In this document: positions 1 to 64,000 of the stretch, piece after piece | Layout of the letters: every line of letters begins with the position of its first letter | Numbering within the stretch: the first letter of the stretch is position 1 | Notes under the pieces: model-generated | What the model saw: the letters and a program-made list of their open reading frames with translations, nothing else | Told to the model about the DNA's origin: nothing | Database searches by the model: none | Position numbers and translations under genes: made by a program | DNA from: Cyanobium sp. FGCU6 | GTDB taxonomy: Bacteria > Cyanobacteriota > Cyanobacteriia > PCC-6307 > Cyanobiaceae | Assembly: GCA_024958655.1 (NCBI GenBank) | Contig: JANWUR010000016.1 | Location: 1-64,000, forward strand | Length of the DNA: 64,000 bases | Direction of reading: 5' to 3'

Positions 1-2
1 GG

Positions 3-77
3 TTTGTGAAGGGGGTTCATGAAGTTCCCTGGCGGACGGGGGTGGGGGCCGGGCTGGCCACCCCGGGCGTGAGTTGC
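3..77 (+). CDS. C-terminal end of an upstream gene (partial)
   Basis: One forward frame is open from the left edge to a TAG at 75-77 and encodes about 24 residues ending GLATPGVSC. The next gene follows closely, so this is probably the tail of a co-directional gene that starts outside the window. The tail is too short to identify a family. Confidence 0.35.
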
Positions 78-110
78 TAGGAGGTGATCTGCTCCGGGCA
101 GTTCCCGCCG

Positions 111-431
111 ATGGCCAGCCGCTTGCCGCTTCCCCTGCTCCTGCTTGCCACCGGGCTGCTGCTGGGCGGATGTCGCACCGAACCCAGCGCCGAAAGCCAG
201 CGGATCGACCAGCTGGAGTTCAAGATCCAGCAGCTCGAACAACGGCTCAACAAGGTGGCCGGTGAGCGGCGGGACGGGGCCGACCGAGCCGGCAAGCCAC
301 CGGCCGGTGTGATCAAGTCGCTGACGCTGCGCAGCGGCACCGAGGATGATCGTCTGCGCATCTACTGGGCCGATGGCACGAACACCGACCTCCCCTGCAC
401 CAGGGAACAGGCCACGCTGGTCTGTGGCTGA
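111..431 (+). CDS. small lipoprotein with coiled coil
   Basis: A 106-residue protein starting MASRLPLPLLLLATG, a clear signal peptide ending in the lipobox LLGGC, so it is predicted to be lipidated on the Cys near residue 20. A short heptad-rich stretch follows (QRIDQLEFKIQQLEQRL), suggesting oligomerisation, and then a small C-terminal domain with two Cys (LPCTREQATLVCG) that could form a disulfide. An in-frame GTG at 84 lies beside a perfect AGGAGG, but it would add nine non-hydrophobic residues, so ATG 111 is preferred. The end overlaps the next gene by 8 bases. No function recognised. Confidence 0.7.
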   Translation: MASRLPLPLLLLATGLLLGGCRTEPSAESQRIDQLEFKIQQLEQRLNKVAGERRDGADRAGKPPAGVIKSLTLRSGTEDDRLRIYWADGTNTDLPCTREQATLVCG

Positions 432-897
432 ATCCCTCCGTCCATGGGTCGTGCGGCACACGCGCGCGCTGGCCCAGGCACTCGTCCTCGGCGGCCTCCT
501 GGGGCTCCCCCTGCAGGCCACCGCCCAGCAGCCGCTGGAGCCTGGGTTGCCGTCCCCGACCGCGGCACCGGCCCCCGCCTCCTCCTTCGATCCGGTGATG
601 GCCGGCCTGCGCGCTGCCAACGTCGCCCGCATGCAGGCCGAACGCCTCAACGGCGGCCTCGGGGTGTATCGCACCCAGTCCTGCATGCACAGCAACCGCG
701 GAGCCGACTGCCTGATCCGCCGTGACGGGCAGGGCTATCTGTTCCGGTTCCTCGGCGGCCCCCCGGGCTGGCAGCAGCTCGGCCTGCCGGCCACGGTGGA
801 AACCGAGATCCTGATTTCCGCCGATGGCACCCGGGTCGAAAGGGTGATCTACAACGGCCCGCCACGCGCTGGCGCCGCGGGTGCGTCATACCAGTAG
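424..897 (+). CDS. exported hypothetical protein
   Basis: About 157 residues from a GTG that overlaps the end of the preceding lipoprotein gene. Residues 1-36 form a signal peptide (basic start, ALAQALVLGGLLGLPLQA, cleavage near ATAQ). The mature part has a Pro/Ala-rich linker and a small globular domain with Cys residues in YRTQSCMHS and GADCLIRR, compatible with one disulfide. Overlap with the lipoprotein suggests co-transcription and a shared envelope role. The frame is also open to an ATG at 346, but that start would bury the signal peptide. No family recognised. Confidence 0.65.
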   Translation: MAESLRPWVVRHTRALAQALVLGGLLGLPLQATAQQPLEPGLPSPTAAPAPASSFDPVMAGLRAANVARMQAERLNGGLGVYRTQSCMHSNRGADCLIRRDGQGYLFRFLGGPPGWQQLGLPATVETEILISADGTRVERVIYNGPPRAGAAGASYQ

Positions 898-912
898 CCG
901 TTGCAACCGGCG

Positions 913-2463
913 ATGCCAGACTGGCCCCTCATCGCAGGTGGTGTCCTGAAGAGCGACGCCCAGCGCACCCGGTTGAGCGGTGAACGCCTCGACCGCCTTG
1001 CCGGCTGGCTCGGGGCGCTCACGGTGATCGCCACCCTGGCCAACGGCTCCGGTTTCTTCCTGCGTCGGATCGGCCTGCTCGACAACAAGGCCTACCGCCG
1101 CGACCTGCTCACCTTCTGCACCCAACCGATCCAGGAGCTCTGGTTGCCGGCCAGCTGCCATTTCCGCAAGGTGCTGTCGCTGGAGCCGCTGCAGGTGCTC
1201 TCGCTCGACAGCAGAAGGCTGTATGAGATCACCGGCCCTGAACTGCTGCTGAAGCTGGCCAAATACGGGGTGCTCGCCGGTCTGATCGCGCTCTCTCTGC
1301 TCCTCATCCTGCGCCGGCAGGTGGCCGCCCCCCGCTGGGGGGCGTTGCTGCCGGCGGTCCCCCTGCTGATCTCAATCCTGGTCAGCCTGGGGATCACGGC
1401 CCGCCAGGCCGGAATCGCCGTGGCCATCGCCTCGCTGCTCTCGGTCGCCTGGGTTCCGCTGCTGGCCCTGGCCGGTTGGCTGACCACCCCCACAAGGCTG
1501 AATCGGCTGGCCAGCGCCATCGCCGCACTGATGCTGGTGCAGCTGCCCCTGGCCCTCGTGGAGGCGATGCGAGGGCTGCCCACTTCCTTCGGCAGCCTGA
1601 CCGCCACCCTTCACCCGCCGGATGCGGCGATCCCCAGCAGGCTTGCCCAGACCTTCATCCTGCCCAACAGCCTGGGCGTGTTCGCGGTGTGCGCCCTGGC
1701 GTTCTGCATCAGCTTCAGCCGTCACCGGCGCTGGCTGCCCTGGCTCTACCTGGCGAGCCTGCCTCCGATCCTGCTCGCCCGCTCCGCTGCTGGCAGCATC
1801 ACCCTGCTCGCCCTGGTCGCGCTGCCCAGCCTGGAACGCCTCCAGAACAGGTACCCCCTGCGCCGCCATCCCCTGCCCTGGGCGACAGGGTCGGCGGCCA
1901 TCGGCGGCCTGCTCGCCCTCGGACTGCCGCGCCTGCTCGGCCGCGCCGACCTGCTCCAGTCGCTGACCGGCCGACTTGGGCAGCTGGTCAGCGAACTGGA
2001 CACGGACCAGCCTCTCACCCTGCTGTTCGGGCAGGGGCTCGCTGCTGCCGGCAACCGGATCTCCGAGCTGCTGAGCAACGAAGGCCTCCTCCGCCCTCTG
2101 GTCGGGGGCCTGTGGCCCGCTGCACTCCCGCGCATCGGTCCCAGCGATTCGATGCTGGTGCTGCTGCTGGTGCAGGGAGGGATCCTGGCGGTGGCGGCCT
2201 TCTATGGCCTCCTTCTGCGGGCGATGGTGCAGGACCGCAGCAGCAGACCCTTCCTGCTGAGCGTGCTGCTGTGTTCCCTCACGCTGAATGTGACGGAGCT
2301 CTTCCCGGTCGATCTGCTGCTGGCCCTTGCGCTCTGCCGCAGCCTGCAGACCACAGGGGAACAGACCGGCAGCCAGCGCCTGAGCCAGCGGCTGAGGCGC
2401 TGGCTCAGGCGCCCCGCAACCCTGCCGCCAGCCTTACCAGCTCCCTGGCCCAGTCGGGGTTGA
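913..2463 (+). CDS. polytopic membrane protein, O-antigen ligase/polymerase-like
   Basis: About 516 residues with roughly ten hydrophobic segments and large polar loops. The organisation resembles Wzy/WaaL-type proteins: repeated TM helices, a long periplasmic loop around residues 330-420, and the GPSDSMLVLLLVQGG stretch near the C-terminal helices, typical of the ligase family. Members polymerise or ligate surface glycans at the outer face of the inner membrane. A TTG at 901 is an alternative start. The 3' end overlaps the convergent aspartoacylase gene by 59 bases. The enzymatic subclass cannot be decided from sequence alone. Confidence 0.55.
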   Translation: MPDWPLIAGGVLKSDAQRTRLSGERLDRLAGWLGALTVIATLANGSGFFLRRIGLLDNKAYRRDLLTFCTQPIQELWLPASCHFRKVLSLEPLQVLSLDSRRLYEITGPELLLKLAKYGVLAGLIALSLLLILRRQVAAPRWGALLPAVPLLISILVSLGITARQAGIAVAIASLLSVAWVPLLALAGWLTTPTRLNRLASAIAALMLVQLPLALVEAMRGLPTSFGSLTATLHPPDAAIPSRLAQTFILPNSLGVFAVCALAFCISFSRHRRWLPWLYLASLPPILLARSAAGSITLLALVALPSLERLQNRYPLRRHPLPWATGSAAIGGLLALGLPRLLGRADLLQSLTGRLGQLVSELDTDQPLTLLFGQGLAAAGNRISELLSNEGLLRPLVGGLWPAALPRIGPSDSMLVLLLVQGGILAVAAFYGLLLRAMVQDRSSRPFLLSVLLCSLTLNVTELFPVDLLLALALCRSLQTTGEQTGSQRLSQRLRRWLRRPATLPPALPAPWPSRG

Positions 2464-3364
2464 CCGGCCAGAGCTCCCGCCGGGTGAGGCTGAGGGCGAT
2501 GCCCTTCTCGCCGTAGGCGGCCTCGTTCACGAACACCGGCCAGACGGGCCCCGTCTCCCGATCGGGTGGGGGCGCATAGGCATGGGTGCGGCCGTCGTGG
2601 CCCAGGAAGAGGGGATCGCCCGGCGCGATCGGCTGCCAGTCGCGGTGCTGGCGCAGGGGGTGGAGCACGGCCGCGGGTGAGCCGTCGCCGTGGCGGGGCA
2701 GATCGAGGCTGCCGAGGTGGCGGTGCACCACCAGCCGCTCGGGCTGGGGCAGCTGGCCCCGGCGCGCCGCCGCCAGCAGGCTGAACAGGGCTTCCACCGC
2801 CAGCTGGGTGCTGCGGCAGATGGCGGCATTCACCACGCCCTGGGGCACCGGGCCCACCTCCACCACCAGACCGCAGGGCCAGCGCTCCACCAGATACCCC
2901 GTCTGGGAGGGGTCGGCCTCATGCAGGTAGATCGGCAGCCCCAGCTGCCGCTGCAGGGCCGCCGCCAGGGCCAGATCGGCGGGCCTGCGCCCATACATCA
3001 CCAGGCAATTGCCCATGGCGGCGGTGGTGCTGTGCAGATCGATCGCCACCAGACAGGGGCTGCGGCCGGCGGGTCCGTGCAGGGCCAGGAGCTCCCTGGC
3101 CCTGGCGATGTCCCGCTCGCAGCGTTCTGGATCCGCCAGCAGGACGGGATCGAAGCTGCGGTTCAGATCCCGATCGAGATAGCGGCGGTTTGCCGCGAGG
3201 GCGCCGGGATTGCCATCCACCAGGTGCACCGCCAGACCGGCGCGATCGAGGCGCTCGGGATGGCGGCGCCAGCCCTCCAGCAGCCAGGGTCCGTTGCGCT
3301 CGTTGCCGTGGGTGCCGGCCACCACCAGCACCGCTGGGTGTGCATCGGCGATCGGGGGAAGCAT
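2405..3364 (-). CDS. aspartoacylase / succinylglutamate desuccinylase family deacylase
   Basis: A 319-residue zinc amidohydrolase of the AspA/AstE family. The first zinc motif is GTHGNERNG (His19, Glu22), the Asn-Arg substrate motif is DLNRSF, and the third zinc ligand is the His in AIDLHSTTAAMGN. The C-terminal part has the conserved VEVGPVPQG stretch with the catalytic Glu. Family members remove the acyl group from N-acyl amino acids such as N-acetylaspartate; the substrate here is not determinable. The ATG at 3364 places the first zinc motif 19 residues in, as usual for the cyanobacterial version. It converges on the upstream membrane-protein gene with a 59-base overlap. Confidence 0.85.
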   Translation of the reverse strand: MLPPIADAHPAVLVVAGTHGNERNGPWLLEGWRRHPERLDRAGLAVHLVDGNPGALAANRRYLDRDLNRSFDPVLLADPERCERDIARARELLALHGPAGRSPCLVAIDLHSTTAAMGNCLVMYGRRPADLALAAALQRQLGLPIYLHEADPSQTGYLVERWPCGLVVEVGPVPQGVVNAAICRSTQLAVEALFSLLAAARRGQLPQPERLVVHRHLGSLDLPRHGDGSPAAVLHPLRQHRDWQPIAPGDPLFLGHDGRTHAYAPPPDRETGPVWPVFVNEAAYGEKGIALSLTRRELWPVNPDWARELVRLAAGLRGA

Positions 3365-3445
3365 GGCCCGCAGGCCTCCAGAGCAGCGGAGATCGTGCCA
3401 GCCTGGCCCAGCCGCGGCCAGAGTCGGAAGGTTGCGCCGCTGCCG

Positions 3446-4420
3446 ATGCTTCCCCCTCCCGTGCTCGTGCGCACCGCCCGCGGGCTGTGGCACTGGCAGT
3501 GGCGACGCCTGATGAGCGGCCTGGGGCCGGCCGACCCCGCCGGCCGCTATCGCCGCCCCGAGGCCGCCTTCGCCACCCTGCCGGAGCTGCCGGCCGATGC
3601 CGACCAACCCGGTGCCCATGTGCTGATCGTGGGGCGCAGCTGTCCCTGGGCCCATCGCGCCTGGCTGGTGTGGAGCCTGCGCCGGCTCGCCGGCAGCATC
3701 GACCTGCTGGTGGTGGAACCGGATCCGGCGGCCGGCCGCTGGCGCTTCCCGGAACCGTTCGAGGGCTGCACCATGCTCACCGACCTCTATGGCCGCAGCG
3801 ACGCCCCGCCCGGCACCCGCGCCTCCGTGCCGGTGCTGGTGTCCCGCGGGACGGGCCGCATCCTGGGCAACGAGAGCGCCCGGCTGATCGAGCTGCTCAA
3901 CCGCTGGCCCGCGCCGGCCGGCAGCCCCGACCTCGACCCTCCCGAACGTGCGGAAGCCTGCGCGGCCTGGCGACAGCGGCTGCAGGGAGCGGTGAACGAC
4001 GGGGTGTACCGCTGTGGCTTCGCCCGCCATCAGGCCGCCTACGACGAGGCCGTGGCCGATCTGTTCACCACCCTGGAGGCGGCCGAGGAGGAGCTGGAGC
4101 GACAGGAACGGCTGGGCAGCGGCTGGCTGAGCGGCGGCGAGGGCCCCGGCCTGGCCGACCTGGTGCTGTTTCCCACCCTGATCCGGCTGGAGATGGTCTA
4201 TGCCCCCCTGTTCGGCTGCAGCCGCCGGCCCCTCTGGCAGCTGCCGGCCCTGTGGCGCTGGCGCGCCCGCGTCTTCGGCCTCGAGGGCGTGGCGGCCACC
4301 TGCGACGCTGGGGCCTGGCGGCGCGACTACTTCGGCGCCCTCTTTCCCCTCCACCCCTCGGGCATCGTTCCGGCGGGTCCCGATCTGGCCACACTCGTAA
4401 CGAGTCCTCCCCCCCGATGA
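3446..4420 (+). CDS. glutathione S-transferase, glutathionyl-hydroquinone reductase (ECM4/YqjG) type
   Basis: A 324-residue protein with a thioredoxin-fold N-terminal domain carrying GRSCPWAHRAWL (Cys66). This is the CPWA signature of Xi-class GSTs that reduce glutathionyl-hydroquinones. A mostly helical GST C-terminal domain follows (about residues 180-290). The motif ASVPVLVSRGTGRILGNES matches the glutathione-binding SVPVL...NES pattern. Its stop overlaps the start of the next gene (ATGA at 4417-4420), so the two are probably co-translated. It is divergent from the aspartoacylase gene, with about 80 bases between starts. Confidence 0.85.
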   Translation: MLPPPVLVRTARGLWHWQWRRLMSGLGPADPAGRYRRPEAAFATLPELPADADQPGAHVLIVGRSCPWAHRAWLVWSLRRLAGSIDLLVVEPDPAAGRWRFPEPFEGCTMLTDLYGRSDAPPGTRASVPVLVSRGTGRILGNESARLIELLNRWPAPAGSPDLDPPERAEACAAWRQRLQGAVNDGVYRCGFARHQAAYDEAVADLFTTLEAAEEELERQERLGSGWLSGGEGPGLADLVLFPTLIRLEMVYAPLFGCSRRPLWQLPALWRWRARVFGLEGVAATCDAGAWRRDYFGALFPLHPSGIVPAGPDLATLVTSPPPR

Positions 4421-5118
4421 GCGACACCGCCGCCGACGCCGCCGTCAACACCCCTGCCACCAACGCCGTCGCCACCGATCCGGTCTTCGAAGGGATGTTC
4501 GGCACCTACACGATCACGGCCCGCGACCGGCGCGAGGTGCTGGGTTACCGGCTGGCCGTGGGCGCCGTGGCCCTCGGCCAGCTGGGCCTGCTGGCCCAGT
4601 GGTGGCGCCTCGGACCCTCCCTGGCCTGGCCCTGGCTGCTGCCGATGGCGGTGGGCCTGGGGCTGGCCCTGCGCTGGATCCACATCTATCTGCGCCCCCT
4701 GCACCGGGCGCTGCAGCTGTTCTGGCTGCTGGGCTGCCTCGGAACGGTGGTGCTGGCGGTCCGTGTGGGGCCGGGCCAGCTGCTGGCCAGCCTGGCGGCC
4801 GAACCGCTGTGGCTGCTGGCCGTGGGCCCCTTCTTCGCCGCGCTCACCGGCGTGGGCTTCAAGGAGTTCTTCTGCTTCCGCCGCCCCGAGGCGATCGGTG
4901 TGACGCTGCTGCTGCCCCTGGCGCTGCTGGGCAGGCTCACGGGCCTGCTCGACGGCACCGCCTGCTTCGCCCTGCTGCTGGCGGAGAGCGTGCTGCTGCT
5001 GGTGCTCACCCTGCGCAAGCTGCCGATGGAGGCCGCCGCCGATGTGGGCGACAAGAGCGTGTTCGACGAACTGGCCCGTCGGCGCCGGGCCGCTGCCACG
5101 GCCCCGCTGGCGCCATGA
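4417..5118 (+). CDS. DUF2301 integral membrane protein
   Basis: A 233-residue membrane protein with about six hydrophobic segments after a soluble N-terminal stretch containing VFEGMFGTYTITARDRREV, a conserved hallmark of cyanobacterial DUF2301 proteins. GFKEFFCFRRPEA lies in a middle loop. Function unknown. It overlaps both neighbours by ATGA (4417-4420 and 5115-5118), forming a GST / DUF2301 / ABC-F translationally coupled run. Confidence 0.8.
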   Translation: MSDTAADAAVNTPATNAVATDPVFEGMFGTYTITARDRREVLGYRLAVGAVALGQLGLLAQWWRLGPSLAWPWLLPMAVGLGLALRWIHIYLRPLHRALQLFWLLGCLGTVVLAVRVGPGQLLASLAAEPLWLLAVGPFFAALTGVGFKEFFCFRRPEAIGVTLLLPLALLGRLTGLLDGTACFALLLAESVLLLVLTLRKLPMEAAADVGDKSVFDELARRRRAAATAPLAP

Positions 5119-7049
5119 GCCTGATCTCCCTGGTGGGAGCGGGCAAGGACTTCGGCATCCGCACCCTGTTCAGCGACCTCGACCTGCACGTGGGCGATCG
5201 GGAGCGGCTGGGGCTGATCGGCCCGAACGGCGCCGGCAAGAGCACCCTGCTGAAGGCACTGGCCGGTGTGGAGCCGCTGGATCGGGGCGAGCGGCGCTGC
5301 TCGCCGCGGCTGGAGGTGGTGCTGCTGGATCAGGATCCCCAGCTCGATCCGGAGCGCACGGTGCTCGAGCACGTGTTCGCCGGCGGCGCCGAGCGCATGC
5401 AGCTGCTGCGGGCGCACGAAGACCTGAGCCACCAGCTGGCCGCCAACCCGGAAGACGCGGGCCTCCATGCCCGCCTCAGCGACCTGCACCGCCGCATGGA
5501 CGCGAGCGCTGCCTGGGATCTGGAGCGTCAATGCCACGAGGTGCTCGAACGGGTGGGCATCGGCGACGTGCACCGGCGGCTGGGGGAGCTGTCGGGGGGC
5601 AACCGGCGGCGGGTGGCCCTGGCCGCCACCCTGGTGGCCCAGCCGGAGGTGCTGCTGCTCGATGAGCCCACCAACCACCTCGACGCCGACGGGGTGGAAT
5701 GGCTGCAGACCTGGCTCGATCGCTACCCCGGCGCTCTGGTGCTGGTCACCCACGACCGCTACCTGCTGGATCGGGTGACGCGCCGGATCGTGGCGGTGGA
5801 GCGGGGCGAGGCGCGCCGCTACGAGGGCAACTACGCCACCTACCTGCAGCACCGTGCGGAGGAGGACGAACGCGAGCTCGCCAGCGCCGCCAAGTTCCGG
5901 GGCACGCTGCGGCGGGAACTGGCCTGGCTGCGCCAGGGCCCCAAGGCCCGCAGCACCAAACAGAAGGCCCGCCTGCAGCGCATCGCCGCGATGCAGGAGG
6001 GACCCGTGCGCCAGGCCCGGGGCACGCTCAGCCTGGCGAGCACCGCCCGCCGCATCGGCCGCCGGGCGATCTCCGCCGAGGGGCTGGGGGTGAATGCGGG
6101 CCCCGAGGGCGACGGACCGCCGCTGCTGCGGGACTTCACCGACGACTTCGGCCCCGAGGACCGGGTGGGGATCATCGGGCCGAACGGCGCCGGCAAATCC
6201 AGCCTGCTGGAGGTGATCGCCGGCCGGCGAGCGCCGGCGGAAGGCCAGCTGGAGCTGGGCGCCACCGTGAAGCTGGCCTATTTCGATCAGCACAGCGAGG
6301 TGCTGCTGGCCGGCCCCTCCGGCCGGGGGCTGGAGCGCAAGGTGATCGATGTGGTGAAGGAGGCCGCCAGCCTGGTGGAGGTGGACGGTCAGGAGCTCAG
6401 CGCTTCCCAGCTGCTGGAGCGCTTCCTGTTCCCGCCGGCCCAGCAGCACCAACCGGTGGCCAGGCTCTCGGGCGGCGAGCGGCGGCGGCTGCACCTCTGC
6501 CGCCTGCTGATCGAGGCCCCGAACGTGCTGCTGCTCGACGAACCCACCAACGATCTCGACGTCCACACCCTCAGCGTGCTGGAGGACTTCCTCGACGATT
6601 TCCGCGGCTGCGTGGTGGTGGTCTCCCACGACCGCTGGTTCCTCGATCGCACCGTCGACAGGCTGTTCCACTTCGAGGAGGGCCGGCTGCGGCGCTTCGA
6701 GGGCAACTACAGCAGCTATCTCGAACAGCGCGACGAAGCGGCGGCCGCAGCCCAGGCAGCGGCGGTGAGCGCCTCGGCGCCGCAGAGCAGCCCCCCGCCA
6801 GCACCGTCTCCACGGGCCGAAGCGACGGGTCCGAGGCGCCGCAGTTTCAAGGAAAGCCGCGAACTGGAGGCGCTCGAACGGGATCTGCCGGCCTGGGAGG
6901 AGCGGCGGCGGGAACTCGAGGCTCTTCTCGGCAGCGGCGGCGCCGACTACGACCGTCTCAGCGCCCTCACCCAAGAACTGGCCGAGCTGGTGGAGAGGAT
7001 CGGCGCCGCCGAGGAGCGCTGGCTAGCGCTCAGTGAGCTGGCCGGCTGA
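5115..7049 (+). CDS. ABC-F family ATPase (Uup-like)
   Basis: A 644-residue protein with two complete ABC domains and no membrane segments. Domain 1 has GPNGAGKST, LSGGNRRRVALA and LLLDEPTNHLD. Domain 2 has GPNGAGKSSLLE, LSGGERRRLHLC and LLLDEPTNDLD. The inter-domain linker (about residues 240-310) is basic and helical as in ribosome-binding ABC-F proteins. A Pro/Ala-rich stretch and a C-terminal coiled coil (residues 570-644) are typical of Uup. ABC-F proteins act on the ribosome or in genome maintenance; the exact subfamily is inferred. Its 3' end overlaps a convergent gene by 27 bases. Confidence 0.85.
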   Translation: MSLISLVGAGKDFGIRTLFSDLDLHVGDRERLGLIGPNGAGKSTLLKALAGVEPLDRGERRCSPRLEVVLLDQDPQLDPERTVLEHVFAGGAERMQLLRAHEDLSHQLAANPEDAGLHARLSDLHRRMDASAAWDLERQCHEVLERVGIGDVHRRLGELSGGNRRRVALAATLVAQPEVLLLDEPTNHLDADGVEWLQTWLDRYPGALVLVTHDRYLLDRVTRRIVAVERGEARRYEGNYATYLQHRAEEDERELASAAKFRGTLRRELAWLRQGPKARSTKQKARLQRIAAMQEGPVRQARGTLSLASTARRIGRRAISAEGLGVNAGPEGDGPPLLRDFTDDFGPEDRVGIIGPNGAGKSSLLEVIAGRRAPAEGQLELGATVKLAYFDQHSEVLLAGPSGRGLERKVIDVVKEAASLVEVDGQELSASQLLERFLFPPAQQHQPVARLSGGERRRLHLCRLLIEAPNVLLLDEPTNDLDVHTLSVLEDFLDDFRGCVVVVSHDRWFLDRTVDRLFHFEEGRLRRFEGNYSSYLEQRDEAAAAAQAAAVSASAPQSSPPPAPSPRAEATGPRRRSFKESRELEALERDLPAWEERRRELEALLGSGGADYDRLSALTQELAELVERIGAAEERWLALSELAG

Positions 7050-7526
7050 GCGGCGGCGGCGGAGGGGGTGGGGCAGACCACCCGCCTCGGCCGTGCCCAC
7101 CCCGCTGTCCCCCGCGGAACGGGGCGGCAGCCCGCACACCGGCCCGGCGGGCTCGGGCAGCAGCCAGGGCTGGCGCCGGGGCCGGGCCCCGCGCTCCTCG
7201 GCCTGCTTCATCACCGTGGGCTTGTAGTCGTCGGCGCTGCGGTGGGCGGCCATCTGATCCCCCATGCGGCGCAGATAAAGATCGCTGACCCACACCACCT
7301 GCGCGTGCTCGAAGGCCTCGCAGGCGGCCTGGGGCGAGCCGAAGCGCTGGCTCACGACACCGCTCGGGGCGCATTGCTTCCACTCGAGCACCTCATCGAA
7401 GCTCAGGCCACGGCGCCACTGGCGCTGCTCGGAGAGGTAGCAATGATCCTCGGGGCCATTGATCCAGTACAGACGGCCGTTCTCGTCGATGAAATGACGG
7501 CCGCGTTGCTGCCTGATCCTGGTCAT
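7023..7526 (-). CDS. conserved-looking hypothetical protein
   Basis: A 167-residue soluble protein. The N-terminal 110 residues look folded (ENGRLYWINGPEDHCYLSE, then FGSPQAACEAFEHAQVVWV), while the last 50 are Pro/Arg/Gly-rich and probably disordered. No signal peptide or membrane segment and no recognised family. It is single, convergent with the ABC-F gene and divergent from the cp12-like gene. Confidence 0.6.
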   Translation of the reverse strand: MTRIRQQRGRHFIDENGRLYWINGPEDHCYLSEQRQWRRGLSFDEVLEWKQCAPSGVVSQRFGSPQAACEAFEHAQVVWVSDLYLRRMGDQMAAHRSADDYKPTVMKQAEERGARPRRQPWLLPEPAGPVCGLPPRSAGDSGVGTAEAGGLPHPLRRRRSAGQLTER

Positions 7527-7678
7527 GGGCGGGTTCCCTCAGCTGCGCTGCCCCTGCTGGTAGCAGGAACGGCCATGGTGCGCCGCGATCAGCGGCAGCG
7601 CACATCCCCCTGCGGCCGCGCTCCCGGACTCCTTAAGGTGGGTTCGGTGATCTCCGGCCACGACGAGCCGGTTTCCGC

Positions 7679-7897
7679 ATGAAAACCATCGACGAGCACA
7701 TCGAGAAAGACAGGGCCGAGATCGAGGCGGCCCGTGCCGCCGGTGATTCAGGCAAGGTGCGCCACCTCGAGGAGGAGCTCAAGGGACTCGAGGAGTACAA
7801 GGATCACCATCCCGAGGACAGCCACGATCCCACCGCCCTCGAGGTGTACTGCGATCTGAACCCGGAAGCCCCCGAGTGCCGGGTCTACGACGACTGA
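7679..7897 (+). CDS. CP12-type Calvin-cycle regulatory protein (variant)
   Basis: A 72-residue acidic protein whose last 23 residues, [17 protein letters not shown], are the classic CP12 C-terminus. In CP12 this Cys-pair loop inserts into the GAPDH active site and, with phosphoribulokinase, forms the redox-controlled dark complex. The N-terminal half is helical and highly charged ([20 protein letters not shown]) and lacks the N-terminal Cys pair and a clear AWD_VEEL core. It is therefore a variant with only the C-terminal Cys pair. Its end overlaps the convergent obgE by 13 bases. Confidence 0.8.
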
Positions 7898-8898
7898 TCG
7901 ATTCCCAGCTGCCTCCAGACGGCCGCCAGGAGGGTGTCGAGCCCCCGGGCGGCCACTGCCGAGATCGTGAGGGGCTGCTCAAGGCCATTGCTGCTGCAAT
8001 GGGAAGCCACCCGTGACTGCACGGCCTGCAGGCTCGCATCGTCGAGCAGTTCCGATTTGGTCAGCACCACCAGCCGCGGCCGGTCGCCCAATCCATGGCC
8101 GTAGGCGGCGAGCTCCGCTTCCACCACGCCCAGATCGGCAAGGGGATCTTCTGTGGAGGCATCTACCAGGTGCACCAGCAGGCGGGTGCGCTCGATGTGG
8201 CGGAGGAAGTCGTGACCAAGGCCCGCCCCCTGGGCGGCGCCGGCAATCAGCCCGGGGATGTCGGCGAACACCGTGCCGTCGCCGCTGGGGCGGCGCACCA
8301 CACCAAGATTCGGCACCAGGGTGGTGAAGGGGTAGTCGGCGATTTTGGGTCGGGCCGCCGAGAGCACCGCGATCAGGGTGCTCTTGCCGGCGTTGGGCAG
8401 GCCGATGATCCCCACCTCGGCGAGCAGCTTGAGCTCGAGGTGCAGAGTCCATTCCTCACCGTCGCGGCCCTCGGTGCACTTCTCCGGTGCCCGGTTGCGG
8501 TTGCTGAGGTAGTGGGCATTACCGAGGCCGCCGCGGCCACCGGCCGCCACGAGCAACTCCTGGCCGGCTTCGGTGAGATCGCCGAGCAGGATGCCGGTGC
8601 GGGCATCGCGCACCTCGGTGCCGCAGGGAACCTTGATCACCAGGTGCGCGCCGCTGGCGCCGGTGCAGCGGTTGGGTCCACCCCGCACGCCGTCGATGGC
8701 GGCGAACAGCCGCTTGTATTTGAAGTCGAGCAGGGTCTGGAGGTTGGCGTCAGCCTGCAGCAGCACGTCGCCGCCGCGGCCGCCGTCGCCGCCGGAGGGC
8801 CCACCCGCGGGCACATACTTCTCGCGCCGGAAGGCGACGATCCCGTCGCCGCCGCGTCCCGCCCGCACCGCGATGCGGGCCTGATCGATGAACTGCAT
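7885..8898 (-). CDS. obgE: GTPase Obg/CgtA
   Basis: A 337-residue ribosome-assembly GTPase. Residues 1-158 form the glycine-rich Obg domain (starting [11 protein letters not shown], with [19 protein letters not shown]). The G domain follows with G1 GLPNAGKST, the switch region [12 protein letters not shown] and G3 DIPGLIAGA. The G4 position reads LTKSELL instead of the usual NKxD. No extra C-terminal OCT domain is present. ATG 8898 gives the canonical N-terminus. It is divergent from the MalK-type gene. Confidence 0.95.
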
Positions 8899-8935
8899 TG
8901 GGGCAACCCTAGGATCCCCCGGTCGCGCGGGCGGT

Positions 8936-10180
8936 TTGGCCGAGGTTCGCTTCCAGCAGGTCGGCAAGATCTACCCCCCCCGGCGCGGCGGCGCGGCGGT
9001 GGAGGTGCTGCGCCAGCTCGATCTGGCGATCCACGACGGTGAGTTCCTGGTGCTCGTGGGGCCCTCGGGCTGCGGCAAGAGCACCCTGTTGCGGCTGCTG
9101 GCGGGCCTGGAGGCCCCCAGCAGCGGCGAGATCTACGTGGGCGAGCGGCCCGTGAGCCGGCTGCGGCCGGCTCAGCGGGACGTGGCGATGGTGTTCCAGA
9201 GCTACGCCCTTTATCCCCATCTGAGCGTGGCCGACAACATCGGCTTCGGTCTGCGCCGCAGCCGACCGCGCACGCCGCTCCAGCAGCTCCAGGATTCTCT
9301 GCATCGGGCTGGCCGTCGCTGGCCGGCCCGGCTGCGGCTGCCATCGGCGCGGGAGGAGCGCATCGAGGCCCGCATCCGGGAGGTGGCGGGGATGCTGGAA
9401 CTGGGCCCACTGCTGGATCGGCTGCCGAAGGAGCTCTCGGGGGGCCAGAAGCAGCGGGTGGCCCTGGGCCGGGCGATCGCCCGGCAGCCGGCGGTGTTCC
9501 TGATGGATGAACCGCTCAGCAACCTCGACGCCAAACTGCGCACCGGCACCCGCGCGCAGATCGTCGACCTGCAGCGCCGCCTGGGCACCACCACCCTGTA
9601 CGTCACCCACGACCAGGTGGAGGCGATGACGATGGGGCACCGCATCGCCGTGCTCAACGCTGGCCGGCTGCAGCAGCTGGGCACGCCGATGGAGCTGTAT
9701 CAGTGGCCCGCGAACCTGTTCGTGGCCCAGTTCATCGGCAGCCCGGCGATGAATCTGCTGCCGGTGTTGATCCCGGCGGCCGGTCAGCTGCTGCTGGGCT
9801 CCCGCCGGTTCACCCTGGAGGAGCCGTTGGCCGGCGCCAGCGTCGCCGCTTTGGGCCAGCCCCTCACCGCCGGCCTGCGGCCGGAGCATCTGCGCCTGGC
9901 CCCGGCCACCAACCGCAACCTGGCGGCGGAGGTGTGCCACAGCGAGGCCCTGGGCAACGAACAGCTGCTCACCTGCCGGCTGGCGGAGGGCGGGCACCTG
10001 GTGCAGGTTCGCGCTGATCCCGGCCGCCAGCTGGTGCCTGGCGAAACCGTTCACCTGGATGTGGAGGCCAGCGGCTGGCGCCTGTTCGACAGCGACGGCA
10101 ACGCCCTGGCCCTGCCGCTGCCCCCCGGCCCAGCTGCGGCGAAGGCCGAACCGCAGCTGCCGACTTCGGGCAGTGGGTGA
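8936..10180 (+). CDS. MalK/UgpC-type sugar ABC transporter ATP-binding protein
   Basis: About 414 residues from a TTG that gives the normal family start [13 protein letters not shown]. An in-frame ATG at 8888 would overlap obgE. Motifs are Walker [11 protein letters not shown]-loop [10 protein letters not shown], signature [16 protein letters not shown], Walker [17 protein letters not shown], and a C-terminal TOBE region (residues 250-385). Such ATPases energise uptake of oligosaccharides or compatible solutes such as glucosylglycerol; no permease or binding protein is adjacent, so the substrate is unknown. About 35 extra, Arg-rich residues lie between the Q-loop and the signature. Confidence 0.85.
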
Positions 10181-10288
10181 TGCGGCCTCCACCAGCCGGT
10201 GGGCGGGCTCCCTCTGACCTGTGCTCGGCCACATCGACCGCGAGCAGTCGCTGGCAGGGCTTGGTGGTGTTCAGCATCCCCAACCCGT

Positions 10289-12835
10289 TCACTTCACCCA
10301 GATCACGCTGCAACCGGGACCGCCGTCGCCCTGGTCGGCGTCCGCCACCCGCTCGACGTACGGCACGCTCTCCAGCCACTGGCGCAGGCCGCGCTTGAGC
10401 TTGCCGGTGCCGATGCCGTGGATCACCCACACCGGTCCGTTCGCCACCCGCAGGCGCTCCTCCACGGCTGCCTCGGCCTCGTGCACCCGCAGGCCGCGCA
10501 CATCCACCGTGTTGCCCTCGGTGCGCACCTCCGGGCCGCGGCTGCCGGGCGAGCGGCGGCTGCGCACGTTCACCACCGGCTGGCGCGGCTCCGGCGGCGT
10601 GGGCTTCTCGCCGTGCAGCCCTTCGATCGCGGCCAGCTCCACGGTGGAGCGCAGCACGCCGCAGCGCACGGTGAGCTCGGTGCCCTCCTCGGAGATCGCC
10701 AGCACCTCGGCGGCCTTGCCCAGGGCCAGCAGCCGCACCCGATCCCCCACCCGCGGCCGCCAGCCGCCGTGCTCGCGCCGCTCGGGCTGGGGCCGGTGCT
10801 CGGCCTCCAGCCGCTTCAGCCGCTGCCCGGCCAGGCGGGCGGTCTCGCCGGCACCACGTCCGTCGCCACCCGCCTGACGCAGGCGGCGGATGATCCGACG
10901 CACCTCCCCCTGCCCCTCGCGGATGGAGTGCTCCAGCTCCTGCCGCCGCCGTTCCTGAAGCTCCGCCGACTGCTGCCGCTGCTGCTCCCAGCGCTGCAGC
11001 AGCTCCTCGTGCAGAAGTTCGGTGCGGGCCAGCAGCACGGCGGCCTCCTCGGCCGCCTCCTGCTGGCGCTGGCGCTGGCGCTCCAGCCCCTCGATCACCC
11101 GGTTCACGTCGCCCTCACCGCCGGGCTCCAGGGCTCGGGCCGCCGCCGCCACCACCGTCTCCTCGAGCCCCAGGCGGCGAGCGATCGCCAGGGCATTGCT
11201 GCGCCCCGGGATGCCCCACTGCAGGCGGTAGGTGGGGGAGAGGGTCTCCACGTCGAAGGCCACCGAAGCGTTCTCGAAGCGCGGATCGGCGTACTTCAGC
11301 GCCTTGAGCTCACCGAAATGGGTGGTGGCGATCGTGAGGCGGGCCTTCTCGGCAAGGTGGCGCAACAGCGCCGCAGCCAGGGCCGCCCCCTCGGTGGGAT
11401 CGGTGCCGGCACCCACCTCGTCGAGCAGCACCAGCGAGGCGCCGACTGAACGTACCGGGCGTTCCGCACTCTCCGCAGCAGCGGCATCCTCGCTGGAGGA
11501 GAGGGCCGCCAGGATGCGGGCGATGCGGCGGATGTGGCCACTGAAGGTGGAGAGGTTCTGCTGCAGCGACTGCTCGTCGCCGATGTCGGCCAGCACCCGG
11601 CCGCACCAGGGCAGGCGCGGCGTGCCGCCACAGGGCAGGAACAGGCCGGCGCGGGCCATCAGCGCTGCCAGCCCCACGCTCTTGAGGGTCACCGTCTTGC
11701 CGCCGGTGTTCGGTCCGGTGATCGCCACCACCCGCAGGTCGGGGCCCACCGCCAGGCTCACCGGCACCACCGGGGCGCCGCCTTCGCGCCGCTGCTGCCA
11801 CAGCAGGAGGGGATGGCGCAGGTCCAGCAGCGCGAAGGAAGCCTGCGGATCGTCAAGCAACTCCGGCCTCACCGCGCCCAGCCAGGCCCCGTAACGGGCC
11901 CGTGCCACACCCGCATCGAGGCGCACCAGGATGCGCTGCAGATGCTCCAGCGCCGGGGCCTCCGCTCCCACCAGGGCGCTGAGCTCCCGGAGAATCGCCG
12001 CTTCCAGCTCCCGCTCGCGGCCCTCCAGCTCGCGGATGCGGTTGCCCAGCGGGATGACCGCCTGGGGCTCCACAAACACCGTGCTGCCGGAGGCGGAGCT
12101 GTCATGCACCAGACCGCCGATCTGGCCGGCGGCTCCTGCCTTGACCGCAAGCACCGGCCGCCCGCTGCGCTGCGCGACCACAAGATCCTGCAACAGAGCG
12201 GACCAACGGCGGATCAGCTCCTGCATCCGTTGACGGCGCTCGGCCCGCAGCCCATGCAACTGCTGGCGCAGACCGGCCAGCTCCGCACTGGCGCGGTCCG
12301 CTACCCGTCCCCCCTCCTCGATGGCGAAGTGGAGCCGCTGCTCCAGCTCGGGCAGGGTGCGTAGATCGGCCACCAGGGCGGAGCACACCGGCCGCAGGTC
12401 TTCATCCTCGATCTGACGGCGCAGGAGTCGCGCCGCGGAGAGGGTGTTGGCCACCGACAGCAGGGCCTCGCCGCCGGGGCTCCCCCCCTTGGCGCAGAGC
12501 CTCACGCAGGTTCCGATGTCAGCGACACCGCGGAAGCTCAGTCCCCCCTCCAGCAGGCCATCGAGGGCGAACAGCTCGGCGGTCTCGGCCAGGAGCCTCA
12601 GGCTCTCGCCGCAGCTTGTGGCGAGGGGGAGGGCCTGGCAGTGGCGGATGCCAGCGGCGGTGCTGGCGAAACCGGCCACATGGGCGGCCAGGCGCGGCCA
12701 CTCCAGAAGCTCCAGGGCTTCGGAGCCGATCGAGGCGGCGTTCCCCGAGTCGATTGCCGGCGCAGCCCGCTGGACGGGCATTGCAGCAGCGTTGGCGGGC
12801 TCTTGATCCAGCTCCTCCACCAAGGCGTCGCTCAC
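10289..12835 (-). CDS. mutS2: MutS2 family ATPase/nuclease
   Basis: An 848-residue MutS2. It has an N-terminal core domain, a clamp region, an ATPase domain with Walker A TGPNTGGKTVTLKS and VLLDEVGAGTDPTEG, a long coiled coil (residues 560-680), a KOW-like stretch (PRVGDRVRLLALGKAAEV), and a C-terminal Smr domain with VDVRGLRVHEAE and HGIGTGKLKRGL. MutS2 acts on recombination intermediates or collided ribosomes, not on mismatches. The GTG start overlaps the stop of the VOC gene (12832-12835). Confidence 0.95.
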   Translation of the reverse strand: MSDALVEELDQEPANAAAMPVQRAAPAIDSGNAASIGSEALELLEWPRLAAHVAGFASTAAGIRHCQALPLATSCGESLRLLAETAELFALDGLLEGGLSFRGVADIGTCVRLCAKGGSPGGEALLSVANTLSAARLLRRQIEDEDLRPVCSALVADLRTLPELEQRLHFAIEEGGRVADRASAELAGLRQQLHGLRAERRQRMQELIRRWSALLQDLVVAQRSGRPVLAVKAGAAGQIGGLVHDSSASGSTVFVEPQAVIPLGNRIRELEGRERELEAAILRELSALVGAEAPALEHLQRILVRLDAGVARARYGAWLGAVRPELLDDPQASFALLDLRHPLLLWQQRREGGAPVVPVSLAVGPDLRVVAITGPNTGGKTVTLKSVGLAALMARAGLFLPCGGTPRLPWCGRVLADIGDEQSLQQNLSTFSGHIRRIARILAALSSSEDAAAAESAERPVRSVGASLVLLDEVGAGTDPTEGAALAAALLRHLAEKARLTIATTHFGELKALKYADPRFENASVAFDVETLSPTYRLQWGIPGRSNALAIARRLGLEETVVAAAARALEPGGEGDVNRVIEGLERQRQRQQEAAEEAAVLLARTELLHEELLQRWEQQRQQSAELQERRRQELEHSIREGQGEVRRIIRRLRQAGGDGRGAGETARLAGQRLKRLEAEHRPQPERREHGGWRPRVGDRVRLLALGKAAEVLAISEEGTELTVRCGVLRSTVELAAIEGLHGEKPTPPEPRQPVVNVRSRRSPGSRGPEVRTEGNTVDVRGLRVHEAEAAVEERLRVANGPVWVIHGIGTGKLKRGLRQWLESVPYVERVADADQGDGGPGCSVIWVK

Positions 12836-13266
12836 CCCTGAGAATCTCCGTCAGAGCGTGCAGGCGCGGGAATCGCCGCAGCGCCGGTGTTGGGAGGGAT
12901 GCCGGCGGGGGGTTCATAGAGCATCTCCAGCCAGTTGCCCTCCGGATCCTGGAGGTAGAAGGAGGCGGTACCGTCGCGGTGCTCATGCACCGGGCCCACC
13001 GCATGCCCGCTGGCGGCCAGCTGATCGTGCACCGCATCCACGGCGGCGCGGTTGTCGAGGTGGAAGGCGAAGTGGGGGCCGGCGGCCTTGTAGTCGGGGC
13101 TGAGCAGGGCGATGCCGTCGCCGGTGACAGGGGACTGGAGGTAGGCCCAGTCAGGCGCATCCCAGGTGAGCCGCAGACCGAGGGCGCCATAAAAGGCCTT
13201 GGCCCGCTCCATGTCGGTCACCCGGAGGGCCACATGGCCGAGGCGATGCACGGAGGCCGAAGCCAT
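12832..13266 (-). CDS. VOC family (glyoxalase/bleomycin-resistance fold) protein
   Basis: A 144-residue protein with the paired beta-alpha-beta-beta-beta layout of the VOC superfamily. The first half contains LGHVALRVTDMERAKAFYGALGL with the metal-ligand His, and the second half ends FYLQDPEGNWLEMLYEPP with the metal-ligand Glu. Members are metal-dependent lyases, dioxygenases or resistance proteins; the substrate is unclear. The start at 13266 begins just before the first beta strand; the frame is open to 13299. Its stop overlaps the mutS2 GTG, so the two are coupled. Confidence 0.8.
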   Translation of the reverse strand: MASASVHRLGHVALRVTDMERAKAFYGALGLRLTWDAPDWAYLQSPVTGDGIALLSPDYKAAGPHFAFHLDNRAAVDAVHDQLAASGHAVGPVHEHRDGTASFYLQDPEGNWLEMLYEPPAGIPPNTGAAAIPAPARSDGDSQG

Positions 13267-13401
13267 GGCGAGGCAGTAGCTGGATTCATTCTCCTGCAAT
13301 CGGGCATCGCGCGGTGGGGCCTCTCCCGCAACGGGGCTTCTCGGGCTCTTCCCAGAGGGAGAGCGCCCTGGCAGGCAGCAGTGCCGCCACCGGGTGCGCC
13401 C

Positions 13402-13821
13402 TCACCACAGACTGCGCACATGGCCGGAAGAGCGGATCCTGCTGTCGGCGCTGAGCAACGGAATCGCCAGGGCGCGGGCCTGAGCGACCAGCAACCGATC
13501 GGCCGGATCGGCATGAAACGGCTCCGGCAGCCGCGTCGCCGCAACAGCGACGGCCGGCTCCAAGGGCAACAGCAGCACTGCCGGATGGGAGGCCAGCAGC
13601 GCCAGCCAGCGCTCCACATCGAGGCTGAGCGCGAGCCGTCCGCGTTGCACCAGCATCGCCACTTCCCAACAGCTGATCGCTGACACCAGCAGGCCTGGCG
13701 AACCATCGGGCTGGCTGGCGCTCTCGATCTCCTGATCGATGGCCTCCAGAGCGGCAGCGGAGAGCCGCTGTCGGTCTCCATCGGCCCACCAGAGCAAGGC
13801 ATGGGTATCGAGCAGGATCAC
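13402..13821 (-). CDS. PIN-domain toxin (VapC-like)
   Basis: A 139-residue PIN ribonuclease-type toxin. It has the N-terminal MILLDTHALLWW with the first catalytic Asp, the central VSAISCWEVAML with the conserved Glu, and the C-terminal HADPADRLLVAQARA with the last acidic cluster. The LLDTHALLWW form is typical of toxins paired with Phd/YefM antitoxins. Its ATG overlaps the antitoxin stop (13818-13821). This is the left-most toxin-antitoxin module of the island. Confidence 0.85.
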   Translation of the reverse strand: MILLDTHALLWWADGDRQRLSAAALEAIDQEIESASQPDGSPGLLVSAISCWEVAMLVQRGRLALSLDVERWLALLASHPAVLLLPLEPAVAVAATRLPEPFHADPADRLLVAQARALAIPLLSADSRIRSSGHVRSLW

Positions 13822-14012
13822 GCCAGGGCTTCCCAGTCGTTCTCCCCAACCGGCGCGAAGGGATCATCGAAGCGGAGCACCGTGCCGCGCAACGGCTCCA
13901 GGGGATCGGCGGCGCTTGGCGCAGCCGGCCGATAGGGACGCACCTCCACGCAGGGGCGGCCGTGATCCGTCACCACCAGCGGTTGACCGTCTGCCTCCAC
14001 CTGACGGAACAA
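13818..14012 (-). CDS. Phd/YefM-type antitoxin with unclear start
   Basis: The body FRQVEADGQPLVVTDHGRPCVEVRPY is the usual Phd/YefM DNA-binding fold, followed by an acidic C-terminus that would wrap the PIN toxin. The coordinates use a TTG at 14012. The frame continues upstream through SHFKAHALEL, which is the expected first helix of the family, up to a TAG at 14064-14066. No ATG, GTG or TTG is found in those 17 codons (only CTG and ATC). The true start is therefore either non-canonical or lost by mutation. Coupled to the toxin by ATGA. Confidence 0.6.
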   Translation of the reverse strand: MFRQVEADGQPLVVTDHGRPCVEVRPYRPAAPSAADPLEPLRGTVLRFDDPFAPVGENDWEALA

Positions 14013-14104
14013 CTCCAGGGCATGGGCTTTGAAATGGGATTGGAAACCTGGCGCGGCGATCCTCTAGCCATTGAGGCGGGGAAGGATTCCATCAAGCCAG
14101 AAAT

Positions 14105-14118
14105 ATGACCGTAGTCAT
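14105..14118. promoter_or_regulatory. palindrome ATGAC-N4-GTCAT, candidate operator
   Basis: A perfect inverted repeat with 5-base arms and a 4-base spacer lies just upstream of the Phd-type antitoxin frame. Phd-family antitoxins usually repress their own promoter by binding such palindromes. The same half-sites recur at 17549-17559 before the second Phd/YefM gene. Confidence 0.45.
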
Positions 14119-14218
14119 GAGACTAGGTCTGCTGGCCGGGATCCTTCGCGGCCGGGACGCTCAGATCACGCTATCGGGGGTGGCCTCGAGCAGAACCGCC
14201 GCAAGGCGACAGCCATGG

Positions 14219-14254
14219 CCGCCATGTATAGACTTGCACGTACATACATGGCGG
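14219..14254. promoter_or_regulatory. 11-base inverted repeat upstream of vapB
   Basis: CCGCCATGTAT (14219-14229) and ATACATGGCGG (14244-14254) are perfectly complementary arms with a 14-base spacer, ending 5 bases before the vapB ATG. The position and symmetry suit a VapB operator; AbrB-fold antitoxins bind as dimers to such repeats. It may also hide the start codon in an RNA hairpin. Confidence 0.5.
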
Positions 14255-14259
14255 TCGTG

Positions 14260-14514
14260 ATGGATGTCCTGCCCAGTCGCGTGTTCATGAGCGGCAACAG
14301 TCAGGCGGTGCGCATCCCCGCCGAGTTCCGTCTCAGCAGCGACCGCGTGCAGATCCGACGCACCCCTGAGGGGGATCTGATCATCCATCCCTGCCCCAGC
14401 CAGCGCGGTCAGGTGCTGCTGGAGGTGCTTGAGGGCTTCACTGACGATGTCGTGGCGGCCCTGGAACAGCAGCGGCGCGACCCCCTGCCGGTGCAGGAAC
14501 GGGAATCGCTGTGA
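14260..14514 (+). CDS. vapB: VapB-type antitoxin (AbrB/SpoVT fold)
   Basis: An 84-residue protein. Its N-terminal swapped-hairpin domain MDVLPSRVFMSGNSQAVRIP is the standard VapB/AbrB DNA-binding motif. The C-terminal half is acidic and helical and would neutralise the toxin. ATG 14260 gives the canonical start; the frame is open further upstream but has no homology-like content there. The stop overlaps the vapC GTG (14511-14514). Confidence 0.85.
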   Translation: MDVLPSRVFMSGNSQAVRIPAEFRLSSDRVQIRRTPEGDLIIHPCPSQRGQVLLEVLEGFTDDVVAALEQQRRDPLPVQERESL

Positions 14515-14924
14515 TTCACCTTCTCGACACCAACATCCTCATCGTCCTGATCAAGAGGCGCCCGCCTCAAGTGGCCGAGCGCATCGACACCCTGGCCGAG
14601 GACGACACCCTGGCCATGTCCTTCATCACCTGGGCCGAGCTGCTCCAGGGGGCGGAGGGCAGCCAGCGCCGGCAGGCCACCCTCCAGCAGCTGGAGGCCC
14701 TGGCCTGCCAGGTGCCGGTGCTCTACCCGGAAGGGCCCGCAATCTGCCGTCACTACGCCGCGCAGGCCACGGCCCTGCGGCGCCAGGGCACTCCGATCGG
14801 CGCCAATGATCTCTGGATTGCCTGCCACGCTCTGGCCCTCGATGCCGTGCTCGTCAGCCACAACGTGCGGGAGTTCCGCCGCATCGAGGGGCTGCGCGTG
14901 GTGGACTGGGCCACACCGTGCTGA
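14511..14924 (+). CDS. vapC: VapC toxin, PIN-domain ribonuclease
   Basis: A 137-residue PIN toxin with MIHLLDTNILIVLIKRRPP (first Asp), SFITWAELLQGAEGS (conserved Glu), and IGANDLWIACHALALDAVLVSHN holding the third and fourth acidic positions. VapC toxins cleave tRNA or rRNA when freed from VapB. It starts with GTG in a GTGA overlap with vapB, the usual translational coupling of this operon. Confidence 0.9.
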   Translation: MIHLLDTNILIVLIKRRPPQVAERIDTLAEDDTLAMSFITWAELLQGAEGSQRRQATLQQLEALACQVPVLYPEGPAICRHYAAQATALRRQGTPIGANDLWIACHALALDAVLVSHNVREFRRIEGLRVVDWATPC

Positions 14925-14975
14925 TGGACTGCGCCGGCAGGTGAGCGGCAGCGAGCTGCTGGGCTTCTCCGGCCG

Positions 14976-15275
14976 CTACATCTGAGCAGCCACCAGGGGC
15001 TGGATCTGCTCCAGTTCGCCTGCCAGTGCAGCGCTGGCCAGCTCGGTGTCATGGGCGGCCTGGGCCCGCAGCCAGTAACCGGGACTCAGGCCCAGAAACC
15101 GGCAAAGGCGCAGATCGGTGTCGGCGGTGATCGCCCGCTGGCCCGTCACGATTTCACTGATCCTTGAGGCCGGCACGCCAATGGCCTTGGCCAGCCGGTA
15201 CTGGCTCACACCCAGCGGCTGCAGGAACTCCTCCTGGAGCAGTTCACCGGGGCTGATGGGGGGTAGACGGTCCAT
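14976..15275 (-). CDS. higA: HigA antitoxin (XRE family)
   Basis: A 99-residue helix-turn-helix protein beginning MDRLPPISPGELLQEEFL, the usual HigA start, then PLGVSQYRLAKAIGVPASRISEIVTGQR as the HTH, and FLGLSPGYWLRAQAAHD in the C-terminal dimer region. HigA neutralises HigB and represses the operon. It lies downstream of higB, the typical toxin-first order of this family, with an 8-base gap. Confidence 0.9.
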   Translation of the reverse strand: MDRLPPISPGELLQEEFLQPLGVSQYRLAKAIGVPASRISEIVTGQRAITADTDLRLCRFLGLSPGYWLRAQAAHDTELASAALAGELEQIQPLVAAQM

Positions 15276-15283
15276 GGCAGAGA

Positions 15284-15562
15284 TCAGTGGTAGTCGACGA
15301 TTTCGACAGCATCGGGACCGGCGGCAGTCCAGAGGAAGCAGAGGCGGAACTGGTCGTTGATGCGGATGCTGTGCTGGCCTGTGCGATCCCCCCGCAGCGC
15401 CTCCAGCCGGTTGCCCGGGGGAACGCGCAGGTCGTCCAGATGTCCCGCGATCTCCAGCTGCCTGAGCTTGCGGCGAGCCACGCGCTCAAAGGACTGGAAC
15501 CTGGGCACGGTCCAGCCCTGGGCCAGTCGTTCGGTGTCGGGACATCGGAACGAGCGGATCAT
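15284..15562 (-). CDS. higB: HigB toxin (RelE/ParE superfamily)
   Basis: A 92-residue protein starting MIRSFRCPDTERLAQG and continuing RKLRQLEIAGHLDDLRVPPGNRLEALRGD, then SIRINDQFRLCFLW. These are the conserved blocks of HigB-type ribosome-dependent mRNA interferases. The C-terminus VEIVDYH is also typical. It is the first gene of the higBA pair. Confidence 0.9.
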   Translation of the reverse strand: MIRSFRCPDTERLAQGWTVPRFQSFERVARRKLRQLEIAGHLDDLRVPPGNRLEALRGDRTGQHSIRINDQFRLCFLWTAAGPDAVEIVDYH

Positions 15563-15574
15563 CCACCCACCTTA

Positions 15575-15591
15575 GTTCCGCCTGGCAGAAC
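15575..15591. promoter_or_regulatory. imperfect palindrome upstream of higB
   Basis: GTTCCGCC-T-GGCAGAAC is a 17-base near-perfect palindrome (7 of 8 positions complementary) that ends 13 bases before the higB start. Its position fits the operator bound by HigA to autoregulate the operon. Confidence 0.45.
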
Positions 15592-15780
15592 GGTTGCTGT
15601 CTGCAGGGCTCAGACTTGGCTGACCACGATCAACGCCCCCAGCAGCACGGCGGCCTGCGGCAGCTCAGGCAGCATCCCGTCGCTCATCGCCAGGCACGCC
15701 AACGCTCACTTCGACAGGAGATGACACCGCTTCCAGGGGCGGCGCCGGGAAGCAACTGCTCCACCAGAGAGACTGGCACA

Positions 15781-15788
15781 CCCCCCCC
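15781..15788 (+). repeat. C8 homopolymer tract upstream of the PEP-CTERM-like gene 1
   Basis: Eight consecutive C preceded by CTGGCACA, ending 49 bases before the ATG at 15838. A matching arrangement (TGGCATAAG then 11 C) precedes the third cassette at 25073-25083, and a C6 run lies at 18595-18600 before the second. The remaining bases between higB and this gene (15592-15837) contain no convincing coding sequence. Confidence 0.6.
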
Positions 15789-15837
15789 TAGAACCTGATC
15801 TCGGCGGGCAAATTTGGAAAGTTGCGTTATCTACAAA

Positions 15838-16485
15838 ATGTTAACTCCTGGTAAAACCCTTAATCGGCTGCTGTCGGTTTCTGCGCTTGCTCTCGCTGCC
15901 AGTGCAGCTGTGAATGCCGGCAACGCGCAAGCGATTCTAGTGTATGAATTTCTCGAGGAGGGTGCCAACGTTCGGCTGAATGTTTCGGGCTCATTGACAG
16001 GCCTTCCAAGCTCAGTTGGTTCTTCTAACATCTTGAATTCAAATCTTCTCACTGGAGGATTCACCTTTTTCATTAATACCTTTGAGGCGGGAACCCCAAA
16101 CTTTTTTAACGAATACCCCGTAGCCGGTCCTGCCAACATCGGAACAAATACAACCTTTTTACCCATTTCCAATTATACTGGCACTGGCGTTTTTGTGAAC
16201 AAATTTTATGTTGGTCTTCTCCCTGGCTACATCGAAGGCGATCCCATCACGGGCTCAGGTTTGATCTTAGGTCAATCCTTCAGCTCCCTCGGCCTGAACT
16301 CCACCACCCCCGGCGCTCTGCTCGGCAGCTGGACCGTCGGCACCGACTCGATCGAGGTTCGCATCGGTGGTGGTGGTGGAGCAGCCGTTCCCGGCCCGCT
16401 GCCCCTGTTCGGTGCCGCCGCCGCCTTCGCCCACAGCCGCCGGCTGAGAGCGCGGCTGCGTGCCAGCTCCTCGCCCCAGGCTTGA
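15838..16485 (+). CDS. secreted protein with PEP-CTERM-like (VPGPLP) sorting signal, cassette 1
   Basis: A 215-residue exported protein. Residues 1-33 form a signal peptide (MLTPGKTLNRLLSVSALALA, cleavage near NAQA). The mature region is Thr/Asn/Gly/Phe-rich and beta-like. The C-terminus is a sorting signal: VPGPLPLFGAAAAFAHSRRL, i.e. a Pro-rich motif, a short hydrophobic helix and an Arg cluster. In the PEP-CTERM system such tails are recognised by an exosortase. The first 430 bases are AT-rich while the 3' third is GC-rich like the chromosome, suggesting a chimeric origin. No exosortase is nearby. ATG 15838 is preferred over a TTG at 15814. Confidence 0.75.
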   Translation: MLTPGKTLNRLLSVSALALAASAAVNAGNAQAILVYEFLEEGANVRLNVSGSLTGLPSSVGSSNILNSNLLTGGFTFFINTFEAGTPNFFNEYPVAGPANIGTNTTFLPISNYTGTGVFVNKFYVGLLPGYIEGDPITGSGLILGQSFSSLGLNSTTPGALLGSWTVGTDSIEVRIGGGGGAAVPGPLPLFGAAAAFAHSRRLRARLRASSSPQA

Positions 16486-16507
16486 GGTTTCGGCTCTGTT
16501 CTCCTCT

Positions 16508-16530
16508 GGCCCCGCCGCGGCGGGGCCTTT
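16508..16530 (+). terminator. intrinsic terminator between cassette-1 genes
   Basis: A perfect GC hairpin GGCCCCGCCG/CGGCGGGGCC (16508-16527) followed by TTT, 22 bases after the stop of the substrate gene. It separates the PEP-CTERM-like gene from the HpsJ-like gene, as in the other two cassettes. Confidence 0.75.
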
Positions 16531-16623
16531 CTGTTGGTCGCTTCCCCTCGTCTGGTTTCGTTGCCGGTTCCTGAGGGTCGTCTGCCTGTCCAGGCCCTGT
16601 CGTTCTCCCGCCTGTTCCTCCCC

Positions 16624-17418
16624 ATGCCCGTGCGCAACTTCAGCCGCCTGGCGCTGGTGTTCGTGGTGCTCTTCGCTGTGCTGGTGCTGAGCAATCTCTT
16701 TCCGGTTCAGCCCCTCGATCCGGCCTGGCAGAGCCGCCTCACGGCCGTGCTGGTGAATGCGGGCTCCCTGCCGCTCACAGCCCTGGCCCTGCTGCAGCTG
16801 GCTTTCCTCCTCGATCCTGAAGATCCCGACATCCAGCGGCGGCAGCAACGTTTCGCCCAGCTGGCGATCGCCGCCGCCCTGGGCTATCTGCTGCTGGCGC
16901 CCCTGCAGATCAGCGCCTCCCTGCAGCTCCAGAGCCGTGGCAGCGCCGAGCAGCTCAGCCGCCTGGCACGGGCGGAGCGCCAGCTGGCCAGCCTGCGGCA
17001 GGCGGTTCGCCAGGCCGCCAGTGGCGCCGATCTCAGCGCCCGCTTCCAGGCCCTCAGCGGCCCCGGTGTTTCTCCGGCTGATCTCGCCCTGCCCCTGCCG
17101 GTGCTCAAGGCCCAGGCCACCCTGGCTCTCGATCAGGCCCAGGCCCAGCTCCAGCGCCAGCGCAACGCCCTCCCCGCCAGCGATCCGCTGCGGCTGCTGC
17201 CCGAGCTGCTGCGCAACGCCGTCTCCTGCCTGGCCCTGGCCTTCGGGTTCGCGATCTTCGCCAGGGGCAGGGATTCCGAGGTCTCGCTGCTTGATTCCTG
17301 GCAGAACTCCCTGGAACGCCGACGACTGCGGCGCGCGTCCCGCTCAGGCCGGCAGGCCGAGGAGGCTGACTATGTCCGGCAGCTCAGCCGCGAGGACGAC
17401 ACGACCTCCGGGCACTGA
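16624..17418 (+). CDS. HpsJ-like membrane protein, cassette 1
   Basis: A 264-residue membrane protein with TM segments near residues 8-26, 45-62, 80-97 and 203-220, and a helical coiled-coil-prone domain between TM3 and TM4 (ARAERQLASLRQAVRQAA). The cytosolic C-terminus is charged and ends QLSREDDTTSGH. The architecture and the ALPASDPLRLLPELLR block resemble HpsJ-family proteins found with cyanoexosortases and surface-polysaccharide loci. Two closely related genes lie at 19299-20087 (broken) and 25733-26539. It is about 140 bases downstream of the substrate gene, beyond a terminator, so it may have its own promoter. Family assignment is by recognition, not search. Confidence 0.6.
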   Translation: MPVRNFSRLALVFVVLFAVLVLSNLFPVQPLDPAWQSRLTAVLVNAGSLPLTALALLQLAFLLDPEDPDIQRRQQRFAQLAIAAALGYLLLAPLQISASLQLQSRGSAEQLSRLARAERQLASLRQAVRQAASGADLSARFQALSGPGVSPADLALPLPVLKAQATLALDQAQAQLQRQRNALPASDPLRLLPELLRNAVSCLALAFGFAIFARGRDSEVSLLDSWQNSLERRRLRRASRSGRQAEEADYVRQLSREDDTTSGH

Positions 17419-17520
17419 GCGGGACTCCCAGGCGCCCCTCCTGCCTGCGAGCAGGCGGCTGGCCCGCCAGCGTGGGCCTGATCACACCCGGGGGCTCCGC
17501 CGATGTGCTCCTTCCCAAGG

Positions 17521-17559
17521 ATGGGACCATCCCATCCACCTGTTCGTCATGACGGTCAT
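17521..17559. promoter_or_regulatory. two palindromes upstream of YefM/PIN module
   Basis: ATGGGA-CCA-TCCCAT (17521-17535) and ATGAC-G-GTCAT (17549-17559) are adjacent perfect inverted repeats ending 33 bases before the antitoxin GTG. The second shares its half-sites with the palindrome at 14105-14118. They are plausible autoregulatory operators. Confidence 0.45.
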
Positions 17560-17592
17560 ACTGATCGCATGGATCCTTGAGGTCGTGCTGCC

Positions 17593-17865
17593 GTGATCAG
17601 TGAAACCAACGCTGTTACCTTCCGCCAGAACCTGGGCGACATGCTTAATCAGGTGCAGTACCGCCACGACAGCATCGTGATCAAGCGCGATGGCAAACCA
17701 GTGGCGGCTCTGGTGGATGCGCGGCTGTTTGAGCGGATCCGGCGGCTGCAGGCCTGTTTCGAGGCCTTGTGCGAGCGCATCGAGGCGGGTTACGCCGGCA
17801 TCCCGGAAGCGGAAGGCCTGGCCGAGATCGATGCCGCTGTGGCATCGAGCCGCGCAGAAGGCTGA
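17593..17865 (+). CDS. YefM/Phd-type antitoxin
   Basis: A 90-residue protein starting at GTG. VTFRQNLGDMLNQVQYRHDSIVIKRDGKPVAALVDARLFERI is the complete Phd/YefM fold (helix, beta hairpin with the KxGKPVA loop). The C-terminus is acidic and helical for toxin binding. It is followed 2 bases later by a PIN toxin gene. Confidence 0.85.
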   Translation: MISETNAVTFRQNLGDMLNQVQYRHDSIVIKRDGKPVAALVDARLFERIRRLQACFEALCERIEAGYAGIPEAEGLAEIDAAVASSRAEG

Positions 17866-17867
17866 GC

Positions 17868-18299
17868 ATGTCCAGCCTGGGCGTGGTGCTGGATACCAAC
17901 GTGCTGCTCTCAGGGCTCGCCTACCCCGCCAGCGTTCCCGGACGTTTGCTCGCGGCCTGGCGATTCGGCGCGCTGGAGGTGGTGCTCTCGGAGTTCATCC
18001 TGCAGGAGCTGCGTCGCACCTTGCCCAGGCTCAGCCACCGCCATGGCTTGGATCAGGCAGCCAGCGACGATCTCATCGACGCACTGACGATCCTCGTGGA
18101 GCTGGTGGAACCCCAGGTCGTGCGCGACAGCGACCTGAGCGATCGCAACGACCTGCCGGTGCTCGGCACCCTGCTGGCAGCGCTGCAACTCGGCTCGGCG
18201 CTAGTCCTGATCACCGGTGACAAGGCCCTGCTGGCCCTGCGGGAGCGCTACCCCATCCGCACCCCCGCCGAGTTCTGGGCGGAGCATGGCGGCCTCTGA
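17868..18299 (+). CDS. PIN-family toxin (COG1569 type)
   Basis: A 143-residue PIN protein. It has VVLDTNVLLSGLAYPASVPGRLL (first Asp and the SGL...PG signature of this subgroup), VLSEFILQELRRTL (conserved Glu), and VRDSDLSDRNDLPVLGTLLA with the acidic cluster. The D(R/P)DLPVL-type motif is usual for PIN toxins next to YefM antitoxins. It starts 2 bases after the antitoxin stop. Confidence 0.85.
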   Translation: MSSLGVVLDTNVLLSGLAYPASVPGRLLAAWRFGALEVVLSEFILQELRRTLPRLSHRHGLDQAASDDLIDALTILVELVEPQVVRDSDLSDRNDLPVLGTLLAALQLGSALVLITGDKALLALRERYPIRTPAEFWAEHGGL

Positions 18300-18315
18300 C
18301 GCCGGGGTGTGGGGG

Positions 18316-18500
18316 CTCCAGATCGATCACCAACCCAGGGAATTCAGGTACTCCTTCCAGCCGGGGGACCGCCTCGATCCGCCGCCCGCTCCTTGGGAAT
18401 CAGCAGCCAGCCGAGGCGGGCGTCGTTGCGCTGGTAGGCCGCCAGCTTCTGGCACAGGGCGGCGAGGCCGCGATGCCTTCGAGCGCGGCTTTCAGCCCTG
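18316..18500 (-). pseudogene. Uma2-family nuclease remnant
   Basis: Minus-strand translation gives GLAALCQKLAAYQRNDARLG followed by WLLIPKER, closely matching the intact Uma2 gene at 21452-22156 (GLTALRQKMAAYQRNGARLG, WLLIPQER). Both flanks are frameshifted and the N-terminal two thirds are missing. It is a decayed fragment of the C-terminal half. The following sequence to about 18670 shows no gene. Confidence 0.75.
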
Positions 18501-18673
18501 CCGCGAGCAGCCGGAGCAGCACGCACCGCACAGCCCGCTGAACACACAAGCAAGACACGAGCGAGATCGCTCAGACGGCACGGCTGAAAAAGTGCCCCCC
18601 GCGGACCCGAGCCAATCCGACCTATAAGTCACGTGGCATCTACTCCGGCTCCACCGCATTACGACTGCTGCAC

Positions 18674-19198
18674 AAACTTTTTTTACACAGCTACGATCGC
18701 GGGCTTCGCGTCATCACTGATCAACGCGGGCTCAGCAAACGCTGTGGTCTTCACCGTTGGCGGCAATCAATACGACATCACCACATTCGCCGGCTCGTAA
18801 ATTCAGCCACTGCAAACTTCAACACCCCCAGCAATGGCGGGGTGATGCCCTGGTGGGGCAACGCAAGCCTGGCCCAGCAATTTGCAACAGTCGTGGGATC
18901 CTCCTTGGGGACCGGCTTCGGCCCATCTGGGCCATGTTTTGCCTACGGACTCGGTGGTGGAGGTGTAGAACAATATTCCTATATTCCTACGGCAACGCCC
19001 AACGTTGGGGCTGGAGTTGTACTGGCTGATCTTGGAGGAAGCGTCTTGCCCGGCTCGTACTATGCACAGGCCGTTCAGCTTTCTCCGCCTGCTCCAGCAG
19101 CCGCCCCCGGCCCCCTTCCTGTCATGGGCGCTGCGGTTGCCTTCAGCATGAGCCGTCGCCTGCGCCGCCGCATCACGGCCCAGCCCTACAAGCTCTGA
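18674..19198 (+). pseudogene. PEP-CTERM-like secreted protein, cassette 2 (frameshifted)
   Basis: The 5' part encodes an exported N-terminus ending FTVGGNQYDITTFAGS and then meets TAA at about 18798. If one base is restored in TCGTAAATTC, the frame continues as YNSATANFNTPSNGGVMPWWGN, matching cassette 3. The second part ends AAPGPLPVMGAAVAFSMSRRL, the sorting signal. No good start codon is visible at the 5' end. It is the paralogue of 25131-25640, disabled by a single-base deletion and probably by loss of its start. Confidence 0.75.
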
Positions 19199-19236
19199 TT
19201 GGTTCGGCCTGTTGTCGTTCTGATCCAGCAGGCCTC

Positions 19237-19260
19237 GCCCCGCTTCAGTGGGGCTTTTTT
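19237..19260 (+). terminator. intrinsic terminator between cassette-2 genes
   Basis: GCCCC-loop-GGGGC followed by TTTTTT, 39 bases after the substrate pseudogene. The sequence after it, TTTTTTGTGCCGCG, is shared with the terminator region of cassette 3. Confidence 0.85.
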
Positions 19261-19298
19261 GTGCCGCGCTTCCCACCTCCAGTCTCCAACAGGTCGCC

Positions 19299-20087
19299 AT
19301 GCCGATCCGCAGCCCAGCCGCCTTGCCCTGGCCTTCGTGATGCTGTTCGCCACGCTGGCCCTCTCCGCCCTGTTTCCCTTCACGCCGCTTGATCCCGGCT
19401 GGCAGGGGCGCTTCGCACGCACCCTGCTCGACAGCGCCAGCCTGCCGCTGCTGGCCCTGGCCCTGCTGCAGATCGCTCGCTGGCTGGATCCCGCCGATCC
19501 CCTGCTGAAACGCCGCCAGCGCTCCTTCAGCCGCCTGGCCGGTGCCGCCGCCCTCGGCTTCCTCTTGCTGGTGCCGTTGCAGATCAGCGCCAGCCTGCGA
19601 CTCCAGCAGGGCCAGCGGCGCCGAGCAGGCCGGGCGGCTTGCCCAGACCGAGCGGCAGCTCGCCGGCTTCCGCCAGGCCGTGCAGCAGGCCAGCAGCAGC
19701 GAGGCCATCGCCAGCAGCCTCGAGAAGCTCGGTGGCCCGCGCCCCGCCCCCGCCGATCTGGCCCTGCCGTTGCCGCTGCTCAAGGCCCAGGCCAATGCCT
19801 CCCTCGATCAGGTGCAGCTGGCGATCCGCCGCCAGCGCGACGCCCTGCCCGCCAGCGATCCGCTGCGCCAGATTCCGGAGCTGATCCGGCCCTACGTCGC
19901 CGCGCTGATCCTGGCCTTCGCGTTCGCCAGCATGACCCGAGGCCGTCAGACAGACAGTGACGAGAGCCTGCTCGATCAACTGCTCCGCTGGCTCCAGGCA
20001 AGGCGCCTCGCCCGGCGGCACGGCGCCATGGGCCAGCAGAGCGAGGCCGGCTACCTGCGCCGGCTCCACGGGGAAGACCAGGAGTGA
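19299..20087 (+). pseudogene. HpsJ-like membrane protein, cassette 2 (two frameshifts)
   Basis: Nearly identical to the intact copy at 25733-26539, but with a one-base deletion after ATGCCGATCCGCAGCC (about 19314) and a one-base insertion in the G/C run near 19606 (CAGCAGGGCCAGCGGC). Beyond each the correct residues resume in another frame: first LALAFVMLFATLALSALFPF, later SGAEQAGRLAQTERQLAGFR through to YLRRLHGEDQE. Both membrane and coiled-coil regions are otherwise preserved, which suggests recent inactivation. Confidence 0.8.
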
Positions 20088-20137
20088 CCTGCGCTCGCTG
20101 CAGCAGACCGCGGCGCACTGGGCCAATGGCTCCGCGT

Positions 20138-20158
20138 ATCATTCATCCCATGAATGAT
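20138..20158. promoter_or_regulatory. perfect 9-base-arm palindrome before the DUF4143 ATPase gene
   Basis: ATCATTCAT-CCC-ATGAATGAT (20138-20158) is a perfect inverted repeat ending 13 bases before the ATG at 20172. Such a site at the start of a monocistronic gene suggests a dimeric repressor operator, possibly the product itself or a neighbouring antitoxin. Confidence 0.55.
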
Positions 20159-20171
20159 AATCATCCACCGA

Positions 20172-21386
20172 ATGAATCCACTCCCCCGGCTGGTCAGCGG
20201 CGCCCTTGCCGAGCGGCTGGCGGTGATGCCGGCGGTGGTGGTCACGGGTGCGCGGCAGACCGGCAAGAGCACCCTGGCCGAACAGCTTGTGGCCGGAGAG
20301 AGGCGCTACCGCACGCTGGATGACTTCGACGTGCTCGCGGCCGCCAGGCGCGATCCAGAGGCCCTGGTGGGAGGCAACGAGCCGATCACGCTCGATGAGG
20401 TGCAGCGCGAGCCCTCGCTGCTCAGCGCCGTGAAGCGGGCCATTGATCGCAACCGCACGGCGGGTCGCTTCCTGCTGACCGGATCAGCGAACCTGCTGCT
20501 GATGCGGCAGGTGAGTGAATCGCTCGCCGGCCGGGCGAGCTACCTCACCCTCTGGCCGCTCACCCGCCGGGAGCAGCTCGGACTGGAAGTTGCCGGCCGC
20601 TGGGAGGAACTGATGGAAACACCCGATGAAGACTGGCCCGATCTGCTGGCCAGCGGGGACGGGCACCAGGAGGACTGGCAGGCGCTGGCGCAGCGGGGCG
20701 GTTTCCCGACGCCCGCGATCGAATTGGCCACTTCCGCCGAGCGCGCCATCTGGTTCGACGGCTACGTGCGGACCTATCTGGAGCGCGACCTTCAGGACCT
20801 CGCCTCAATCAGCTCCCTGCCGGATTTCCGCCGATTGATGCAGGCGGCCTGCCTGCGGCTGGGGCAGGTGCTGAACCAGACCGAACTGGGCCGCGACGTG
20901 GCGCTGCCGCAGCCCACGGTGCACCGCTGGCTCAATCTGCTCGAAACCTCCTACCTGCTGGTGCGCCTGCCGGCCTATGCCGTGAACCGCACCAAGCGGC
21001 TGATCAAGGCCCCCAAGCTTTACTGGGGCGACACCGGCATCGCTCTGCACCTTGCCGGAACGGAGCCGCAGGGCTGCCATCTCGAAAACCTGGTGCTGAA
21101 TGATCTGCTGGCCTGGCGCGACGCCCGCGTCGCCAGGGCGGAACTGGGCTACTGGCGCACCAGCCTCGGCGAGGAGGTGGATGTGGTGATCGAGGCGGGG
21201 GGCAAGTTGCTGCCAATCGAAATCAAGGCCACGGCCTCGCCACGGCTGGCGGACTGCGCCCACCTGCGCAGCTTCCGCGCCGAATACGGCAGCCAGGCCC
21301 GCGCCGGCCTGCTGCTGCACACCGGCACAAGCGTCGAATGGCTCACGCCGGATGTGCTGGCGGCGCCGTGGTGGCGGGTGCTCTGA
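20172..21386 (+). CDS. AAA ATPase with DUF4143 domain
   Basis: A 404-residue protein. The N-terminal ATPase has Walker A VVVTGARQTGKSTL and Walker B PITLDEVQ, then sensor-like FLLTGSANLLLM. The C-terminal DUF4143 half has RTYLERDLQDLASI, a winged-helix-like block LGRDVALPQPTVHRWLNLLE, and a PD-(D/E)XK-like end GEEVDVVIEAGGKLLPIEIK. The family is common in islands with toxin-antitoxin genes, but its activity is not established. It is monocistronic and flanked by cassette 2 and a Uma2 gene. An ATG at 20154 lies in frame within the palindrome. Confidence 0.85.
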   Translation: MNPLPRLVSGALAERLAVMPAVVVTGARQTGKSTLAEQLVAGERRYRTLDDFDVLAAARRDPEALVGGNEPITLDEVQREPSLLSAVKRAIDRNRTAGRFLLTGSANLLLMRQVSESLAGRASYLTLWPLTRREQLGLEVAGRWEELMETPDEDWPDLLASGDGHQEDWQALAQRGGFPTPAIELATSAERAIWFDGYVRTYLERDLQDLASISSLPDFRRLMQAACLRLGQVLNQTELGRDVALPQPTVHRWLNLLETSYLLVRLPAYAVNRTKRLIKAPKLYWGDTGIALHLAGTEPQGCHLENLVLNDLLAWRDARVARAELGYWRTSLGEEVDVVIEAGGKLLPIEIKATASPRLADCAHLRSFRAEYGSQARAGLLLHTGTSVEWLTPDVLAAPWWRVL

Positions 21387-21451
21387 CCGTGCCCTGCCAT
21401 CGGCAAGCCGCTGGGGTGTTGAGGCCGCTGGGCGGGCTTGCGCCAACGGCC

Positions 21452-22156
21452 TCACTCCGCCCAGACCGGCTCGAGATCAAGCGTCAAGCCAGGAAACTCA
21501 GGTGCTCCCACCAGCCGCGTGGCCGGCTCGATCCGGCGGCCCTGCTCAGCGCTCTCCAGCGGCCCCCACACCTCCACCACCCGCTCCTGCGGGATCAGCA
21601 GCCAGCCAAGGCGGGCGCCATTGCGCTGGTAGGCGGCCATCTTCTGGCGCAGGGCGGTGAGGCCGCGGGGGCCTTCGTCGCTGGGGCTGGCCAGTTCGAC
21701 CACGAGATCTGGGCAGAGCGGGGGGATCCGACGCCGCTGCTCTGGCGACAGGGCCTGCCAGCGCTTCTCGAGCACCAATGAGGCATCGGGGCTGCGTACG
21801 GATCCATCCGGCAGGCGGAAGCCGCCGGAACTGTCGAAGATCCTCAGAGAAGCGTCACAGCGGGGAAGGGCCATCCCCAGCTGGATGAGCAAACGGCTGT
21901 TGCGACTGCTGGTTTCTCCGCCGGTGGGTATCATGGCAATCAGATGTCCATCGGCAGCCAGCTCCAGCACCGCCTCAGGGTTGACCTGGCAGAGCTGTTC
22001 AAATTGCTCGGGGGTCAACCGCAGACTGGCTGACAGTGCCATGGGCAGGGTGAGTGAGCCAAAGGGCTGCTCGGGGCAGAGCCCATCAGGCCCCAGCGGC
22101 GCACCGCTCGGCATCTCGCTGAGGGTCGGCGGGGCAACCATGGACCGTTTGGCCAC
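21452..22156 (-). CDS. Uma2 family endonuclease
   Basis: A 234-residue restriction-endonuclease-fold protein with SPDASLVLEKRWQALSPEQR and PPLCPDLVVELASPSD (Asp and Glu-x-Ala/Ser catalytic pattern), then RQKMAAYQRNGARLGWLLIP and VEVWGP, the conserved Uma2 C-terminal blocks. Uma2 genes are greatly expanded in cyanobacteria; their role is not settled. A GTG at 22156 and an ATG at 22141 are both possible starts. A decayed fragment of a second copy lies at 18316-18500. Confidence 0.85.
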   Translation of the reverse strand: MAKRSMVAPPTLSEMPSGAPLGPDGLCPEQPFGSLTLPMALSASLRLTPEQFEQLCQVNPEAVLELAADGHLIAMIPTGGETSSRNSRLLIQLGMALPRCDASLRIFDSSGGFRLPDGSVRSPDASLVLEKRWQALSPEQRRRIPPLCPDLVVELASPSDEGPRGLTALRQKMAAYQRNGARLGWLLIPQERVVEVWGPLESAEQGRRIEPATRLVGAPEFPGLTLDLEPVWAE

Positions 22157-22306
22157 TCATGTCAGGCTAGGGGCCTTTCTGGCGCTCGCCGCCATGGTGT
22201 GGGCCCTCAGCCTCTCTCGCGATGACCATGCTGTTGGAGCACGAGCCTCGAATGGCTGACGATCCTTCCAGATCCGCCTGATCAGCAGCCGATCCGATCG
22301 TTGCCC

Positions 22307-22522
22307 TCAGGCGGGCTGCAACGCCGAAGGGATCGGCAGCAGGGTTTCGATCGCGCTGCTGTCACTGATCTCGGAATCGTGCTCCAGCGTCACCCCCACC
22401 GGCCGACCCTGGGCGTCGAAATCGACGATCATGTTGTCGTTGATGGCCTGCGAACTGCTGCTGTCGCGCTCGGCCAAGGCGATGGTGAGCGTGTCTGGTT
22501 CCGGGAAGTAGCGGATCTTCAT
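22307..22522 (-). CDS. DUF2283 domain protein (putative antitoxin)
   Basis: A 71-residue protein with MKIRYFPEPDTLTIALAERD and MIVDFDAQGRPVGVTLEHDS, the compact beta-rich DUF2283 pattern with the conserved D.D..G..VG.E core. DUF2283 proteins often sit beside small basic partners in toxin-antitoxin-like pairs. Its ATG overlaps the stop of the gene at 22519-22776 (ATGA), so they form one operon. Confidence 0.8.
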   Translation of the reverse strand: MKIRYFPEPDTLTIALAERDSSSSQAINDNMIVDFDAQGRPVGVTLEHDSEISDSSAIETLLPIPSALQPA

Positions 22523-22776
22523 CGCGTCGGGGGAGGAGCGGGGGGCTGAGGGGACTGGGATCGGGTCATGGCCCTGAGGAAACCGCGGTCAAAGAAGGCG
22601 TTGCGCACCGTCTCCCTGTCCTCAAGAGTCATCACCCTGAGCGCGCGGTTCTGGGCTTCCGGCACCAGCCCCCACAGGGCGAAGCGGCCATCGGGCTGGC
22701 GGCGCTCCTCCAGTGGATCGGCCAGCACGCGCTGAATCCAGGCTTCCTTGATGCCGAGATGATTGCAGCGCACCAC
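22519..22776 (-). CDS. putative toxin-like partner of DUF2283 protein
   Basis: A small protein containing RCNHLGIKEAWIQRVLADP, RQPDGRFALWGLVPEAQNRA and LEDRETVRNAFFDRGF. The pattern of a short helical start, then beta strands and a final HNAFFDR-like block is what is seen in partners of DUF2283, possibly a BrnT/RelE-like fold, but I do not recognise the family with certainty. A GTG at 22776 gives about 85 residues. The frame stays open to a GTG at 22989, which would overlap the divergent mazE start, so the short form is preferred. Confidence 0.5.
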   Translation of the reverse strand: MVRCNHLGIKEAWIQRVLADPLEERRQPDGRFALWGLVPEAQNRALRVMTLEDRETVRNAFFDRGFLRAMTRSQSPQPPAPPPTR

Positions 22777-22948
22777 ATCGCGAAAATAACCCCACAGCTC
22801 AGCCTGAGCGGCCAGCAGCCGATCACAAGGATCGCGGTGGGCCTGGCGATCGCCACCGGCCTGGATCGCATCGAGCTGCCGGATCGGCAGCCGCAACAGG
22901 GATCGGGCTCCCAGCCCCTGCAGGCGGTGCTGCGGAGCCAGAACAGGA

Positions 22949-22970
22949 GGTTTAAACTCTTTGCTAAACC
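22949..22970. promoter_or_regulatory. inverted repeat upstream of mazE
   Basis: GGTTTA-N10-TAAACC (22949-22954 and 22965-22970), with an inner GTTTAAAC palindrome, ends 11 bases before the mazE ATG and is unusually AT-rich for this region. It probably contains the MazEF operator and part of its promoter. Confidence 0.45.
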
Positions 22971-22981
22971 CCTGGGCAACG

Positions 22982-23242
22982 ATGGCCACCTCGCTCCCCC
23001 GTCAGGATCTGCGCCGCTGGGGCAATTCCTTGGGCGTGCGCCTGCCGGCCGCCGTCGCCCGCGAAGCGCAGCTCCACGACAACCAGACCGTGGAACTGAA
23101 GGTGGTGCCCGAGGGCGTGCTGATCCGTCCCGTTCAGCCCCGCTTGGCTCTGGCCGAGCGGCTGGCCGCCTATCAGCCGATGCCGGGCGAACCCACCGAA
23201 GCGATGGCCTGGGAACCTCTTGGCGGTGAATTCACCCCATGA
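22982..23242 (+). CDS. mazE: MazE-type antitoxin (AbrB/MazE fold)
   Basis: An 86-residue protein with LRRWGNSLGVRLPAAVAREA and VELKVVPEGVLIRPV, the MazE/SpoVT DNA-binding fold. An acidic, flexible C-terminus (MPGEPTEAMAWEPLGGEF) would occupy the toxin groove. The ATG at 22982 gives the canonical start. The stop overlaps the mazF ATG (23239-23242). Confidence 0.85.
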   Translation: MATSLPRQDLRRWGNSLGVRLPAAVAREAQLHDNQTVELKVVPEGVLIRPVQPRLALAERLAAYQPMPGEPTEAMAWEPLGGEFTP

Positions 23243-23622
23243 CGCCACCGCGGCGGTGGGCCGATTGGTTGCCCGATCGGGGTGAGGTGATCTGGATCGA
23301 CCACAACCCCCAGGCCGGCCGGGAGATGAAAGATCACCACCCGTTTCTGGTGCTGTCCACCGCCCCCTTCCACAGGGCTGTGGGACTGGTCATCGGCTGC
23401 GCGATGACCTCCGCGGCCTACAACCAGGGTTCCTCTCTCGCCGTGGATCTTGGACCCATCCCGGATCGAGCCGACGCCCACAGCTTTGTGCTCTGTCACC
23501 AGATCAAGTCGTTCGATTGGAAAGCCCGCGGCGCACGCCCCCATCCGATGGGCCGCATCAGAGACGATCAGCTTGAGGCGGTGCTGGAGATCGTGGGCCA
23601 GATCCTTGGCTTCATCCCCTGA
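23239..23622 (+). CDS. mazF: MazF/PemK-type endoribonuclease toxin
   Basis: A 127-residue protein with DRGEVIWIDHNPQAGREMKD, HPFLVLS, TSAAYNQ and FVLCHQIKSFDWKARGA, the conserved blocks of MazF/PemK. The GEV...P..G.E..D..P start and the HQI.S.D block containing the catalytic Thr/Ser-Arg region are present. It cleaves mRNA at short sequences when free of MazE. The last block RIRDDQLEAVLEIVGQILG is also typical. Confidence 0.9.
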   Translation: MTPPRRWADWLPDRGEVIWIDHNPQAGREMKDHHPFLVLSTAPFHRAVGLVIGCAMTSAAYNQGSSLAVDLGPIPDRADAHSFVLCHQIKSFDWKARGARPHPMGRIRDDQLEAVLEIVGQILGFIP

Positions 23623-23629
23623 TCAACGA

Positions 23630-23880
23630 TGGCAATCGCATCCACCAGGCGAATCGCGTCGGAGTCGACGATCAAGTTGTTGTTGATGGCGAACCGCTGC
23701 TGTCGCGCTCGGCCAGGCCGATGGGGGAGGAGCGGGGGACTGAGGGGCCTCGGATCGGGCCACGGCCCTGAGGAAACCGCGCTCAAACTGAGCGTGCGGT
23801 TCTGGGCTTCCGGCCACACCGCCCACAGGGCGAAGCGACCGTCGAGCTGACGGACCAAGCAGCAGCCAGCCGGTACCTTG
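23630..23880 (-). pseudogene. decayed duplicate of the DUF2283 pair
   Basis: DNA in this stretch aligns by eye to 22420-22700. The C-terminal part of the partner gene (RQLDGRFALWAVWPEAQNR, then FERGFLRAVARSEAPQSPAP in another frame) and the middle of the DUF2283 gene (LAERDSS and a LIVDSD remnant) are recognisable. Several deletions and frameshifts break all frames. It is a dead second copy, 1.2 kb from the intact pair. Confidence 0.7.
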
Positions 23881-23895
23881 TCGGCAGGGTGGTGG

Positions 23896-24771
23896 ATGGC
23901 GTTGAACACCGACCGCTGGTTCTACGGGGTGTTCCAATCCGCTCCGGATCTCATCCGCTGGCTGCTGACGCCGCCTGAGGCGACCCGCGCCGGGCAGGGC
24001 GTGCCCCTGGAGCTCGATCGCCACTACCGCTTCTCGGCGCCCGAACTCAAAGCCGGCGCCCATCGCCTTGATGGTGTGCTCTGGCCTCTGGGCAGCGACA
24101 CCGGATCCCCGGAGCTGCCGGTGGTGTTCCTGGAGGTGCAGATGCGCGCTGATCCCGGCTTCCATCATCGCCTGGCGGCCCAGACCTTTCGCTTCCTGCA
24201 GCTCCACCCGGCCGTCGAGCACTGGCGGGTGGTGGTGATCACGCCGCACCAACGGCTAAACCTGGGCCCCACAGCGCCCCTGCGCAGCTTCCTGGAGGCG
24301 GTGCAGTGGGTGAGCCTCGATGCGCTCGGCCAGCAGGAAAACCTTGATGCCGCCCTCGACCTGCTCACCCTGCCGGTCAGGCCCTAGCCGGAACTGGGCG
24401 AGCGCTGCCGGCGCATCCTGGCGCAGCGGAAGGATCTGGAGACGGTTGTGCTCTCTATGCTATTTGAACGCTTCTCACAGCGCAGCCGGGAGGAGATCCT
24501 GATGAGCGTCGGATTGCCGCTGCAGGAGCTGCGCCACACCCGCGCGGTGCAGGAGATCCTTGAAGAGGGCCGGGAGGCTGGCCGGCAGCAGGAGGCCGCT
24601 GCTCTGGCGGTCCGCCTGATCGTTCGTCGCTTCGGCACTCTGGATCAGGCCAGCCGCGAGCGCCTTGCCGCTCTGAGCCTGCCTCGCCTGGAGCAGCTGG
24701 CGGAGGATCTGCCCGATTTCAGCGGCCCCGGCGACCTGCTGGGGTGGCTGGCCACCAACGCGGGCGACTGA
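23896..24771 (+). pseudogene. Rpn-like nuclease (DUF2887 + DUF4351) with in-frame TAG
   Basis: The 5' part encodes MALNTDRWFYGVFQSAPDLI and VVFLEVQMRADPGFHHRLAA, i.e. the PD-(D/E)XK core of DUF2887/Rpn-type proteins (Glu-Val-Gln catalytic motif). A TAG at 24385-24387 follows LTLPVRP. The same frame then continues uninterrupted as PELGERCRRILAQRKD through a DUF4351 domain (RLIVRRFGTLDQASRERLAA and LEQLAEDLPDFSGPGDLLGW) to 24771. Without the TAG it would be a 291-residue protein of normal length. Either it is a nonsense pseudogene or the two halves are made separately (an ATG is available at 24472). Confidence 0.75.
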
Positions 24772-25130
24772 ACGGAAAGCAGTCGTCCCAACCGGCCCTT
24801 TCGCCACAGCTCATGCAGCGCTCAGCTCTGCGCCACCCACCCGCGGAACTCTGCCTTCGTTTGTGGCTGAGCACCGTCCTTGCCAGCTGCTACAGCGGCG
24901 CGGCGGGAAGCAGGTCGCTGGTTGCTTGCAGGGCCAGGAGCGACCGCGCCTGAGCGATGGTCATGTGCTGACGCGAACTCCTTGTGCAGCATCGTTGCAG
25001 CCGAGCAGGGGCACTGCCGCAGCAGACTTCTGCGGAATCATGAAGACGTGCCACCTACGGGAGTGGCATAAGCCCCCCCCCCCATGATTGAGCGCGGTTG
25101 GCCAAAGTCCGCGAAACTCACCTTCAACAA
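24772..25130 (+). other. gene-free stretch with C11 tract
   Basis: No coding sequence is convincing here. The main feature is a run of 11 C at 25073-25083, preceded by GAGTGGCATAAG and ending 47 bases before the next gene. A similar tract lies before cassette 1. The stretch must hold the promoter of the cassette-3 substrate gene, but no clear -35/-10 pair is seen. Confidence 0.5.
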
Positions 25131-25640
25131 ATGAAAACTGGTTTTGTGGTCGCTGCATTGGCGGCATTAACTACCGTTGTGGTTGATGCAGGCGGGAGCA
25201 AAGCAGCGATTTTCACGGTTGGCGGACAGGATTATGATGTCACTACATTTTCAGGTTCGTATAATGCTAACCTTTCGAAGTTTGCAACGCCTGCCAATGG
25301 CGGCGTGATGCCTTGGTGGGGAAACCAAACCCTTGCACTAGAATTTTCTGCGGCTGTCAACAATTCCCTTGGCATGGTAAATAATTTAGGAAGCACAGGT
25401 CCGTTATTTGCATGGGATTACAACTTTGCATTAGGAGTTCGAACAGCAAACTATACAAATCTTGGCGCCAACCAGCTCGGCAGTGTGACCTTTTTAAATA
25501 CTTCCTACAATTGGGCGCAGGCAACTTTAGTGCCTCCTGCTCCTGTTCCTGGACCACTCCCCATTTTGGGGGCGGCAACCGCTTTCGGCATGAGTCGTCG
25601 CCTGCGTCATCGCATTGCTACTCAGCCTCAGAAGCTCTGA
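25131..25640 (+). CDS. secreted protein with PEP-CTERM-like (VPGPLP) sorting signal, cassette 3
   Basis: A 169-residue protein starting MKTGFVVAALAALTTVVVDA, a signal peptide with cleavage near SKA. The mature part begins IFTVGGQDYDVTTFSGSYNA and continues NGGVMPWWGNQTLALEF, a pattern seen in short cyanobacterial PEP-CTERM proteins. The tail is VPGPLPILGAATAFGMSRRL plus an Arg/His cluster. The gene is markedly AT-rich compared with its neighbours. It is the intact paralogue of 18674-19198. It is followed by a terminator and an HpsJ-like gene. Confidence 0.8.
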   Translation: MKTGFVVAALAALTTVVVDAGGSKAAIFTVGGQDYDVTTFSGSYNANLSKFATPANGGVMPWWGNQTLALEFSAAVNNSLGMVNNLGSTGPLFAWDYNFALGVRTANYTNLGANQLGSVTFLNTSYNWAQATLVPPAPVPGPLPILGAATAFGMSRRLRHRIATQPQKL

Positions 25641-25671
25641 AATTCACTCGCTTGAGCTTCTGTGCACTCCA

Positions 25672-25695
25672 GCCCTGCTCCGGCGGGGCTTTTTT
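25672..25695 (+). terminator. intrinsic terminator between cassette-3 genes
   Basis: GCCCTG-CTCCGG-CGGGGC stem-loop (one G-U pair) followed by TTTTTT, 32 bases after the substrate stop. It is the same position and downstream sequence as in cassette 2. Confidence 0.85.
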
Positions 25696-25732
25696 GTGCC
25701 GCGATTCCCAACCCATCTTCTAATCATTCGCC

Positions 25733-26539
25733 ATGCCGCTCCGCAGCCTCAGCCGCCTCGCCCTGGCCTTCGTGCTGCTCTTCGCCACCCTTGCGATCAC
25801 ATCCCTGTTCCCCTTCCAGCTGCTGGATCCCGCGTGGCAGGGCCGCGTGTCCCGCACGTTGCTCGATAGCGCCAGCCTGCCGCTGCTGGCCTTGGCCCTG
25901 CTGCAGATCGGCCGCTGGCTGGATCCCGTCGATCCTCTGCTGAAACGCCGCCAGCGCTCCTTCAGCCGCCTGGCCGGCGTTGCCGCCCTTGGCTTCCTGC
26001 TGCTGGTGCCCCTGCAGATCAGTGCCAGCCTGCGCCTGCAGCAGGCCAGCGGCGCCGAGCAAGCCGCGCGCATCCATCAGGCCGAGCGGCAGCTCGCCGG
26101 CTTCCGCCAGGCGGTGCAACAGGCCAGCAGCGCTGAAGCCCTCGCCAGCAGCCTGGAGCAGCTCGGCGGCCCGCGCCCGGCCCCGGCAGATCTGGCCCTG
26201 CCGCTGCCGTTGCTCAAGGCTCAAACCAATGCCGCCCTTGATCAGGTGCAGCTGGCGATCCGCCGCCAGCGTGCCGCCCTGCCCGCCAGCGATCCGCTGC
26301 GCCAGCTCCCGGAGCTGCTGCGCCCCTGCATCGCCGCGCTGATCCTCGCCTTCGCCTTCGCCAGCATGGCCCGGGTCCGCAACGACGATGACGAGGACGC
26401 CGACGAGGGGTCCCTGCTGGATCAGCTGCTGTTCCGGTTCCAGGCCCGTCGTCTCAACCCGCGGCGGCGGTTCGGCACCACGGGCCAGCTCTCTGATGCC
26501 GACTACCTAAGCCAGCTCCACGGAGAAGACCAGGAGTGA
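25733..26539 (+). CDS. HpsJ-like membrane protein, cassette 3
   Basis: A 268-residue protein starting MPLRSLSRLALAFVLLFATL. TM segments lie near 8-26, 45-62, 80-97 and 203-220, with a periplasmic or cytoplasmic helical domain between the last two (IHQAERQLAGFRQAVQQASS, then ADLALPLPLLKAQ). An acidic stretch DDDEDADEG precedes the C-terminal tail. It is about 90% identical by eye to the broken copy at 19299-20087 and more distantly related to 16624-17418. It resembles HpsJ-family partners of exosortase systems. Convergent with hemB. Confidence 0.65.
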   Translation: MPLRSLSRLALAFVLLFATLAITSLFPFQLLDPAWQGRVSRTLLDSASLPLLALALLQIGRWLDPVDPLLKRRQRSFSRLAGVAALGFLLLVPLQISASLRLQQASGAEQAARIHQAERQLAGFRQAVQQASSAEALASSLEQLGGPRPAPADLALPLPLLKAQTNAALDQVQLAIRRQRAALPASDPLRQLPELLRPCIAALILAFAFASMARVRNDDDEDADEGSLLDQLLFRFQARRLNPRRRFGTTGQLSDADYLSQLHGEDQE

Positions 26540-26590
26540 CCGCCGTAAGCACTCACAGGCGCCGCCCGGCTGCGGATGCCGCGTCGCCCC

Positions 26591-27592
26591 TCACCCCTGC
26601 TTCAGCCAGGCCGCCGCATCGCAGGCGTGGTAAGTGAGGATCAGGTCGGCGCCGGCGCGCTTGAAGCACAGCAGGGTCTCCAGCACCACGGCCCGCTCGT
26701 CGATCCAGCCCCGCTCGGCCGCGGCCTTCACCATCGCGTACTCACCGCTCACGTTGTAGGCGGCGATCGGCTGCTCGCTCTCGGCGCGCAGGCGGTGAAT
26801 GATGTCGAGATAGGCCAGGCCGGGCTTCACCATCAGGATGTCAGCGCCCTCGCTTTCATCGAGCTGGGCCTCGAGGATCGCCTCCCGGCTGTTGGCCGGA
26901 TCCATCTGATAGGTGCTCTTGTCCTTGGGGATCGGCTTGCCGGCGGCGGCGCGGGGTGCCGAATCGAGGGCCTCGCGGAACGGGCCGTAGTAGGCGGAGG
27001 CGTACTTGGCCGTGTAGCTGATGATGCCCACGTGCTCGAAACCCTCCTCATCGAGGGCTTCACGGATCGCTCCCACCCGGCCGTCCATCATGTCGCTGGG
27101 GCCGATCAGGTCGGCACCGGCCCGGGCCTGCGCCACCGCCTGTCGGCAGAGGATCGCCACCGTTTCATCGTTCAGCACCACCCCCTCGCTGCTCACGATC
27201 CCGTCGTGGCCGTCGCAGGAATAGGGATCGAGGGCCACATCCGTCATGATCGCCATCTCCGGATGCACCTCCTTGAGGCGACGGATCGCCCGGGGGATCA
27301 GGCCGTGCTCGTTGAAGCACTCGGCGCCGTCCTCGGTCTTCAGACCATCGGCCACCTTCGGGAACAGCACCACGCAGCGGATGCCCAGATCCCAGGCCCG
27401 GCCCACCTCCTGCACCAGCCCTTCCAGGCTCCAGCGCCGGGCGCCGGGCATGGCCCCGATGGGCTCGTTGGTGGCGCCTTCGTGCACAAACAGCGGGTAG
27501 ATGAAGTCGGCGGCACCCAGGTGGTGCTCCCGCACCATCGCCCTCAGGGCAGGCGTGCGACGCAGCCGGCGGGGGCGGTAGGTGAGCTCCAT
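26591..27592 (-). CDS. hemB: delta-aminolevulinic acid dehydratase (porphobilinogen synthase)
   Basis: A 333-residue HemB. It condenses two 5-aminolevulinate molecules to porphobilinogen in haem and chlorophyll synthesis. Visible are RTPALRAMVREHHL, the metal-site region DVALDPYSCDGHDG, the Schiff-base lysine context SYTAKYASAYYGPFREALDS, and the second active-site lysine in ADILMVKPGLAYLDI. Length and start (MELTYRPRRLRRTP) are normal. It follows dnaJ by 58 bases on the same strand. Confidence 0.97.
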   Translation of the reverse strand: MELTYRPRRLRRTPALRAMVREHHLGAADFIYPLFVHEGATNEPIGAMPGARRWSLEGLVQEVGRAWDLGIRCVVLFPKVADGLKTEDGAECFNEHGLIPRAIRRLKEVHPEMAIMTDVALDPYSCDGHDGIVSSEGVVLNDETVAILCRQAVAQARAGADLIGPSDMMDGRVGAIREALDEEGFEHVGIISYTAKYASAYYGPFREALDSAPRAAAGKPIPKDKSTYQMDPANSREAILEAQLDESEGADILMVKPGLAYLDIIHRLRAESEQPIAAYNVSGEYAMVKAAAERGWIDERAVVLETLLCFKRAGADLILTYHACDAAAWLKQG

Positions 27593-27650
27593 GGAGACAG
27601 AAGGGCTGGCGGGATCCTACGGACGTGCCGGGTCTTCCCCGCCCGGCGAT

Positions 27651-28613
27651 TCAGAGCCGGGCAGCGCCGATCCAGTCCTGGCGGGGATCGGCGCTGCGGG
27701 CCTTGCGCAGCTCCTGCAGCAGCTCCTGCTCCCGGGCGCTGAGGCTGTCGGGCAGCCGCAGGGTGGGGGTGAGCAGCAGGTCACCCCGGCCGCCCTTCAC
27801 CGGCCAGCCCTTGCCCTTCAGGCGCAGACTGCGGCCCGGGGTGAGGCCGGGCGGGACCTGCACCGTGGCTTCGCCATCGGGGGTGGCCACCACCACCTCA
27901 CCTCCGAGGGCCAGCTCGTCGAGGCTCAGGGGCAGCTCTGCCCGCAGCTGGTCGCCGTCCAGGCGCCAGATCGGGTGGGGCTGGAGCTGCAGGTTCAGGA
28001 AGAGATCACCACGGCGGCCGGTGCCCGGCTGAAGATTGCCCTTGCCTCTGAGGCGCAGGCGACTGCCGTTCTTCATCCCCGGGGGGATGCGCACCTGCAC
28101 CCGCTCGTCATTCACCGAGAGGGTGCGTTCACAGCCACGGAAGGCGTCGGCGAACGACAGGCTGATGGTGGCCTCGGCATCAAGGTTGGGGGCCGGACTC
28201 CGGCCCGGAGCTGCCGCCCCGCCGAAGCCGGCGGGGAAGCCGCTGCCGAAGCCGAAGCCGCCGCTGCCGCCACCGCCGGCAAAACGGCCCAGCAGATCGT
28301 TGATGAAGTCGTCGAAGTTGCCGTAGCGGCCGAAATCAACATCAAAGCCGGCACTTCCGCCGCCGCCGGGGCCGCCCATCTGGCTCCAGTACTGCCCGAA
28401 CTGCTCGTAGCGGCGGCGCTTGTCGGGGTCGGAGAGCACTTCATAGGCCTCGCTGACCTCCTTGAACCGTGCTTCGGCGTTCTTGTCGCCGGGGTTCACA
28501 TCCGGGTGGTGCTGGCGGGCGAGCTTGCGGAAGGCTCGCTTGATGGTGTCGGCATCAGCGCCGCGATCCACGCCCAGCACCTTGAAGTAGTCGCGGTAGC
28601 CGTTGACGCTCAT
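27651..28613 (-). CDS. dnaJ: DnaJ-class co-chaperone (CbpA-like)
   Basis: A 320-residue type II DnaJ. The J domain starts [20 protein letters not shown] with the HPD motif in [15 protein letters not shown] Gly/Phe-rich linker follows (residues 90-130), then two C-terminal beta domains ([32 protein letters not shown]), with no zinc-finger CXXCXGXG repeats. It stimulates DnaK ATPase activity. ATG 28613 fits the J domain. Divergent from the thioredoxin-like gene. Confidence 0.9.
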
Positions 28614-28753
28614 CGGGAAGGAACTGCTGGGGGGCAACGGCTGGGGCCAGTCTCTCAGCCACCAGCCCCGGTCGCGGCGAACCGTGGGGGCGGAAGGCCG
28701 AACGATGCCCGGCCTAGATTTTGCTGATCCTCTCGGGCCCTCGCCCTTCCGCC

Positions 28754-29281
28754 ATGGCTGTCCGGCCCCGCCTGCGCCCACCGCTGCCTGGAGCCCTGCG
28801 GGGCCTGCGGCTGGCCGGCATCGTGCCCATGGTCGCGGTGGCCCTGGCGCTGGCGGCGAGCGGAGCACGGGTGGAAGCGAATCCGCACGCCGGCCATGGC
28901 AGCACCACCCCCACCCTGGGCCAGGCCCTGGAGCCCTCCACTGCCGAGCAACTTGCCCTCAGTGAACACCTGCGTCGGGTGGGCGCCGTGTTCTACGGGG
29001 CCTGGTGGTGCCCCGCCTGCTTCAAACAGAAGAATCTGTTCGGCAAGGAGGCCGGCAATCGGCTTCCCTATGTGGAATGCGACAAGGGCGAGCCGGGTCG
29101 GGAGCGTTGCCGTGCCGCCGCCATTCAGGCCTACCCCACCTGGGATCTCAGGGGCCGGCGGCTGGAGGGCGTGCAGACCCTCAGGGAGTTGAAGGCTTGG
29201 AGCGGGTTCCCTGAGGCGGGAACCTCAGGTGCCGCGCCGGTCGGCCCGGATGCCGCCGGCGCTACTGGCTCCATTCGCTGA
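28754..29281 (+). CDS. exported thioredoxin-like protein (VKOR-associated Trx type)
   Basis: A 175-residue protein with an N-terminal hydrophobic signal or anchor ([20 protein letters not shown]). A Trx-like domain follows with [20 protein letters not shown] (CxxC active site), then [11 protein letters not shown] and [19 protein letters not shown]. This matches the thioredoxin domain fused to vitamin K epoxide reductase in many cyanobacteria, but here it stands alone. It probably acts as a disulfide oxidant in the periplasm or thylakoid lumen together with a separate VKOR. Confidence 0.75.
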
Positions 29282-29304
29282 ACCTGCCGCCGCAGGGCCG
29301 GGGG

Positions 29305-29565
29305 TCAGGCCAGGCGCTGGTTCACCGAGGTGGTGAGACCCAGACCCGCCAGCCGGGCTGCGTGATGCCGGGCCTCCTGGGGCGAGCCGACGTACACGGG
29401 GGCACTGCCGCACCAGCGCACCTGCTGCTCGAGGCGAAGGGCTTCGCCGTCGTCGAGGTCAGCGAACACCTGCCGCAGGGCCTCGCGCACCGGTCGCAGG
29501 GCATCGAGCACCAGAACGGTCGCCAGAGGCGTGGTCAGGGGAGAGGAGCAAGGGGACGGAGCCAT
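29305..29565 (-). CDS. small protein with ClpS-like pattern
   Basis: An 86-residue soluble protein. TVLVLDALRPVREALRQVFA, GEALRLEQQVRWCGSAPVYV and GSPQEARHHAARLAGLGLTT follow the order and spacing of the ClpS adaptor fold (strand, helix, VHxxGxAxV-like turn, long helix, final strand). The canonical His of the turn and substrate-pocket residues are not preserved. It could be a divergent ClpS-type adaptor; the call is by pattern only. Confidence 0.5.
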   Translation of the reverse strand: MAPSPCSSPLTTPLATVLVLDALRPVREALRQVFADLDDGEALRLEQQVRWCGSAPVYVGSPQEARHHAARLAGLGLTTSVNQRLA

Positions 29566-29717
29566 GGAGGCGCGGGCGATGGGGGGCGATGGGATCCACC
29601 GCCGGATCGACCGTAAACAGCCCTGCAGCGACGGGGTCAGGGAGGAGAACCATCAGATCCGTGCCGGTTTGCCGAATGAATCAAATAGAATGAACAGCAC
29701 TTCATTGAGGGGCAGCG

Positions 29718-30092
29718 GTGTCGACGACAAACCTGCCCCACTACGCCGATCGCGAGCATCCTCGCCACGCCACGCCCATGGCGGGGGATGAGGCCATCAA
29801 GGCCAGCGTTGAGATCGAGGCGATCGAGATCCACGGGATCCTGGCCAACATCAGCCGCTTCGGCGCCTGTGTGACGGTGCCTCAGGAACTGGCCCTGATG
29901 GCGCTGCCGCGAACCGTGCTCACGCTGCGGGCCACCCTGGGCACCGAAACCGTTTCGATGTCGGCCGACCTCTGCTGGATCCACAACGAGGTGGGCCAGA
30001 CCACCATCGGCATGAGCTTCCCTTACGGCCCCCTGGAGAGCGGCACCTTCCTTGATGCCTACATGGAAGGGGCACAGGCGGCAGCCGCCTGA
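29718..30092 (+). CDS. PilZ-like domain protein
   Basis: A 124-residue soluble protein from GTG. It has the split PilZ signature: REHPRHATPM near the N-terminus (RxxxR) and ANISRFGACVTVP (D/NxSxxG) about 30 residues later, then a beta barrel with DLCWIHNEVGQTTIGMSF. PilZ domains bind cyclic-di-GMP and control motility or exopolysaccharide. The Gly-Ala at the end of the second motif is acceptable. Single gene convergent with ssrA. Confidence 0.7.
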   Translation: MSTTNLPHYADREHPRHATPMAGDEAIKASVEIEAIEIHGILANISRFGACVTVPQELALMALPRTVLTLRATLGTETVSMSADLCWIHNEVGQTTIGMSFPYGPLESGTFLDAYMEGAQAAAA

Positions 30093-30148
30093 CGGGGTGC
30101 TCACCGGCCGGATGCTCTCCGGGACAGGCTCGGCTCCAGAACGATGAA

Positions 30149-30166
30149 GGGGGCCTTCCAGCCCCC
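30149..30166 (-). terminator. hairpin at the 3' end of ssrA
   Basis: Read on the minus strand, GGGGGC-TGGAAG-GCCCCC followed by TTCATCGTT, directly after the coding half of tmRNA. The U-tract is weak. It may also serve the convergent PilZ gene. Confidence 0.55.
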
Positions 30167-30443
30167 ATGGATCATTTGGGTGACAAGGCTGATCTCACCC
30201 CGTCTCCGTTAAGAGTGTCAGGCAGCCACAGGGGCGGCTTGACGGGAGAAACGAACGATGTTGTTCGCTGTTACGGGTTTGCTCTCACCGAGCAGGCTTC
30301 AGTCACCCTCCTCATGCCCCGTCGAAACCATTGCAGCCCCGTGTGGCTTCCGGTGGAACCGGGAGCGGCGGAATGGAGCTGAGCGGAATCGAACCGCTGT
30401 CCGAAACACTGGTGTGGATCACCTAGTCGGTCCGAGGACCGAC
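30167..30443 (-). ncRNA. ssrA: tmRNA, circularly permuted two-piece form
   Basis: On the minus strand the acceptor piece comes first. It has a GTCGGTCC/GGACCGAC hairpin, then the T-arm GCGGTTCGATTCCGC and the 3' acceptor strand CAGCTCC plus A ending at 30374. An intervening 33 bases follow, then the coding piece starting GGGGCTG at 30340 and GGTTTCGACG. GGGGCTG pairs with CAGCTCC to make the tRNA-like stem. The tag frame (30268 to 30218) reads ANNIVRFSRQAAPVAA and stops with TGA. Split permuted tmRNAs are known in alpha-cyanobacteria. A CATACT -10 element lies at 30450-30455. tmRNA rescues stalled ribosomes with SmpB. The outer ends are approximate. Confidence 0.93.
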
Positions 30444-30650
30444 GCCTGAAGTATGGCATCGGCATCCTTGGCCTGGAGAGGAACGGGATGGTGGGCATGA
30501 CCGAACCCGAGGCGCCCGGAACCGGCCGGCCCGTGGCCCGGCAGGGATCCTGACGGGCCTGCTGGCGGCCCTGCTGGCAGCCCTGATCGGCACTGCCGCC
30601 GTGCATGCAGCCCTGTGGCTGAGTGCGAGGAGACCCTGGCCATCTCACCG

Positions 30651-31514
30651 CTAAGCCAGCTTCACCCAGCTCGCCTGGGTTGGGTCGCCGCCGATCGTGC
30701 AGAACCAGAGGCTCGCGATTTCCACGCCTCTTTGCTCTTCATCGGCCCAGACTGTCGACAGGAGCTCTCCGGCGGTTGATTTTTCAAGTGATGTCGGATC
30801 CTTGATGCGCAACGGCACGAGCAGGAGCTGCGCCATTCGCCTGGATTGCAGGATCGCCGCCTGCTCCACTGGCGAGGTGGCAAGCACGCCTGCACCGCTC
30901 TTACCAGTGGCAACGACACCCGTCTGCCCCTCAGCAACCACACCAGGGCCGTTGCCTGATTCAGCGCGAACACCGGGAAGTCCTCGTCCGAACACACCGG
31001 GGCCCTTGGTGCCATCGCCACTGACACCGGTTTCGCCGCGTCCCAGCACCCCGGCCTTCTGCGACCCCTCGAAACCGAGATCGCGCGCCGTTGCCTGCTG
31101 ATAGCCCACAACGCCGTTCAGGCCGGTGCCGAAGACACCGACCGACGTCCCGCCACCGACACCGAGCAAACCTGCACCCACAGCATTTTCAATGCCCCTG
31201 TCGCGCGCCATGGCATGGACATAACCAACAACGCCATTGACTCCCTGCGCAATCAGGCCATTACCGGCCGGGATCGTCCCGATCAGGCCGCCGGTCGCGA
31301 AAGAAATCGTTCCCTTGGCGTGGATGGCGTCGACCCCACGCGGCGTCGACACGAGCACCATGTCATTATCCGCCGATACTTTCAGAACAAAATCATCCTC
31401 ATAGCCGTCCGGCGACTCTTCGCCATTAATGGCCTGCAAAAGGGTTCGTTTATCGCTTTTGTTTGTGCGACCAACAACCATGTCGTCGCCCGATTCATCA
31501 GCTCCGCTTGCCAT
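30651..31514 (-). CDS. Gly-Val repeat protein, function unknown
   Basis: A 287-residue protein without signal peptide. The centre (residues 90-215) is a series of short repeats of the form GVxGxGxxGV (GVFGTGLNGVVGY, GVLGRGETGVSG, GVFGRGLPGVRA, GVVAEGQTGVVA), expected to form a beta-solenoid. The N-terminal part is acidic; the last 70 residues (LLLVPLRIKDPTSLE ... WVKLA) look like a compact beta domain. Similar repeats occur in large secreted or phage-tail-like proteins, but no family is recognised. Confidence 0.6.
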   Translation of the reverse strand: MASGADESGDDMVVGRTNKSDKRTLLQAINGEESPDGYEDDFVLKVSADNDMVLVSTPRGVDAIHAKGTISFATGGLIGTIPAGNGLIAQGVNGVVGYVHAMARDRGIENAVGAGLLGVGGGTSVGVFGTGLNGVVGYQQATARDLGFEGSQKAGVLGRGETGVSGDGTKGPGVFGRGLPGVRAESGNGPGVVAEGQTGVVATGKSGAGVLATSPVEQAAILQSRRMAQLLLVPLRIKDPTSLEKSTAGELLSTVWADEEQRGVEIASLWFCTIGGDPTQASWVKLA

Positions 31515-32050
31515 ACAGCCTCATGGGATCGTTTGACTGGATACTGAATACAGAGATCAGGATCTCTGCTTAAACGTGAGGACGCCGCACCAATGTGAGC
31601 TTGTCTGCCACGACTAATCTGGCGCCTGATTCCAGGAATTGGTCGTTGCACAAACCACGCTTCAGTCCCATTCCTGGGTAGCAACCCAGCGGGCGAGAGC
31701 ATCTGCGGCGCTTCCCCATACCTGCTTCTCCTGTCTTTGCTGTTGGATTGTGGTGTTGGAGAAGGGGCCAGCATTTTTTAAGCGCGGCCGACGGCTTCGA
31801 TCGTCACCGGGACACGAAACGATACAAGCTGTGAGGGTCTGGCGACCTCGAGACGTTTAGCGTGCTGCTGGTTGTCCAGCCCATCGACGAACCAACGCCA
31901 CCAGCCTGAAATCGGCAATCCCCGTTCCCACAGGTTGCGGCTGGAGCATCCAGCCGGATCCCTGAACTTTGCAGGCCTTGATCGTTGCTGGCGAGTGTTC
32001 CTCACTCTCAGCTGCCACATCAAGATTGCACTCGGCTCCAGGTTGGTGCT
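31515..32050. other. gene-free stretch
   Basis: About 540 bases between the Gly-Val repeat gene and the AbiEii-like remnant. Open frames here are short, have no conserved motif and no consistent ribosome site. Base composition is less GC-rich than around it. I see no RNA gene or repeat. Confidence 0.4.
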
Positions 32051-32488
32051 TGCGTCGCCCCCGCCAGCACCCTCACAGCCAGAACAGCGTGAGTGTCGTG
32101 TTTCGGGGGGCTCTCGAGCGGGCGAGTGGCGGAACCGGAGCCCAGCAGCGATGGAGTGGCCTTGGTGGCCGCACCCCTCGATCTACTGGCCACCGAACTG
32201 AAGGTGCAGTTGCAGCGCGCCGAACGCAAGGATTACGACGACGTGGCGGTGCTGCTGGTCTCAGGCCTCACCCTGGCTGAGGGGCTGGCGGCCGCCCAGG
32301 CGCTCTACAGATCCGACTTCCCGATCAGTGAAGCGCTCAAAGCGCTGGTGGTCTTCGCCGATGGCGACCTGGGCGACCTCCCCGCTGCAACCCAGCAGAA
32401 ACTGATCGATGCCGTGAGAACCGTGGATGCGATTCCCACCCTGGAGCGCATCAGCCTGGAGCTGAGCCTGAGCGGGCCGCGGCGCTGA
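32051..32488 (+). pseudogene. AbiEii/AbiGii nucleotidyltransferase remnant
   Basis: A fragment QNSVSVVF in one frame is followed by GGLSSGRVAEPEPSSDGVAL, LDLLATELKVQLQRAERKDY and LKALVVFADGDLGDLP in the next. This is the C-terminal half of an AbiEii-type toxin (DLxATKxKVxxxRxExKDYxD pattern). The nucleotidyltransferase core upstream is missing, and a frameshift lies near 32098. No AbiEi antitoxin is seen. Confidence 0.55.
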
Positions 32489-32705
32489 ACAGGTGTCAGC
32501 AGCGCCTCCCGGTCCCGATGATCGGCGCGACGAAGTTCTCAACAACCGATTCCGGACGGAACGGTTCGCCACGCCTGACAGCACGACGCAGGCGCAACGA
32601 CCCCTGATCTCGCCATGGCCCCCAGGATTTCCAGGGCCTCGGTGGAGTGGTGCGCCCTCTTCCCGCCGGTGCAGCACCAGGACCATCCAGCGGCACAGTG
32701 GCGTG

Positions 32706-34013
32706 ATGCAGCGAAGCGCCACCACTTCAACCCACTTCCCCGTCACCGCCGTGGTGCCCCCCGGCCTGGAGGAGCCCGCCGCCGCCGAACTGGTGCACCT
32801 GGGGGCCGCCGAGGTGCGCCCACTGCGCCGCGCCGTGGCCTGCATCACCGACCTGGCCGGCCTGTACCGGCTGCACCTGCAGGCCCGCCTGCCCTTCCGC
32901 TTCCTGCGCGAGCTGGCCCGCTTCCCCTGCCGCGACCCCCGCGAGCTGCGCCGGGGGGTGCAGGCCGCCGCCCCCTGGGAGCTGTGGCTGCCGCCGGAGC
33001 GAAGCCTCAGGGTGGAGGCCAGCGGCAGCCTGCCGGAACTCAACCACAGCCACTACACCGCCCTGGAGGTGAAGAACGCCCTGGTGGACCTGCAGCGCCA
33101 GCGGTGGGGCGAGCGCTCCACGGTGGATCTGCGCGATCCCGATCTGCGGCTGCATCTGCACCTCAGCCCCTCGGCCGGCGGCCTGGCGATCCTCAGCCTC
33201 GAGAGCGGCGGCGGCAGCAGCGCAGGTGGCGAGAGCGGCCCTGCCGGCGGAGGCGGAGGCGACGGGAGGCGCAGCGACGGCAGCCTGCACCGCCGCGGTT
33301 ACCGCGCTGCCATGGGCCTGGCACCGCTGAAGGAAAACCTGGCCGCCGGCCTGATCGCCCACACCGGCTGGGAGGGTTCGGTGCCGCTGGTGGATCCGCT
33401 CTGCGGTTCGGGCACCCTGCTGCTCGAGGCCGCCGCCATGGCCCTGGGGCAGGCGGCGGGGCTGATCTGGGGGGATGGCGGCGTCGGCCCCGCAGGCAGC
33501 GGCCCCGACGCGCCTGCGGTGGCCCCCCGGCCCCGCCCCTTCGGCCTGATGCGCTGGCCCGATTTCGATGCCGCCCTCTGGAGCCAGGCGGTGGCCGAGG
33601 CTCGGAGCAGCCGGCGCAGCACCCTTGCCGATGGCGATGTGCTGGCGCCGATCCTTGGACTGGAGCGCGATCCCCGGGTGCTGCGGCAGGCCCGGGCCAA
33701 TGCGGCCGCTGCCGGCCTGGCGGACCACCTTCAGTTCCAGCAGGGCGATTTCCGCGACCTGATCCCGCCGCCGGGGCCCGGGATGCTCGTGTGCAACCCC
33801 CCCTACGGCGTACGCCTCGGCGCCGGTGAGGATCTCGAGGCGCTCTACGCCGATCTCGGTCGGATGCTGCGGGAGCGCTGCAGCGGCTGGACGCTCTGGC
33901 TGCTGAGCGGCAACCCCGAACTCACCGGCGCCCTGCGGATGAAGGCCAGCCGGCGCATCCCGGTGAGCAACGGCGGTATCGACTGCCGCTGGCTGCGCTA
34001 CGACATCCGCTGA
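32706..34013 (+). CDS. THUMP-domain class I rRNA methyltransferase (RlmL/Trm14-like)
   Basis: A 435-residue protein. A N-terminal ferredoxin-like/THUMP part (PPGLEEPAAAELVHLGAAEV to about residue 160) is followed by a Rossmann methyltransferase with LVDPLCGSGTLLLEAA, LGLERDPRVLRQARANAAAA, FQQGDFRDL and the catalytic LVCNPPYGVRLG. It is expected to make N2-methylguanosine in 23S rRNA or tRNA. A Gly/Ser-rich insertion (residues 165-195) separates the domains. A GTG at 32703 is an equivalent start. Confidence 0.88.
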   Translation: MQRSATTSTHFPVTAVVPPGLEEPAAAELVHLGAAEVRPLRRAVACITDLAGLYRLHLQARLPFRFLRELARFPCRDPRELRRGVQAAAPWELWLPPERSLRVEASGSLPELNHSHYTALEVKNALVDLQRQRWGERSTVDLRDPDLRLHLHLSPSAGGLAILSLESGGGSSAGGESGPAGGGGGDGRRSDGSLHRRGYRAAMGLAPLKENLAAGLIAHTGWEGSVPLVDPLCGSGTLLLEAAAMALGQAAGLIWGDGGVGPAGSGPDAPAVAPRPRPFGLMRWPDFDAALWSQAVAEARSSRRSTLADGDVLAPILGLERDPRVLRQARANAAAAGLADHLQFQQGDFRDLIPPPGPGMLVCNPPYGVRLGAGEDLEALYADLGRMLRERCSGWTLWLLSGNPELTGALRMKASRRIPVSNGGIDCRWLRYDIR

Positions 34014-34043
34014 GCATCCCGACGGCAGGGGAAGCGTCTCGGA

Positions 34044-34439
34044 TCAGAAGCGGCCCGTAAGGGCCCGGGTGGTGCGCAGCAGTCCGGCGGTGGTCTGGGG
34101 CAGGAATGGACCCTTGAGCATGCCACCGCCCAGCCGCAGGCAGAGGGCCGCCAGCAGGCCGTCCACCACCGCCAGCAGCAGAGCGGCCTGGATCCAGTCG
34201 AGCTGGAAGTGCTGTTTCGCCCACAGCAGCAGGGCGATCTGGGTGGCCAGGGCGGCCATCGTGGCCAGACCGATGCCCATGCCCAGGAACACGCCGCCGC
34301 CGATCAGGCGCCGCTTCTCCCGGTCGGCCTCCTGCAGGGCGATGCGCACGTGCAGGTCCATCACGGAGGTCATCAGGGCGGTGACCCGGGTGAAGCCCCG
34401 CCCGCCCTCACGCCCGTCGGGGAGGCGCTCGCGACTCAT
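34044..34439 (-). CDS. holin-superfamily III / YqjE-like membrane protein
   Basis: A 131-residue protein with a soluble N-terminal helix (VMDLHVRIALQEADREKRRL) and two TM helices (LIGGGVFLGMGIGLATMAAL; IQAALLLAVVDGLLAALCL). It matches the phage-holin-3/YqjE architecture usually encoded with YqjD/DUF883 proteins. Its ATG overlaps the stop of the upstream DUF883-like gene (34436-34439). Confidence 0.7.
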   Translation of the reverse strand: MSRERLPDGREGGRGFTRVTALMTSVMDLHVRIALQEADREKRRLIGGGVFLGMGIGLATMAALATQIALLLWAKQHFQLDWIQAALLLAVVDGLLAALCLRLGGGMLKGPFLPQTTAGLLRTTRALTGRF

Positions 34440-34996
34440 GCCGAGCGCCGGCCGGAGGACAGCAGCAGGCCGGCCAGCAGGCCGATGCCGGCGGCGATGC
34501 CCAGGGCCATCAGCGGCCGCTCGCGCACCGGCTTCTCGATCCGGGGCCGCAGCGTGGCGTTCAGGTCGTCGAGCAGCTGCTCGAGCTGCTCCTCCAGCGG
34601 CGAGAGGCTCTGGGCCACGTGGCCGGCCTGCTCGGTGGTGGCCTGCAGCAGATCCAGCAGCTGGCGGCGGGCGCCATTGGCGGTGATGCCTGTCTGGCGG
34701 CTGATCGCCTCGGCCACCTGGTCGAAGCTGCCGCGGGTGGCTTCCAGGGTGTGGCGGGCCACCTCGGGCCACTCGCGCTGGATCGTGGGCAGGAGGGTGT
34801 CGAAGCGCTCGCGGAAGGCGGCCTGCAGCTGGGCGAGGGCCGGGGAGGGGGCGGGATCGGCCACCGGCGTGCCCAGCGGCGCGCCGTTGCCGCCCTCATG
34901 CTCGCGGGCCTGCTCCGGGGACGGGAGGGGGTCCATGGCGGCGACGCCGGGGGCGCCTGCGGGGGTCTCCACAACGTAGGGAGCCGGGGTTGGCAT
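34436..34996 (-). CDS. DUF883/YqjD-like membrane-anchored protein
   Basis: A 186-residue protein. Residues 1-60 are Pro/Ala/Gly-rich and probably disordered, residues 65-150 form a long amphipathic helical domain (TTEQAGHVAQSLSPLEEQLE), and the C-terminus has one TM helix (MALGIAAGIGLLAGLLLSSG) after RIEKPVRERP. This is the layout of ElaB/YqjD proteins, which tether ribosomes or other cargo to the membrane in E. coli. It is divergent from smc with 45 bases between starts. Confidence 0.65.
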   Translation of the reverse strand: MPTPAPYVVETPAGAPGVAAMDPLPSPEQAREHEGGNGAPLGTPVADPAPSPALAQLQAAFRERFDTLLPTIQREWPEVARHTLEATRGSFDQVAEAISRQTGITANGARRQLLDLLQATTEQAGHVAQSLSPLEEQLEQLLDDLNATLRPRIEKPVRERPLMALGIAAGIGLLAGLLLSSGRRSA

Positions 34997-35041
34997 CGTC
35001 ACCACCTTCGCTACATTCAGCCGGCTCGGCGCACGGGCCTG

Positions 35042-38000
35042 TTGGTTCACATCAATCAGGTCGAGCTCACCCACTTCAAGTCCTTCGGCGGCTCGATCGC
35101 GATCCCCCTTGAGCCGGGTTTCACAGTGGTCACCGGACCCAATGGCTCGGGCAAAAGCAACATTCTCGATGCGGTGCTCTTCTGCCTCGGTCTGGCCAGC
35201 AGCCGGGGCATGCGGGCCGAGCGCCTGCCCGACCTGATCAACAGCGCCGTGCTGCGCGACGGCCGCGCCGCCGAGGCCAGTGTCACCGTGCGCTTCCACC
35301 TCGGCGACTGGCGGCCGGATGAGGCCGAGCAGGGTCTGGAGCCCCACGAGGGGGTGCCCTGGATCCAGCCGGGTCAGCGGGAATGGAGTGTCACGCGCCG
35401 GCTGCGGGTGGCGCCGGGGGGGACCTACAGCAGCACCTACAGCGCCGATGGCGTCGCCTGCAACCTTCAGCAGCTGCAGACCCAGCTGCGCCGCCTGCGG
35501 GTCGACCCCGACGGCAGCAACGTGGTGATGCAGGGCGACGTCACCCGCATCGTGTCGATGAGCGCCCGCGAGCGGCGCGGCATCATCGACGAGCTGGCCG
35601 GGGTGGCCCTGTTCGACAGCCGGATCGAGCAGACGCGCGGCAAGCTCGACGAGGTGCAGGAGCGGCAGGAGCGCTGCCGGATCGTGGAGCAGGAGCTGCT
35701 GGTGGCCCGCCAGAAGCTGGAGAAAGATTGCGCCAGGGCCCGCACCTACCAGGAGCTGCGCCTGCGCCTCCATGCTGGCCGGGAGCAGGAGCAGGTGCTG
35801 GCCTGGGAAGCGGCCGGCGCCCAGCTCGAGGCCCTGGGCCGGCGGGAACAGGAGCTGGAGCGTCGCGCCGAGGAGACGGCGACGGCCATCACCGCGGCCG
35901 AGGGGCAGGAGCGCGAGGCCGCCGTCGAACTGGAGCGGCTGCAGGCGGAGGTGAAGGACCTGGGGGAGGACCGCCTCGTGGCCCTGCAGGGCGAACGGGC
36001 GGGCCTGGAGGCGGGTGAGCGGGAGCGGGCCCGCCAGGCGGAGCGGCATCGCCAGCAGGCCGAGGAGCTGCAGGCCCGCCGGCAGGAGCTGGCCGATCGC
36101 CAGCTACGGCTGAAGGAGGGGCGGCGCACGCTCGAAGCGGCCGCCGACGATGCCGGCCTGGCGGCGGCCGAGGAGCGCTGCCGGGCGGCCGAAGCGGCCG
36201 TGGAGCTCTCCCGCCGGCGGCTGGGGGAGGTGGCCGGCCGCTCCAGCAGCTGGATCGAGGAGCAGCGGCGGCGCAGCGAGGCGCGGCAGGAGCGCCAGGC
36301 GCGGCTCGGGCCGCTGGAGGCCGAACGCCAGCAGCTGCGCGAGCGGCTGCGCCAGGCCGATGAGCGCCTCGGGGAGCTGGCCAGGGAGCAGGGGGACGAC
36401 GGGCGTGAGGGCGCGGAAGCCGAAGCCCGGCTGGCCGGCCTGGAGAGCGAGCGCCACCGACTGGAGGAGGAGCGGGAGCGGGCCCAGGAGCGGATCGGCC
36501 GGCAGGCGGAGGAGCTGGGACTGCAGCAGCGCACCCGCAGCCGGCTCGAGCAGGAGCAGGCGAGCCTCGAGCGGGAGATCGCCCGGCTCGACAGCCGCCG
36601 CGAAACCCTGCAGGAGAGCCGGGGCACCGGGGCCCTGCGGCTGCTGCTGGAGTCGGGGCTGGAGGGCATCCACGGACCGGTGGCCCAGCTCGGCGAGGTG
36701 GACGACCAGTACCGGGTGGCGCTGGAGGTGGCCGCCGGCGCCCGGCTCGGCCAGGTGGTGGTGGAGGATGACGGCATCGCCGCCCGCGCCATCGAGCTGC
36801 TCAAGAGCCGGCGCGCCGGCCGCCTCACCTTTCTGCCCCTGAACCGCATCCGCGGCGGTGGCGGCACGGGGGCAGCGCTGCAGCGTGGGGGCGGCGGCGG
36901 CAGCGGGCTGGTGGGTCGGGCGGTGGATCTGATCCGCCATGAGGCGGTCTATGCGGAGGTGTTCCGCTACGTCTTCGGCGACACGCTGGTGTTCCGGGAT
37001 CTGGCCAGCGCCCGGCGGGAATTGGGGCGCTGCCGGGCCGTGACCCTGGAGGGGGAACTGCTGGAGAAGAGCGGCGCCATGACCGGCGGCAGCCTGCAGG
37101 CCCGCACCGGCCAGCTGGGCTTCGGCCGCAGCAGCGAGGGCGACGAGGCCGAACCCCTGCGGCGCCGGCTGCTGGAGCTGGGGGAGAGCCTGCTGGCCTG
37201 CCGGCGGCGGGAGGCCGAGCTGGCCCGGGAGCTGGAGCAGGCCCGGCCGGCTCTGGAGCAGTGCCGCCAGCGCCTGGCCGCTCTGGAGGCGGGGGCGGAG
37301 GCAGCCCAGCGGGCCCTGCTGCCCAGCCGGCAGCGGCAGGCCCAGCGGCAGGAGCGCCGCCACCAGCTGGAGGCGAGCCGCCGCGCCGATGGCGAGCGGC
37401 TGGCGAACCTGGAGCTCGAGATCGGACCGCTGCTGCGGGAGCTCGAGCAGCTGCTGAGCAGCGAAGCGGAGGCCGGCGAAGGAGCCGACGCCAGCCGCTG
37501 GCAGGGGCTGCAGGCCGAACTGGAGGCCGCCGACCGCAGCCTCAGCGAAGCCCGGCTGCAGCGCGACACCCGGCTGGCGGAGCGGCGGGAGCGGGCGCTG
37601 GCCCACGAACGGATCACCAGCCAGCTCGCCGCCCTGGCCGAGGAGGAGCGGCGGCTGGCCGCCGAGGTGGCCGCCCTGGTGCAGGAGCGGGAGCAGTGGA
37701 AGGAGCTCAAGCGGGTCGATGCCGAACGCCGGGCGGAACTGGATCGCCAGATGGCCGAGCTCCAGAACCGCTTCGGCGAACGGCGGCGGCTGCGCGATGC
37801 GGCCGAGGCGGCCCTGGCCCGCCTGCGCCAGGGGCTGCAGCAGCACCGCTGGGAGCTGGAGCGGGTGGCGGAGGAACGGCAGGCCCTCGGCGAGGAGCGC
37901 CGCAGCCAGACCCTGCGCTTCGAGCAGCTGCTGCGGGAGCTGCCCGATCCCCGCCCCGAGCTGCCCGAGGAGGTGCGCGCGGCGGGCCTGGAGGCGCTGC

Positions 38001-38632
38001 AGGAGGACCTGCGCCGGCTGCAGCAGCGGATGGAGGCGCTGGAGCCGGTGAACATGCTCGCCCTCGAGGAACTGGAGCAGCTGGAGGAGCGGCTGGCGGG
38101 CCTGGAGGAGCGCCTGGAGGTGCTCGGCAAGGAGCGGGAGGAGCTGCTGCTGCGCATCGAAACGGTGGCCACCCTTCGCCAGGAAGCCTTCCTGGAGGCC
38201 TTCCGGGCGGTCGATGGCCACTTCCGCACGATCTTCGCCGGCCTCTCCGATGGCGAGGGGCACCTGCAGCTGGAAAACCCGGAGGATCCACTCGAAGGGG
38301 GGCTGACGCTGGTGGCCCATCCCCGCGGCAAGGCCGTGCGCCGGCTGGCCTCGATGTCGGGGGGCGAGAAGTCGCTGACAGCCCTGAGCTTCCTGTTCGC
38401 CCTCCAGCGCTTCCGCCCCTCTCCCTTCTATGCCCTCGACGAGGTCGACAGCTTCCTCGACGGGGTCAATGTGGAGCGGCTGGCCGGCCTGATCGCCTCC
38501 CAGTCGAGCGATGCCCAGTTCATGGTGGTGAGCCACCGGCGCCCGATGATCGCCGCCGCGACCCGCACCATCGGCGTCACCCAGGCCCGGGGCGCCCACA
38601 CCCAGGTGGTCGGTTTGCCGCCAGCGGCCTGA
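35042..38632 (+). CDS. smc: chromosome segregation protein SMC
   Basis: A 1196-residue SMC from a TTG giving LVHINQVELTHFKSFGGSIA. The N-terminal ATPase half has GPNGSGKSNILDAVLFCLGL. Long coiled coils follow, with a hinge around residues 520-680 (GLEGIHGPVAQLGEVDDQYR; GGSLQARTGQLG). The C-terminal half has the signature LASMSGGEKSLTALSFLFAL and Walker B YALDEVDSFLDGVNVERL. With ScpA and ScpB it condenses and segregates chromosomes. No other start codon preserves the first beta strand. Confidence 0.96.
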   Translation: MVHINQVELTHFKSFGGSIAIPLEPGFTVVTGPNGSGKSNILDAVLFCLGLASSRGMRAERLPDLINSAVLRDGRAAEASVTVRFHLGDWRPDEAEQGLEPHEGVPWIQPGQREWSVTRRLRVAPGGTYSSTYSADGVACNLQQLQTQLRRLRVDPDGSNVVMQGDVTRIVSMSARERRGIIDELAGVALFDSRIEQTRGKLDEVQERQERCRIVEQELLVARQKLEKDCARARTYQELRLRLHAGREQEQVLAWEAAGAQLEALGRREQELERRAEETATAITAAEGQEREAAVELERLQAEVKDLGEDRLVALQGERAGLEAGERERARQAERHRQQAEELQARRQELADRQLRLKEGRRTLEAAADDAGLAAAEERCRAAEAAVELSRRRLGEVAGRSSSWIEEQRRRSEARQERQARLGPLEAERQQLRERLRQADERLGELAREQGDDGREGAEAEARLAGLESERHRLEEERERAQERIGRQAEELGLQQRTRSRLEQEQASLEREIARLDSRRETLQESRGTGALRLLLESGLEGIHGPVAQLGEVDDQYRVALEVAAGARLGQVVVEDDGIAARAIELLKSRRAGRLTFLPLNRIRGGGGTGAALQRGGGGGSGLVGRAVDLIRHEAVYAEVFRYVFGDTLVFRDLASARRELGRCRAVTLEGELLEKSGAMTGGSLQARTGQLGFGRSSEGDEAEPLRRRLLELGESLLACRRREAELARELEQARPALEQCRQRLAALEAGAEAAQRALLPSRQRQAQRQERRHQLEASRRADGERLANLELEIGPLLRELEQLLSSEAEAGEGADASRWQGLQAELEAADRSLSEARLQRDTRLAERRERALAHERITSQLAALAEEERRLAAEVAALVQEREQWKELKRVDAERRAELDRQMAELQNRFGERRRLRDAAEAALARLRQGLQQHRWELERVAEERQALGEERRSQTLRFEQLLRELPDPRPELPEEVRAAGLEALQEDLRRLQQRMEALEPVNMLALEELEQLEERLAGLEERLEVLGKEREELLLRIETVATLRQEAFLEAFRAVDGHFRTIFAGLSDGEGHLQLENPEDPLEGGLTLVAHPRGKAVRRLASMSGGEKSLTALSFLFALQRFRPSPFYALDEVDSFLDGVNVERLAGLIASQSSDAQFMVVSHRRPMIAAATRTIGVTQARGAHTQVVGLPPAA

Positions 38633-38670
38633 GCCCACCAGGTGGGTCACAATGGGCCGAGCGGCCGACC

Positions 38671-39861
38671 GTGCCGTTCGTTCTGCAACAGGATTTGACC
38701 TCCTCGATTCCCCCCGCCACAGATCCGAACGCCCCGGCCGCCGCCAGCGATCGCCTCTGGCTCCGCTCAGAGCTGATGGGCACCCAGGTGATCACCAGGG
38801 ACACAGGTCGCCGACTCGGCGTGGTGGGTGAGGTGGTGGTGGACATTGACCGCCGCGAAGTGGTGGCGCTGGGCCTGCGCGACAACCCGCTCACCCGCTT
38901 CCTGCCCGGTCTGCCCCGCTGGATGCCGCTGGAGCGCATCCGCCAGGTGGGTGATGTGATCCTGGTGGATTCCGCCGATTCGCTCGCCGAGGGCTTCAAC
39001 CCCGAGCGGTACAGCAAGGTGATCAACTGCCAGGTGGTCACCGAATCGGGCGAACAGCTCGGGCGGGTGCTCGGCTTCAGCTTCGACATCGAAACCGGCG
39101 AGCTCACCACCCTGGTGATCGGTGCCCTGGGCGTGCCCCTCCTGGGGGAGGGCGTGCTCAGCACCTGGGAGTTGCCGGTGGGCGAGATCGTGAGCAGCGG
39201 TACCGACCGCATCATTGTGTACGAAGGGGCCGAGGAGAAGCTCAAGCAGCTCGGCACCGGCCTGCTCGAGAAGCTGGGGATCGGCGGCGGCGGGCTGGAG
39301 CAGGAGGAGCGGGAGCGCTTCCGCGGCGGTGTCGTGCCTGCGGAAAACCAGCTGCCGGCCGGTCAGCCCTCGGCCACCGAACAGCGCCGCATCCAGCCGG
39401 CGGCCAGCCGGGCCTTCGAGCCCCGCAGCGAGCTGGAATACGTGGAACTGGAGGAGCGCCGCGAACGCGAACCCCTGCGACAGCGCCGTTACCTGGAGGA
39501 GGAGAGCGACAGAGGGCGGGCCGAGCCCTATGGATCTGAACCACCCCCTCCATTGCGGCGCCCCTCCGCATTCGACGAGCGCGACGACGACCGCTATTCC
39601 GACCGTTACGCCGACGAACCTCGGAGCTACGGAGGCCCCCGCTACGGGCAGCGGGAGATCGAGCCCTACGAGCCGGAACCCCGCCGCTCCGCACCAGCAG
39701 CGCGGCGCTCCGGTCCCGAATCCCTTCCCTACGACGAGGAGCCGCCGCTGAGATCCCGCGATCCCCTGCCGCAACGCCGGCCGTCAGGCCCCCCCCGCAG
39801 CAGGGAGGAGAGCCCTGAACCGATCGATGTGGAACCGGAAGTGATCGACGATCCCTGGTGA
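38671..39861 (+). CDS. PRC-barrel domain protein
   Basis: A 396-residue protein starting GTG. Two PRC-barrel domains are visible: residues 20-90 (LMGTQVITRDTGRRLGVVGE) and 105-180 (VINCQVVTESGEQLGRVLGF). After a helical linker (KLKQLGTGLLEKLGIGG), the C-terminal 190 residues are Arg/Glu/Tyr/Pro-rich and disordered, with many RYxDxxRSYGG-like segments. In cyanobacteria such proteins have been linked to photosynthetic complex assembly; here the role is unassigned. Confidence 0.85.
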   Translation: MPFVLQQDLTSSIPPATDPNAPAAASDRLWLRSELMGTQVITRDTGRRLGVVGEVVVDIDRREVVALGLRDNPLTRFLPGLPRWMPLERIRQVGDVILVDSADSLAEGFNPERYSKVINCQVVTESGEQLGRVLGFSFDIETGELTTLVIGALGVPLLGEGVLSTWELPVGEIVSSGTDRIIVYEGAEEKLKQLGTGLLEKLGIGGGGLEQEERERFRGGVVPAENQLPAGQPSATEQRRIQPAASRAFEPRSELEYVELEERREREPLRQRRYLEEESDRGRAEPYGSEPPPPLRRPSAFDERDDDRYSDRYADEPRSYGGPRYGQREIEPYEPEPRRSAPAARRSGPESLPYDEEPPLRSRDPLPQRRPSGPPRSREESPEPIDVEPEVIDDPW

Positions 39862-39869
39862 CACCGGGC

Positions 39870-40316
39870 TCAGCGCTCCTCGAAGCGCAGCGACGCCGAG
39901 TTCACGCAGTAACGCTGGCCGGTGGGCGCCGGACCGTCTCCGAACACATGGCCCAGATGGGCCTCGCAGCGGGCGCAGCGGATCTCGGTGCGCACCATGC
40001 CGTGCGACGCGTCGCGGTGGGTGGTGATCGCCCCGCTGGCCACTCCGTCCCAGAAGCTGGGCCAGCCGGTGCCGGAGTCGAACTTGGTGGCCGAATCGAA
40101 CAGAGGAGCGTCGCAGCAGACGCAGTGGTACATCCCGTCGCCCTTGTGGTTCCAGTAGGCCCCGGTGAACGCCCGCTCCGTGCCGCCCTGGCGGGTCACC
40201 CGGAACTGCTCAGGGGTGAGCCGCGCGCGCCACTGGCTCTCCTCGGCCACCGGCGAGGGGCCGTCCGCGGCAAGGCTGGGATCGGGAAACGAGGCGCAGG
40301 AAGGAGCGTCGGACAT
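39870..40316 (-). CDS. msrB: peptide-methionine (R)-S-oxide reductase
   Basis: A 148-residue MsrB. Two zinc CxxC pairs (CVCCDAPLF and CARCEAHLG), [13 protein letters not shown], and the catalytic [11 protein letters not shown] at the C-terminus are present. It reduces methionine-R-sulfoxide in oxidised proteins. The ATG at 40316 is followed by a Pro/Ser leader typical of the cyanobacterial form. Confidence 0.95.
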
Positions 40317-40341
40317 CGGAACAGGGAGGCCGGAGCCCAGG

Positions 40342-41619
40342 CTAGGCAGGGCCCGCGGGGGGCAGCAGCCCCCGCACCATCGTCGCCAGGGCGGCCACGG
40401 CGCCGGGGGAGCCGCGCAGGCTGCGCAGGTCGTCACGCATGCCCGCCAGACGGTCCGGGTGCGCCAGCCAGTCGGCGGCCTCCTCGGCGATCGCATCGGG
40501 CGTGATCGCGCCCACCCGCTCCGGCACCACCGCCCGCCCGGCGGCGATGTTGGGCCAGGCCAGGAAGCCCCGATGGCGCATCCGCCAGGCGGTGAGGGCC
40601 ACCCCGAGCAGCCGCCTCAGCAGCGGCAGGCGTGCCAGCAGCCCCAGCCAGCCGTCCCAGGCCTGCATCACATGCAGATGCTGGGTGGGCACCAGCACGA
40701 TCATCGGCAGCCCCAGGGCGCCGAGTTCGGCCGTGTTCGCCCCCACGGTGGTGAGGGCCAGGCGGCACTGGCTCAGGGCTCCGTGGGCGGGGTGGGACTC
40801 CAGCAGTCGGATGCGGGTGCCGGCGGGCGTGCGCAGCTCCTCGCCCCGGCGCTCAGGCACGGCGGCACCGAAACTGCGGGCGATCGGGTTGGCCGGATCG
40901 GCGAAGGCCATCACTTCGGCCACCGAGGTGGTGGGTGCCACCGGCAGCAGAAAACGAACCCCGGGACGGAGAGCGGCGAGTCGATCGGCGGCGCGGAGCA
41001 GGAACGGCACTCCCACCTGCAGCTTCGCCCGCTTGGAGCCGGGCAGCAGCGCCACCCAGTCACCGGGGGGCAGGGGATCGGCCTGGCGCGCCGACTCCGA
41101 GAGATCGGCCATCAGATCGCCCACCACCGTGCAGCGGGAGCGCCAGCGGGCCCGCAGACGACCGGCGGCGGTGGGCCCCATGGCGGCGATGCTGTCATTC
41201 CAGCGCGGCCAACGGGCCACCCACTCGGCATAGGTGAGGTGGCGGTAGCCCAGGCGGGCCGAGAGCAGCACGGTCCAGAACTGGTCGCCGCCCAGGAACA
41301 CCACCACCCCCCGGGGGGGCCAGGGGCCATGGCGGCGCGGTCGCAGCAGCATCCACCAGAAGCGCTGGGCGGGCAGCACCCGTTCGAACAGCCCCCAGCT
41401 GAGGGCGACCCGGTGCTCCTGACCGGTGGCGTTGGGGCAGGGCACCAACACCAGTTGCAGAGCGATGCGGGCCTCAGGGTGGCGCGGCCTCAGCTGCAGC
41501 TCCTGGTGCAGGCGCTCCGCCAGGGGCCGTACCCAGGTGCTCAGCTCGCCCGGACCATTGCTCACCAGAACGATGGCGGACTCCACGGGAGGTGCCATGG
41601 GCGACGTGGAGGAAGCCAC
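40342..41619 (-). CDS. lipid-A-disaccharide-synthase-like glycosyltransferase
   Basis: A 425-residue GT-B-fold protein. It begins [20 protein letters not shown], the GEL/GPGE loop of LpxB-related enzymes, and has [40 protein letters not shown] (nucleotide-binding loop), [20 protein letters not shown] and [17 protein letters not shown]. It is the cyanobacterial LpxB-related paralogue, probably acting on a lipid or polysaccharide rather than canonical lipid A. An ATG at 41598 is an alternative start. Confidence 0.75.
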
Positions 41620-41657
41620 GATGTGGCGGGTGGTGAGCCGGTGGAAAGAAAGATGAA

Positions 41658-41739
41658 TGCGGATGGCGAGACTTGAACTCGCAAGGCCGAAGCCACACGC
41701 CCCTCAAACGTGCGTGTCTACCAATTCCACCACATCCGC
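41658..41739 (-). tRNA. trnL-GAG: tRNA-Leu (GAG)
   Basis: On the minus strand the sequence folds into a full cloverleaf of 82 bases. The acceptor stem is GCGGATG/CATCCGC plus discriminator A. The D-loop carries TGGTAGAC, the anticodon loop is TTGAGGG with anticodon GAG, a class II variable arm follows (TGGCTTCGGCC), and the T-arm is GCGAGTTCAAGTCTCGC. CCA is not encoded. Confidence 0.97.
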
Positions 41740-41916
41740 ATGGATCGGCTGCCCGTGGTGTCCGCACCGGAGGTGCGGCGACCGGGGCTTCCGGGTGGGG
41801 TGAACGGCAATGCCGCCCACGGGTGTGGACTATACCCATCGGCGTCCCTCCGGGCCAGCGGGAGGCCGTGTGAGCGCTGATACAGTCCGCCCTGGCCGGC
41901 CGCCCCGCGTTCTCGG

Positions 41917-43275
41917 ATGCCCATCGGCAAACTGTTGATCGCCAATCGTGGCGAGATCGCGCTCCGCATCCTGCGCAGCTGCCGCGAACTGGGGATCCCC
42001 ACGGTGGCGGTGTACAGCACGGTCGATCGCAACGCCCTGCACGTGCAGCTGGCGGACGAGGCCGTGTGCGTGGGCGAGGCGCCCAGCAGCAAGAGCTACC
42101 TCAACATCCCGAACATCCTGGCGGCCGCCACCTCCCGCGGCGCCGACGCCATCCATCCGGGCTACGGCTTCCTGGCGGAGAACGATCGCTTCGCCGAGAT
42201 CTGCCGCGACCACGGCATCACCTTCGTGGGCCCCTCACCCGAGGCGATCCGCTCGATGGGCGACAAGTCGACGGCCAAGGCGACGATGCAGGGGGTAGGG
42301 GTGCCCACCATCCCCGGCAGCGAGGGGCTGCTCGAGAACGTGGGGCAGGCCACTGAGCTGGCAGGCCAGATGGGCTACCCGGTGATGATCAAGGCCACCG
42401 CCGGCGGAGGCGGCCGCGGCATGCGCCTGGTGCCGGCTGCGGAGCAGCTGGAGAACCTGTTCAAGGCGGCCCAGGGCGAGGCGGAGGCCGCCTTCGGCAA
42501 CCCGGGCCTCTACATGGAGAAATTCATCGACCGCCCCCGGCACGTCGAAGTGCAGGTGCTGGCCGACCGCCACGGCAACGTGGTGCACCTGGGTGAACGC
42601 GACTGCTCGATCCAGCGCCGCCACCAGAAGCTGCTGGAAGAGGCCCCGAGCGTGGCGATCGATGCCGAGCTGCGTCGCCGCATGGGTGAGGCCGCCGTGG
42701 CCGCCGCCCGCACGATCGGCTACGAGGGCGCCGGCACCGTGGAGTTCCTGGTGGACCGCAGCGGTGCGTTCTATTTCATGGAGATGAACACCCGCATCCA
42801 GGTGGAGCATCCGGTCACCGAGGTGGTGACGGGCATCGACCTGATCGCCGAGCAGCTGCGCATCGCCGGCGGCGAGCCGATCACCGTGAGCCAGGAGCAG
42901 ATCAGGCTCACCGGCCACGCGATCGAGGTGCGGATCAACGCCGAGGACCCAGCCCACAACTTCCGCCCGGCCCCCGGCAAGATCACCGGCTGGCTGCCGC
43001 CAGGCGGTCCCGGCGTGCGGGTTGACAGCCACGTGTACACGGGCTACGAGATCCCGCCCTTCTACGACTCCCTGATCGGCAAGCTGATCGTGTGGGGCGT
43101 CGATCGCGACCACGCCCTTCGCCGATTGCGGCGCGTGCTCACCGAGTGTGCCATCACCGGCATTCCCACCACGATCGACTTTCACCTGGCCCTGCTCGAT
43201 CGCCCGGAGTTCCAGCGCGGCGATGTGCACACCAAGTTCGTGGAGCAGGAGATGCTGCCGCTGATGGGCGGCTGA
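41917..43275 (+). CDS. accC: acetyl-CoA carboxylase, biotin carboxylase subunit
   Basis: A 452-residue AccC. It starts [20 protein letters not shown], with the lid loop [12 protein letters not shown], carboxylation-site residues in [19 protein letters not shown], and [20 protein letters not shown]. It carboxylates biotin on BCCP using ATP and bicarbonate, the first half-reaction of fatty-acid synthesis. Length and ends are normal. The stop is followed by a convergent yggT-like gene. Confidence 0.98.
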
Positions 43276-43296
43276 TGGGCGGCTGAGCAGCGGCGC

Positions 43297-43602
43297 TCAG
43301 GCCACGGGCGGTTGGTGACGAAGCAATTGCGTGAGCAGACCCTGCTGACCCACCACCAGTTCCCGCAGCAGGCTGAGCAGGCCCACCCACACCACCGGCG
43401 TCACGTCCACCCCGCCGATCGGGGGGATCAGCCGGCGGGTGAGTGCCAGCAGCGGCTCGGTGGGTGCGCCGATCAGGCGCATCGGCCCCTTGCTGAGATC
43501 GATGGCCGGGTACCAGGTGAGCACGATCCGGAACAGAAACAGCAGCGTCCAGGCCGCCAGCAGCACGCCAAGGGCCAGATGAACGAGGGGCATGGCCGTC
43601 AC
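43297..43602 (-). CDS. YggT/Ycf19 family membrane protein
   Basis: A 101-residue protein with two TM helices (LALGVLLAAWTLLFLFRIVL; PVVWVGLLSLLRELVVGQQG) and the motif WYPAIDLSKGPMRLIGAPTEPLLALTRRLIPPIGGVD split between them, the hallmark of YggT/Ycf19. Members affect thylakoid or nucleoid organisation. GTG 43602 or ATG 43593 can start it. Confidence 0.92.
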   Translation of the reverse strand: MTAMPLVHLALGVLLAAWTLLFLFRIVLTWYPAIDLSKGPMRLIGAPTEPLLALTRRLIPPIGGVDVTPVVWVGLLSLLRELVVGQQGLLTQLLRHQPPVA

Positions 43603-43687
43603 AAAGCTCTAAGCGGCAGAGCGGGGATCGTAGGAAGCCGGGGCTCCTGCCTAGGATCACGGTCGCTTTGCCGCGGCGCTCCCTGCC

Positions 43688-43810
43688 ATGACCCCTTCCC
43701 TCTCCAATTTTCTGAGCAGCCTCTTCTGGGGCGGGGTGATCGTGGTCGTGCCCATTGCGCTGGCCCTGTTCTTCATCAGCCAGAACGATCGGGTCGATCG
43801 CCGCATCTGA
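43688..43810 (+). CDS. psbX: photosystem II protein PsbX
   Basis: A 40-residue single-helix protein starting [20 protein letters not shown] and ending [13 protein letters not shown]. The start TPSLxNFL, the single TM helix and the ISQxDRV tail are the PsbX pattern. PsbX lies near cytochrome b559 in photosystem II and influences quinone turnover. It is monocistronic, between yggT and ycf66. Confidence 0.93.
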
Positions 43811-43958
43811 ACCACTGCTCCCAGTCGGATCCCGAGCGGCCGGGCAGGATGCCCACGGTCGGTTTCCCTAGAGTGGCGACACCCATTCCGGTGGACCTTC
43901 CGGGATCGGGTGCCGCCGGCTTCGGCGGTTGCTCCAGCGCCCCCTCCCGAGAACCGCT

Positions 43959-44885
43959 TTGGTCAACGCCAGCCTCAACTGGGCCAGCATCGTCGGCATC
44001 GTGCTGGCCGTCGGTGGCGCCTTCCTCTACTTCATGCGGAGCTTCAAGCCTGCGCTGGCCCGCGACTACGACGTCTTCTTCGCCGCGGTGGGCCTGCTCT
44101 GCGGCGGCATTCTCTTCTTCCAGGGCTGGCGCCTCGACCCGATCCTGCAGTTCGGCCAGTTTCTGCTCGCCGGCACCACGGTGTTCTTCGCCTACGAGAG
44201 CGTGCGCCTGAGGGGGGTGACCACCGAGCAGGCCCGCCGTTCCTCTTTCTTCGAAGACGAAGAGCCCGCTCCCTTCCGCCCCCGCGGCGGCCTGGGCGGC
44301 GACCAGGACTGGCAAGGCGGTCGCGACCGCTTCGACGAACCCGAACCGCTGCGGCGCCGCATCCCCGCTCGCGAGAGTGACGAAGAGGATTTCTATCGCC
44401 CCCGGCGCACCAGCCGCGCCGCCATCCCGGAGCGGGCCGCCAGCCGCCGGCCCTCCGGCGACTGGGATGAACCACGCGGCTCCCGGACCGATGGACCGGA
44501 TCGCGAAACACCTCCACCGAGCCGTGATCCCTCCCGCTACGCCCCCTCCCGCAATCGCGGCGAGGCCGAGTTCGGGGCCCGGCGCCGCGAACGCGAATCC
44601 GGCAGCGAAGGGCGGCGCGGCAGCCGGCCCACGGCCGCGACTGATGCCATGCCCCGCTCCAGCCGTCGTCCGGGCGGCGCTGCACCCCGCAGCGCTGAGG
44701 CCGGCGAAGCCATGGGCGGCATGGCCGGTGTTCCCCAGGGCGATCCCCTGAAAGGAACGCCGCGCTCCCCGCGCAGCAATGTCAGCGACGCCGACTTCGC
44801 GCCGATGACCCCGCCCCCGGGCCGCCCCCGTCCCGAGGGACCCAGCGCAGGCTCGCGCGACAACAGTTCCCGCTTCGACGACTGA
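43959..44885 (+). CDS. ycf66: Ycf66 family protein
   Basis: A 308-residue protein starting at TTG (LVNASLNWASIVGIVLAVGG). The N-terminal 90 residues have three TM helices with FMRSFKPALARDYDVFFAAV and GGILFFQGWRLDPILQFGQF, the Ycf66 core. The rest is a long disordered Arg/Asp/Glu/Pro-rich tail (RPRGGLGGDQDWQGGRDRFD onward). Conserved in cyanobacteria and some plastids; function unknown. Its stop overlaps the predicted start of the next lipoprotein. Confidence 0.9.
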   Translation: MVNASLNWASIVGIVLAVGGAFLYFMRSFKPALARDYDVFFAAVGLLCGGILFFQGWRLDPILQFGQFLLAGTTVFFAYESVRLRGVTTEQARRSSFFEDEEPAPFRPRGGLGGDQDWQGGRDRFDEPEPLRRRIPARESDEEDFYRPRRTSRAAIPERAASRRPSGDWDEPRGSRTDGPDRETPPPSRDPSRYAPSRNRGEAEFGARRRERESGSEGRRGSRPTAATDAMPRSSRRPGGAAPRSAEAGEAMGGMAGVPQGDPLKGTPRSPRSNVSDADFAPMTPPPGRPRPEGPSAGSRDNSSRFDD

Positions 44886-45421
44886 CCCGCCTCCGTCGCC
44901 TCTCGCCGCTGGCATGCCTGGGGCTGCTCCTGGCCAGTTGCCAGTGGATCGGACCTGGCCGGCGTCCGGCAGCGTCCCTCGGCCTGGGAGGAGCCGACCG
45001 CCAGGATCCGGCCCTCAGTGGGGATGGCCGCTGGCTGGCCAGCATCGTGCTCCGCGGTGGCAGGGAGACCGTGCTGCTGCAGGAGCAGGCTTCGGGTCGC
45101 GTGGTGCCCCTGCGACCGCTACAGCGCCATCAGCCGCACCGCTCCCCCTCCCTGAGCTGGAACGGCCGCTACCTGGCCGTGCTGGTGCAATGGGGCAACC
45201 GTCCCACGGCGGTGATCGCCGACCGGCTCACCGGGCGGCTGCATCCCCTGCCCCTGCCGGGGGACGGGGATCCGGAGCGGCTGAGCCTGGCCCCCGATGC
45301 CCGCCGCCTGGCGGTGGAGCGGGTGCGCAGCGGCCAGCGCCGGATCGAGCTGTTCGATCTCGGGGGGCTGATCGAGCCCGACCCACCGATGGGACAGGCG
45401 CTGGGGGGGCCGCAACCCTGA
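44882..45421 (+). CDS. lipoprotein with TolB-like beta-propeller repeats, first of a pair
   Basis: About 179 residues. The frame before the first ATG/GTG encodes LTRLRRLSPLACLGLLLASC, a signal peptide with lipobox LLASC, so translation must begin upstream. The only reasonable codon is a CTG at 44882, overlapping the ycf66 stop. The mature part has repeated TolB/WD-like strands: DPALSGDGRWLASIVLRGGR, SPSLSWNGRYLAVLVQWG, RLSLAPDARRLAVERVRSGQ. It is probably an envelope lipoprotein co-translated with ycf66. A GTG at 45047 would lose the export signal. Confidence 0.65.
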   Translation: MTRLRRLSPLACLGLLLASCQWIGPGRRPAASLGLGGADRQDPALSGDGRWLASIVLRGGRETVLLQEQASGRVVPLRPLQRHQPHRSPSLSWNGRYLAVLVQWGNRPTAVIADRLTGRLHPLPLPGDGDPERLSLAPDARRLAVERVRSGQRRIELFDLGGLIEPDPPMGQALGGPQP

Positions 45422-45927
45422 TGTCCAGGCTGCTCCACCTGCGCCTTGCCGTGAGGATGCCCCTGCTGTTCGCGGTGGGGGCCTGGCTGCTGCTGGCGGC
45501 CTGCGGCGGCATGCCACGGCCGATGGCCGGACTGGACCGGGCGCTGACGGCGGCCGGACCGAGCCGGGATCCGGTGCTCGCCGGCCGCTGGCTGGCCCTG
45601 ATCGCCGAACGGGGCGGGCGCGACCAGGTGCAGCTGATCGACGTGGAACGGGGCCTGCCGGTGCCGTTGCCAGGCCTCAACCGACCCGATGCCCAGCCGG
45701 TGAGCGTGGGGCTCAATGCGGCCGGTGATCGACTGGCGATGGTGCGGCGGCTTGAAGGCCGCACCGAACTTGTGCTCTATCGCCGATCGTTCCAGTCGCT
45801 GGAGCCGATCCCGATGCAGCCGCCGGGCGTGCCGGGCCGGGTGAGCCTCCAGGCCGACGGCCGGCAGCTGGCGGTGGAGGTGAGCCGGGGCGGGGTGTGG
45901 CAGGTGGATCTGATTACGGTGCGCTGA
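45421..45927 (+). CDS. lipoprotein with TolB-like beta-propeller repeats, second of a pair
   Basis: A 168-residue lipoprotein starting MSRLLHLRLAVRMPLLFAVG with lipobox LLAAC. The mature part has strands of the same type as the preceding gene: DPVLAGRWLALIAERGGRDQ, SVGLNAAGDRLAMVRRLEGR, RVSLQADGRQLAVEVSRGGV. The two genes share one base (TGATG) and are likely paralogues. Function unknown. Confidence 0.8.
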   Translation: MSRLLHLRLAVRMPLLFAVGAWLLLAACGGMPRPMAGLDRALTAAGPSRDPVLAGRWLALIAERGGRDQVQLIDVERGLPVPLPGLNRPDAQPVSVGLNAAGDRLAMVRRLEGRTELVLYRRSFQSLEPIPMQPPGVPGRVSLQADGRQLAVEVSRGGVWQVDLITVR

Positions 45928-45943
45928 AGGGCGCGGAGCAGCC

Positions 45944-46135
45944 TCAGGGCACCAGACCGGCCCAGTGCAGGAAGGTGTCGCGGCTGAAGGCCTCGATCAG
46001 CAGCACGGCCACGAAACCGAGCATGGCGAAGCGTCCGTTCACCCGCTCGGCGTAGGCGCTCCAGCCGAAGGCCGGCACATCCGGGGTGGTGGCGCTGGTG
46101 GCCGGGGTTTCGGCGGTGGTCATCGGCTCAGACAT
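45944..46135 (-). CDS. hli: high-light-inducible (Hli/Scp) protein
   Basis: A 63-residue one-helix chlorophyll-binding protein. The signature AERVNGRFAMLGFVAVLLIE contains the ExxNGRxAMxG chlorophyll-a/b-binding motif. The C-terminus FSRDTFLHWAGLVP is usual for the family. It protects photosystems and chlorophyll intermediates under excess light. ATG 46135 gives a normal start; its stop-distal end overlaps the ABC exporter gene by 8 bases. Confidence 0.93.
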   Translation of the reverse strand: MSEPMTTAETPATSATTPDVPAFGWSAYAERVNGRFAMLGFVAVLLIEAFSRDTFLHWAGLVP

Positions 46136-48158
46136 GGCGACCGAAGTCATAGCCGGCCGTCGGCAGCAGCCGCCAGCCGCCGTTGCCGTCGAGCTCCAGC
46201 ACGGTGTCGTGGTGGTCCACCAGGGTGGGGCGGTGCCCCACGCTCACCAGGGCCATCTCCCGCTGGCCCACCAGCTCGTAGAGCACTGCTTCGGTGGCCA
46301 CATCGAGGGCGCTGGTGGCCTCGTCGAGCACCACGAAGCGGGGGGAGTTGAGCAGCAGGCGGGCGAAGGCCAGGCGCTGCTGCTCGCCGAGCGAGAGGAG
46401 ACGGGGCCAGTCCTGCTTGATATCGAGATCGGGATAGCGCTGCACCAGATCCGGCAGGCGCACCTCGGCCAGCACGTGCCGCAGCTGGTCGTCGCTGAAG
46501 CGATCGGTGGCCTGGGGATAGCAGAGCTGCTCCCGCAGGCTGCCCAGCAGCATGTAGGGCTTCTGGGGGATGAACATCAGCTCGCCCACCGGCGGCCGCT
46601 CCACCTGGCCGCGGGCCGGCGGCCAGAGCCCGCTCACCAGCCGCAGGAAGGAGGTCTTGCCGCAGCCGGACGGCCCCACCACGAGCAGCCGCTCGCCGGG
46701 ACCCACCGAGAGACTGAGATCGCGGATCAGCACCCGCTGGCTGCGGGGCGGCACCAGATCCACGTGGCTGACGCGGATCGCGTCAGCCCTGGAGGCCTCA
46801 CCCGCGCGCTGGGGCTCGGCCGCCTGCTGCGGGCCGGCGGCGAGGGCCTCGGCATCGAGGGCGGCCATCTCGCCACCGATGGCCTCCACCTTGCCCTGGA
46901 ATCCTTCGAGACGGCTGATCGAGGCGGAGAAGGCGGCCAGCCGGTCGATGTTGTTGACGATGTAGCTCACCGAGAACAGCACCTGGGAGAAGGCGATGCT
47001 GGCCTGCCCGAAGACACCGAAATCCACCTGTTTGGCGAAGTAGATCGGGGCGATCACCAGCCAGGGCAGGAAGCGGGAGAAGTAGTCGTAGGAGCGCTGG
47101 ATCACGCTGATCAGCGCCTCCCACACGATCAGGCGGTTGTAGTTGCGGATCGCACCGCCCAGGCGTCGCTCGCCTTCCTTCGCCTCCTGCTGTTCGCCGC
47201 GGTAGAAGGCGATCGATTCGGCATTGTCGCGGATGTGAACGAGGCCATAGCGGAAGTCGGCCTCCAGCTTGAGCTGCTGGTAGTTGAGATTCACCAGCTT
47301 GCGGCTGGCGAACACGATCAGGGCCGTACCGCCTACGGAATAGGCGAGGAGCCAGAGGGCCAGGGTGCCGTTGATGCTCCACAGCACGATGATGAAGCTG
47401 AAGAAGGTCAGCAGGGCGGAGAGGATCTCCACCGTCACGCTCAGGCTGGTGGCGGTGAAGCTGGCGGCGTCCTGTGAGATCCGCTGGTCGGGGTTGTCGA
47501 TCTCCTCGACCGATTCATCATTGGGGTTGAGGACGTAATAAGCACGATTGGTGAGATAGCGCTGCAGCAGACGGCTGCTCAGCCATTGGCGCCACAGCAG
47601 GCCGAGCTTGGGGATGAGATAGCTCTGGATCGCCCGGATCGGCAGGGCAAGCACCAGGCAGAAGGCATAGATGGCGACGATCTTCCAGAACTCGTCCTCC
47701 TTGTAGGCAACCAGGGCGTTCTCGATGTTGCGGGCGATGAAACTGATGCCCACGTTGATGCCGTTGATCACCAGGATCAGCAGCGTGATCACCCCCAGCA
47801 GCAGCCAGGGCAGCCAGCGGCCCTGGCGCAGCTTGCCGCGGAACCAGCCGAAGCAGCCCAGCCCGGCGGCGAACAGAACCATGATCACCGGGCCGATCGG
47901 GCTGGCCCAGATCGCAGCCACCTGCTGGGGGACACCCGGCAGGAAGCGGGCCTGGAGGTCAGGGATCAGGGCCCCGCTGACGGCCACCGCCGCGGTGAGC
48001 AGCAGCAGGGTGAACCCCACCACCACGGCGAGCAGGGCGAGCACCAGCACCAGGAACGGGCCGGCGCTGCCGTCGCCGTCCTCGAGGGGAAGGAAGTAGG
48101 GCTGGGCCAGGCGCTGCAGCTTGCCGAGCTGCTGCCGGAAGGCCTGGAGGGGATTCAT
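46128..48158 (-). CDS. SbmA/BacA-type (ABC-D-like) transporter with fused ATPase
   Basis: A 676-residue half-transporter. About six TM helices (residues 35-340) contain YLTNRAYYVLNPNDESVEEI, IDNPDQRISQD and EADFRYGLVHIRDNAESIAF, the signature of the SbmA/BacA/YddA/ABCD group (EAA-like LEADFRY motif). The C-terminal ATPase has [20 protein letters not shown] and LSLGEQQRLAFARLLLNSPR. Such proteins import or export peptides, cobalamin or very-long-chain acyl compounds; the substrate here is unknown. The C-terminal end overlaps the hli start. Confidence 0.85.
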   Translation of the reverse strand: MNPLQAFRQQLGKLQRLAQPYFLPLEDGDGSAGPFLVLVLALLAVVVGFTLLLLTAAVAVSGALIPDLQARFLPGVPQQVAAIWASPIGPVIMVLFAAGLGCFGWFRGKLRQGRWLPWLLLGVITLLILVINGINVGISFIARNIENALVAYKEDEFWKIVAIYAFCLVLALPIRAIQSYLIPKLGLLWRQWLSSRLLQRYLTNRAYYVLNPNDESVEEIDNPDQRISQDAASFTATSLSVTVEILSALLTFFSFIIVLWSINGTLALWLLAYSVGGTALIVFASRKLVNLNYQQLKLEADFRYGLVHIRDNAESIAFYRGEQQEAKEGERRLGGAIRNYNRLIVWEALISVIQRSYDYFSRFLPWLVIAPIYFAKQVDFGVFGQASIAFSQVLFSVSYIVNNIDRLAAFSASISRLEGFQGKVEAIGGEMAALDAEALAAGPQQAAEPQRAGEASRADAIRVSHVDLVPPRSQRVLIRDLSLSVGPGERLLVVGPSGCGKTSFLRLVSGLWPPARGQVERPPVGELMFIPQKPYMLLGSLREQLCYPQATDRFSDDQLRHVLAEVRLPDLVQRYPDLDIKQDWPRLLSLGEQQRLAFARLLLNSPRFVVLDEATSALDVATEAVLYELVGQREMALVSVGHRPTLVDHHDTVLELDGNGGWRLLPTAGYDFGRHV

Positions 48159-48214
48159 GGAGCGACGCGGATCAGCGCATTGTCGCCGCTGCCCCGCCCG
48201 CTCGGTTGTCGCCC

Positions 48215-48586
48215 TCAGCCCGGCGGCCAGGTCATCGCCCGTCCACCGAGCACATGCACGTGCAGGTGGAACACCGTCTGGCCCGCCACCGCTCCGCTGT
48301 TGATCACCGTGCGGAAGCCCTCAAGCCCCTGCTCGCGGGCGACGCGTGCGGCCACCAGCAGCAGGTGGCCGAGCAGGGCCTGATGCTCGGGCCCGGCCTC
48401 GACCAGGGAGGGGATCGGCTCGCGGGGGATCACCAGCACATGCACCGGTGCCTGGGGCGCCACGTCGCGGAAGGCCAGGCAGAGATCGTCGGCGTACACC
48501 GCATCGCAGGAGATCTCGCCGCGCAGGATGCGTCCGAAGATCGTGTCGTCTGGGCCGGAAGCGGAGCCGGGAGCGGAGCCGGACAT
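48215..48586 (-). CDS. HIT family hydrolase
   Basis: A 123-residue HIT protein with DTIFGRILRGEISCDAVYAD at the N-terminus and the triad GQTVFHLHVHVLGGRAMTWP (HxHxH). VHVLVIPREPIPSL is also conserved. It hydrolyses nucleoside phosphoramidates or dinucleotides. Divergent from comM with 61 bases between starts. Confidence 0.92.
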   Translation of the reverse strand: MSGSAPGSASGPDDTIFGRILRGEISCDAVYADDLCLAFRDVAPQAPVHVLVIPREPIPSLVEAGPEHQALLGHLLLVAARVAREQGLEGFRTVINSGAVAGQTVFHLHVHVLGGRAMTWPPG

Positions 48587-48647
48587 GGGCGTGCCGGAAG
48601 GGGGGTAGCAGTGGGTGGCACTGACGAAGCAGCGATCCCTTGGCGTG

Positions 48648-50249
48648 ATGTTGGCACGGTGCAGCGGCGCCGCTCTCAAGGGCCTGGAGGCCCAGGAGGT
48701 GACGGTGGAGGTGGACATCGCCCCGGGGCTGCCGGGTCTGCAGCTGGTGGGGCTGGCCGACGCGGCGGTGCAGGAAGCCCGCGAACGGGTGCGGGGTGCC
48801 CTGCGCCACAGCGGCCTGCGGGTGCCGCAGACGCGGGTGGTGGTGAACCTGGCCCCGGCCGATCTTCCCAAGGCCGGACCGGGCCTCGACCTGCCGATCG
48901 CCCTCGGCCTGCTGGCGGCCAGCGGCCAGCTGGCGCCGGAGCGGCTGCGGGGGGTGTGGAGCGCCGCCGAACTCGGGCTGGATGGGGGGCTGCGGACGGT
49001 GCGCGGAATGCTGGCGGTGGCGATGGCCGCCCGGGCGGCGGGCGCACGGGCCCTGCTGGTGGCGACGGCCAACGCGGCCGAGGCCGCCCTCGTGGGGGAG
49101 CTGCCGGTGTGGCCTGCCGACGATCTGGCCGAGGCGCTGGCGGTGCTGGCCGATCCGTCCTGTCAGCGCCGGCTGCCCGCATCGGTGGCGGACAGGGCAA
49201 GGCCACAGGCCCCCGAGGCCGACCTGGCCGACCTGCACGGCCAGAGCCATGGTCGGCGGGCGCTGGAGATTGCCGCGGCCGGCAGCCATCACCTGCTGCT
49301 CGTCGGGCCCCAGGGCAGCGGCAAGACGATGCTGGCACGCCGGCTGGCGGGCCTGCTGCCGCCGCTGGAGCGAACCGAGGCCCTCGAGCTCACCCGTCTT
49401 CACTCGGTGGCCGGGTTGCTGCAGGAAGGGGGCGGCCTGGTGGGCCGCCGCCCCTTCCGCAGCCCGCACCACAGCTGCTCGGGAGCCGCCCTGATCGGTG
49501 GCGGCTCGCCCCCGCGCCCAGGCGAGCTGAGCCTGGCCCACCGGGGCGTGCTGTTTCTCGATGAGCTGGCGGAATTCCGGCGGGAGGTGCTCGACCAACT
49601 GCGCCAGCCCCTGGAGGAGGGGGAGGTGCGCCTGAGCCGTGCCCGTCACTCCTGCCGCTTTCCCTGTCGCATCACCCTGGTGGCTGCCACCAATCCCTGC
49701 CCCTGCGGCTGGTCCACCGAACCCGACCGCCACTGCCGCTGCGGCGAGGGGGTGCGGCGGCGCTACTGGGCCCGGCTCTCAGGGCCGCTGCTGGATCGGC
49801 TCGACCTGCAGGTGGTGATGCGCCGCACCGAAGCGGGCGCCCTCAGCGACCTGGTGCACCCCGACAATGCCCGGGGCAGGGCAACGCCCGAGGACACCCG
49901 CACGGTGGCGCGCCGGGTGCGGGCGGCGCGGCGACGGATGGCGAGCCGCAACCCTGGGGGTGTGGCCAACGGGGAGTTGACGGTGGACCAGTTGCGGCAG
50001 GTGCTGGAACTGAATCCCGCAGCCCTTGCGCTCTGGGAAGCGACCGTGGCGCATCGCGGGCTCACCGCCAGAGCCGCCCTGCGCCTGTTGCGCGTGGCCC
50101 GGACGATCGCCGATCTGGGGGGCTACCACCAGGTGGACGCGACCGCGGTCGCCGAGGCCTTCACCTACCGCAGCTTTGATGTCAGCGACGCCGGCGGGTG
50201 GGTGGACGATCGCGGTAGGGCTGCACGCCGACAGCAGGAGGCTGGGTGA
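48648..50249 (+). CDS. comM: YifB/ComM family Mg-chelatase-like AAA ATPase
   Basis: A 533-residue ATPase. The N-terminal ChlI-like domain (GLPGLQLVGLADAAVQEARE; KAGPGLDLPIALGLL) is followed by AAA+ with LVGPQGSGKTMLARRLAGLL, RPFRSPHHSCSGAALIGGG, GVLFLDELAEF and ATNPCPCGW, and a C-terminal lid. ComM promotes branch migration of integrated DNA during natural transformation. A GTG at 48645 is equivalent to ATG 48648. Confidence 0.92.
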   Translation: MLARCSGAALKGLEAQEVTVEVDIAPGLPGLQLVGLADAAVQEARERVRGALRHSGLRVPQTRVVVNLAPADLPKAGPGLDLPIALGLLAASGQLAPERLRGVWSAAELGLDGGLRTVRGMLAVAMAARAAGARALLVATANAAEAALVGELPVWPADDLAEALAVLADPSCQRRLPASVADRARPQAPEADLADLHGQSHGRRALEIAAAGSHHLLLVGPQGSGKTMLARRLAGLLPPLERTEALELTRLHSVAGLLQEGGGLVGRRPFRSPHHSCSGAALIGGGSPPRPGELSLAHRGVLFLDELAEFRREVLDQLRQPLEEGEVRLSRARHSCRFPCRITLVAATNPCPCGWSTEPDRHCRCGEGVRRRYWARLSGPLLDRLDLQVVMRRTEAGALSDLVHPDNARGRATPEDTRTVARRVRAARRRMASRNPGGVANGELTVDQLRQVLELNPAALALWEATVAHRGLTARAALRLLRVARTIADLGGYHQVDATAVAEAFTYRSFDVSDAGGWVDDRGRAARRQQEAG

Positions 50250-50413
50250 GGGCCTCGTGGCGGGGATCACCGAACACATGGGCGATCGTATCGGCCATCC
50301 AGTGGAGCAGGGAGGAAGCCATGCGGACCTTCAGAAGGGCCTCTCCAGCCTGCTGATCCTGAGGTTCAAAGGGAACAGGTAGAAGCACCGGTTCCCGCCC
50401 CTCCAGCTGTGGA

Positions 50414-50584
50414 TCAGCGGCGGCGACGGCGCTGCTGGGCCTTGCGCTTGTACTTCTCGGTGGGGGTCTCGTGGTGACGCAGGCGCTTGAGATCGGCGAA
50501 GATCCCTGCCTTGGACACCTGGCGCTTGAAGCGCCGCAGGGCGGATTCGATCCCTTCGTTCTCGCCGACGGTCACCTGGGTCAT
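50414..50584 (-). CDS. rpsU: 30S ribosomal protein bS21
   Basis: A 56-residue basic protein starting [20 protein letters not shown], then [20 protein letters not shown] and an Arg-rich tail. This matches bS21, which sits near the anti-Shine-Dalgarno end of 16S rRNA. Convergent with comM; the 164 bases between hold no gene. Confidence 0.95.
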
Positions 50585-50639
50585 GAAAAGGTGGTGGTGC
50601 ACATGCAGTCGGCAACCTTAGCAAGTGCCCCGCCCACCC

Positions 50640-51275
50640 TCAGAGAGCGGGCGGTGCGGTGGGGGCTGACCCTGGTGAGGCCGGAGGTGCGGCGGCAGCC
50701 GTTCCCGGGAAGGCATCCGTGTAGAGATACACGTGGCCGAGAGCCCGGCCACGGAAGCTCCGGCGCATCAGCTTCCAGCCCGGCTCCAGCTCCAGCTTGA
50801 GGAAGCCGCTGGCCTGGCCGCCGGTGCGGGCGACCACCATCTCCGGGCCGGCGCCGGCGCGGGTGGGCACCGCCAGCAGCAGCACGTCGCCTTTTTCCCG
50901 GGTCACCATCAGCCGGTACACCGTGCCCAGGTCGCTGCCACCGACGCGCACCGAGAAGCCGTTGGCATCGATGTAGCGGCTGCAGACGCCCGTGAAGTCG
51001 AAGCTGGCCAGCAGGGGGTCCACGGCGGCGGGCTTGCTGGTGCCCACGGCGAAGCAGGGGCGAGTGCTGCGCACCTGTTCGTAGATGTTGAGCTGGGAGC
51101 GTTCGCCGCTGCCGATCGGGGCGGCCACCAGCACGAAGCGTGAATGGTCCACATCGGCGGCGCCGAACAGGGACTGGGCCGGGGCGGGAGGCACGGGGAT
51201 CGTGGCCACAAGTCCGGCAGCCAGGGTCAGCCGGGCGCCACGGCGCAGGAGCGGGGCGAAGGAGACGAGCGACAC
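50640..51275 (-). CDS. DUF3747 exported protein
   Basis: A 211-residue protein with signal peptide (RRGARLTLAAGLVATIPVPP, cleavage near PAPAQS). The mature part starts LFGAADVDHSRFVLVAAPIG and contains LNIYEQVRSTRPCFAVG, FDFTGVCSRYIDANGFSVRV and GQASGFLKLELEPGWKLMRR, the DUF3747 pattern of cyanobacterial secreted proteins (also seen in S-layer-associated proteins). A Pro/Ala-rich tail follows. Role unknown. Confidence 0.85.
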   Translation of the reverse strand: MSLVSFAPLLRRGARLTLAAGLVATIPVPPAPAQSLFGAADVDHSRFVLVAAPIGSGERSQLNIYEQVRSTRPCFAVGTSKPAAVDPLLASFDFTGVCSRYIDANGFSVRVGGSDLGTVYRLMVTREKGDVLLLAVPTRAGAGPEMVVARTGGQASGFLKLELEPGWKLMRRSFRGRALGHVYLYTDAFPGTAAAAPPASPGSAPTAPPAL

Positions 51276-51378
51276 GGTGGCGAGCAGGGAAAGGAAGGCG
51301 GGCGAACCCCCCGGACATCGATGGTATGCACCTCGGCATCAGCAGCACCCCGTGAGGAGTGCCAGGCCCGCGGCTGCC

Positions 51379-51576
51379 TCAGGCCGGTCGGTTGATGCGG
51401 ATGGCGGTGAACAGGGCAAGGGCGGTGCCTGGGAGGCTTGCGGCCAGGATCCAGCGGGTGGGGCCCACCCCGAGATCGGGATCGCCGTAGGCCAGCTCGA
51501 ACACACAGCCGGTGGCGGCGATGCCGAGCACACAGGCCAGGGCGAGAAACAGTCCAGCCAGGGGTTTCATCGGCAT
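51379..51576 (-). CDS. small two-helix membrane protein
   Basis: A 65-residue protein, MPMKPLAGLFLALACVLGIA, with two TM helices joined by ELAYGDPDLGVGPTRW. The first helix ends ATGC, which could be a degenerate lipobox. It lies 7 bases downstream of def on the same strand, so it is probably co-transcribed. No family recognised. Confidence 0.6.
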   Translation of the reverse strand: MPMKPLAGLFLALACVLGIAATGCVFELAYGDPDLGVGPTRWILAASLPGTALALFTAIRINRPA

Positions 51577-51583
51577 GGTGTTC

Positions 51584-52168
51584 TCAGCGGACCGGGTGAA
51601 CGTCGGAGCGCTCGAAGCCGTGCTGCTGCAATCCCTCATTCAGGCTGAGCTCGTCGGTGACCCGGTCCACGAACAGCACGCCATTGAGATGATCCATCTC
51701 GTGCTGGATGCAGCGGGCCATCAGGCCATCGGCCTTGAGGCGACGGGGTCGACCCTGTTCGTCGCGGAAGCTCACCTCCACCACCGAGGGACGCACCACG
51801 TTGAGATAGACGCCCGGAATGCTCAGGCAGCCCTCCTCGTAGGTGTTGAAGGAGGCGCCGCTGGCGGTGATCTCGGGGTTGATCAGCACCAGCGGCGGTG
51901 TGGCGGGCTCATCGAGGTCGAGATCGATCACGAGCAGTTGCTTGTGCACGCCCACCTGGGGGGCGGCCAGGCCGATGCCACGGGCCGCGTACATGCTGCG
52001 CAGCATGTCGCGGGCGAGATCGCGGATGCCGTCGTCGACACGGCTGATGCGCCGGGCCGGGGCCCGCAGCTCCTTGGAGCCGAGGCGGTGGATCGCCAGA
52101 GGGGGATGCTCCAGGGGCTCCTTGGGCACCTGGACCGTGCGGTTGCCCTGCTCGGCCGTCCGGGCCAT
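51584..52168 (-). CDS. def: peptide deformylase
   Basis: A 194-residue deformylase with all three motifs: GIGLAAPQVG, EGCLSIPG and QHEMDHLNG (metal ligands Cys, His, His). It removes formyl from N-terminal methionine of new proteins. ATG 52168 is preferred; a longer frame upstream lacks a good start. Confidence 0.96.
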   Translation of the reverse strand: MARTAEQGNRTVQVPKEPLEHPPLAIHRLGSKELRAPARRISRVDDGIRDLARDMLRSMYAARGIGLAAPQVGVHKQLLVIDLDLDEPATPPLVLINPEITASGASFNTYEEGCLSIPGVYLNVVRPSVVEVSFRDEQGRPRRLKADGLMARCIQHEMDHLNGVLFVDRVTDELSLNEGLQQHGFERSDVHPVR

Positions 52169-52241
52169 CTGGGCGAAGCTGCGGGCCAAGGGCTCACCTG
52201 AAACGATAGGAATGATTCTAAGAGCCGCGGGAGGAGCCAGG

Positions 52242-54152
52242 GTGGGCGTGGAGCACGGCAGAGCGGTGCCCGCGGCGGTGGCCGTGGGCCGCACACCGAC
52301 CCTGAAGGAGCCGCTGCTGGGAGGCGGCCGCCTGTTCTGGCTGGAGCAGCGCCCCCAGGAGAAGGGCCGCACCACCCTCTGGATGCGGGCCGCCGATGGC
52401 ACCGTGTGCGAGGTCACGCCAGCCCCGCGCGATGTGCGCAGCCGCGTGCACGAGTACGGCGGCGGCGCCTACGCGGTGGACGACGACACGGTGGTGATCG
52501 TCGATGGGGCCGACGGCTGCCTGTGGCGCCTGGATCTGCCGCCTGCCCTCGCCGCAGCCAGCCCGGCCGCTCCCCTGCCGGAGGCGGTGCGGCTCACGCC
52601 TCCCGCTCCGCCGGAGAGCCCCCGCGGCTTCGCCGATGGCCGGATCGACCGCCTGCGCGGGCGCTGGCTGGGGGTGATGGAGAGCGGCGGGCGCGACCAC
52701 CTGGTGGCTGTGCCGCTGGCGGGTGGGGAGCCGCAGGTGCTGCACACGCCTGCCGACTTCTGCGGCTACGCGGTGATGAGCCCCCAGGGCAACGCCCTGG
52801 CCTGGGTGGAATGGCAGCAGCCGTTCCTGCCCTGGGACCGCAGCCGGCTGTGGCTGGCCGGGCTGGATGAGCAGGGGGGCCTGGTGGATCCGCGCCCTGT
52901 AGCCGGCTCCGGTCCGGGGGATGCCGCGGGGGTCTCGGTGTTCCAGCCGCTGTGGGCCGGCCACGACCTGGTGGTGGCGAACGACCGCAGCGGCTGGTGG
53001 AACCTGGAACGGCTGGCGGGGGTGGCGGATCTGCCGGCGACGGCCGAGCCGACCTGGGAGCCGCTGCTGCCGATGGAGGCGGAGTTCGCCATGCCCCAGT
53101 GGGTGTACGGCATGCGCACCAGCGCGTGGGATGGGCGGCAGCTGCTGGCCCTCGCCTGCCGTGAGGGGCAGTGGAGCCTGGGGAGGATCAGGGAGGGGCG
53201 CTGGGAACCCGTGCCGCTGCCGTTCGACGACTTCGCCGCTCTCCACTGCGATGGCGAGCGCCTGGTGGCGATCGCCGCCTCCCCCACCACCCCCGCCGGT
53301 CTGCTGGAGCTGGAGCTGGCCAGCGGCGTCTGGCAGCACACGCCGGCCGCCCCCTGCCCGCTGGCGGCGGAGCGGATTCCGCTGCCCGAACCCCTGTGGT
53401 TCGAGGGCCACGGCGGCAGACCCACCCACGCCTGGTATTACCCCCCCGCCGGCGGCGCCCATCCCGGCGCGCCCCTGCTGGTGAAGGGGCACTCCGGCCC
53501 CACCGCCATGGCCCGCACCGGCCTGAACCCGGCCGTGGCCTTCTGGACCAGCCGCGGCTGGGGAGTGGTGGATGTGAACTACGGCGGCTCCACCGGTTTC
53601 GGTCGCGCCTACCGGGAACGGCTCGACGGCCAGTGGGGGGTGGTGGACGTGACCGACTGCGCCGCCGCGGCCCGGGCCCTGGTGGCCGCGGGTCGGGCCG
53701 ATCCACAGCGGATCGCGATCGAGGGTGGCAGCGCCGGCGGCTTCACCGTGCTGGCGGCGCTCTGTTTCACCGAGGTGTTCCGGGCCGGCGGCTGCCGCTA
53801 TGCGGTCACCGATCCGGCGGCCCTGGCCCGCCACAACGAGCATCGCTTCGAGGCCCGCTACCTCGACGGCCTGGTGGGTCCCTGGCCGGAGGCGGCCGCC
53901 GTGTACGCCGAGCGCTCACCGCTGCAGCATCAGCAGCGGATCAGCGCGCCGGTGATCTTCTTCCAGGGCCTGGAGGATCGGGTGGTGCCGCCGGAGCAGA
54001 CCGAGCGGATGGCCCTGGCGCTCTCGCAGCGGGGGGTGCCGGTGGAACTGCACCTGTTCCCCGGAGAGGGCCACGGCTTCCGCAGCCAGGAGGTGCAGAT
54101 TCAGGTGCTTGAAGCCACCGAAGCCTTCTTCCGCCGGCACTTCCACCTGTGA
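52242..54152 (+). CDS. S9 family prolyl-oligopeptidase-type peptidase
   Basis: A 636-residue protein. The N-terminal beta-propeller-like part (residues 1-370, e.g. VHEYGGGAYAVDDDTVVIVD, DRSGWWNLERLAG) is followed by an alpha/beta hydrolase domain with VVDVNYGGSTGFGRAYRERL, nucleophile IEGGSAGGFTVLA, acid FFQGLEDRVVPPEQ and base PGEGHGF. It cleaves short peptides, probably in the cytosol (no signal). GTG 52242 follows GGAGGA at good spacing; ATG 52212 is an alternative. Overlaps gltS by GTGA. Confidence 0.9.
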   Translation: MGVEHGRAVPAAVAVGRTPTLKEPLLGGGRLFWLEQRPQEKGRTTLWMRAADGTVCEVTPAPRDVRSRVHEYGGGAYAVDDDTVVIVDGADGCLWRLDLPPALAAASPAAPLPEAVRLTPPAPPESPRGFADGRIDRLRGRWLGVMESGGRDHLVAVPLAGGEPQVLHTPADFCGYAVMSPQGNALAWVEWQQPFLPWDRSRLWLAGLDEQGGLVDPRPVAGSGPGDAAGVSVFQPLWAGHDLVVANDRSGWWNLERLAGVADLPATAEPTWEPLLPMEAEFAMPQWVYGMRTSAWDGRQLLALACREGQWSLGRIREGRWEPVPLPFDDFAALHCDGERLVAIAASPTTPAGLLELELASGVWQHTPAAPCPLAAERIPLPEPLWFEGHGGRPTHAWYYPPAGGAHPGAPLLVKGHSGPTAMARTGLNPAVAFWTSRGWGVVDVNYGGSTGFGRAYRERLDGQWGVVDVTDCAAAARALVAAGRADPQRIAIEGGSAGGFTVLAALCFTEVFRAGGCRYAVTDPAALARHNEHRFEARYLDGLVGPWPEAAAVYAERSPLQHQQRISAPVIFFQGLEDRVVPPEQTERMALALSQRGVPVELHLFPGEGHGFRSQEVQIQVLEATEAFFRRHFHL

Positions 54153-55498
54153 TCCAGACCTTCGCCCTCGCCCTGCTGCTGCTGATCATCCTGCTGGCGG
54201 TGGGGACCGTGCTCGGACGAGGCCTTGGCAGCCACCGCTGGGGGATTCCGGAGGCGCTGCTGGCCGGGAGCCTGGGCCTGCTGGTGGCGCCGTCGGGGCC
54301 GTGGCCGCTGATTCCCCAGGCCGTGATCGACCTCTGGGACCAGCTGCCGCTGATCCTGCTGACGATGGTGTTCGGCTCCCTGCTGCTGGGCAAGCCGCTG
54401 CCGCAGCCGGGGGGCCTGTGGCGTCCCCTGTCGGCCCAGGTGCTGCTCGCCCTCACCCTGGCCTTCGGCCAGTACCTGGTGGCCTCGCTGGCGGTGCTGC
54501 TGCTGCTCCAGCCCTGGCTGGGGGTGAGTCCGGTGATGGCCTGCCTGATCGAGGTGGCCTACGAGGGCGGGCACGGATCGGCGGCGGCCATGGGACCCAC
54601 CTACGAGCGGCTGGGCCTGGTGGGGGGCGAAGCACTCGGCCTGGCGATGGCCACCGTGGGGCTGCTGGCCTCCACGCTGGTGGGGGGGCTGGTGGTGGTG
54701 GTGGCCCGCAGCCGCGGCTGGCTGACGGTGTTCCCGCCTGCACCCGCGGCCGCCGCGCCCACGCCGGCCGCGCAGGCGGGGGTAGCCCCGGCAGCGGCGG
54801 TTCCTGCGCCCGGCGCCCTGGCGGCCTGGTCGCTGAACCTGGCGCTGGCCGGGATCGCGGTGGCGATCGGCTGGCTTGCGCTGGAGGGCCTCCAGTGGTG
54901 GGCGCAGGGCAGCGACGGGGTGCTGCGCAGCGTGATCGACGCGTTGCCGGTGTTCCCGCTGGCGCTGGTGGGGTCACTGCTGGTGCGGCTGGTGCTGGAG
55001 CGCACCGGAACCACGGCCCTGGCCTCGGCGACGATCCAGAGCCGCATCGGCACCCTCTGCGCCGATCTGCTGATCACCGCCGCCACCGCCTGCCTCGACC
55101 TCTCCCTGCTGGCCCACAACTGGCGGCCGCTCACCGTGCTCGCCCTGGTGGGGCTGGTGTGGAACCTGGCGGTGATCCTGCTGCTGGCTCCGAGGATCCT
55201 GCCGCCGGACTGGTTCGAGCGGGGAATCCTGGAATTCGGCCAGGCCACCGGCGTGGCCGCCAGCGGCCTGCTGCTGCTGCGCATGGCCGACCCCGACGAC
55301 CGCAGCGAGGCCCTGCCGGCCTTCTCGATCAAGCAGCTGCTGCTCCAGCCCCTGCTGGCCGGCGGCGTGATCACCGTGGTGGCCCCCCTGGCGGTGGCTG
55401 GCTGGGGACTGCCCCTGTGGACCGGCGTGTGCCTGGGGTTGGTGCTGCTGTGGATCGGCCTGGGCCTGTGGCTGGCAGCTCGGGCAAAGGCGGGCTGA
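54149..55498 (+). CDS. gltS: sodium/glutamate symporter
   Basis: A 449-residue membrane protein with about ten TM helices and the GltS signature GGHGSAAAMG in the first half. The second half repeats the fold (ATIQSRIGTLCADLLITAAT; EFGQATGVAASGLLLLRMAD). GltS imports glutamate with sodium. The start is GTG, overlapping the peptidase stop (54149-54152), so imported or released amino acids may be handled together. Confidence 0.9.
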   Translation: MIQTFALALLLLIILLAVGTVLGRGLGSHRWGIPEALLAGSLGLLVAPSGPWPLIPQAVIDLWDQLPLILLTMVFGSLLLGKPLPQPGGLWRPLSAQVLLALTLAFGQYLVASLAVLLLLQPWLGVSPVMACLIEVAYEGGHGSAAAMGPTYERLGLVGGEALGLAMATVGLLASTLVGGLVVVVARSRGWLTVFPPAPAAAAPTPAAQAGVAPAAAVPAPGALAAWSLNLALAGIAVAIGWLALEGLQWWAQGSDGVLRSVIDALPVFPLALVGSLLVRLVLERTGTTALASATIQSRIGTLCADLLITAATACLDLSLLAHNWRPLTVLALVGLVWNLAVILLLAPRILPPDWFERGILEFGQATGVAASGLLLLRMADPDDRSEALPAFSIKQLLLQPLLAGGVITVVAPLAVAGWGLPLWTGVCLGLVLLWIGLGLWLAARAKAG

Positions 55499-55987
55499 AT
55501 CCCGGTAGCTCGCTGCCAGGAGGTTGCACCTTCGGGGCCGCTTCAGCAGGCTGCAGGTCATGACACAAACCCTTCGCTGCTCTCTGCTGATCGGCCATCC
55601 CGCCAGCGTCAACAGCACCCTGGCAGCCATAACGGCTGTTTAGCTCAGCGGCGGGCCGGGGATAAACGCTGCGACTCTTGCAACGGATCGGATCCGGGAG
55701 AAGCTATTCGGCACGCGTTCATCCAGGGCCCCAGGCTGGAGGTGGAATCCTGCCTGCAGGCGCGCCTCCGCACGTGCGTGGCCGATGGGGTACCGGTGAT
55801 CTTCCACACCACCCACGTCAGAAGGGCCCGGGTCATCGTTCGCTTGGGACAAAAGAGCCACTGCCGACTCTGCAACAGGTGCTTCAAGCGGCACTCAACG
55901 CCCGAAGACTCCCAGCCGCCCGCAGAGAACCGGAGAGCGGACCCAGCACAGCTCTAAACCCAACACTAGAATCAGAAGACTTGAAAC
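55499..55987. other. gene-free stretch between gltS and the LamG-like gene
   Basis: About 490 bases. A 27-codon frame at 55560 (MTQTLRCSLLIGHPASVNST...) has no support and is not called. Other frames lack starts, motifs or consistent composition. Towards the right end the sequence becomes AT-rich as it enters the promoter at 55988. Confidence 0.4.
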
Positions 55988-56016
55988 TTGACAATCCAAC
56001 CCTCCACTTGCATAGT
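55988..56016 (+). promoter_or_regulatory. sigma-70-type promoter for the LamG/PEP-CTERM gene
   Basis: TTGACA (55988-55993) and CATAGT (56011-56016) are separated by exactly 17 bases. A start of transcription near 56023 would leave a leader of about 17 bases before the GTG at 56040. It is the clearest -35/-10 pair in the window. Confidence 0.65.
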
Positions 56017-56039
56017 TCAAGTAGTTCTTTGGTCTAGAA

Positions 56040-56885
56040 GTGAGTTGCACATCCTTTGCCACAACTTCGGTATCAAATCCGGTGGCAGCGAAAATTTCCC
56101 CGGCCCTGGCCTGGCTGGGCGGAACCATGATCGCCGGCCTCTGGAGCCTCGGAGCCGCCCTGCCGGCCAAGGCAGTGGTGGTAGCGAATTATCAGTTCCA
56201 GAACACGCTCTCCAGCACGATCCCCACAGCCCCCGATCTGGTTCCCTTCATTTCGGGCACCTACTCCCCCGCCACCATCGGAGGCACCCCCACCACCGTC
56301 TACAACTTCGGCGCAAATCAGGGCCTGTCTCTGACCACCACAGGCCTGATCAGCGACAACTTCACGATCGCAACTCTGTTGAGCTTCGATAACATCTCAG
56401 AGTATAAACGGATCCTCGACTTCAAGAATCTCACCAGCGACACTGGGCTCTATACACTTTTTGGCCAGCTCGTTTTTTATAATCAAGCCACTGGTGGACC
56501 CGCGGTGGGTCCCGGAACCTTCTTCGAAGCCGTGCTCACCCGAAACAGCTCCAACAATCTGGTCACCGCCTACCTCGACGGAATCCAGGTATTCTCGTTC
56601 ACAGATTCCTCTTCTTTCGCCGTCATATCGGCGGACAACCTGCTGAACTTCTTCCAGGACGATAACGTTGTTGCTGGAGAAGTCTCTTCGGGATCTGTGG
56701 CGGGCATCCGGATCTTCGACAACGTGCTGACGGCAACCGAAGTCGCCGACCTCAACCTGCTCTCCCCCTCGGCGCCGCCAACATCGGAGGTTCCCGCCCC
56801 CCTGCCGCTACTGGGGGTCGGTGCAGTCTTCGGCTGGAGCCGGCGCCTGCGTAGGCACCTCCGGCGCTCCACGCCCACCGCCTGA
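56040..56885 (+). CDS. secreted LamG-like protein with PEP-CTERM-type sorting signal
   Basis: A 281-residue protein. The signal peptide (MIAGLWSLGAALPAKA near residues 30-45) is followed by a concanavalin-A/LamG-like beta sandwich: VVANYQFQNTLSSTIPT, DNFTIATLLSFDNISEYKRI, AVLTRNSSNNLVTAYLDGIQ and IRIFDNVLTATEVADLN. These are the typical LamG strands including the ExxDLN end. The tail is EVPAPLPLLGVGAVFGWSRR and an Arg/His cluster, the same class of sorting signal as the three proteins in the island. No HpsJ-like gene follows. GTG 56040 is the given start. Confidence 0.82.
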   Translation: MSCTSFATTSVSNPVAAKISPALAWLGGTMIAGLWSLGAALPAKAVVVANYQFQNTLSSTIPTAPDLVPFISGTYSPATIGGTPTTVYNFGANQGLSLTTTGLISDNFTIATLLSFDNISEYKRILDFKNLTSDTGLYTLFGQLVFYNQATGGPAVGPGTFFEAVLTRNSSNNLVTAYLDGIQVFSFTDSSSFAVISADNLLNFFQDDNVVAGEVSSGSVAGIRIFDNVLTATEVADLNLLSPSAPPTSEVPAPLPLLGVGAVFGWSRRLRRHLRRSTPTA

Positions 56886-57500
56886 TCGCGGTTCCCGTGC
56901 GGCACTGAGCCATCCTCCAGCTGGAACCCTGAGGGCTGTCGAACATCTTCAGGGGCAGGCCTCATCACGCCCGCCGCCTGGCAAAGCCGGCCCCCAGGAC
57001 GCTGCTTGCTGGCTTCGCTGCCTCATGCGGTGGAGGTCGCCCTGATCAACTGGCCATCGCTTTCCATCTCCAGCACAGTCTTCGGGTTGGCGGTGGAGCA
57101 AGTTTCAGAGGCCTGCTCCAACAAGCCCGCTCCCCGGTTTTCCTTTCGATCGCTCCCCAGCGATTCTCGCCCAGCAGCACGCTGCCATCCCCTGCAGTGC
57201 CATAGGGGTCGTTGTAGTCCAGCACCGCATCATCGAAGGGTGGGCTCATCACCCGCAGATCCCGGATCACCAGCACTTCAAACAGCAGGCCGAACAATTC
57301 GTGATTCGCTCGCAGCGCTCCTGTCCGGCAACTTAGGCAAGCTGGATTATACCATCTGAAGCTGGAAGTCCAGCCGGGCAATCCACAGAGTTCCGGTGAC
57401 AGACTGGAGCAACGCCTGGCAGGAGCTCTGGCATCGAAGGCACCCCCGCAATGCTTCACAAGCCCTACTTCGTCCACAACTGGCATGGTCGGAAGTCCCG
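56886..57500. other. AT-richer stretch, possible decayed gene on the minus strand
   Basis: No intact gene. On the minus strand, a frame with LRVMSPPFDDAVLDYNDPYG and LGENRWGAIERKTGE runs into a second frame, LLEQASETCSTANPKTVLEM ... GQLIRATSTA, that stops near 57025. The two would join by one frameshift near 57125. The product is not recognised, so this is only a hint of a pseudogene. Confidence 0.3.
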
Positions 57501-59591
57501 TTACCGCACCATCGCCGCTGCGTTGCCACCATCCACCGTGAGCACTGCCCCAGTGGTGCGCTGCATCAGGGCGAGGGCAACGAAGGCGTCGGCCACATCG
57601 CTGGCGCGCACCTCGGCCCCCAGCAAATTGCCCGCCATATAGAGATCCTCGCTGACACCGCGGGCGGCGGCCCGCTCCCGGATCATGGCATCGTCGAGCA
57701 GACCGGAGCGGATGCGATCGGCATTGATGGCATTCACCCGCACGCCCGCCGCCCCCTCCTCCAGTGCGTACTGGCGCACCAAGGCAAGAAGGGCTGCCTT
57801 GCTGATGCCGTACGCGCCGAAATTTGGGCCGGGATTGAGCGCCTGCTTGGAGACGTTGAACAGCAGCTGGCCGCCAGGCACCGCCCCGCCGCCGTTCTGG
57901 GCGCGGAACACCGCCATGGCGGCCTGACTGACGCTCTGGTGGGCGAAGAAGTTGAGCTCGAAGCAGGCCCGCAGATCGGCAGCGGCCAGGTCGGCGATGG
58001 CACCCGTCCAGGCAGCGCCGGCATTGCTCACCACGATGTCGAGGCCGCCGTAGCGGGCGGCGACCCGGCCGATCGCCACCCGCACTGCATCCGGATCGGT
58101 GACATCGGCGGCGAGGGGGAGGGCCTGGGGGCCGCAGGCGGCGGCGCCAGCCTTCGCAGCCTCCGGATCCAGATCGAGAACGGCCACCTCCGCCCCGGCG
58201 GCGGCGAACGCCTTCGCGGTGGCGGCCCCGATGCCGCCGCCGCCGCCGGTGACCAGCACCACGTAACGGGCCAGGGGCTTCTCGACCCCCTTGCCGAGCT
58301 TGGCCTGCTCGAGGCTCCAGTACTCCATGTCGAACGTGTCGGCTTCATCCACCGGCTCGAAGCGGCCGACGGCCTCGGCGGCCAGCAGGGTGCGGGCCCA
58401 GGCCTCGCCGATGTCGGCCGCCACGGCGGCATCCGCCGCCGAGCGGCCGATGCCGATCAGCCCGAGGCCGGGCACGGCCACCAGCCGGGGCAGGGGATCG
58501 AGCGGCATCTTGATGCCGCCCACCCGCGCGTTCTGGCGCTCGAAATAGGCCTTGTAGGTGGCGATATAAAGAGCCAGCGCCTCTTCGACAGCCGCCGGCG
58601 AGGGATCGGCCGGCAGCACCAGCGGAAACGCCTTGGTGCGGATCACATGGTCGGGGGTGGCGACACCGCGGCGGGCCCAGTCGGCCAGGCGCGGATCGTC
58701 GACGACCGAGCGGGTGAGCGGGGTATCGCGCAGGGCGAGCAGCCAGCGGAGCGGAGCTCCTTCAGCCTGCGCCGCCCGGGCCAGCGCTCCCCGCAGCACC
58801 GGCAGCAGGGCGGCCGCGCCACCGGCGGGCGAGCTCAAGGCCGGAGAGGGGCTGGACGGGGCAGCCGCCGATGCCTGAGCGAGTCGCTCCTCGGCCTGGC
58901 CCACCAGCGCGATCATCCGCTCATAGCTCTGCTGGGCCGTGGCGCCGAAGGAGAACAGACCGTGCTTCAGCAGCACCATGCCCTCGAGCTCCACCCCCGC
59001 GGCCCGCGCCCGCTCCTCGGCCTGCTCATAGGCCACCGCCGCCGCTTTCGCCAGGGCGAAGCCGGGCATCACGTAGGGCACCAGTGCCACCCGATCGCCG
59101 TACACCTGGCGGCAGACCGCGGCTGCATCGGGCTGGTCGGCCAGGGCCAGCAGGGCGATCGAGTGGGTGTGATCGACAAACCTGTGCGGCAGGAAGGCGT
59201 GCAGCAGGGCTTCCACCGAGGGGTTGGGAGCGGCCGGATCGATCAGGTTCTGGCGCTGTGCGGCCACCATCGCCTCATCGCTGAGCGCCGGCAGGGCCCG
59301 CAGCGCCTGCAGCTCCTGCAGCCGCACCGCCGGGTGACCGGGCGGCTCGATCGTGCCGAGATCCCAGCCCGAGCCCTTCACGCACAGCACCGGGATCGTC
59401 TCGCCCAGCAGACCGGTGACGGTGGTCTTCACCGAGGTGTTGCCGCCGCCGTGGAGCACCAGATCGGAATCGGCGCCCAGCAGGCGGGCGGAGTAGGTGC
59501 GCAGGGCCAGATCCTCACTCACCCCCTGGGCGCCATAACGGGCGATCGCCTCGGCGGCCTCGGCGGCCGACCAGCGGTTGAGCACAGGCAT
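57501..59591 (-). CDS. bifunctional class II aldolase / short-chain dehydrogenase
   Basis: A 696-residue fusion. The N-terminal class II aldolase half has LVLHGGGNTSVKTTV, ETIPVLCVKGSGWDLGTIEP, and the zinc-binding HTHSIALLAL and LLKHGLFSFG. The C-terminal SDR half has VVLVTGGGGGIGAATAKAFA, DIVVSNAG and FGAYGISKAALLALVRQYAL (YxxxK). The layout is that of rhamnulose-1-phosphate aldolase / lactaldehyde dehydrogenase (RhaD/RhaEW-type) proteins; the exact sugar is not known. No isomerase or kinase is adjacent. Confidence 0.88.
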   Translation of the reverse strand: MPVLNRWSAAEAAEAIARYGAQGVSEDLALRTYSARLLGADSDLVLHGGGNTSVKTTVTGLLGETIPVLCVKGSGWDLGTIEPPGHPAVRLQELQALRALPALSDEAMVAAQRQNLIDPAAPNPSVEALLHAFLPHRFVDHTHSIALLALADQPDAAAVCRQVYGDRVALVPYVMPGFALAKAAAVAYEQAEERARAAGVELEGMVLLKHGLFSFGATAQQSYERMIALVGQAEERLAQASAAAPSSPSPALSSPAGGAAALLPVLRGALARAAQAEGAPLRWLLALRDTPLTRSVVDDPRLADWARRGVATPDHVIRTKAFPLVLPADPSPAAVEEALALYIATYKAYFERQNARVGGIKMPLDPLPRLVAVPGLGLIGIGRSAADAAVAADIGEAWARTLLAAEAVGRFEPVDEADTFDMEYWSLEQAKLGKGVEKPLARYVVLVTGGGGGIGAATAKAFAAAGAEVAVLDLDPEAAKAGAAACGPQALPLAADVTDPDAVRVAIGRVAARYGGLDIVVSNAGAAWTGAIADLAAADLRACFELNFFAHQSVSQAAMAVFRAQNGGGAVPGGQLLFNVSKQALNPGPNFGAYGISKAALLALVRQYALEEGAAGVRVNAINADRIRSGLLDDAMIRERAAARGVSEDLYMAGNLLGAEVRASDVADAFVALALMQRTTGAVLTVDGGNAAAMVR

Positions 59592-59785
59592 CGGAAGGCT
59601 GGAAGGGGGGTTGGGCCAGAGGCTACGGGGGCGGGAGGAAAGCACCCGCGATCCTCTGGAAACACTCTTCAACAACCTGCGGGTGCAGGCCAAGCCTGCG
59701 TTCGACGGCCCCTGAGCCACCTGGAGCCGACCGCATGGACCCTGGCTAGCGTCCTGAAGGATCCGCCCGGCGCTCCGCCACAGCC

Positions 59786-60682
59786 ATGCTGCGCACCGTT
59801 CTCTTCCTGATCACGAACCTGGCGGTCGTGCTCACGATCTCGCTGATCCTCAGCCTGCTCACGGGCCTGGGGCTGCTGCCCCCCGACCTGCCGCTGCTGC
59901 CGCTGCTGGTGAGCTGCTTCGTGTGGGGCGTGCTGGGCGCCTGGATCTCGCTGCAGTTCTCGGCCGAATCCGCCAAGCGGATGATGGGCGTACAGCTGGT
60001 GGGCCCGGGCAGCGGCGGCGCCGGCAGCTGGCTGCACACCACCGTGGCCCGCCTGGCCGCCCAGGCGGGGCTGCCCACGCCGGAGGTGGGCGTATACGGC
60101 TCGCCGGAGTGGAATGCCTTCGCCACCGGCCCCTCCCGCAACCGGGCACTGGTGGCGGTGTCCACCGGCATCCTCGAGGGCATGCCGCCCGAGGAGCTCG
60201 AAGCGGTGCTGGCCCACGAGATGAGCCACGTGGGCAACGGCGACATGGTGACGATGACCCTGCTGCAGGGGGTGATCAACGCCTTCGTGATGTTCCTGGC
60301 GCGGGCGGTGGCCCTGGCGTTGCCGCGGGGCCAGCGCGACGACGGCCGCGACTACGCCCCGCCTCCCACCATGCTGCTGGTGTGGCCCCTGGAAGTGGTG
60401 CTGGGGGTACTGGGCTCGCTGGTGACGGCCTGGTTCTCGCGCCACCGGGAGTTCCGGGCCGATGCCGGCGCCGCCCGTCTCACCTCGCCCGACGCCATGG
60501 CCGGAGCCCTGGCCCGGCTGGGGGGAGTGGAGAACCTGCAGGATCCCCGCGACGAACCCACCCTGGCCACCCTCAAGATCAACGAGCCCCCGGGCTTCCT
60601 GCGCCTGTTCGCCAGCCATCCGCCGATCCAGGCCCGCATCCGGGCGCTGCAGGAGGCGGCCCGCAGCGGCCGCCTGGCCTGA
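59786..60682 (+). CDS. htpX: HtpX membrane zinc protease
   Basis: A 298-residue M48 protease. Two N-terminal TM helices (MLRTVLFLITNLAVVLTISL ...) and two more beyond the active site are seen. The zinc motif is EAVLAHEMSHVGNGDMVTMT, with the third ligand in SRHREFRADAGAARL and the end FASHPPIQARIRAL. It degrades misfolded membrane proteins. Length is normal. Confidence 0.95.
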   Translation: MLRTVLFLITNLAVVLTISLILSLLTGLGLLPPDLPLLPLLVSCFVWGVLGAWISLQFSAESAKRMMGVQLVGPGSGGAGSWLHTTVARLAAQAGLPTPEVGVYGSPEWNAFATGPSRNRALVAVSTGILEGMPPEELEAVLAHEMSHVGNGDMVTMTLLQGVINAFVMFLARAVALALPRGQRDDGRDYAPPPTMLLVWPLEVVLGVLGSLVTAWFSRHREFRADAGAARLTSPDAMAGALARLGGVENLQDPRDEPTLATLKINEPPGFLRLFASHPPIQARIRALQEAARSGRLA

Positions 60683-60698
60683 AACCGAGCCGTTCGTC

Positions 60699-61727
60699 AT
60701 GCTCGCCATCGCCGCCGTTCCCCCCGCCGCCGATCCCGGAGCGTCGGTGAGCGCCCCCCCGCCTTTGCAGGAGCTCGATCTGCCCGCCTCCCTGCCCGGG
60801 GAGCACGACCTGCTGGTGGCTGTGGAAGCGGTGGGCGTGAACCCGGTGGACACCAAGGTGCGCGCGGGGCTGTCTCCGGGATCGCCTCCCCGGGTGCTGG
60901 GTTGGGACGGCTGCGGCCGGGTGGAGGCGATGGGCGCCGCCGTGGATGGCTTCGCCACGGGGGATCGGGTATGGTTCGCCGGCGACATCACCCGCCCCGG
61001 CTGCCAGGCGCAGCGCGTGGCCGTGGATGCCCGCATCGCCGCCCGGGCCCCCAGCAACCTCAGCGCCGCCGAGGCCGCAGCCCTTCCCCTCACGGCCCTC
61101 ACCGCCTGGGAGGCGCTGTTCGATCGGCTCGGCCTCGATCCGGACGGGGGCGACGCCGGCCGCGCGCTGCTGGTGCTGGGCGGGGCCGGCGGTGTGGGCT
61201 CGATCCTGATCCAACTGGCCCGCCGCGCCGGCCTGCTGGTGATCGCCACCGCCTCCCGCTTCGAAAGCCAAGCCTGGGCACGTGAGATGGGCGCCGATCA
61301 CGTGCTCGACCACCGCGAACCCCTGGGTCCGCAGCTGCAGGCCCTTGGGCTCGATGGCGTGGATCTGATCGCCAACCTGCACGACACCGATGCCTACTGG
61401 CAGGCGATGGCGGAGCTGATCCGGCCCCAGGGAGCGATCGTGGCGATCGTGGGGAACAGGGCCCCGCTCGACCTCGATCTGCTCAAGAGCAAGAGCGTGC
61501 GCTTCTGCTGGGAATTCATGTTCACCCGCCCGCGCTACGGCACCGCCGATATGGGCGAGCAGGGGAGGATCCTGGCCCGGGTCACTGCGCTGGTGGAGGC
61601 CGGCGAGCTGCGCACCACCCTCCGCGAAACTCTCCGGCCGATCGCGGCCCGCACCCTGGAGCAGGCCCATGGGCTGCTGGCCAGCGGCCGCACGATCGGC
61701 AAGATCGCCCTTGAGGGCTGGGCCTGA
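60699..61727 (+). CDS. MDR superfamily quinone/alcohol oxidoreductase
   Basis: A 342-residue medium-chain dehydrogenase without structural zinc. It has VAVEAVGVNPVDTKVRAG, VLGWDGCGRVEAMGAAVDGF, PLTALTAWEALFDRLGL and the NADPH loop LLVLGGAGGVGSILIQLARR. The C-terminal half has LIRPQGAIVAIVGNRAPLDL. It is the zinc-independent ZADH/YhdH-like type; substrate unknown. It follows htpX by 16 bases and may be co-transcribed. Confidence 0.85.
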   Translation: MLAIAAVPPAADPGASVSAPPPLQELDLPASLPGEHDLLVAVEAVGVNPVDTKVRAGLSPGSPPRVLGWDGCGRVEAMGAAVDGFATGDRVWFAGDITRPGCQAQRVAVDARIAARAPSNLSAAEAAALPLTALTAWEALFDRLGLDPDGGDAGRALLVLGGAGGVGSILIQLARRAGLLVIATASRFESQAWAREMGADHVLDHREPLGPQLQALGLDGVDLIANLHDTDAYWQAMAELIRPQGAIVAIVGNRAPLDLDLLKSKSVRFCWEFMFTRPRYGTADMGEQGRILARVTALVEAGELRTTLRETLRPIAARTLEQAHGLLASGRTIGKIALEGWA

Positions 61728-61748
61728 GCCGGCGCGGCCCCGTAGGCC

Positions 61749-62738
61749 TCAGCGGCGGGCCACCAGCACCCGGTGGCGCGGATCACAGGCCTCCCGCCGC
61801 ACGTCGCCGAAGCCCGCCTCCACCAGGGCCGCCGGCAGATCGAGGCCGAAGTAGTCCTCCAGATAAGGCTCGGTGCTCTTGAGCAGGGTGGCGATCGGCG
61901 CCGGCAGCCGGCGGATCACCTCCGAGTCGGGATCCTGATCCACCAGGGCGATCACGCCGCCGGGGCGCAGCAGCCGGGCCGCCTCGCGCAGCACGGCCCG
62001 GGTGGCCTCGGCCGGCAGCTCGTGGCACACGAACTGCATGGTGATCAGGTCGTAGGCGCCGCCCTCCAGGCCGCTGGCTTCGGCGGCGGCATGGTGCCAT
62101 GCGGCGATGCGCCCCTGGGGATCGCGCACCCGGGCCACCGCCAGCATCTGGGGCGAGAGGTCGAGGCCCTCCACCACGGGGGCAGCAGCCTCGCCGCGGC
62201 CTTCGAGCCAGTCGAGCAGGGCGAGGGTGCCCACCCCCACCGAGCAGCCCATGTCGAGGGCCCGGGCCACCGGAGCGCTGAGGCTGGGTTCGATCGCCGC
62301 GAAGATGGCCGACCGCAGCCGGGCCTGGGCGACCTCCGGGGCGAGTTCGGGTTCCTGCGGCCACACCCGCAGGGCCATCGAGTCGGTGGCCTGCTCCGCC
62401 TCGCAGGCCGCCTCCCAGCAGAGGTTGCCCTGGTCGTAGGCGTGGAAGCGGGCGCGGTAGTACGCCGGCGCCTCGGTGGCGGCGTCCGTGACGGCAGCCA
62501 GCAGGGGTTCGGCCTCCGCCCGCAGCTGCTCGCGCCGCTCGCGCCAGGCGATCCCCCGCCCTTCGGCGGTGCGGATGATCAGGCCGCGCGCCTGCTGGAA
62601 CAGCAGCTGGCGCAGCGGCTCCACCGCCAGCAGCCGATCGATCGCCCAGCCCAGGGGGTGACGCGAGGCCACCCAGTTGGGGGGCGGCGCCACCGGGCTC
62701 CGATCCGAGGTGGTGGGCTGGGCCTGGGCGAGGGCCAT
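61749..62738 (-). CDS. class I SAM-dependent methyltransferase
   Basis: A 329-residue protein. A helical N-terminal part (residues 20-150, with APAYYRARFHAYDQGNLCWE) precedes a Rossmann fold with ALDMGCSVGVGTLALLDWLE, VEGLDLSPQMLAVARVRD, YDLITMQFVCHELPAEATRA and LLRPGGVIALVDQDPDSEVI. The architecture is that of small-molecule methyltransferases of plants and cyanobacteria. Substrate unknown. The ATG at 62738 is followed by a low-complexity leader. Confidence 0.8.
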   Translation of the reverse strand: MALAQAQPTTSDRSPVAPPPNWVASRHPLGWAIDRLLAVEPLRQLLFQQARGLIIRTAEGRGIAWRERREQLRAEAEPLLAAVTDAATEAPAYYRARFHAYDQGNLCWEAACEAEQATDSMALRVWPQEPELAPEVAQARLRSAIFAAIEPSLSAPVARALDMGCSVGVGTLALLDWLEGRGEAAAPVVEGLDLSPQMLAVARVRDPQGRIAAWHHAAAEASGLEGGAYDLITMQFVCHELPAEATRAVLREAARLLRPGGVIALVDQDPDSEVIRRLPAPIATLLKSTEPYLEDYFGLDLPAALVEAGFGDVRREACDPRHRVLVARR

Positions 62739-62835
62739 GGGATGGCAGGGCAGGAGAAGGCGGCCCCGGAGGGCGGCACTCCTCCCATTCTCCCCACCTC
62801 GCTTCAGGCCGGGGCGTCCACAGCACCCATCCACA

Positions 62836-62856
62836 ACGACGACGCCTCGTCGTCGT
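62836..62856 (-). terminator. inverted repeat between two minus-strand genes
   Basis: ACGACGACG-CCT-CGTCGTCGT is a perfect 9-base-arm repeat, 90 bases past the stop of the membrane-protein gene. It lacks a U-tract, so it may be a weak terminator or an RNA-stability element. The rest of 62739-62946 shows nothing. Confidence 0.35.
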
Positions 62857-62946
62857 ACGGCGGGCTGTTGGTGAGCAACAACGACGTTTCACGCTTGAGC
62901 GCTTCACTGAGGCTGCGACAGCGCACCCAGTTCTCCCGGTTGCGGT

Positions 62947-64000
62947 TCAGGGCCGGCGTGGAACCAGCAACCCCTCCAACAGGCCATCGACGGCATCGAG
63001 CCGTTGTTTCGGAGCTTCCAGCCAGTGCACCGGTGGCGACCCGGGGCGGGCCCCAAGGGCCTGCTCGGCGACGGCACGGTCGGTGCGGCCATCCGCCAGC
63101 ACCACCACGGCCGCAAGATGGGACGCCTGGCTGATGCGACCCAGCTCGTACAGGCAGCCCTGGTTCTGCTCGCTGAACCCCCGCAGATCCATGAGCACCG
63201 AGGTGGCGCGCAGCAGCAGGGCATCCAGCGTCTGCTGCCAGCTGCTGGCGAAACAGCAGAAGTCGGTGACCCTGTAGCGGCCATCGTGATCAGGCCTGGC
63301 ATCGATGGCCGCGAGTTGCCGGCGCAGATCCTCGGCCTCGAGGATGTAGCGATCGCGCAGACGCCCCTCAAGAAACGCCACCAGTTCGTGGGGCTCGATC
63401 GTGCGGGAGGCCAGATCCGCGGCCGAGATCAGCAGCACCGGCCCGTTCACCCGCCAGCGCTGCACCACATGGTCGAACAGCCAACCCACCGGCCCCGATC
63501 GGCGGAACACCCGCAGCACCAGCAGGGTGGGCGGATCCGCCGAAGCGGTGGCCCGCGAGAGCCGGGACCATCGGGCGAAGAAGACCGGAATCCACAACCA
63601 GGCCAGCAGGGGCAGCAGGGGGCGAAGATCCCGCGGATCCCCGCCGCTGGCTGCGGAATTCCAGCCCGGAATCACCTGCAGCAGCAGGATCAGGAACCAG
63701 CTGGCCCCGAACAGATAGGACAGGTCGGAAAACACCTTGACCCGGTACAGACGCCCCAGGGCGGCCGTCAGGGCATGGGCCGGCAGCAGGGCGATGGCGA
63801 TGGGCACCAGCGTGAACAGCGCAAAGGTGCCCCAGGCACCGGCCAGCGAAACCAGAACGCCGAGCCCGCCACCCGGTCCGCTGGCCACCAGGTTGGCCAG
63901 AAGCTGCTGCCCGAGGACGGCCATCAGCACCAGCAGAAAGACCGGCGGAAACAGATAGGGGGCCAGGGCCCTGAGGCGCGGGATGCCGAACAGGATGCCA
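62947..64000 (-). CDS. membrane protein with C-terminal soluble domain (partial, N-terminus outside)
   Basis: At least 351 residues, open through the right edge (upstream codons read FGIPRLRALAPYLFPP). About five TM helices in the first 150 residues are followed by a 180-residue soluble domain with SRTIEPHELVAFLEGRLRDR, FCCFASSWQQTLDALLLRAT, DLRGFSEQNQGCLYELGRIS and LAAVVVLADGRTDRAVAEQA. The last blocks resemble nucleotide-binding or TIR/SLOG-like strands, but the family is not recognised. Confidence 0.6.
   Translation of the reverse strand, partial: GILFGIPRLRALAPYLFPPVFLLVLMAVLGQQLLANLVASGPGGGLGVLVSLAGAWGTFALFTLVPIAIALLPAHALTAALGRLYRVKVFSDLSYLFGASWFLILLLQVIPGWNSAASGGDPRDLRPLLPLLAWLWIPVFFARWSRLSRATASADPPTLLVLRVFRRSGPVGWLFDHVVQRWRVNGPVLLISAADLASRTIEPHELVAFLEGRLRDRYILEAEDLRRQLAAIDARPDHDGRYRVTDFCCFASSWQQTLDALLLRATSVLMDLRGFSEQNQGCLYELGRISQASHLAAVVVLADGRTDRAVAEQALGARPGSPPVHWLEAPKQRLDAVDGLLEGLLVPRRP

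Follow-up and report, generated by a model that had tools for sequence, protein, structure and literature searches.

Circularly permuted tmRNA is made as a precursor which is cut by tRNA-processing enzymes into two pieces that stay base-paired and that, with SmpB, tag stalled chains, as set out in PMC11915505 and PMC1242208; for Prochlorococcus, confirmation of two molecules by Northern hybridisation is reported in PMC1242208, and according to PMC11915505 Alpha- and Betaproteobacteria have permuted tmRNA too. The systems compared here are represented in Rfam by cyano_tmRNA (RF01851, gathering cut-off 70 bits), by tmRNA_permuted (RF04321, gathering cut-off 47 bits), a general model that spans three bacterial groups and has no base pairs beyond those of the tRNA domain (PMC11915505), and by the standard one-piece tmRNA (RF00023).

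Within the window (the whole 64,000-nucleotide stretch of Cyanobium sp. FGCU6 DNA that was analysed), the gene for a circularly permuted tmRNA (ssrA) is present in full on the minus strand at 30459-30150. Cmscan with Rfam 15 aligned it to RF01851 over the whole model (1-288 of 288) with 306 bits and the same piece order, helices and tag core, and the E-value of 1e-88 puts a chance origin far off. Its tRNA-like domain was matched by RF04321 at 30423-30218 on the minus strand (143.6 bits), and ARAGORN, which is independent of the Rfam models, agreed in calling a permuted tmRNA, at 30127-30463, with the tag ANNIVRFSRQAAPVAA. Every RF01851 feature that can be tested from sequence was found in the window gene. 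The covariance-model search that had been proposed as a check on the original prediction was thus carried out, and the prediction that the acceptor half precedes the tag-bearing half, made with no strand given, was borne out on the minus strand by ARAGORN and both permuted models, as was the tag by ARAGORN. The span first predicted, 30167-30443, is a fair core of the gene that falls short of its whole modelled length, leaving part of the 5' leader and the 3' hairpin outside (the leader hairpin starts at 30443, and 30167 lies just short of the 3' hairpin), and the expectation that such a gene is easily missed by standard annotation did not hold here, since ARAGORN and two Rfam models detect it.

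The gene differs from standard one-piece tmRNA in its order, while its function is expected to be alike; a standard tmRNA was ruled out, RF00023 staying under its cut-off of 47 bits both at the locus (16.7 bits) and across the genome (best match 25.7 bits). The form, distribution and mechanism of the gene are already published and nothing in the gene itself is new. The window gene is almost certainly the chromosomal ssrA of its cyanobacterium, in the permuted form, for a two-piece tmRNA, that is normal in the Synechococcus/Prochlorococcus/Cyanobium group, into which it would be placed by named records with the same arrangement.

Parts and pairing of the gene

Reading along the minus strand, a 5' leader hairpin (30426-30443, helix 1) stands ahead of the acceptor piece, which on its probable mature ends covers 30374-30423 and holds the 5' strand of the long duplex, the T arm (AGCGG TTCGATT CCGCT, 30382-30398, helix 4, within the Rfam match), the 3' strand of the acceptor stem (30381-30375) and the discriminator A at 30374, after which no CCA is encoded. 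An intervening segment of 33 nt (30341-30373), presumably removed, separates this from the coding piece, which from its likely 5' end to the tag stop covers 30218-30340 and starts with GGGGCTG, the 5' strand of the acceptor stem (30340-30334). The two pieces are joined by a duplex of 17 pairs, whose 3' strand lies at 30301-30321 and pairs with 30423-30402. ARAGORN places the tag reading frame with its stop at 30218-30268; the opening codon is one for Ala, the last two residues of ANNIVRFSRQAAPVAA are Ala-Ala, and tags that are the same or similar are found in relatives. A hairpin surrounds the end of the tag frame (30217-30243), followed by a conserved stem-loop 3' of the tag (30178-30207, helix 8) and by a 3' hairpin (30150-30165, helix 9) in a terminator-like position with no clear T run. 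Scans of 30050-30700 found neither a sigma-70-like promoter nor a consensus terminator.

For the conservation of this structure, 72 genomes were chosen out of the 148 with an RF01851 match: the 30 best-scoring, 40 picked for breadth and for the window's own genus, one further genome (G004) and the window. With the RF01851 structure as printed, 91.4% of cells were paired and 18 of 67 pairs had changes on both sides. None of 500 shuffles reached four of five structure measures, the covariation score included; 60 of the 500 reached the fifth, which counts further pair types, and when partners were slid by 1-3 columns pairing was only 33-52%. Changes on both sides were seen in 6 of the 7 pairs of helix 1 and in 5 of the 6 pairs of helix 9 (96.2% and 98.8% of cells paired in the 72 sequences), and in 3 of the 17 pairs of the duplex joining the pieces (helices 2 and 3, with 99.8% and 98.5% of cells paired); helix 8 was paired in 99.7% of cells. 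The T arm was paired in all 72 without ever varying and is therefore uninformative by itself. The acceptor stem, with its seven pairs, was fully paired with G3-U70 and a discriminator A in the window and throughout the 72 chosen genomes, none of which encodes the CCA. G3-U70 is an identity element for alanine.

The tag-end hairpin (30243-30217) was paired in 47.6% of cells in the printed register and in 90.1% after a shift in which the outer pairs were moved by one column, the three inner pairs were kept and the innermost was dropped, which suggests that the RF01851 consensus structure is one column out of register in the outer part of this hairpin. No pair of the shifted hairpin had changes on both sides; the whole structure after the shift was 97.8% paired, with 66 pairs of which 16 had changes on both sides, and in this mended register 23 of 500 shuffles reached the fifth measure. 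The 21-residue tag found in two relatives (L024 and L074) is probably an artefact of a search pattern that started too early.

Maturation and the intervening segment

By analogy with relatives and with the published work, transcription, cleavage, CCA addition, charging, tagging and degradation in this strain would proceed from a single precursor transcript of the minus strand, from which tRNA-processing enzymes would excise the 33-nt segment between the two acceptor-stem strands, leaving an acceptor piece and a tag-coding piece that the acceptor stem and the 17-pair duplex keep joined. CCA would then be added post-transcriptionally, charging with alanine and binding of SmpB would allow entry into stalled ribosomes, and ANNIVRFSRQAAPVAA would be appended to the nascent chain, marking it for proteolysis. 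The mature RNA of this strain would, as in Prochlorococcus, consist of two molecules.

The intervening segment, predicted to be 33 bases long and found to be so (30373-30341), sets the window gene apart from all 30 best-scoring relatives, in which it is 11-13 nt long with no fold. Across the 72 genomes its length ranged from 5 to 68 nt, and short segments are over-represented in this sample because 30 of its genomes were chosen by score. Outside those 30, a length of 11-13 nt was found once among the 15 genomes from the window's genus and twice among the 27 remaining ones, and 12 of the 15 congeneric segments were of 33 nt or more (33-42 nt). The window segment can form a hairpin at 30366-30346; alone, it was matched by 2 of 200 shuffles folding as low, and with one flanking base on one side and three on the other it folded at -10.7 kcal/mol (z -2.4, 3 of 200 shuffles). 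Within the genus, 9 of 15 segments, the window's included, folded better than all but at most 7 of 200 shuffles; four others (L037, L041, L042 and L043) had no such excess (14 to 102 of 200 shuffles) and two (L036 and L039) had no fold, the comparison with shuffles covering all but the segments of 12 nt and 6 nt (L039 and L057). A role in processing is possible for the segment hairpin.

It is very unlikely that the gene, although permuted, gives a precursor that is never cut and functions as a single RNA molecule. The length of the window segment, which exceeds that in the 33 of 72 genomes with 11-13 nt, and its ability to fold alone would be in keeping with this, whereas the two Prochlorococcus molecules reported from Northern blots (PMC1242208) speak against it, as does the CCA, which is unencoded in all 72 genomes, so that charging requires prior release of the acceptor 3' end. 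A cleaved, two-piece tmRNA is the reading that we retain.

Genome context and further copies in relatives

The genome, of 4.07 Mb in 69 contigs and with a completeness of 99.97%, yields a single RF01851 match (E up to 0.001) and one SmpB gene (G000:C53:212602-213024, 176 bits against a cut-off of 27). The tmRNA gene lies between an ORF with a PilZ domain (29718-30092) and an ORF without a Pfam match (30651-31514). A mechanically called ORF of 125 amino acids that overlaps it on the minus strand (30271-30648) is most likely spurious. An ordinary tRNA-Leu (gag) is found in the window at 41657-41740, also on the minus strand.

The presence of partial tmRNA copies in four relatives (G095, G022, G035 and G003) raises the idea that the window locus is a decayed or duplicate tmRNA left behind by a genomic island while another locus supplies the working gene; this is rejected as very improbable, given a single, full-length match of 306 bits in a genome this complete and the intactness of every acceptor and T-arm pair.

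The copies in relatives are of several kinds. In G095 a partial copy with the tag and the 3' part and without a tRNA-like domain (L083 1501-1728, minus strand) lies at a distance of about 1.08 Mb from the complete gene. Three other genomes, G022, G035 and G003, repeat part of the tmRNA 3' region 1-13 kb downstream (L343 13054-13097, L344 9217-9263 and, on the reverse strand, L345 1479-1545), the repeats aligning over 44, 47 and 69 positions with identities of 98, 85 and 80% respectively. Between the tmRNA and the repeat, proteins with primase and VapE-like domains are encoded in G022 and G035, joined in G035 by a phage-type integrase, and in both the ORF adjoining the far repeat is without a Pfam match; from their sequences the repeats in these three genomes look like the marks of insertion at the tmRNA by genomic islands or phage satellites. 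G004 has a second, diverged mini permuted tmRNA (L084 1501-1719, minus strand), which scored 61.6 bits with RF04321 and 65.9 with RF01851, under the cut-off of the latter, and which has an ORF for an HNH endonuclease domain close by; it is perhaps prophage-borne. Its tag may be ANNIKRTERTLAIAA, ARAGORN calling another, unlikely one.

Distribution and the tags of cyanophages

Of 150 genomes sampled within the window's order, 148 had an RF01851 score over the cut-off, in accordance with the prediction that split tmRNA is known in this lineage and with PMC11915505 and PMC1242208. The two without a match (G046 and G138), in which a T-arm pattern with up to two mismatches was also absent, are draft assemblies of about 240 and 30 contigs, so an assembly gap is possible. 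From the phylum sample, 36 of 292 genomes passed the cut-off, all 36 in the window's family, and 45 more had matches at E up to 0.001 below it; no family member seems to have been missed, since the unmatched genomes, among those listed, begin at the level of the same class. The permuted arrangement was found in at least 119 named stretches, and among the 80 listed all 80 are cyanobacterial by title (Synechococcus, Prochlorococcus, Cyanobium, Vulcanococcus, or a family or phylum name only). The description of the split gene as a firm taxonomic marker stands for cyanobacterial chromosomes to the extent that the model of the cyanobacterial type passed its cut-off only within the window's family in the phylum sample, but it has to be qualified because cyanophages carry the same type of tmRNA, and the permuted form occurs in other bacteria as well.

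Scanning IMG/VR with a loose pattern gave at least 120 viral stretches (L218-L337), and among the matches listed ARAGORN found a tmRNA in 87 of 120; 28 of those 87 have the core of the host tag (N[NK]IV.[FL].R). All 28 core-bearing loci passed RF01851 with 82 to 171 bits, L218, L233 and L281 included; L281 may be host DNA, because its tag is identical to that of a host genome (L059). One Rfam run, on 20 loci with L218, L233 and L281 among them, found a permuted tmRNA in 19 (the miss being L262), with 7 over the RF01851 cut-off, these including the phage records S-SSM7, S-CAM1, Sf-FS3 and AG-345-P14. Cyanophage permuted tmRNAs lie at L338 769-1071, L339 755-1023, L340 713-1002 and L342 754-1030. 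None of five phage stretches viewed had an annotated tmRNA, one record (AG-345-P14) bearing no annotation whatever. The viral acceptor stem was intact with G3-U70 in all 28 loci that could be parsed out of 32 (L234, L253, L300 and L321 being left out). Two-piece tmRNA in phages has itself been reported before, with 53 found by ARAGORN and AG-345-P14 named, in PMC9004378.

All 118 host core tags, from at least 119 named loci, end in VAA. The C-termini of the 28 viral core tags among the matches listed were VAA (9), VAV (6), ATA (5), VTA (3), ATV (3), VVA (1) and QTV (1), counts that do not represent independent events because the sequences are related; among the distinct viral core tags in the matches listed, 5 of 20 end in VAA. 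The remaining 59 permuted viral tags in the matches listed end in AA in 51 cases. The start positions of phage tags are uncertain and certain ARAGORN tags are plainly wrong (for example ASQVCLEAHGPA). The final residues of the ssrA tag are important to ClpX. We would only tentatively suggest, on the sequences of these tags, that cyanophages, having a permuted tmRNA of their own, retain the core of the host tag and rewrite the C-terminal residues that are constant in hosts, which would let the phages rescue ribosomes while altering the speed of degradation or the protease; a literature search, its scope ending short of the supplementary table of PMC9004378, found nothing in print on the C-termini of cyanophage tags.

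For this cyanobacterial group, the window gene confirms a conserved feature in one more genome and gives it clean coordinates, and its comparison with relatives yields a testable side lead on phage-borne tmRNA tags. If the suggestion were true, it would mean ribosome rescue by phages with a changed decay rate or protease for the tagged proteins.
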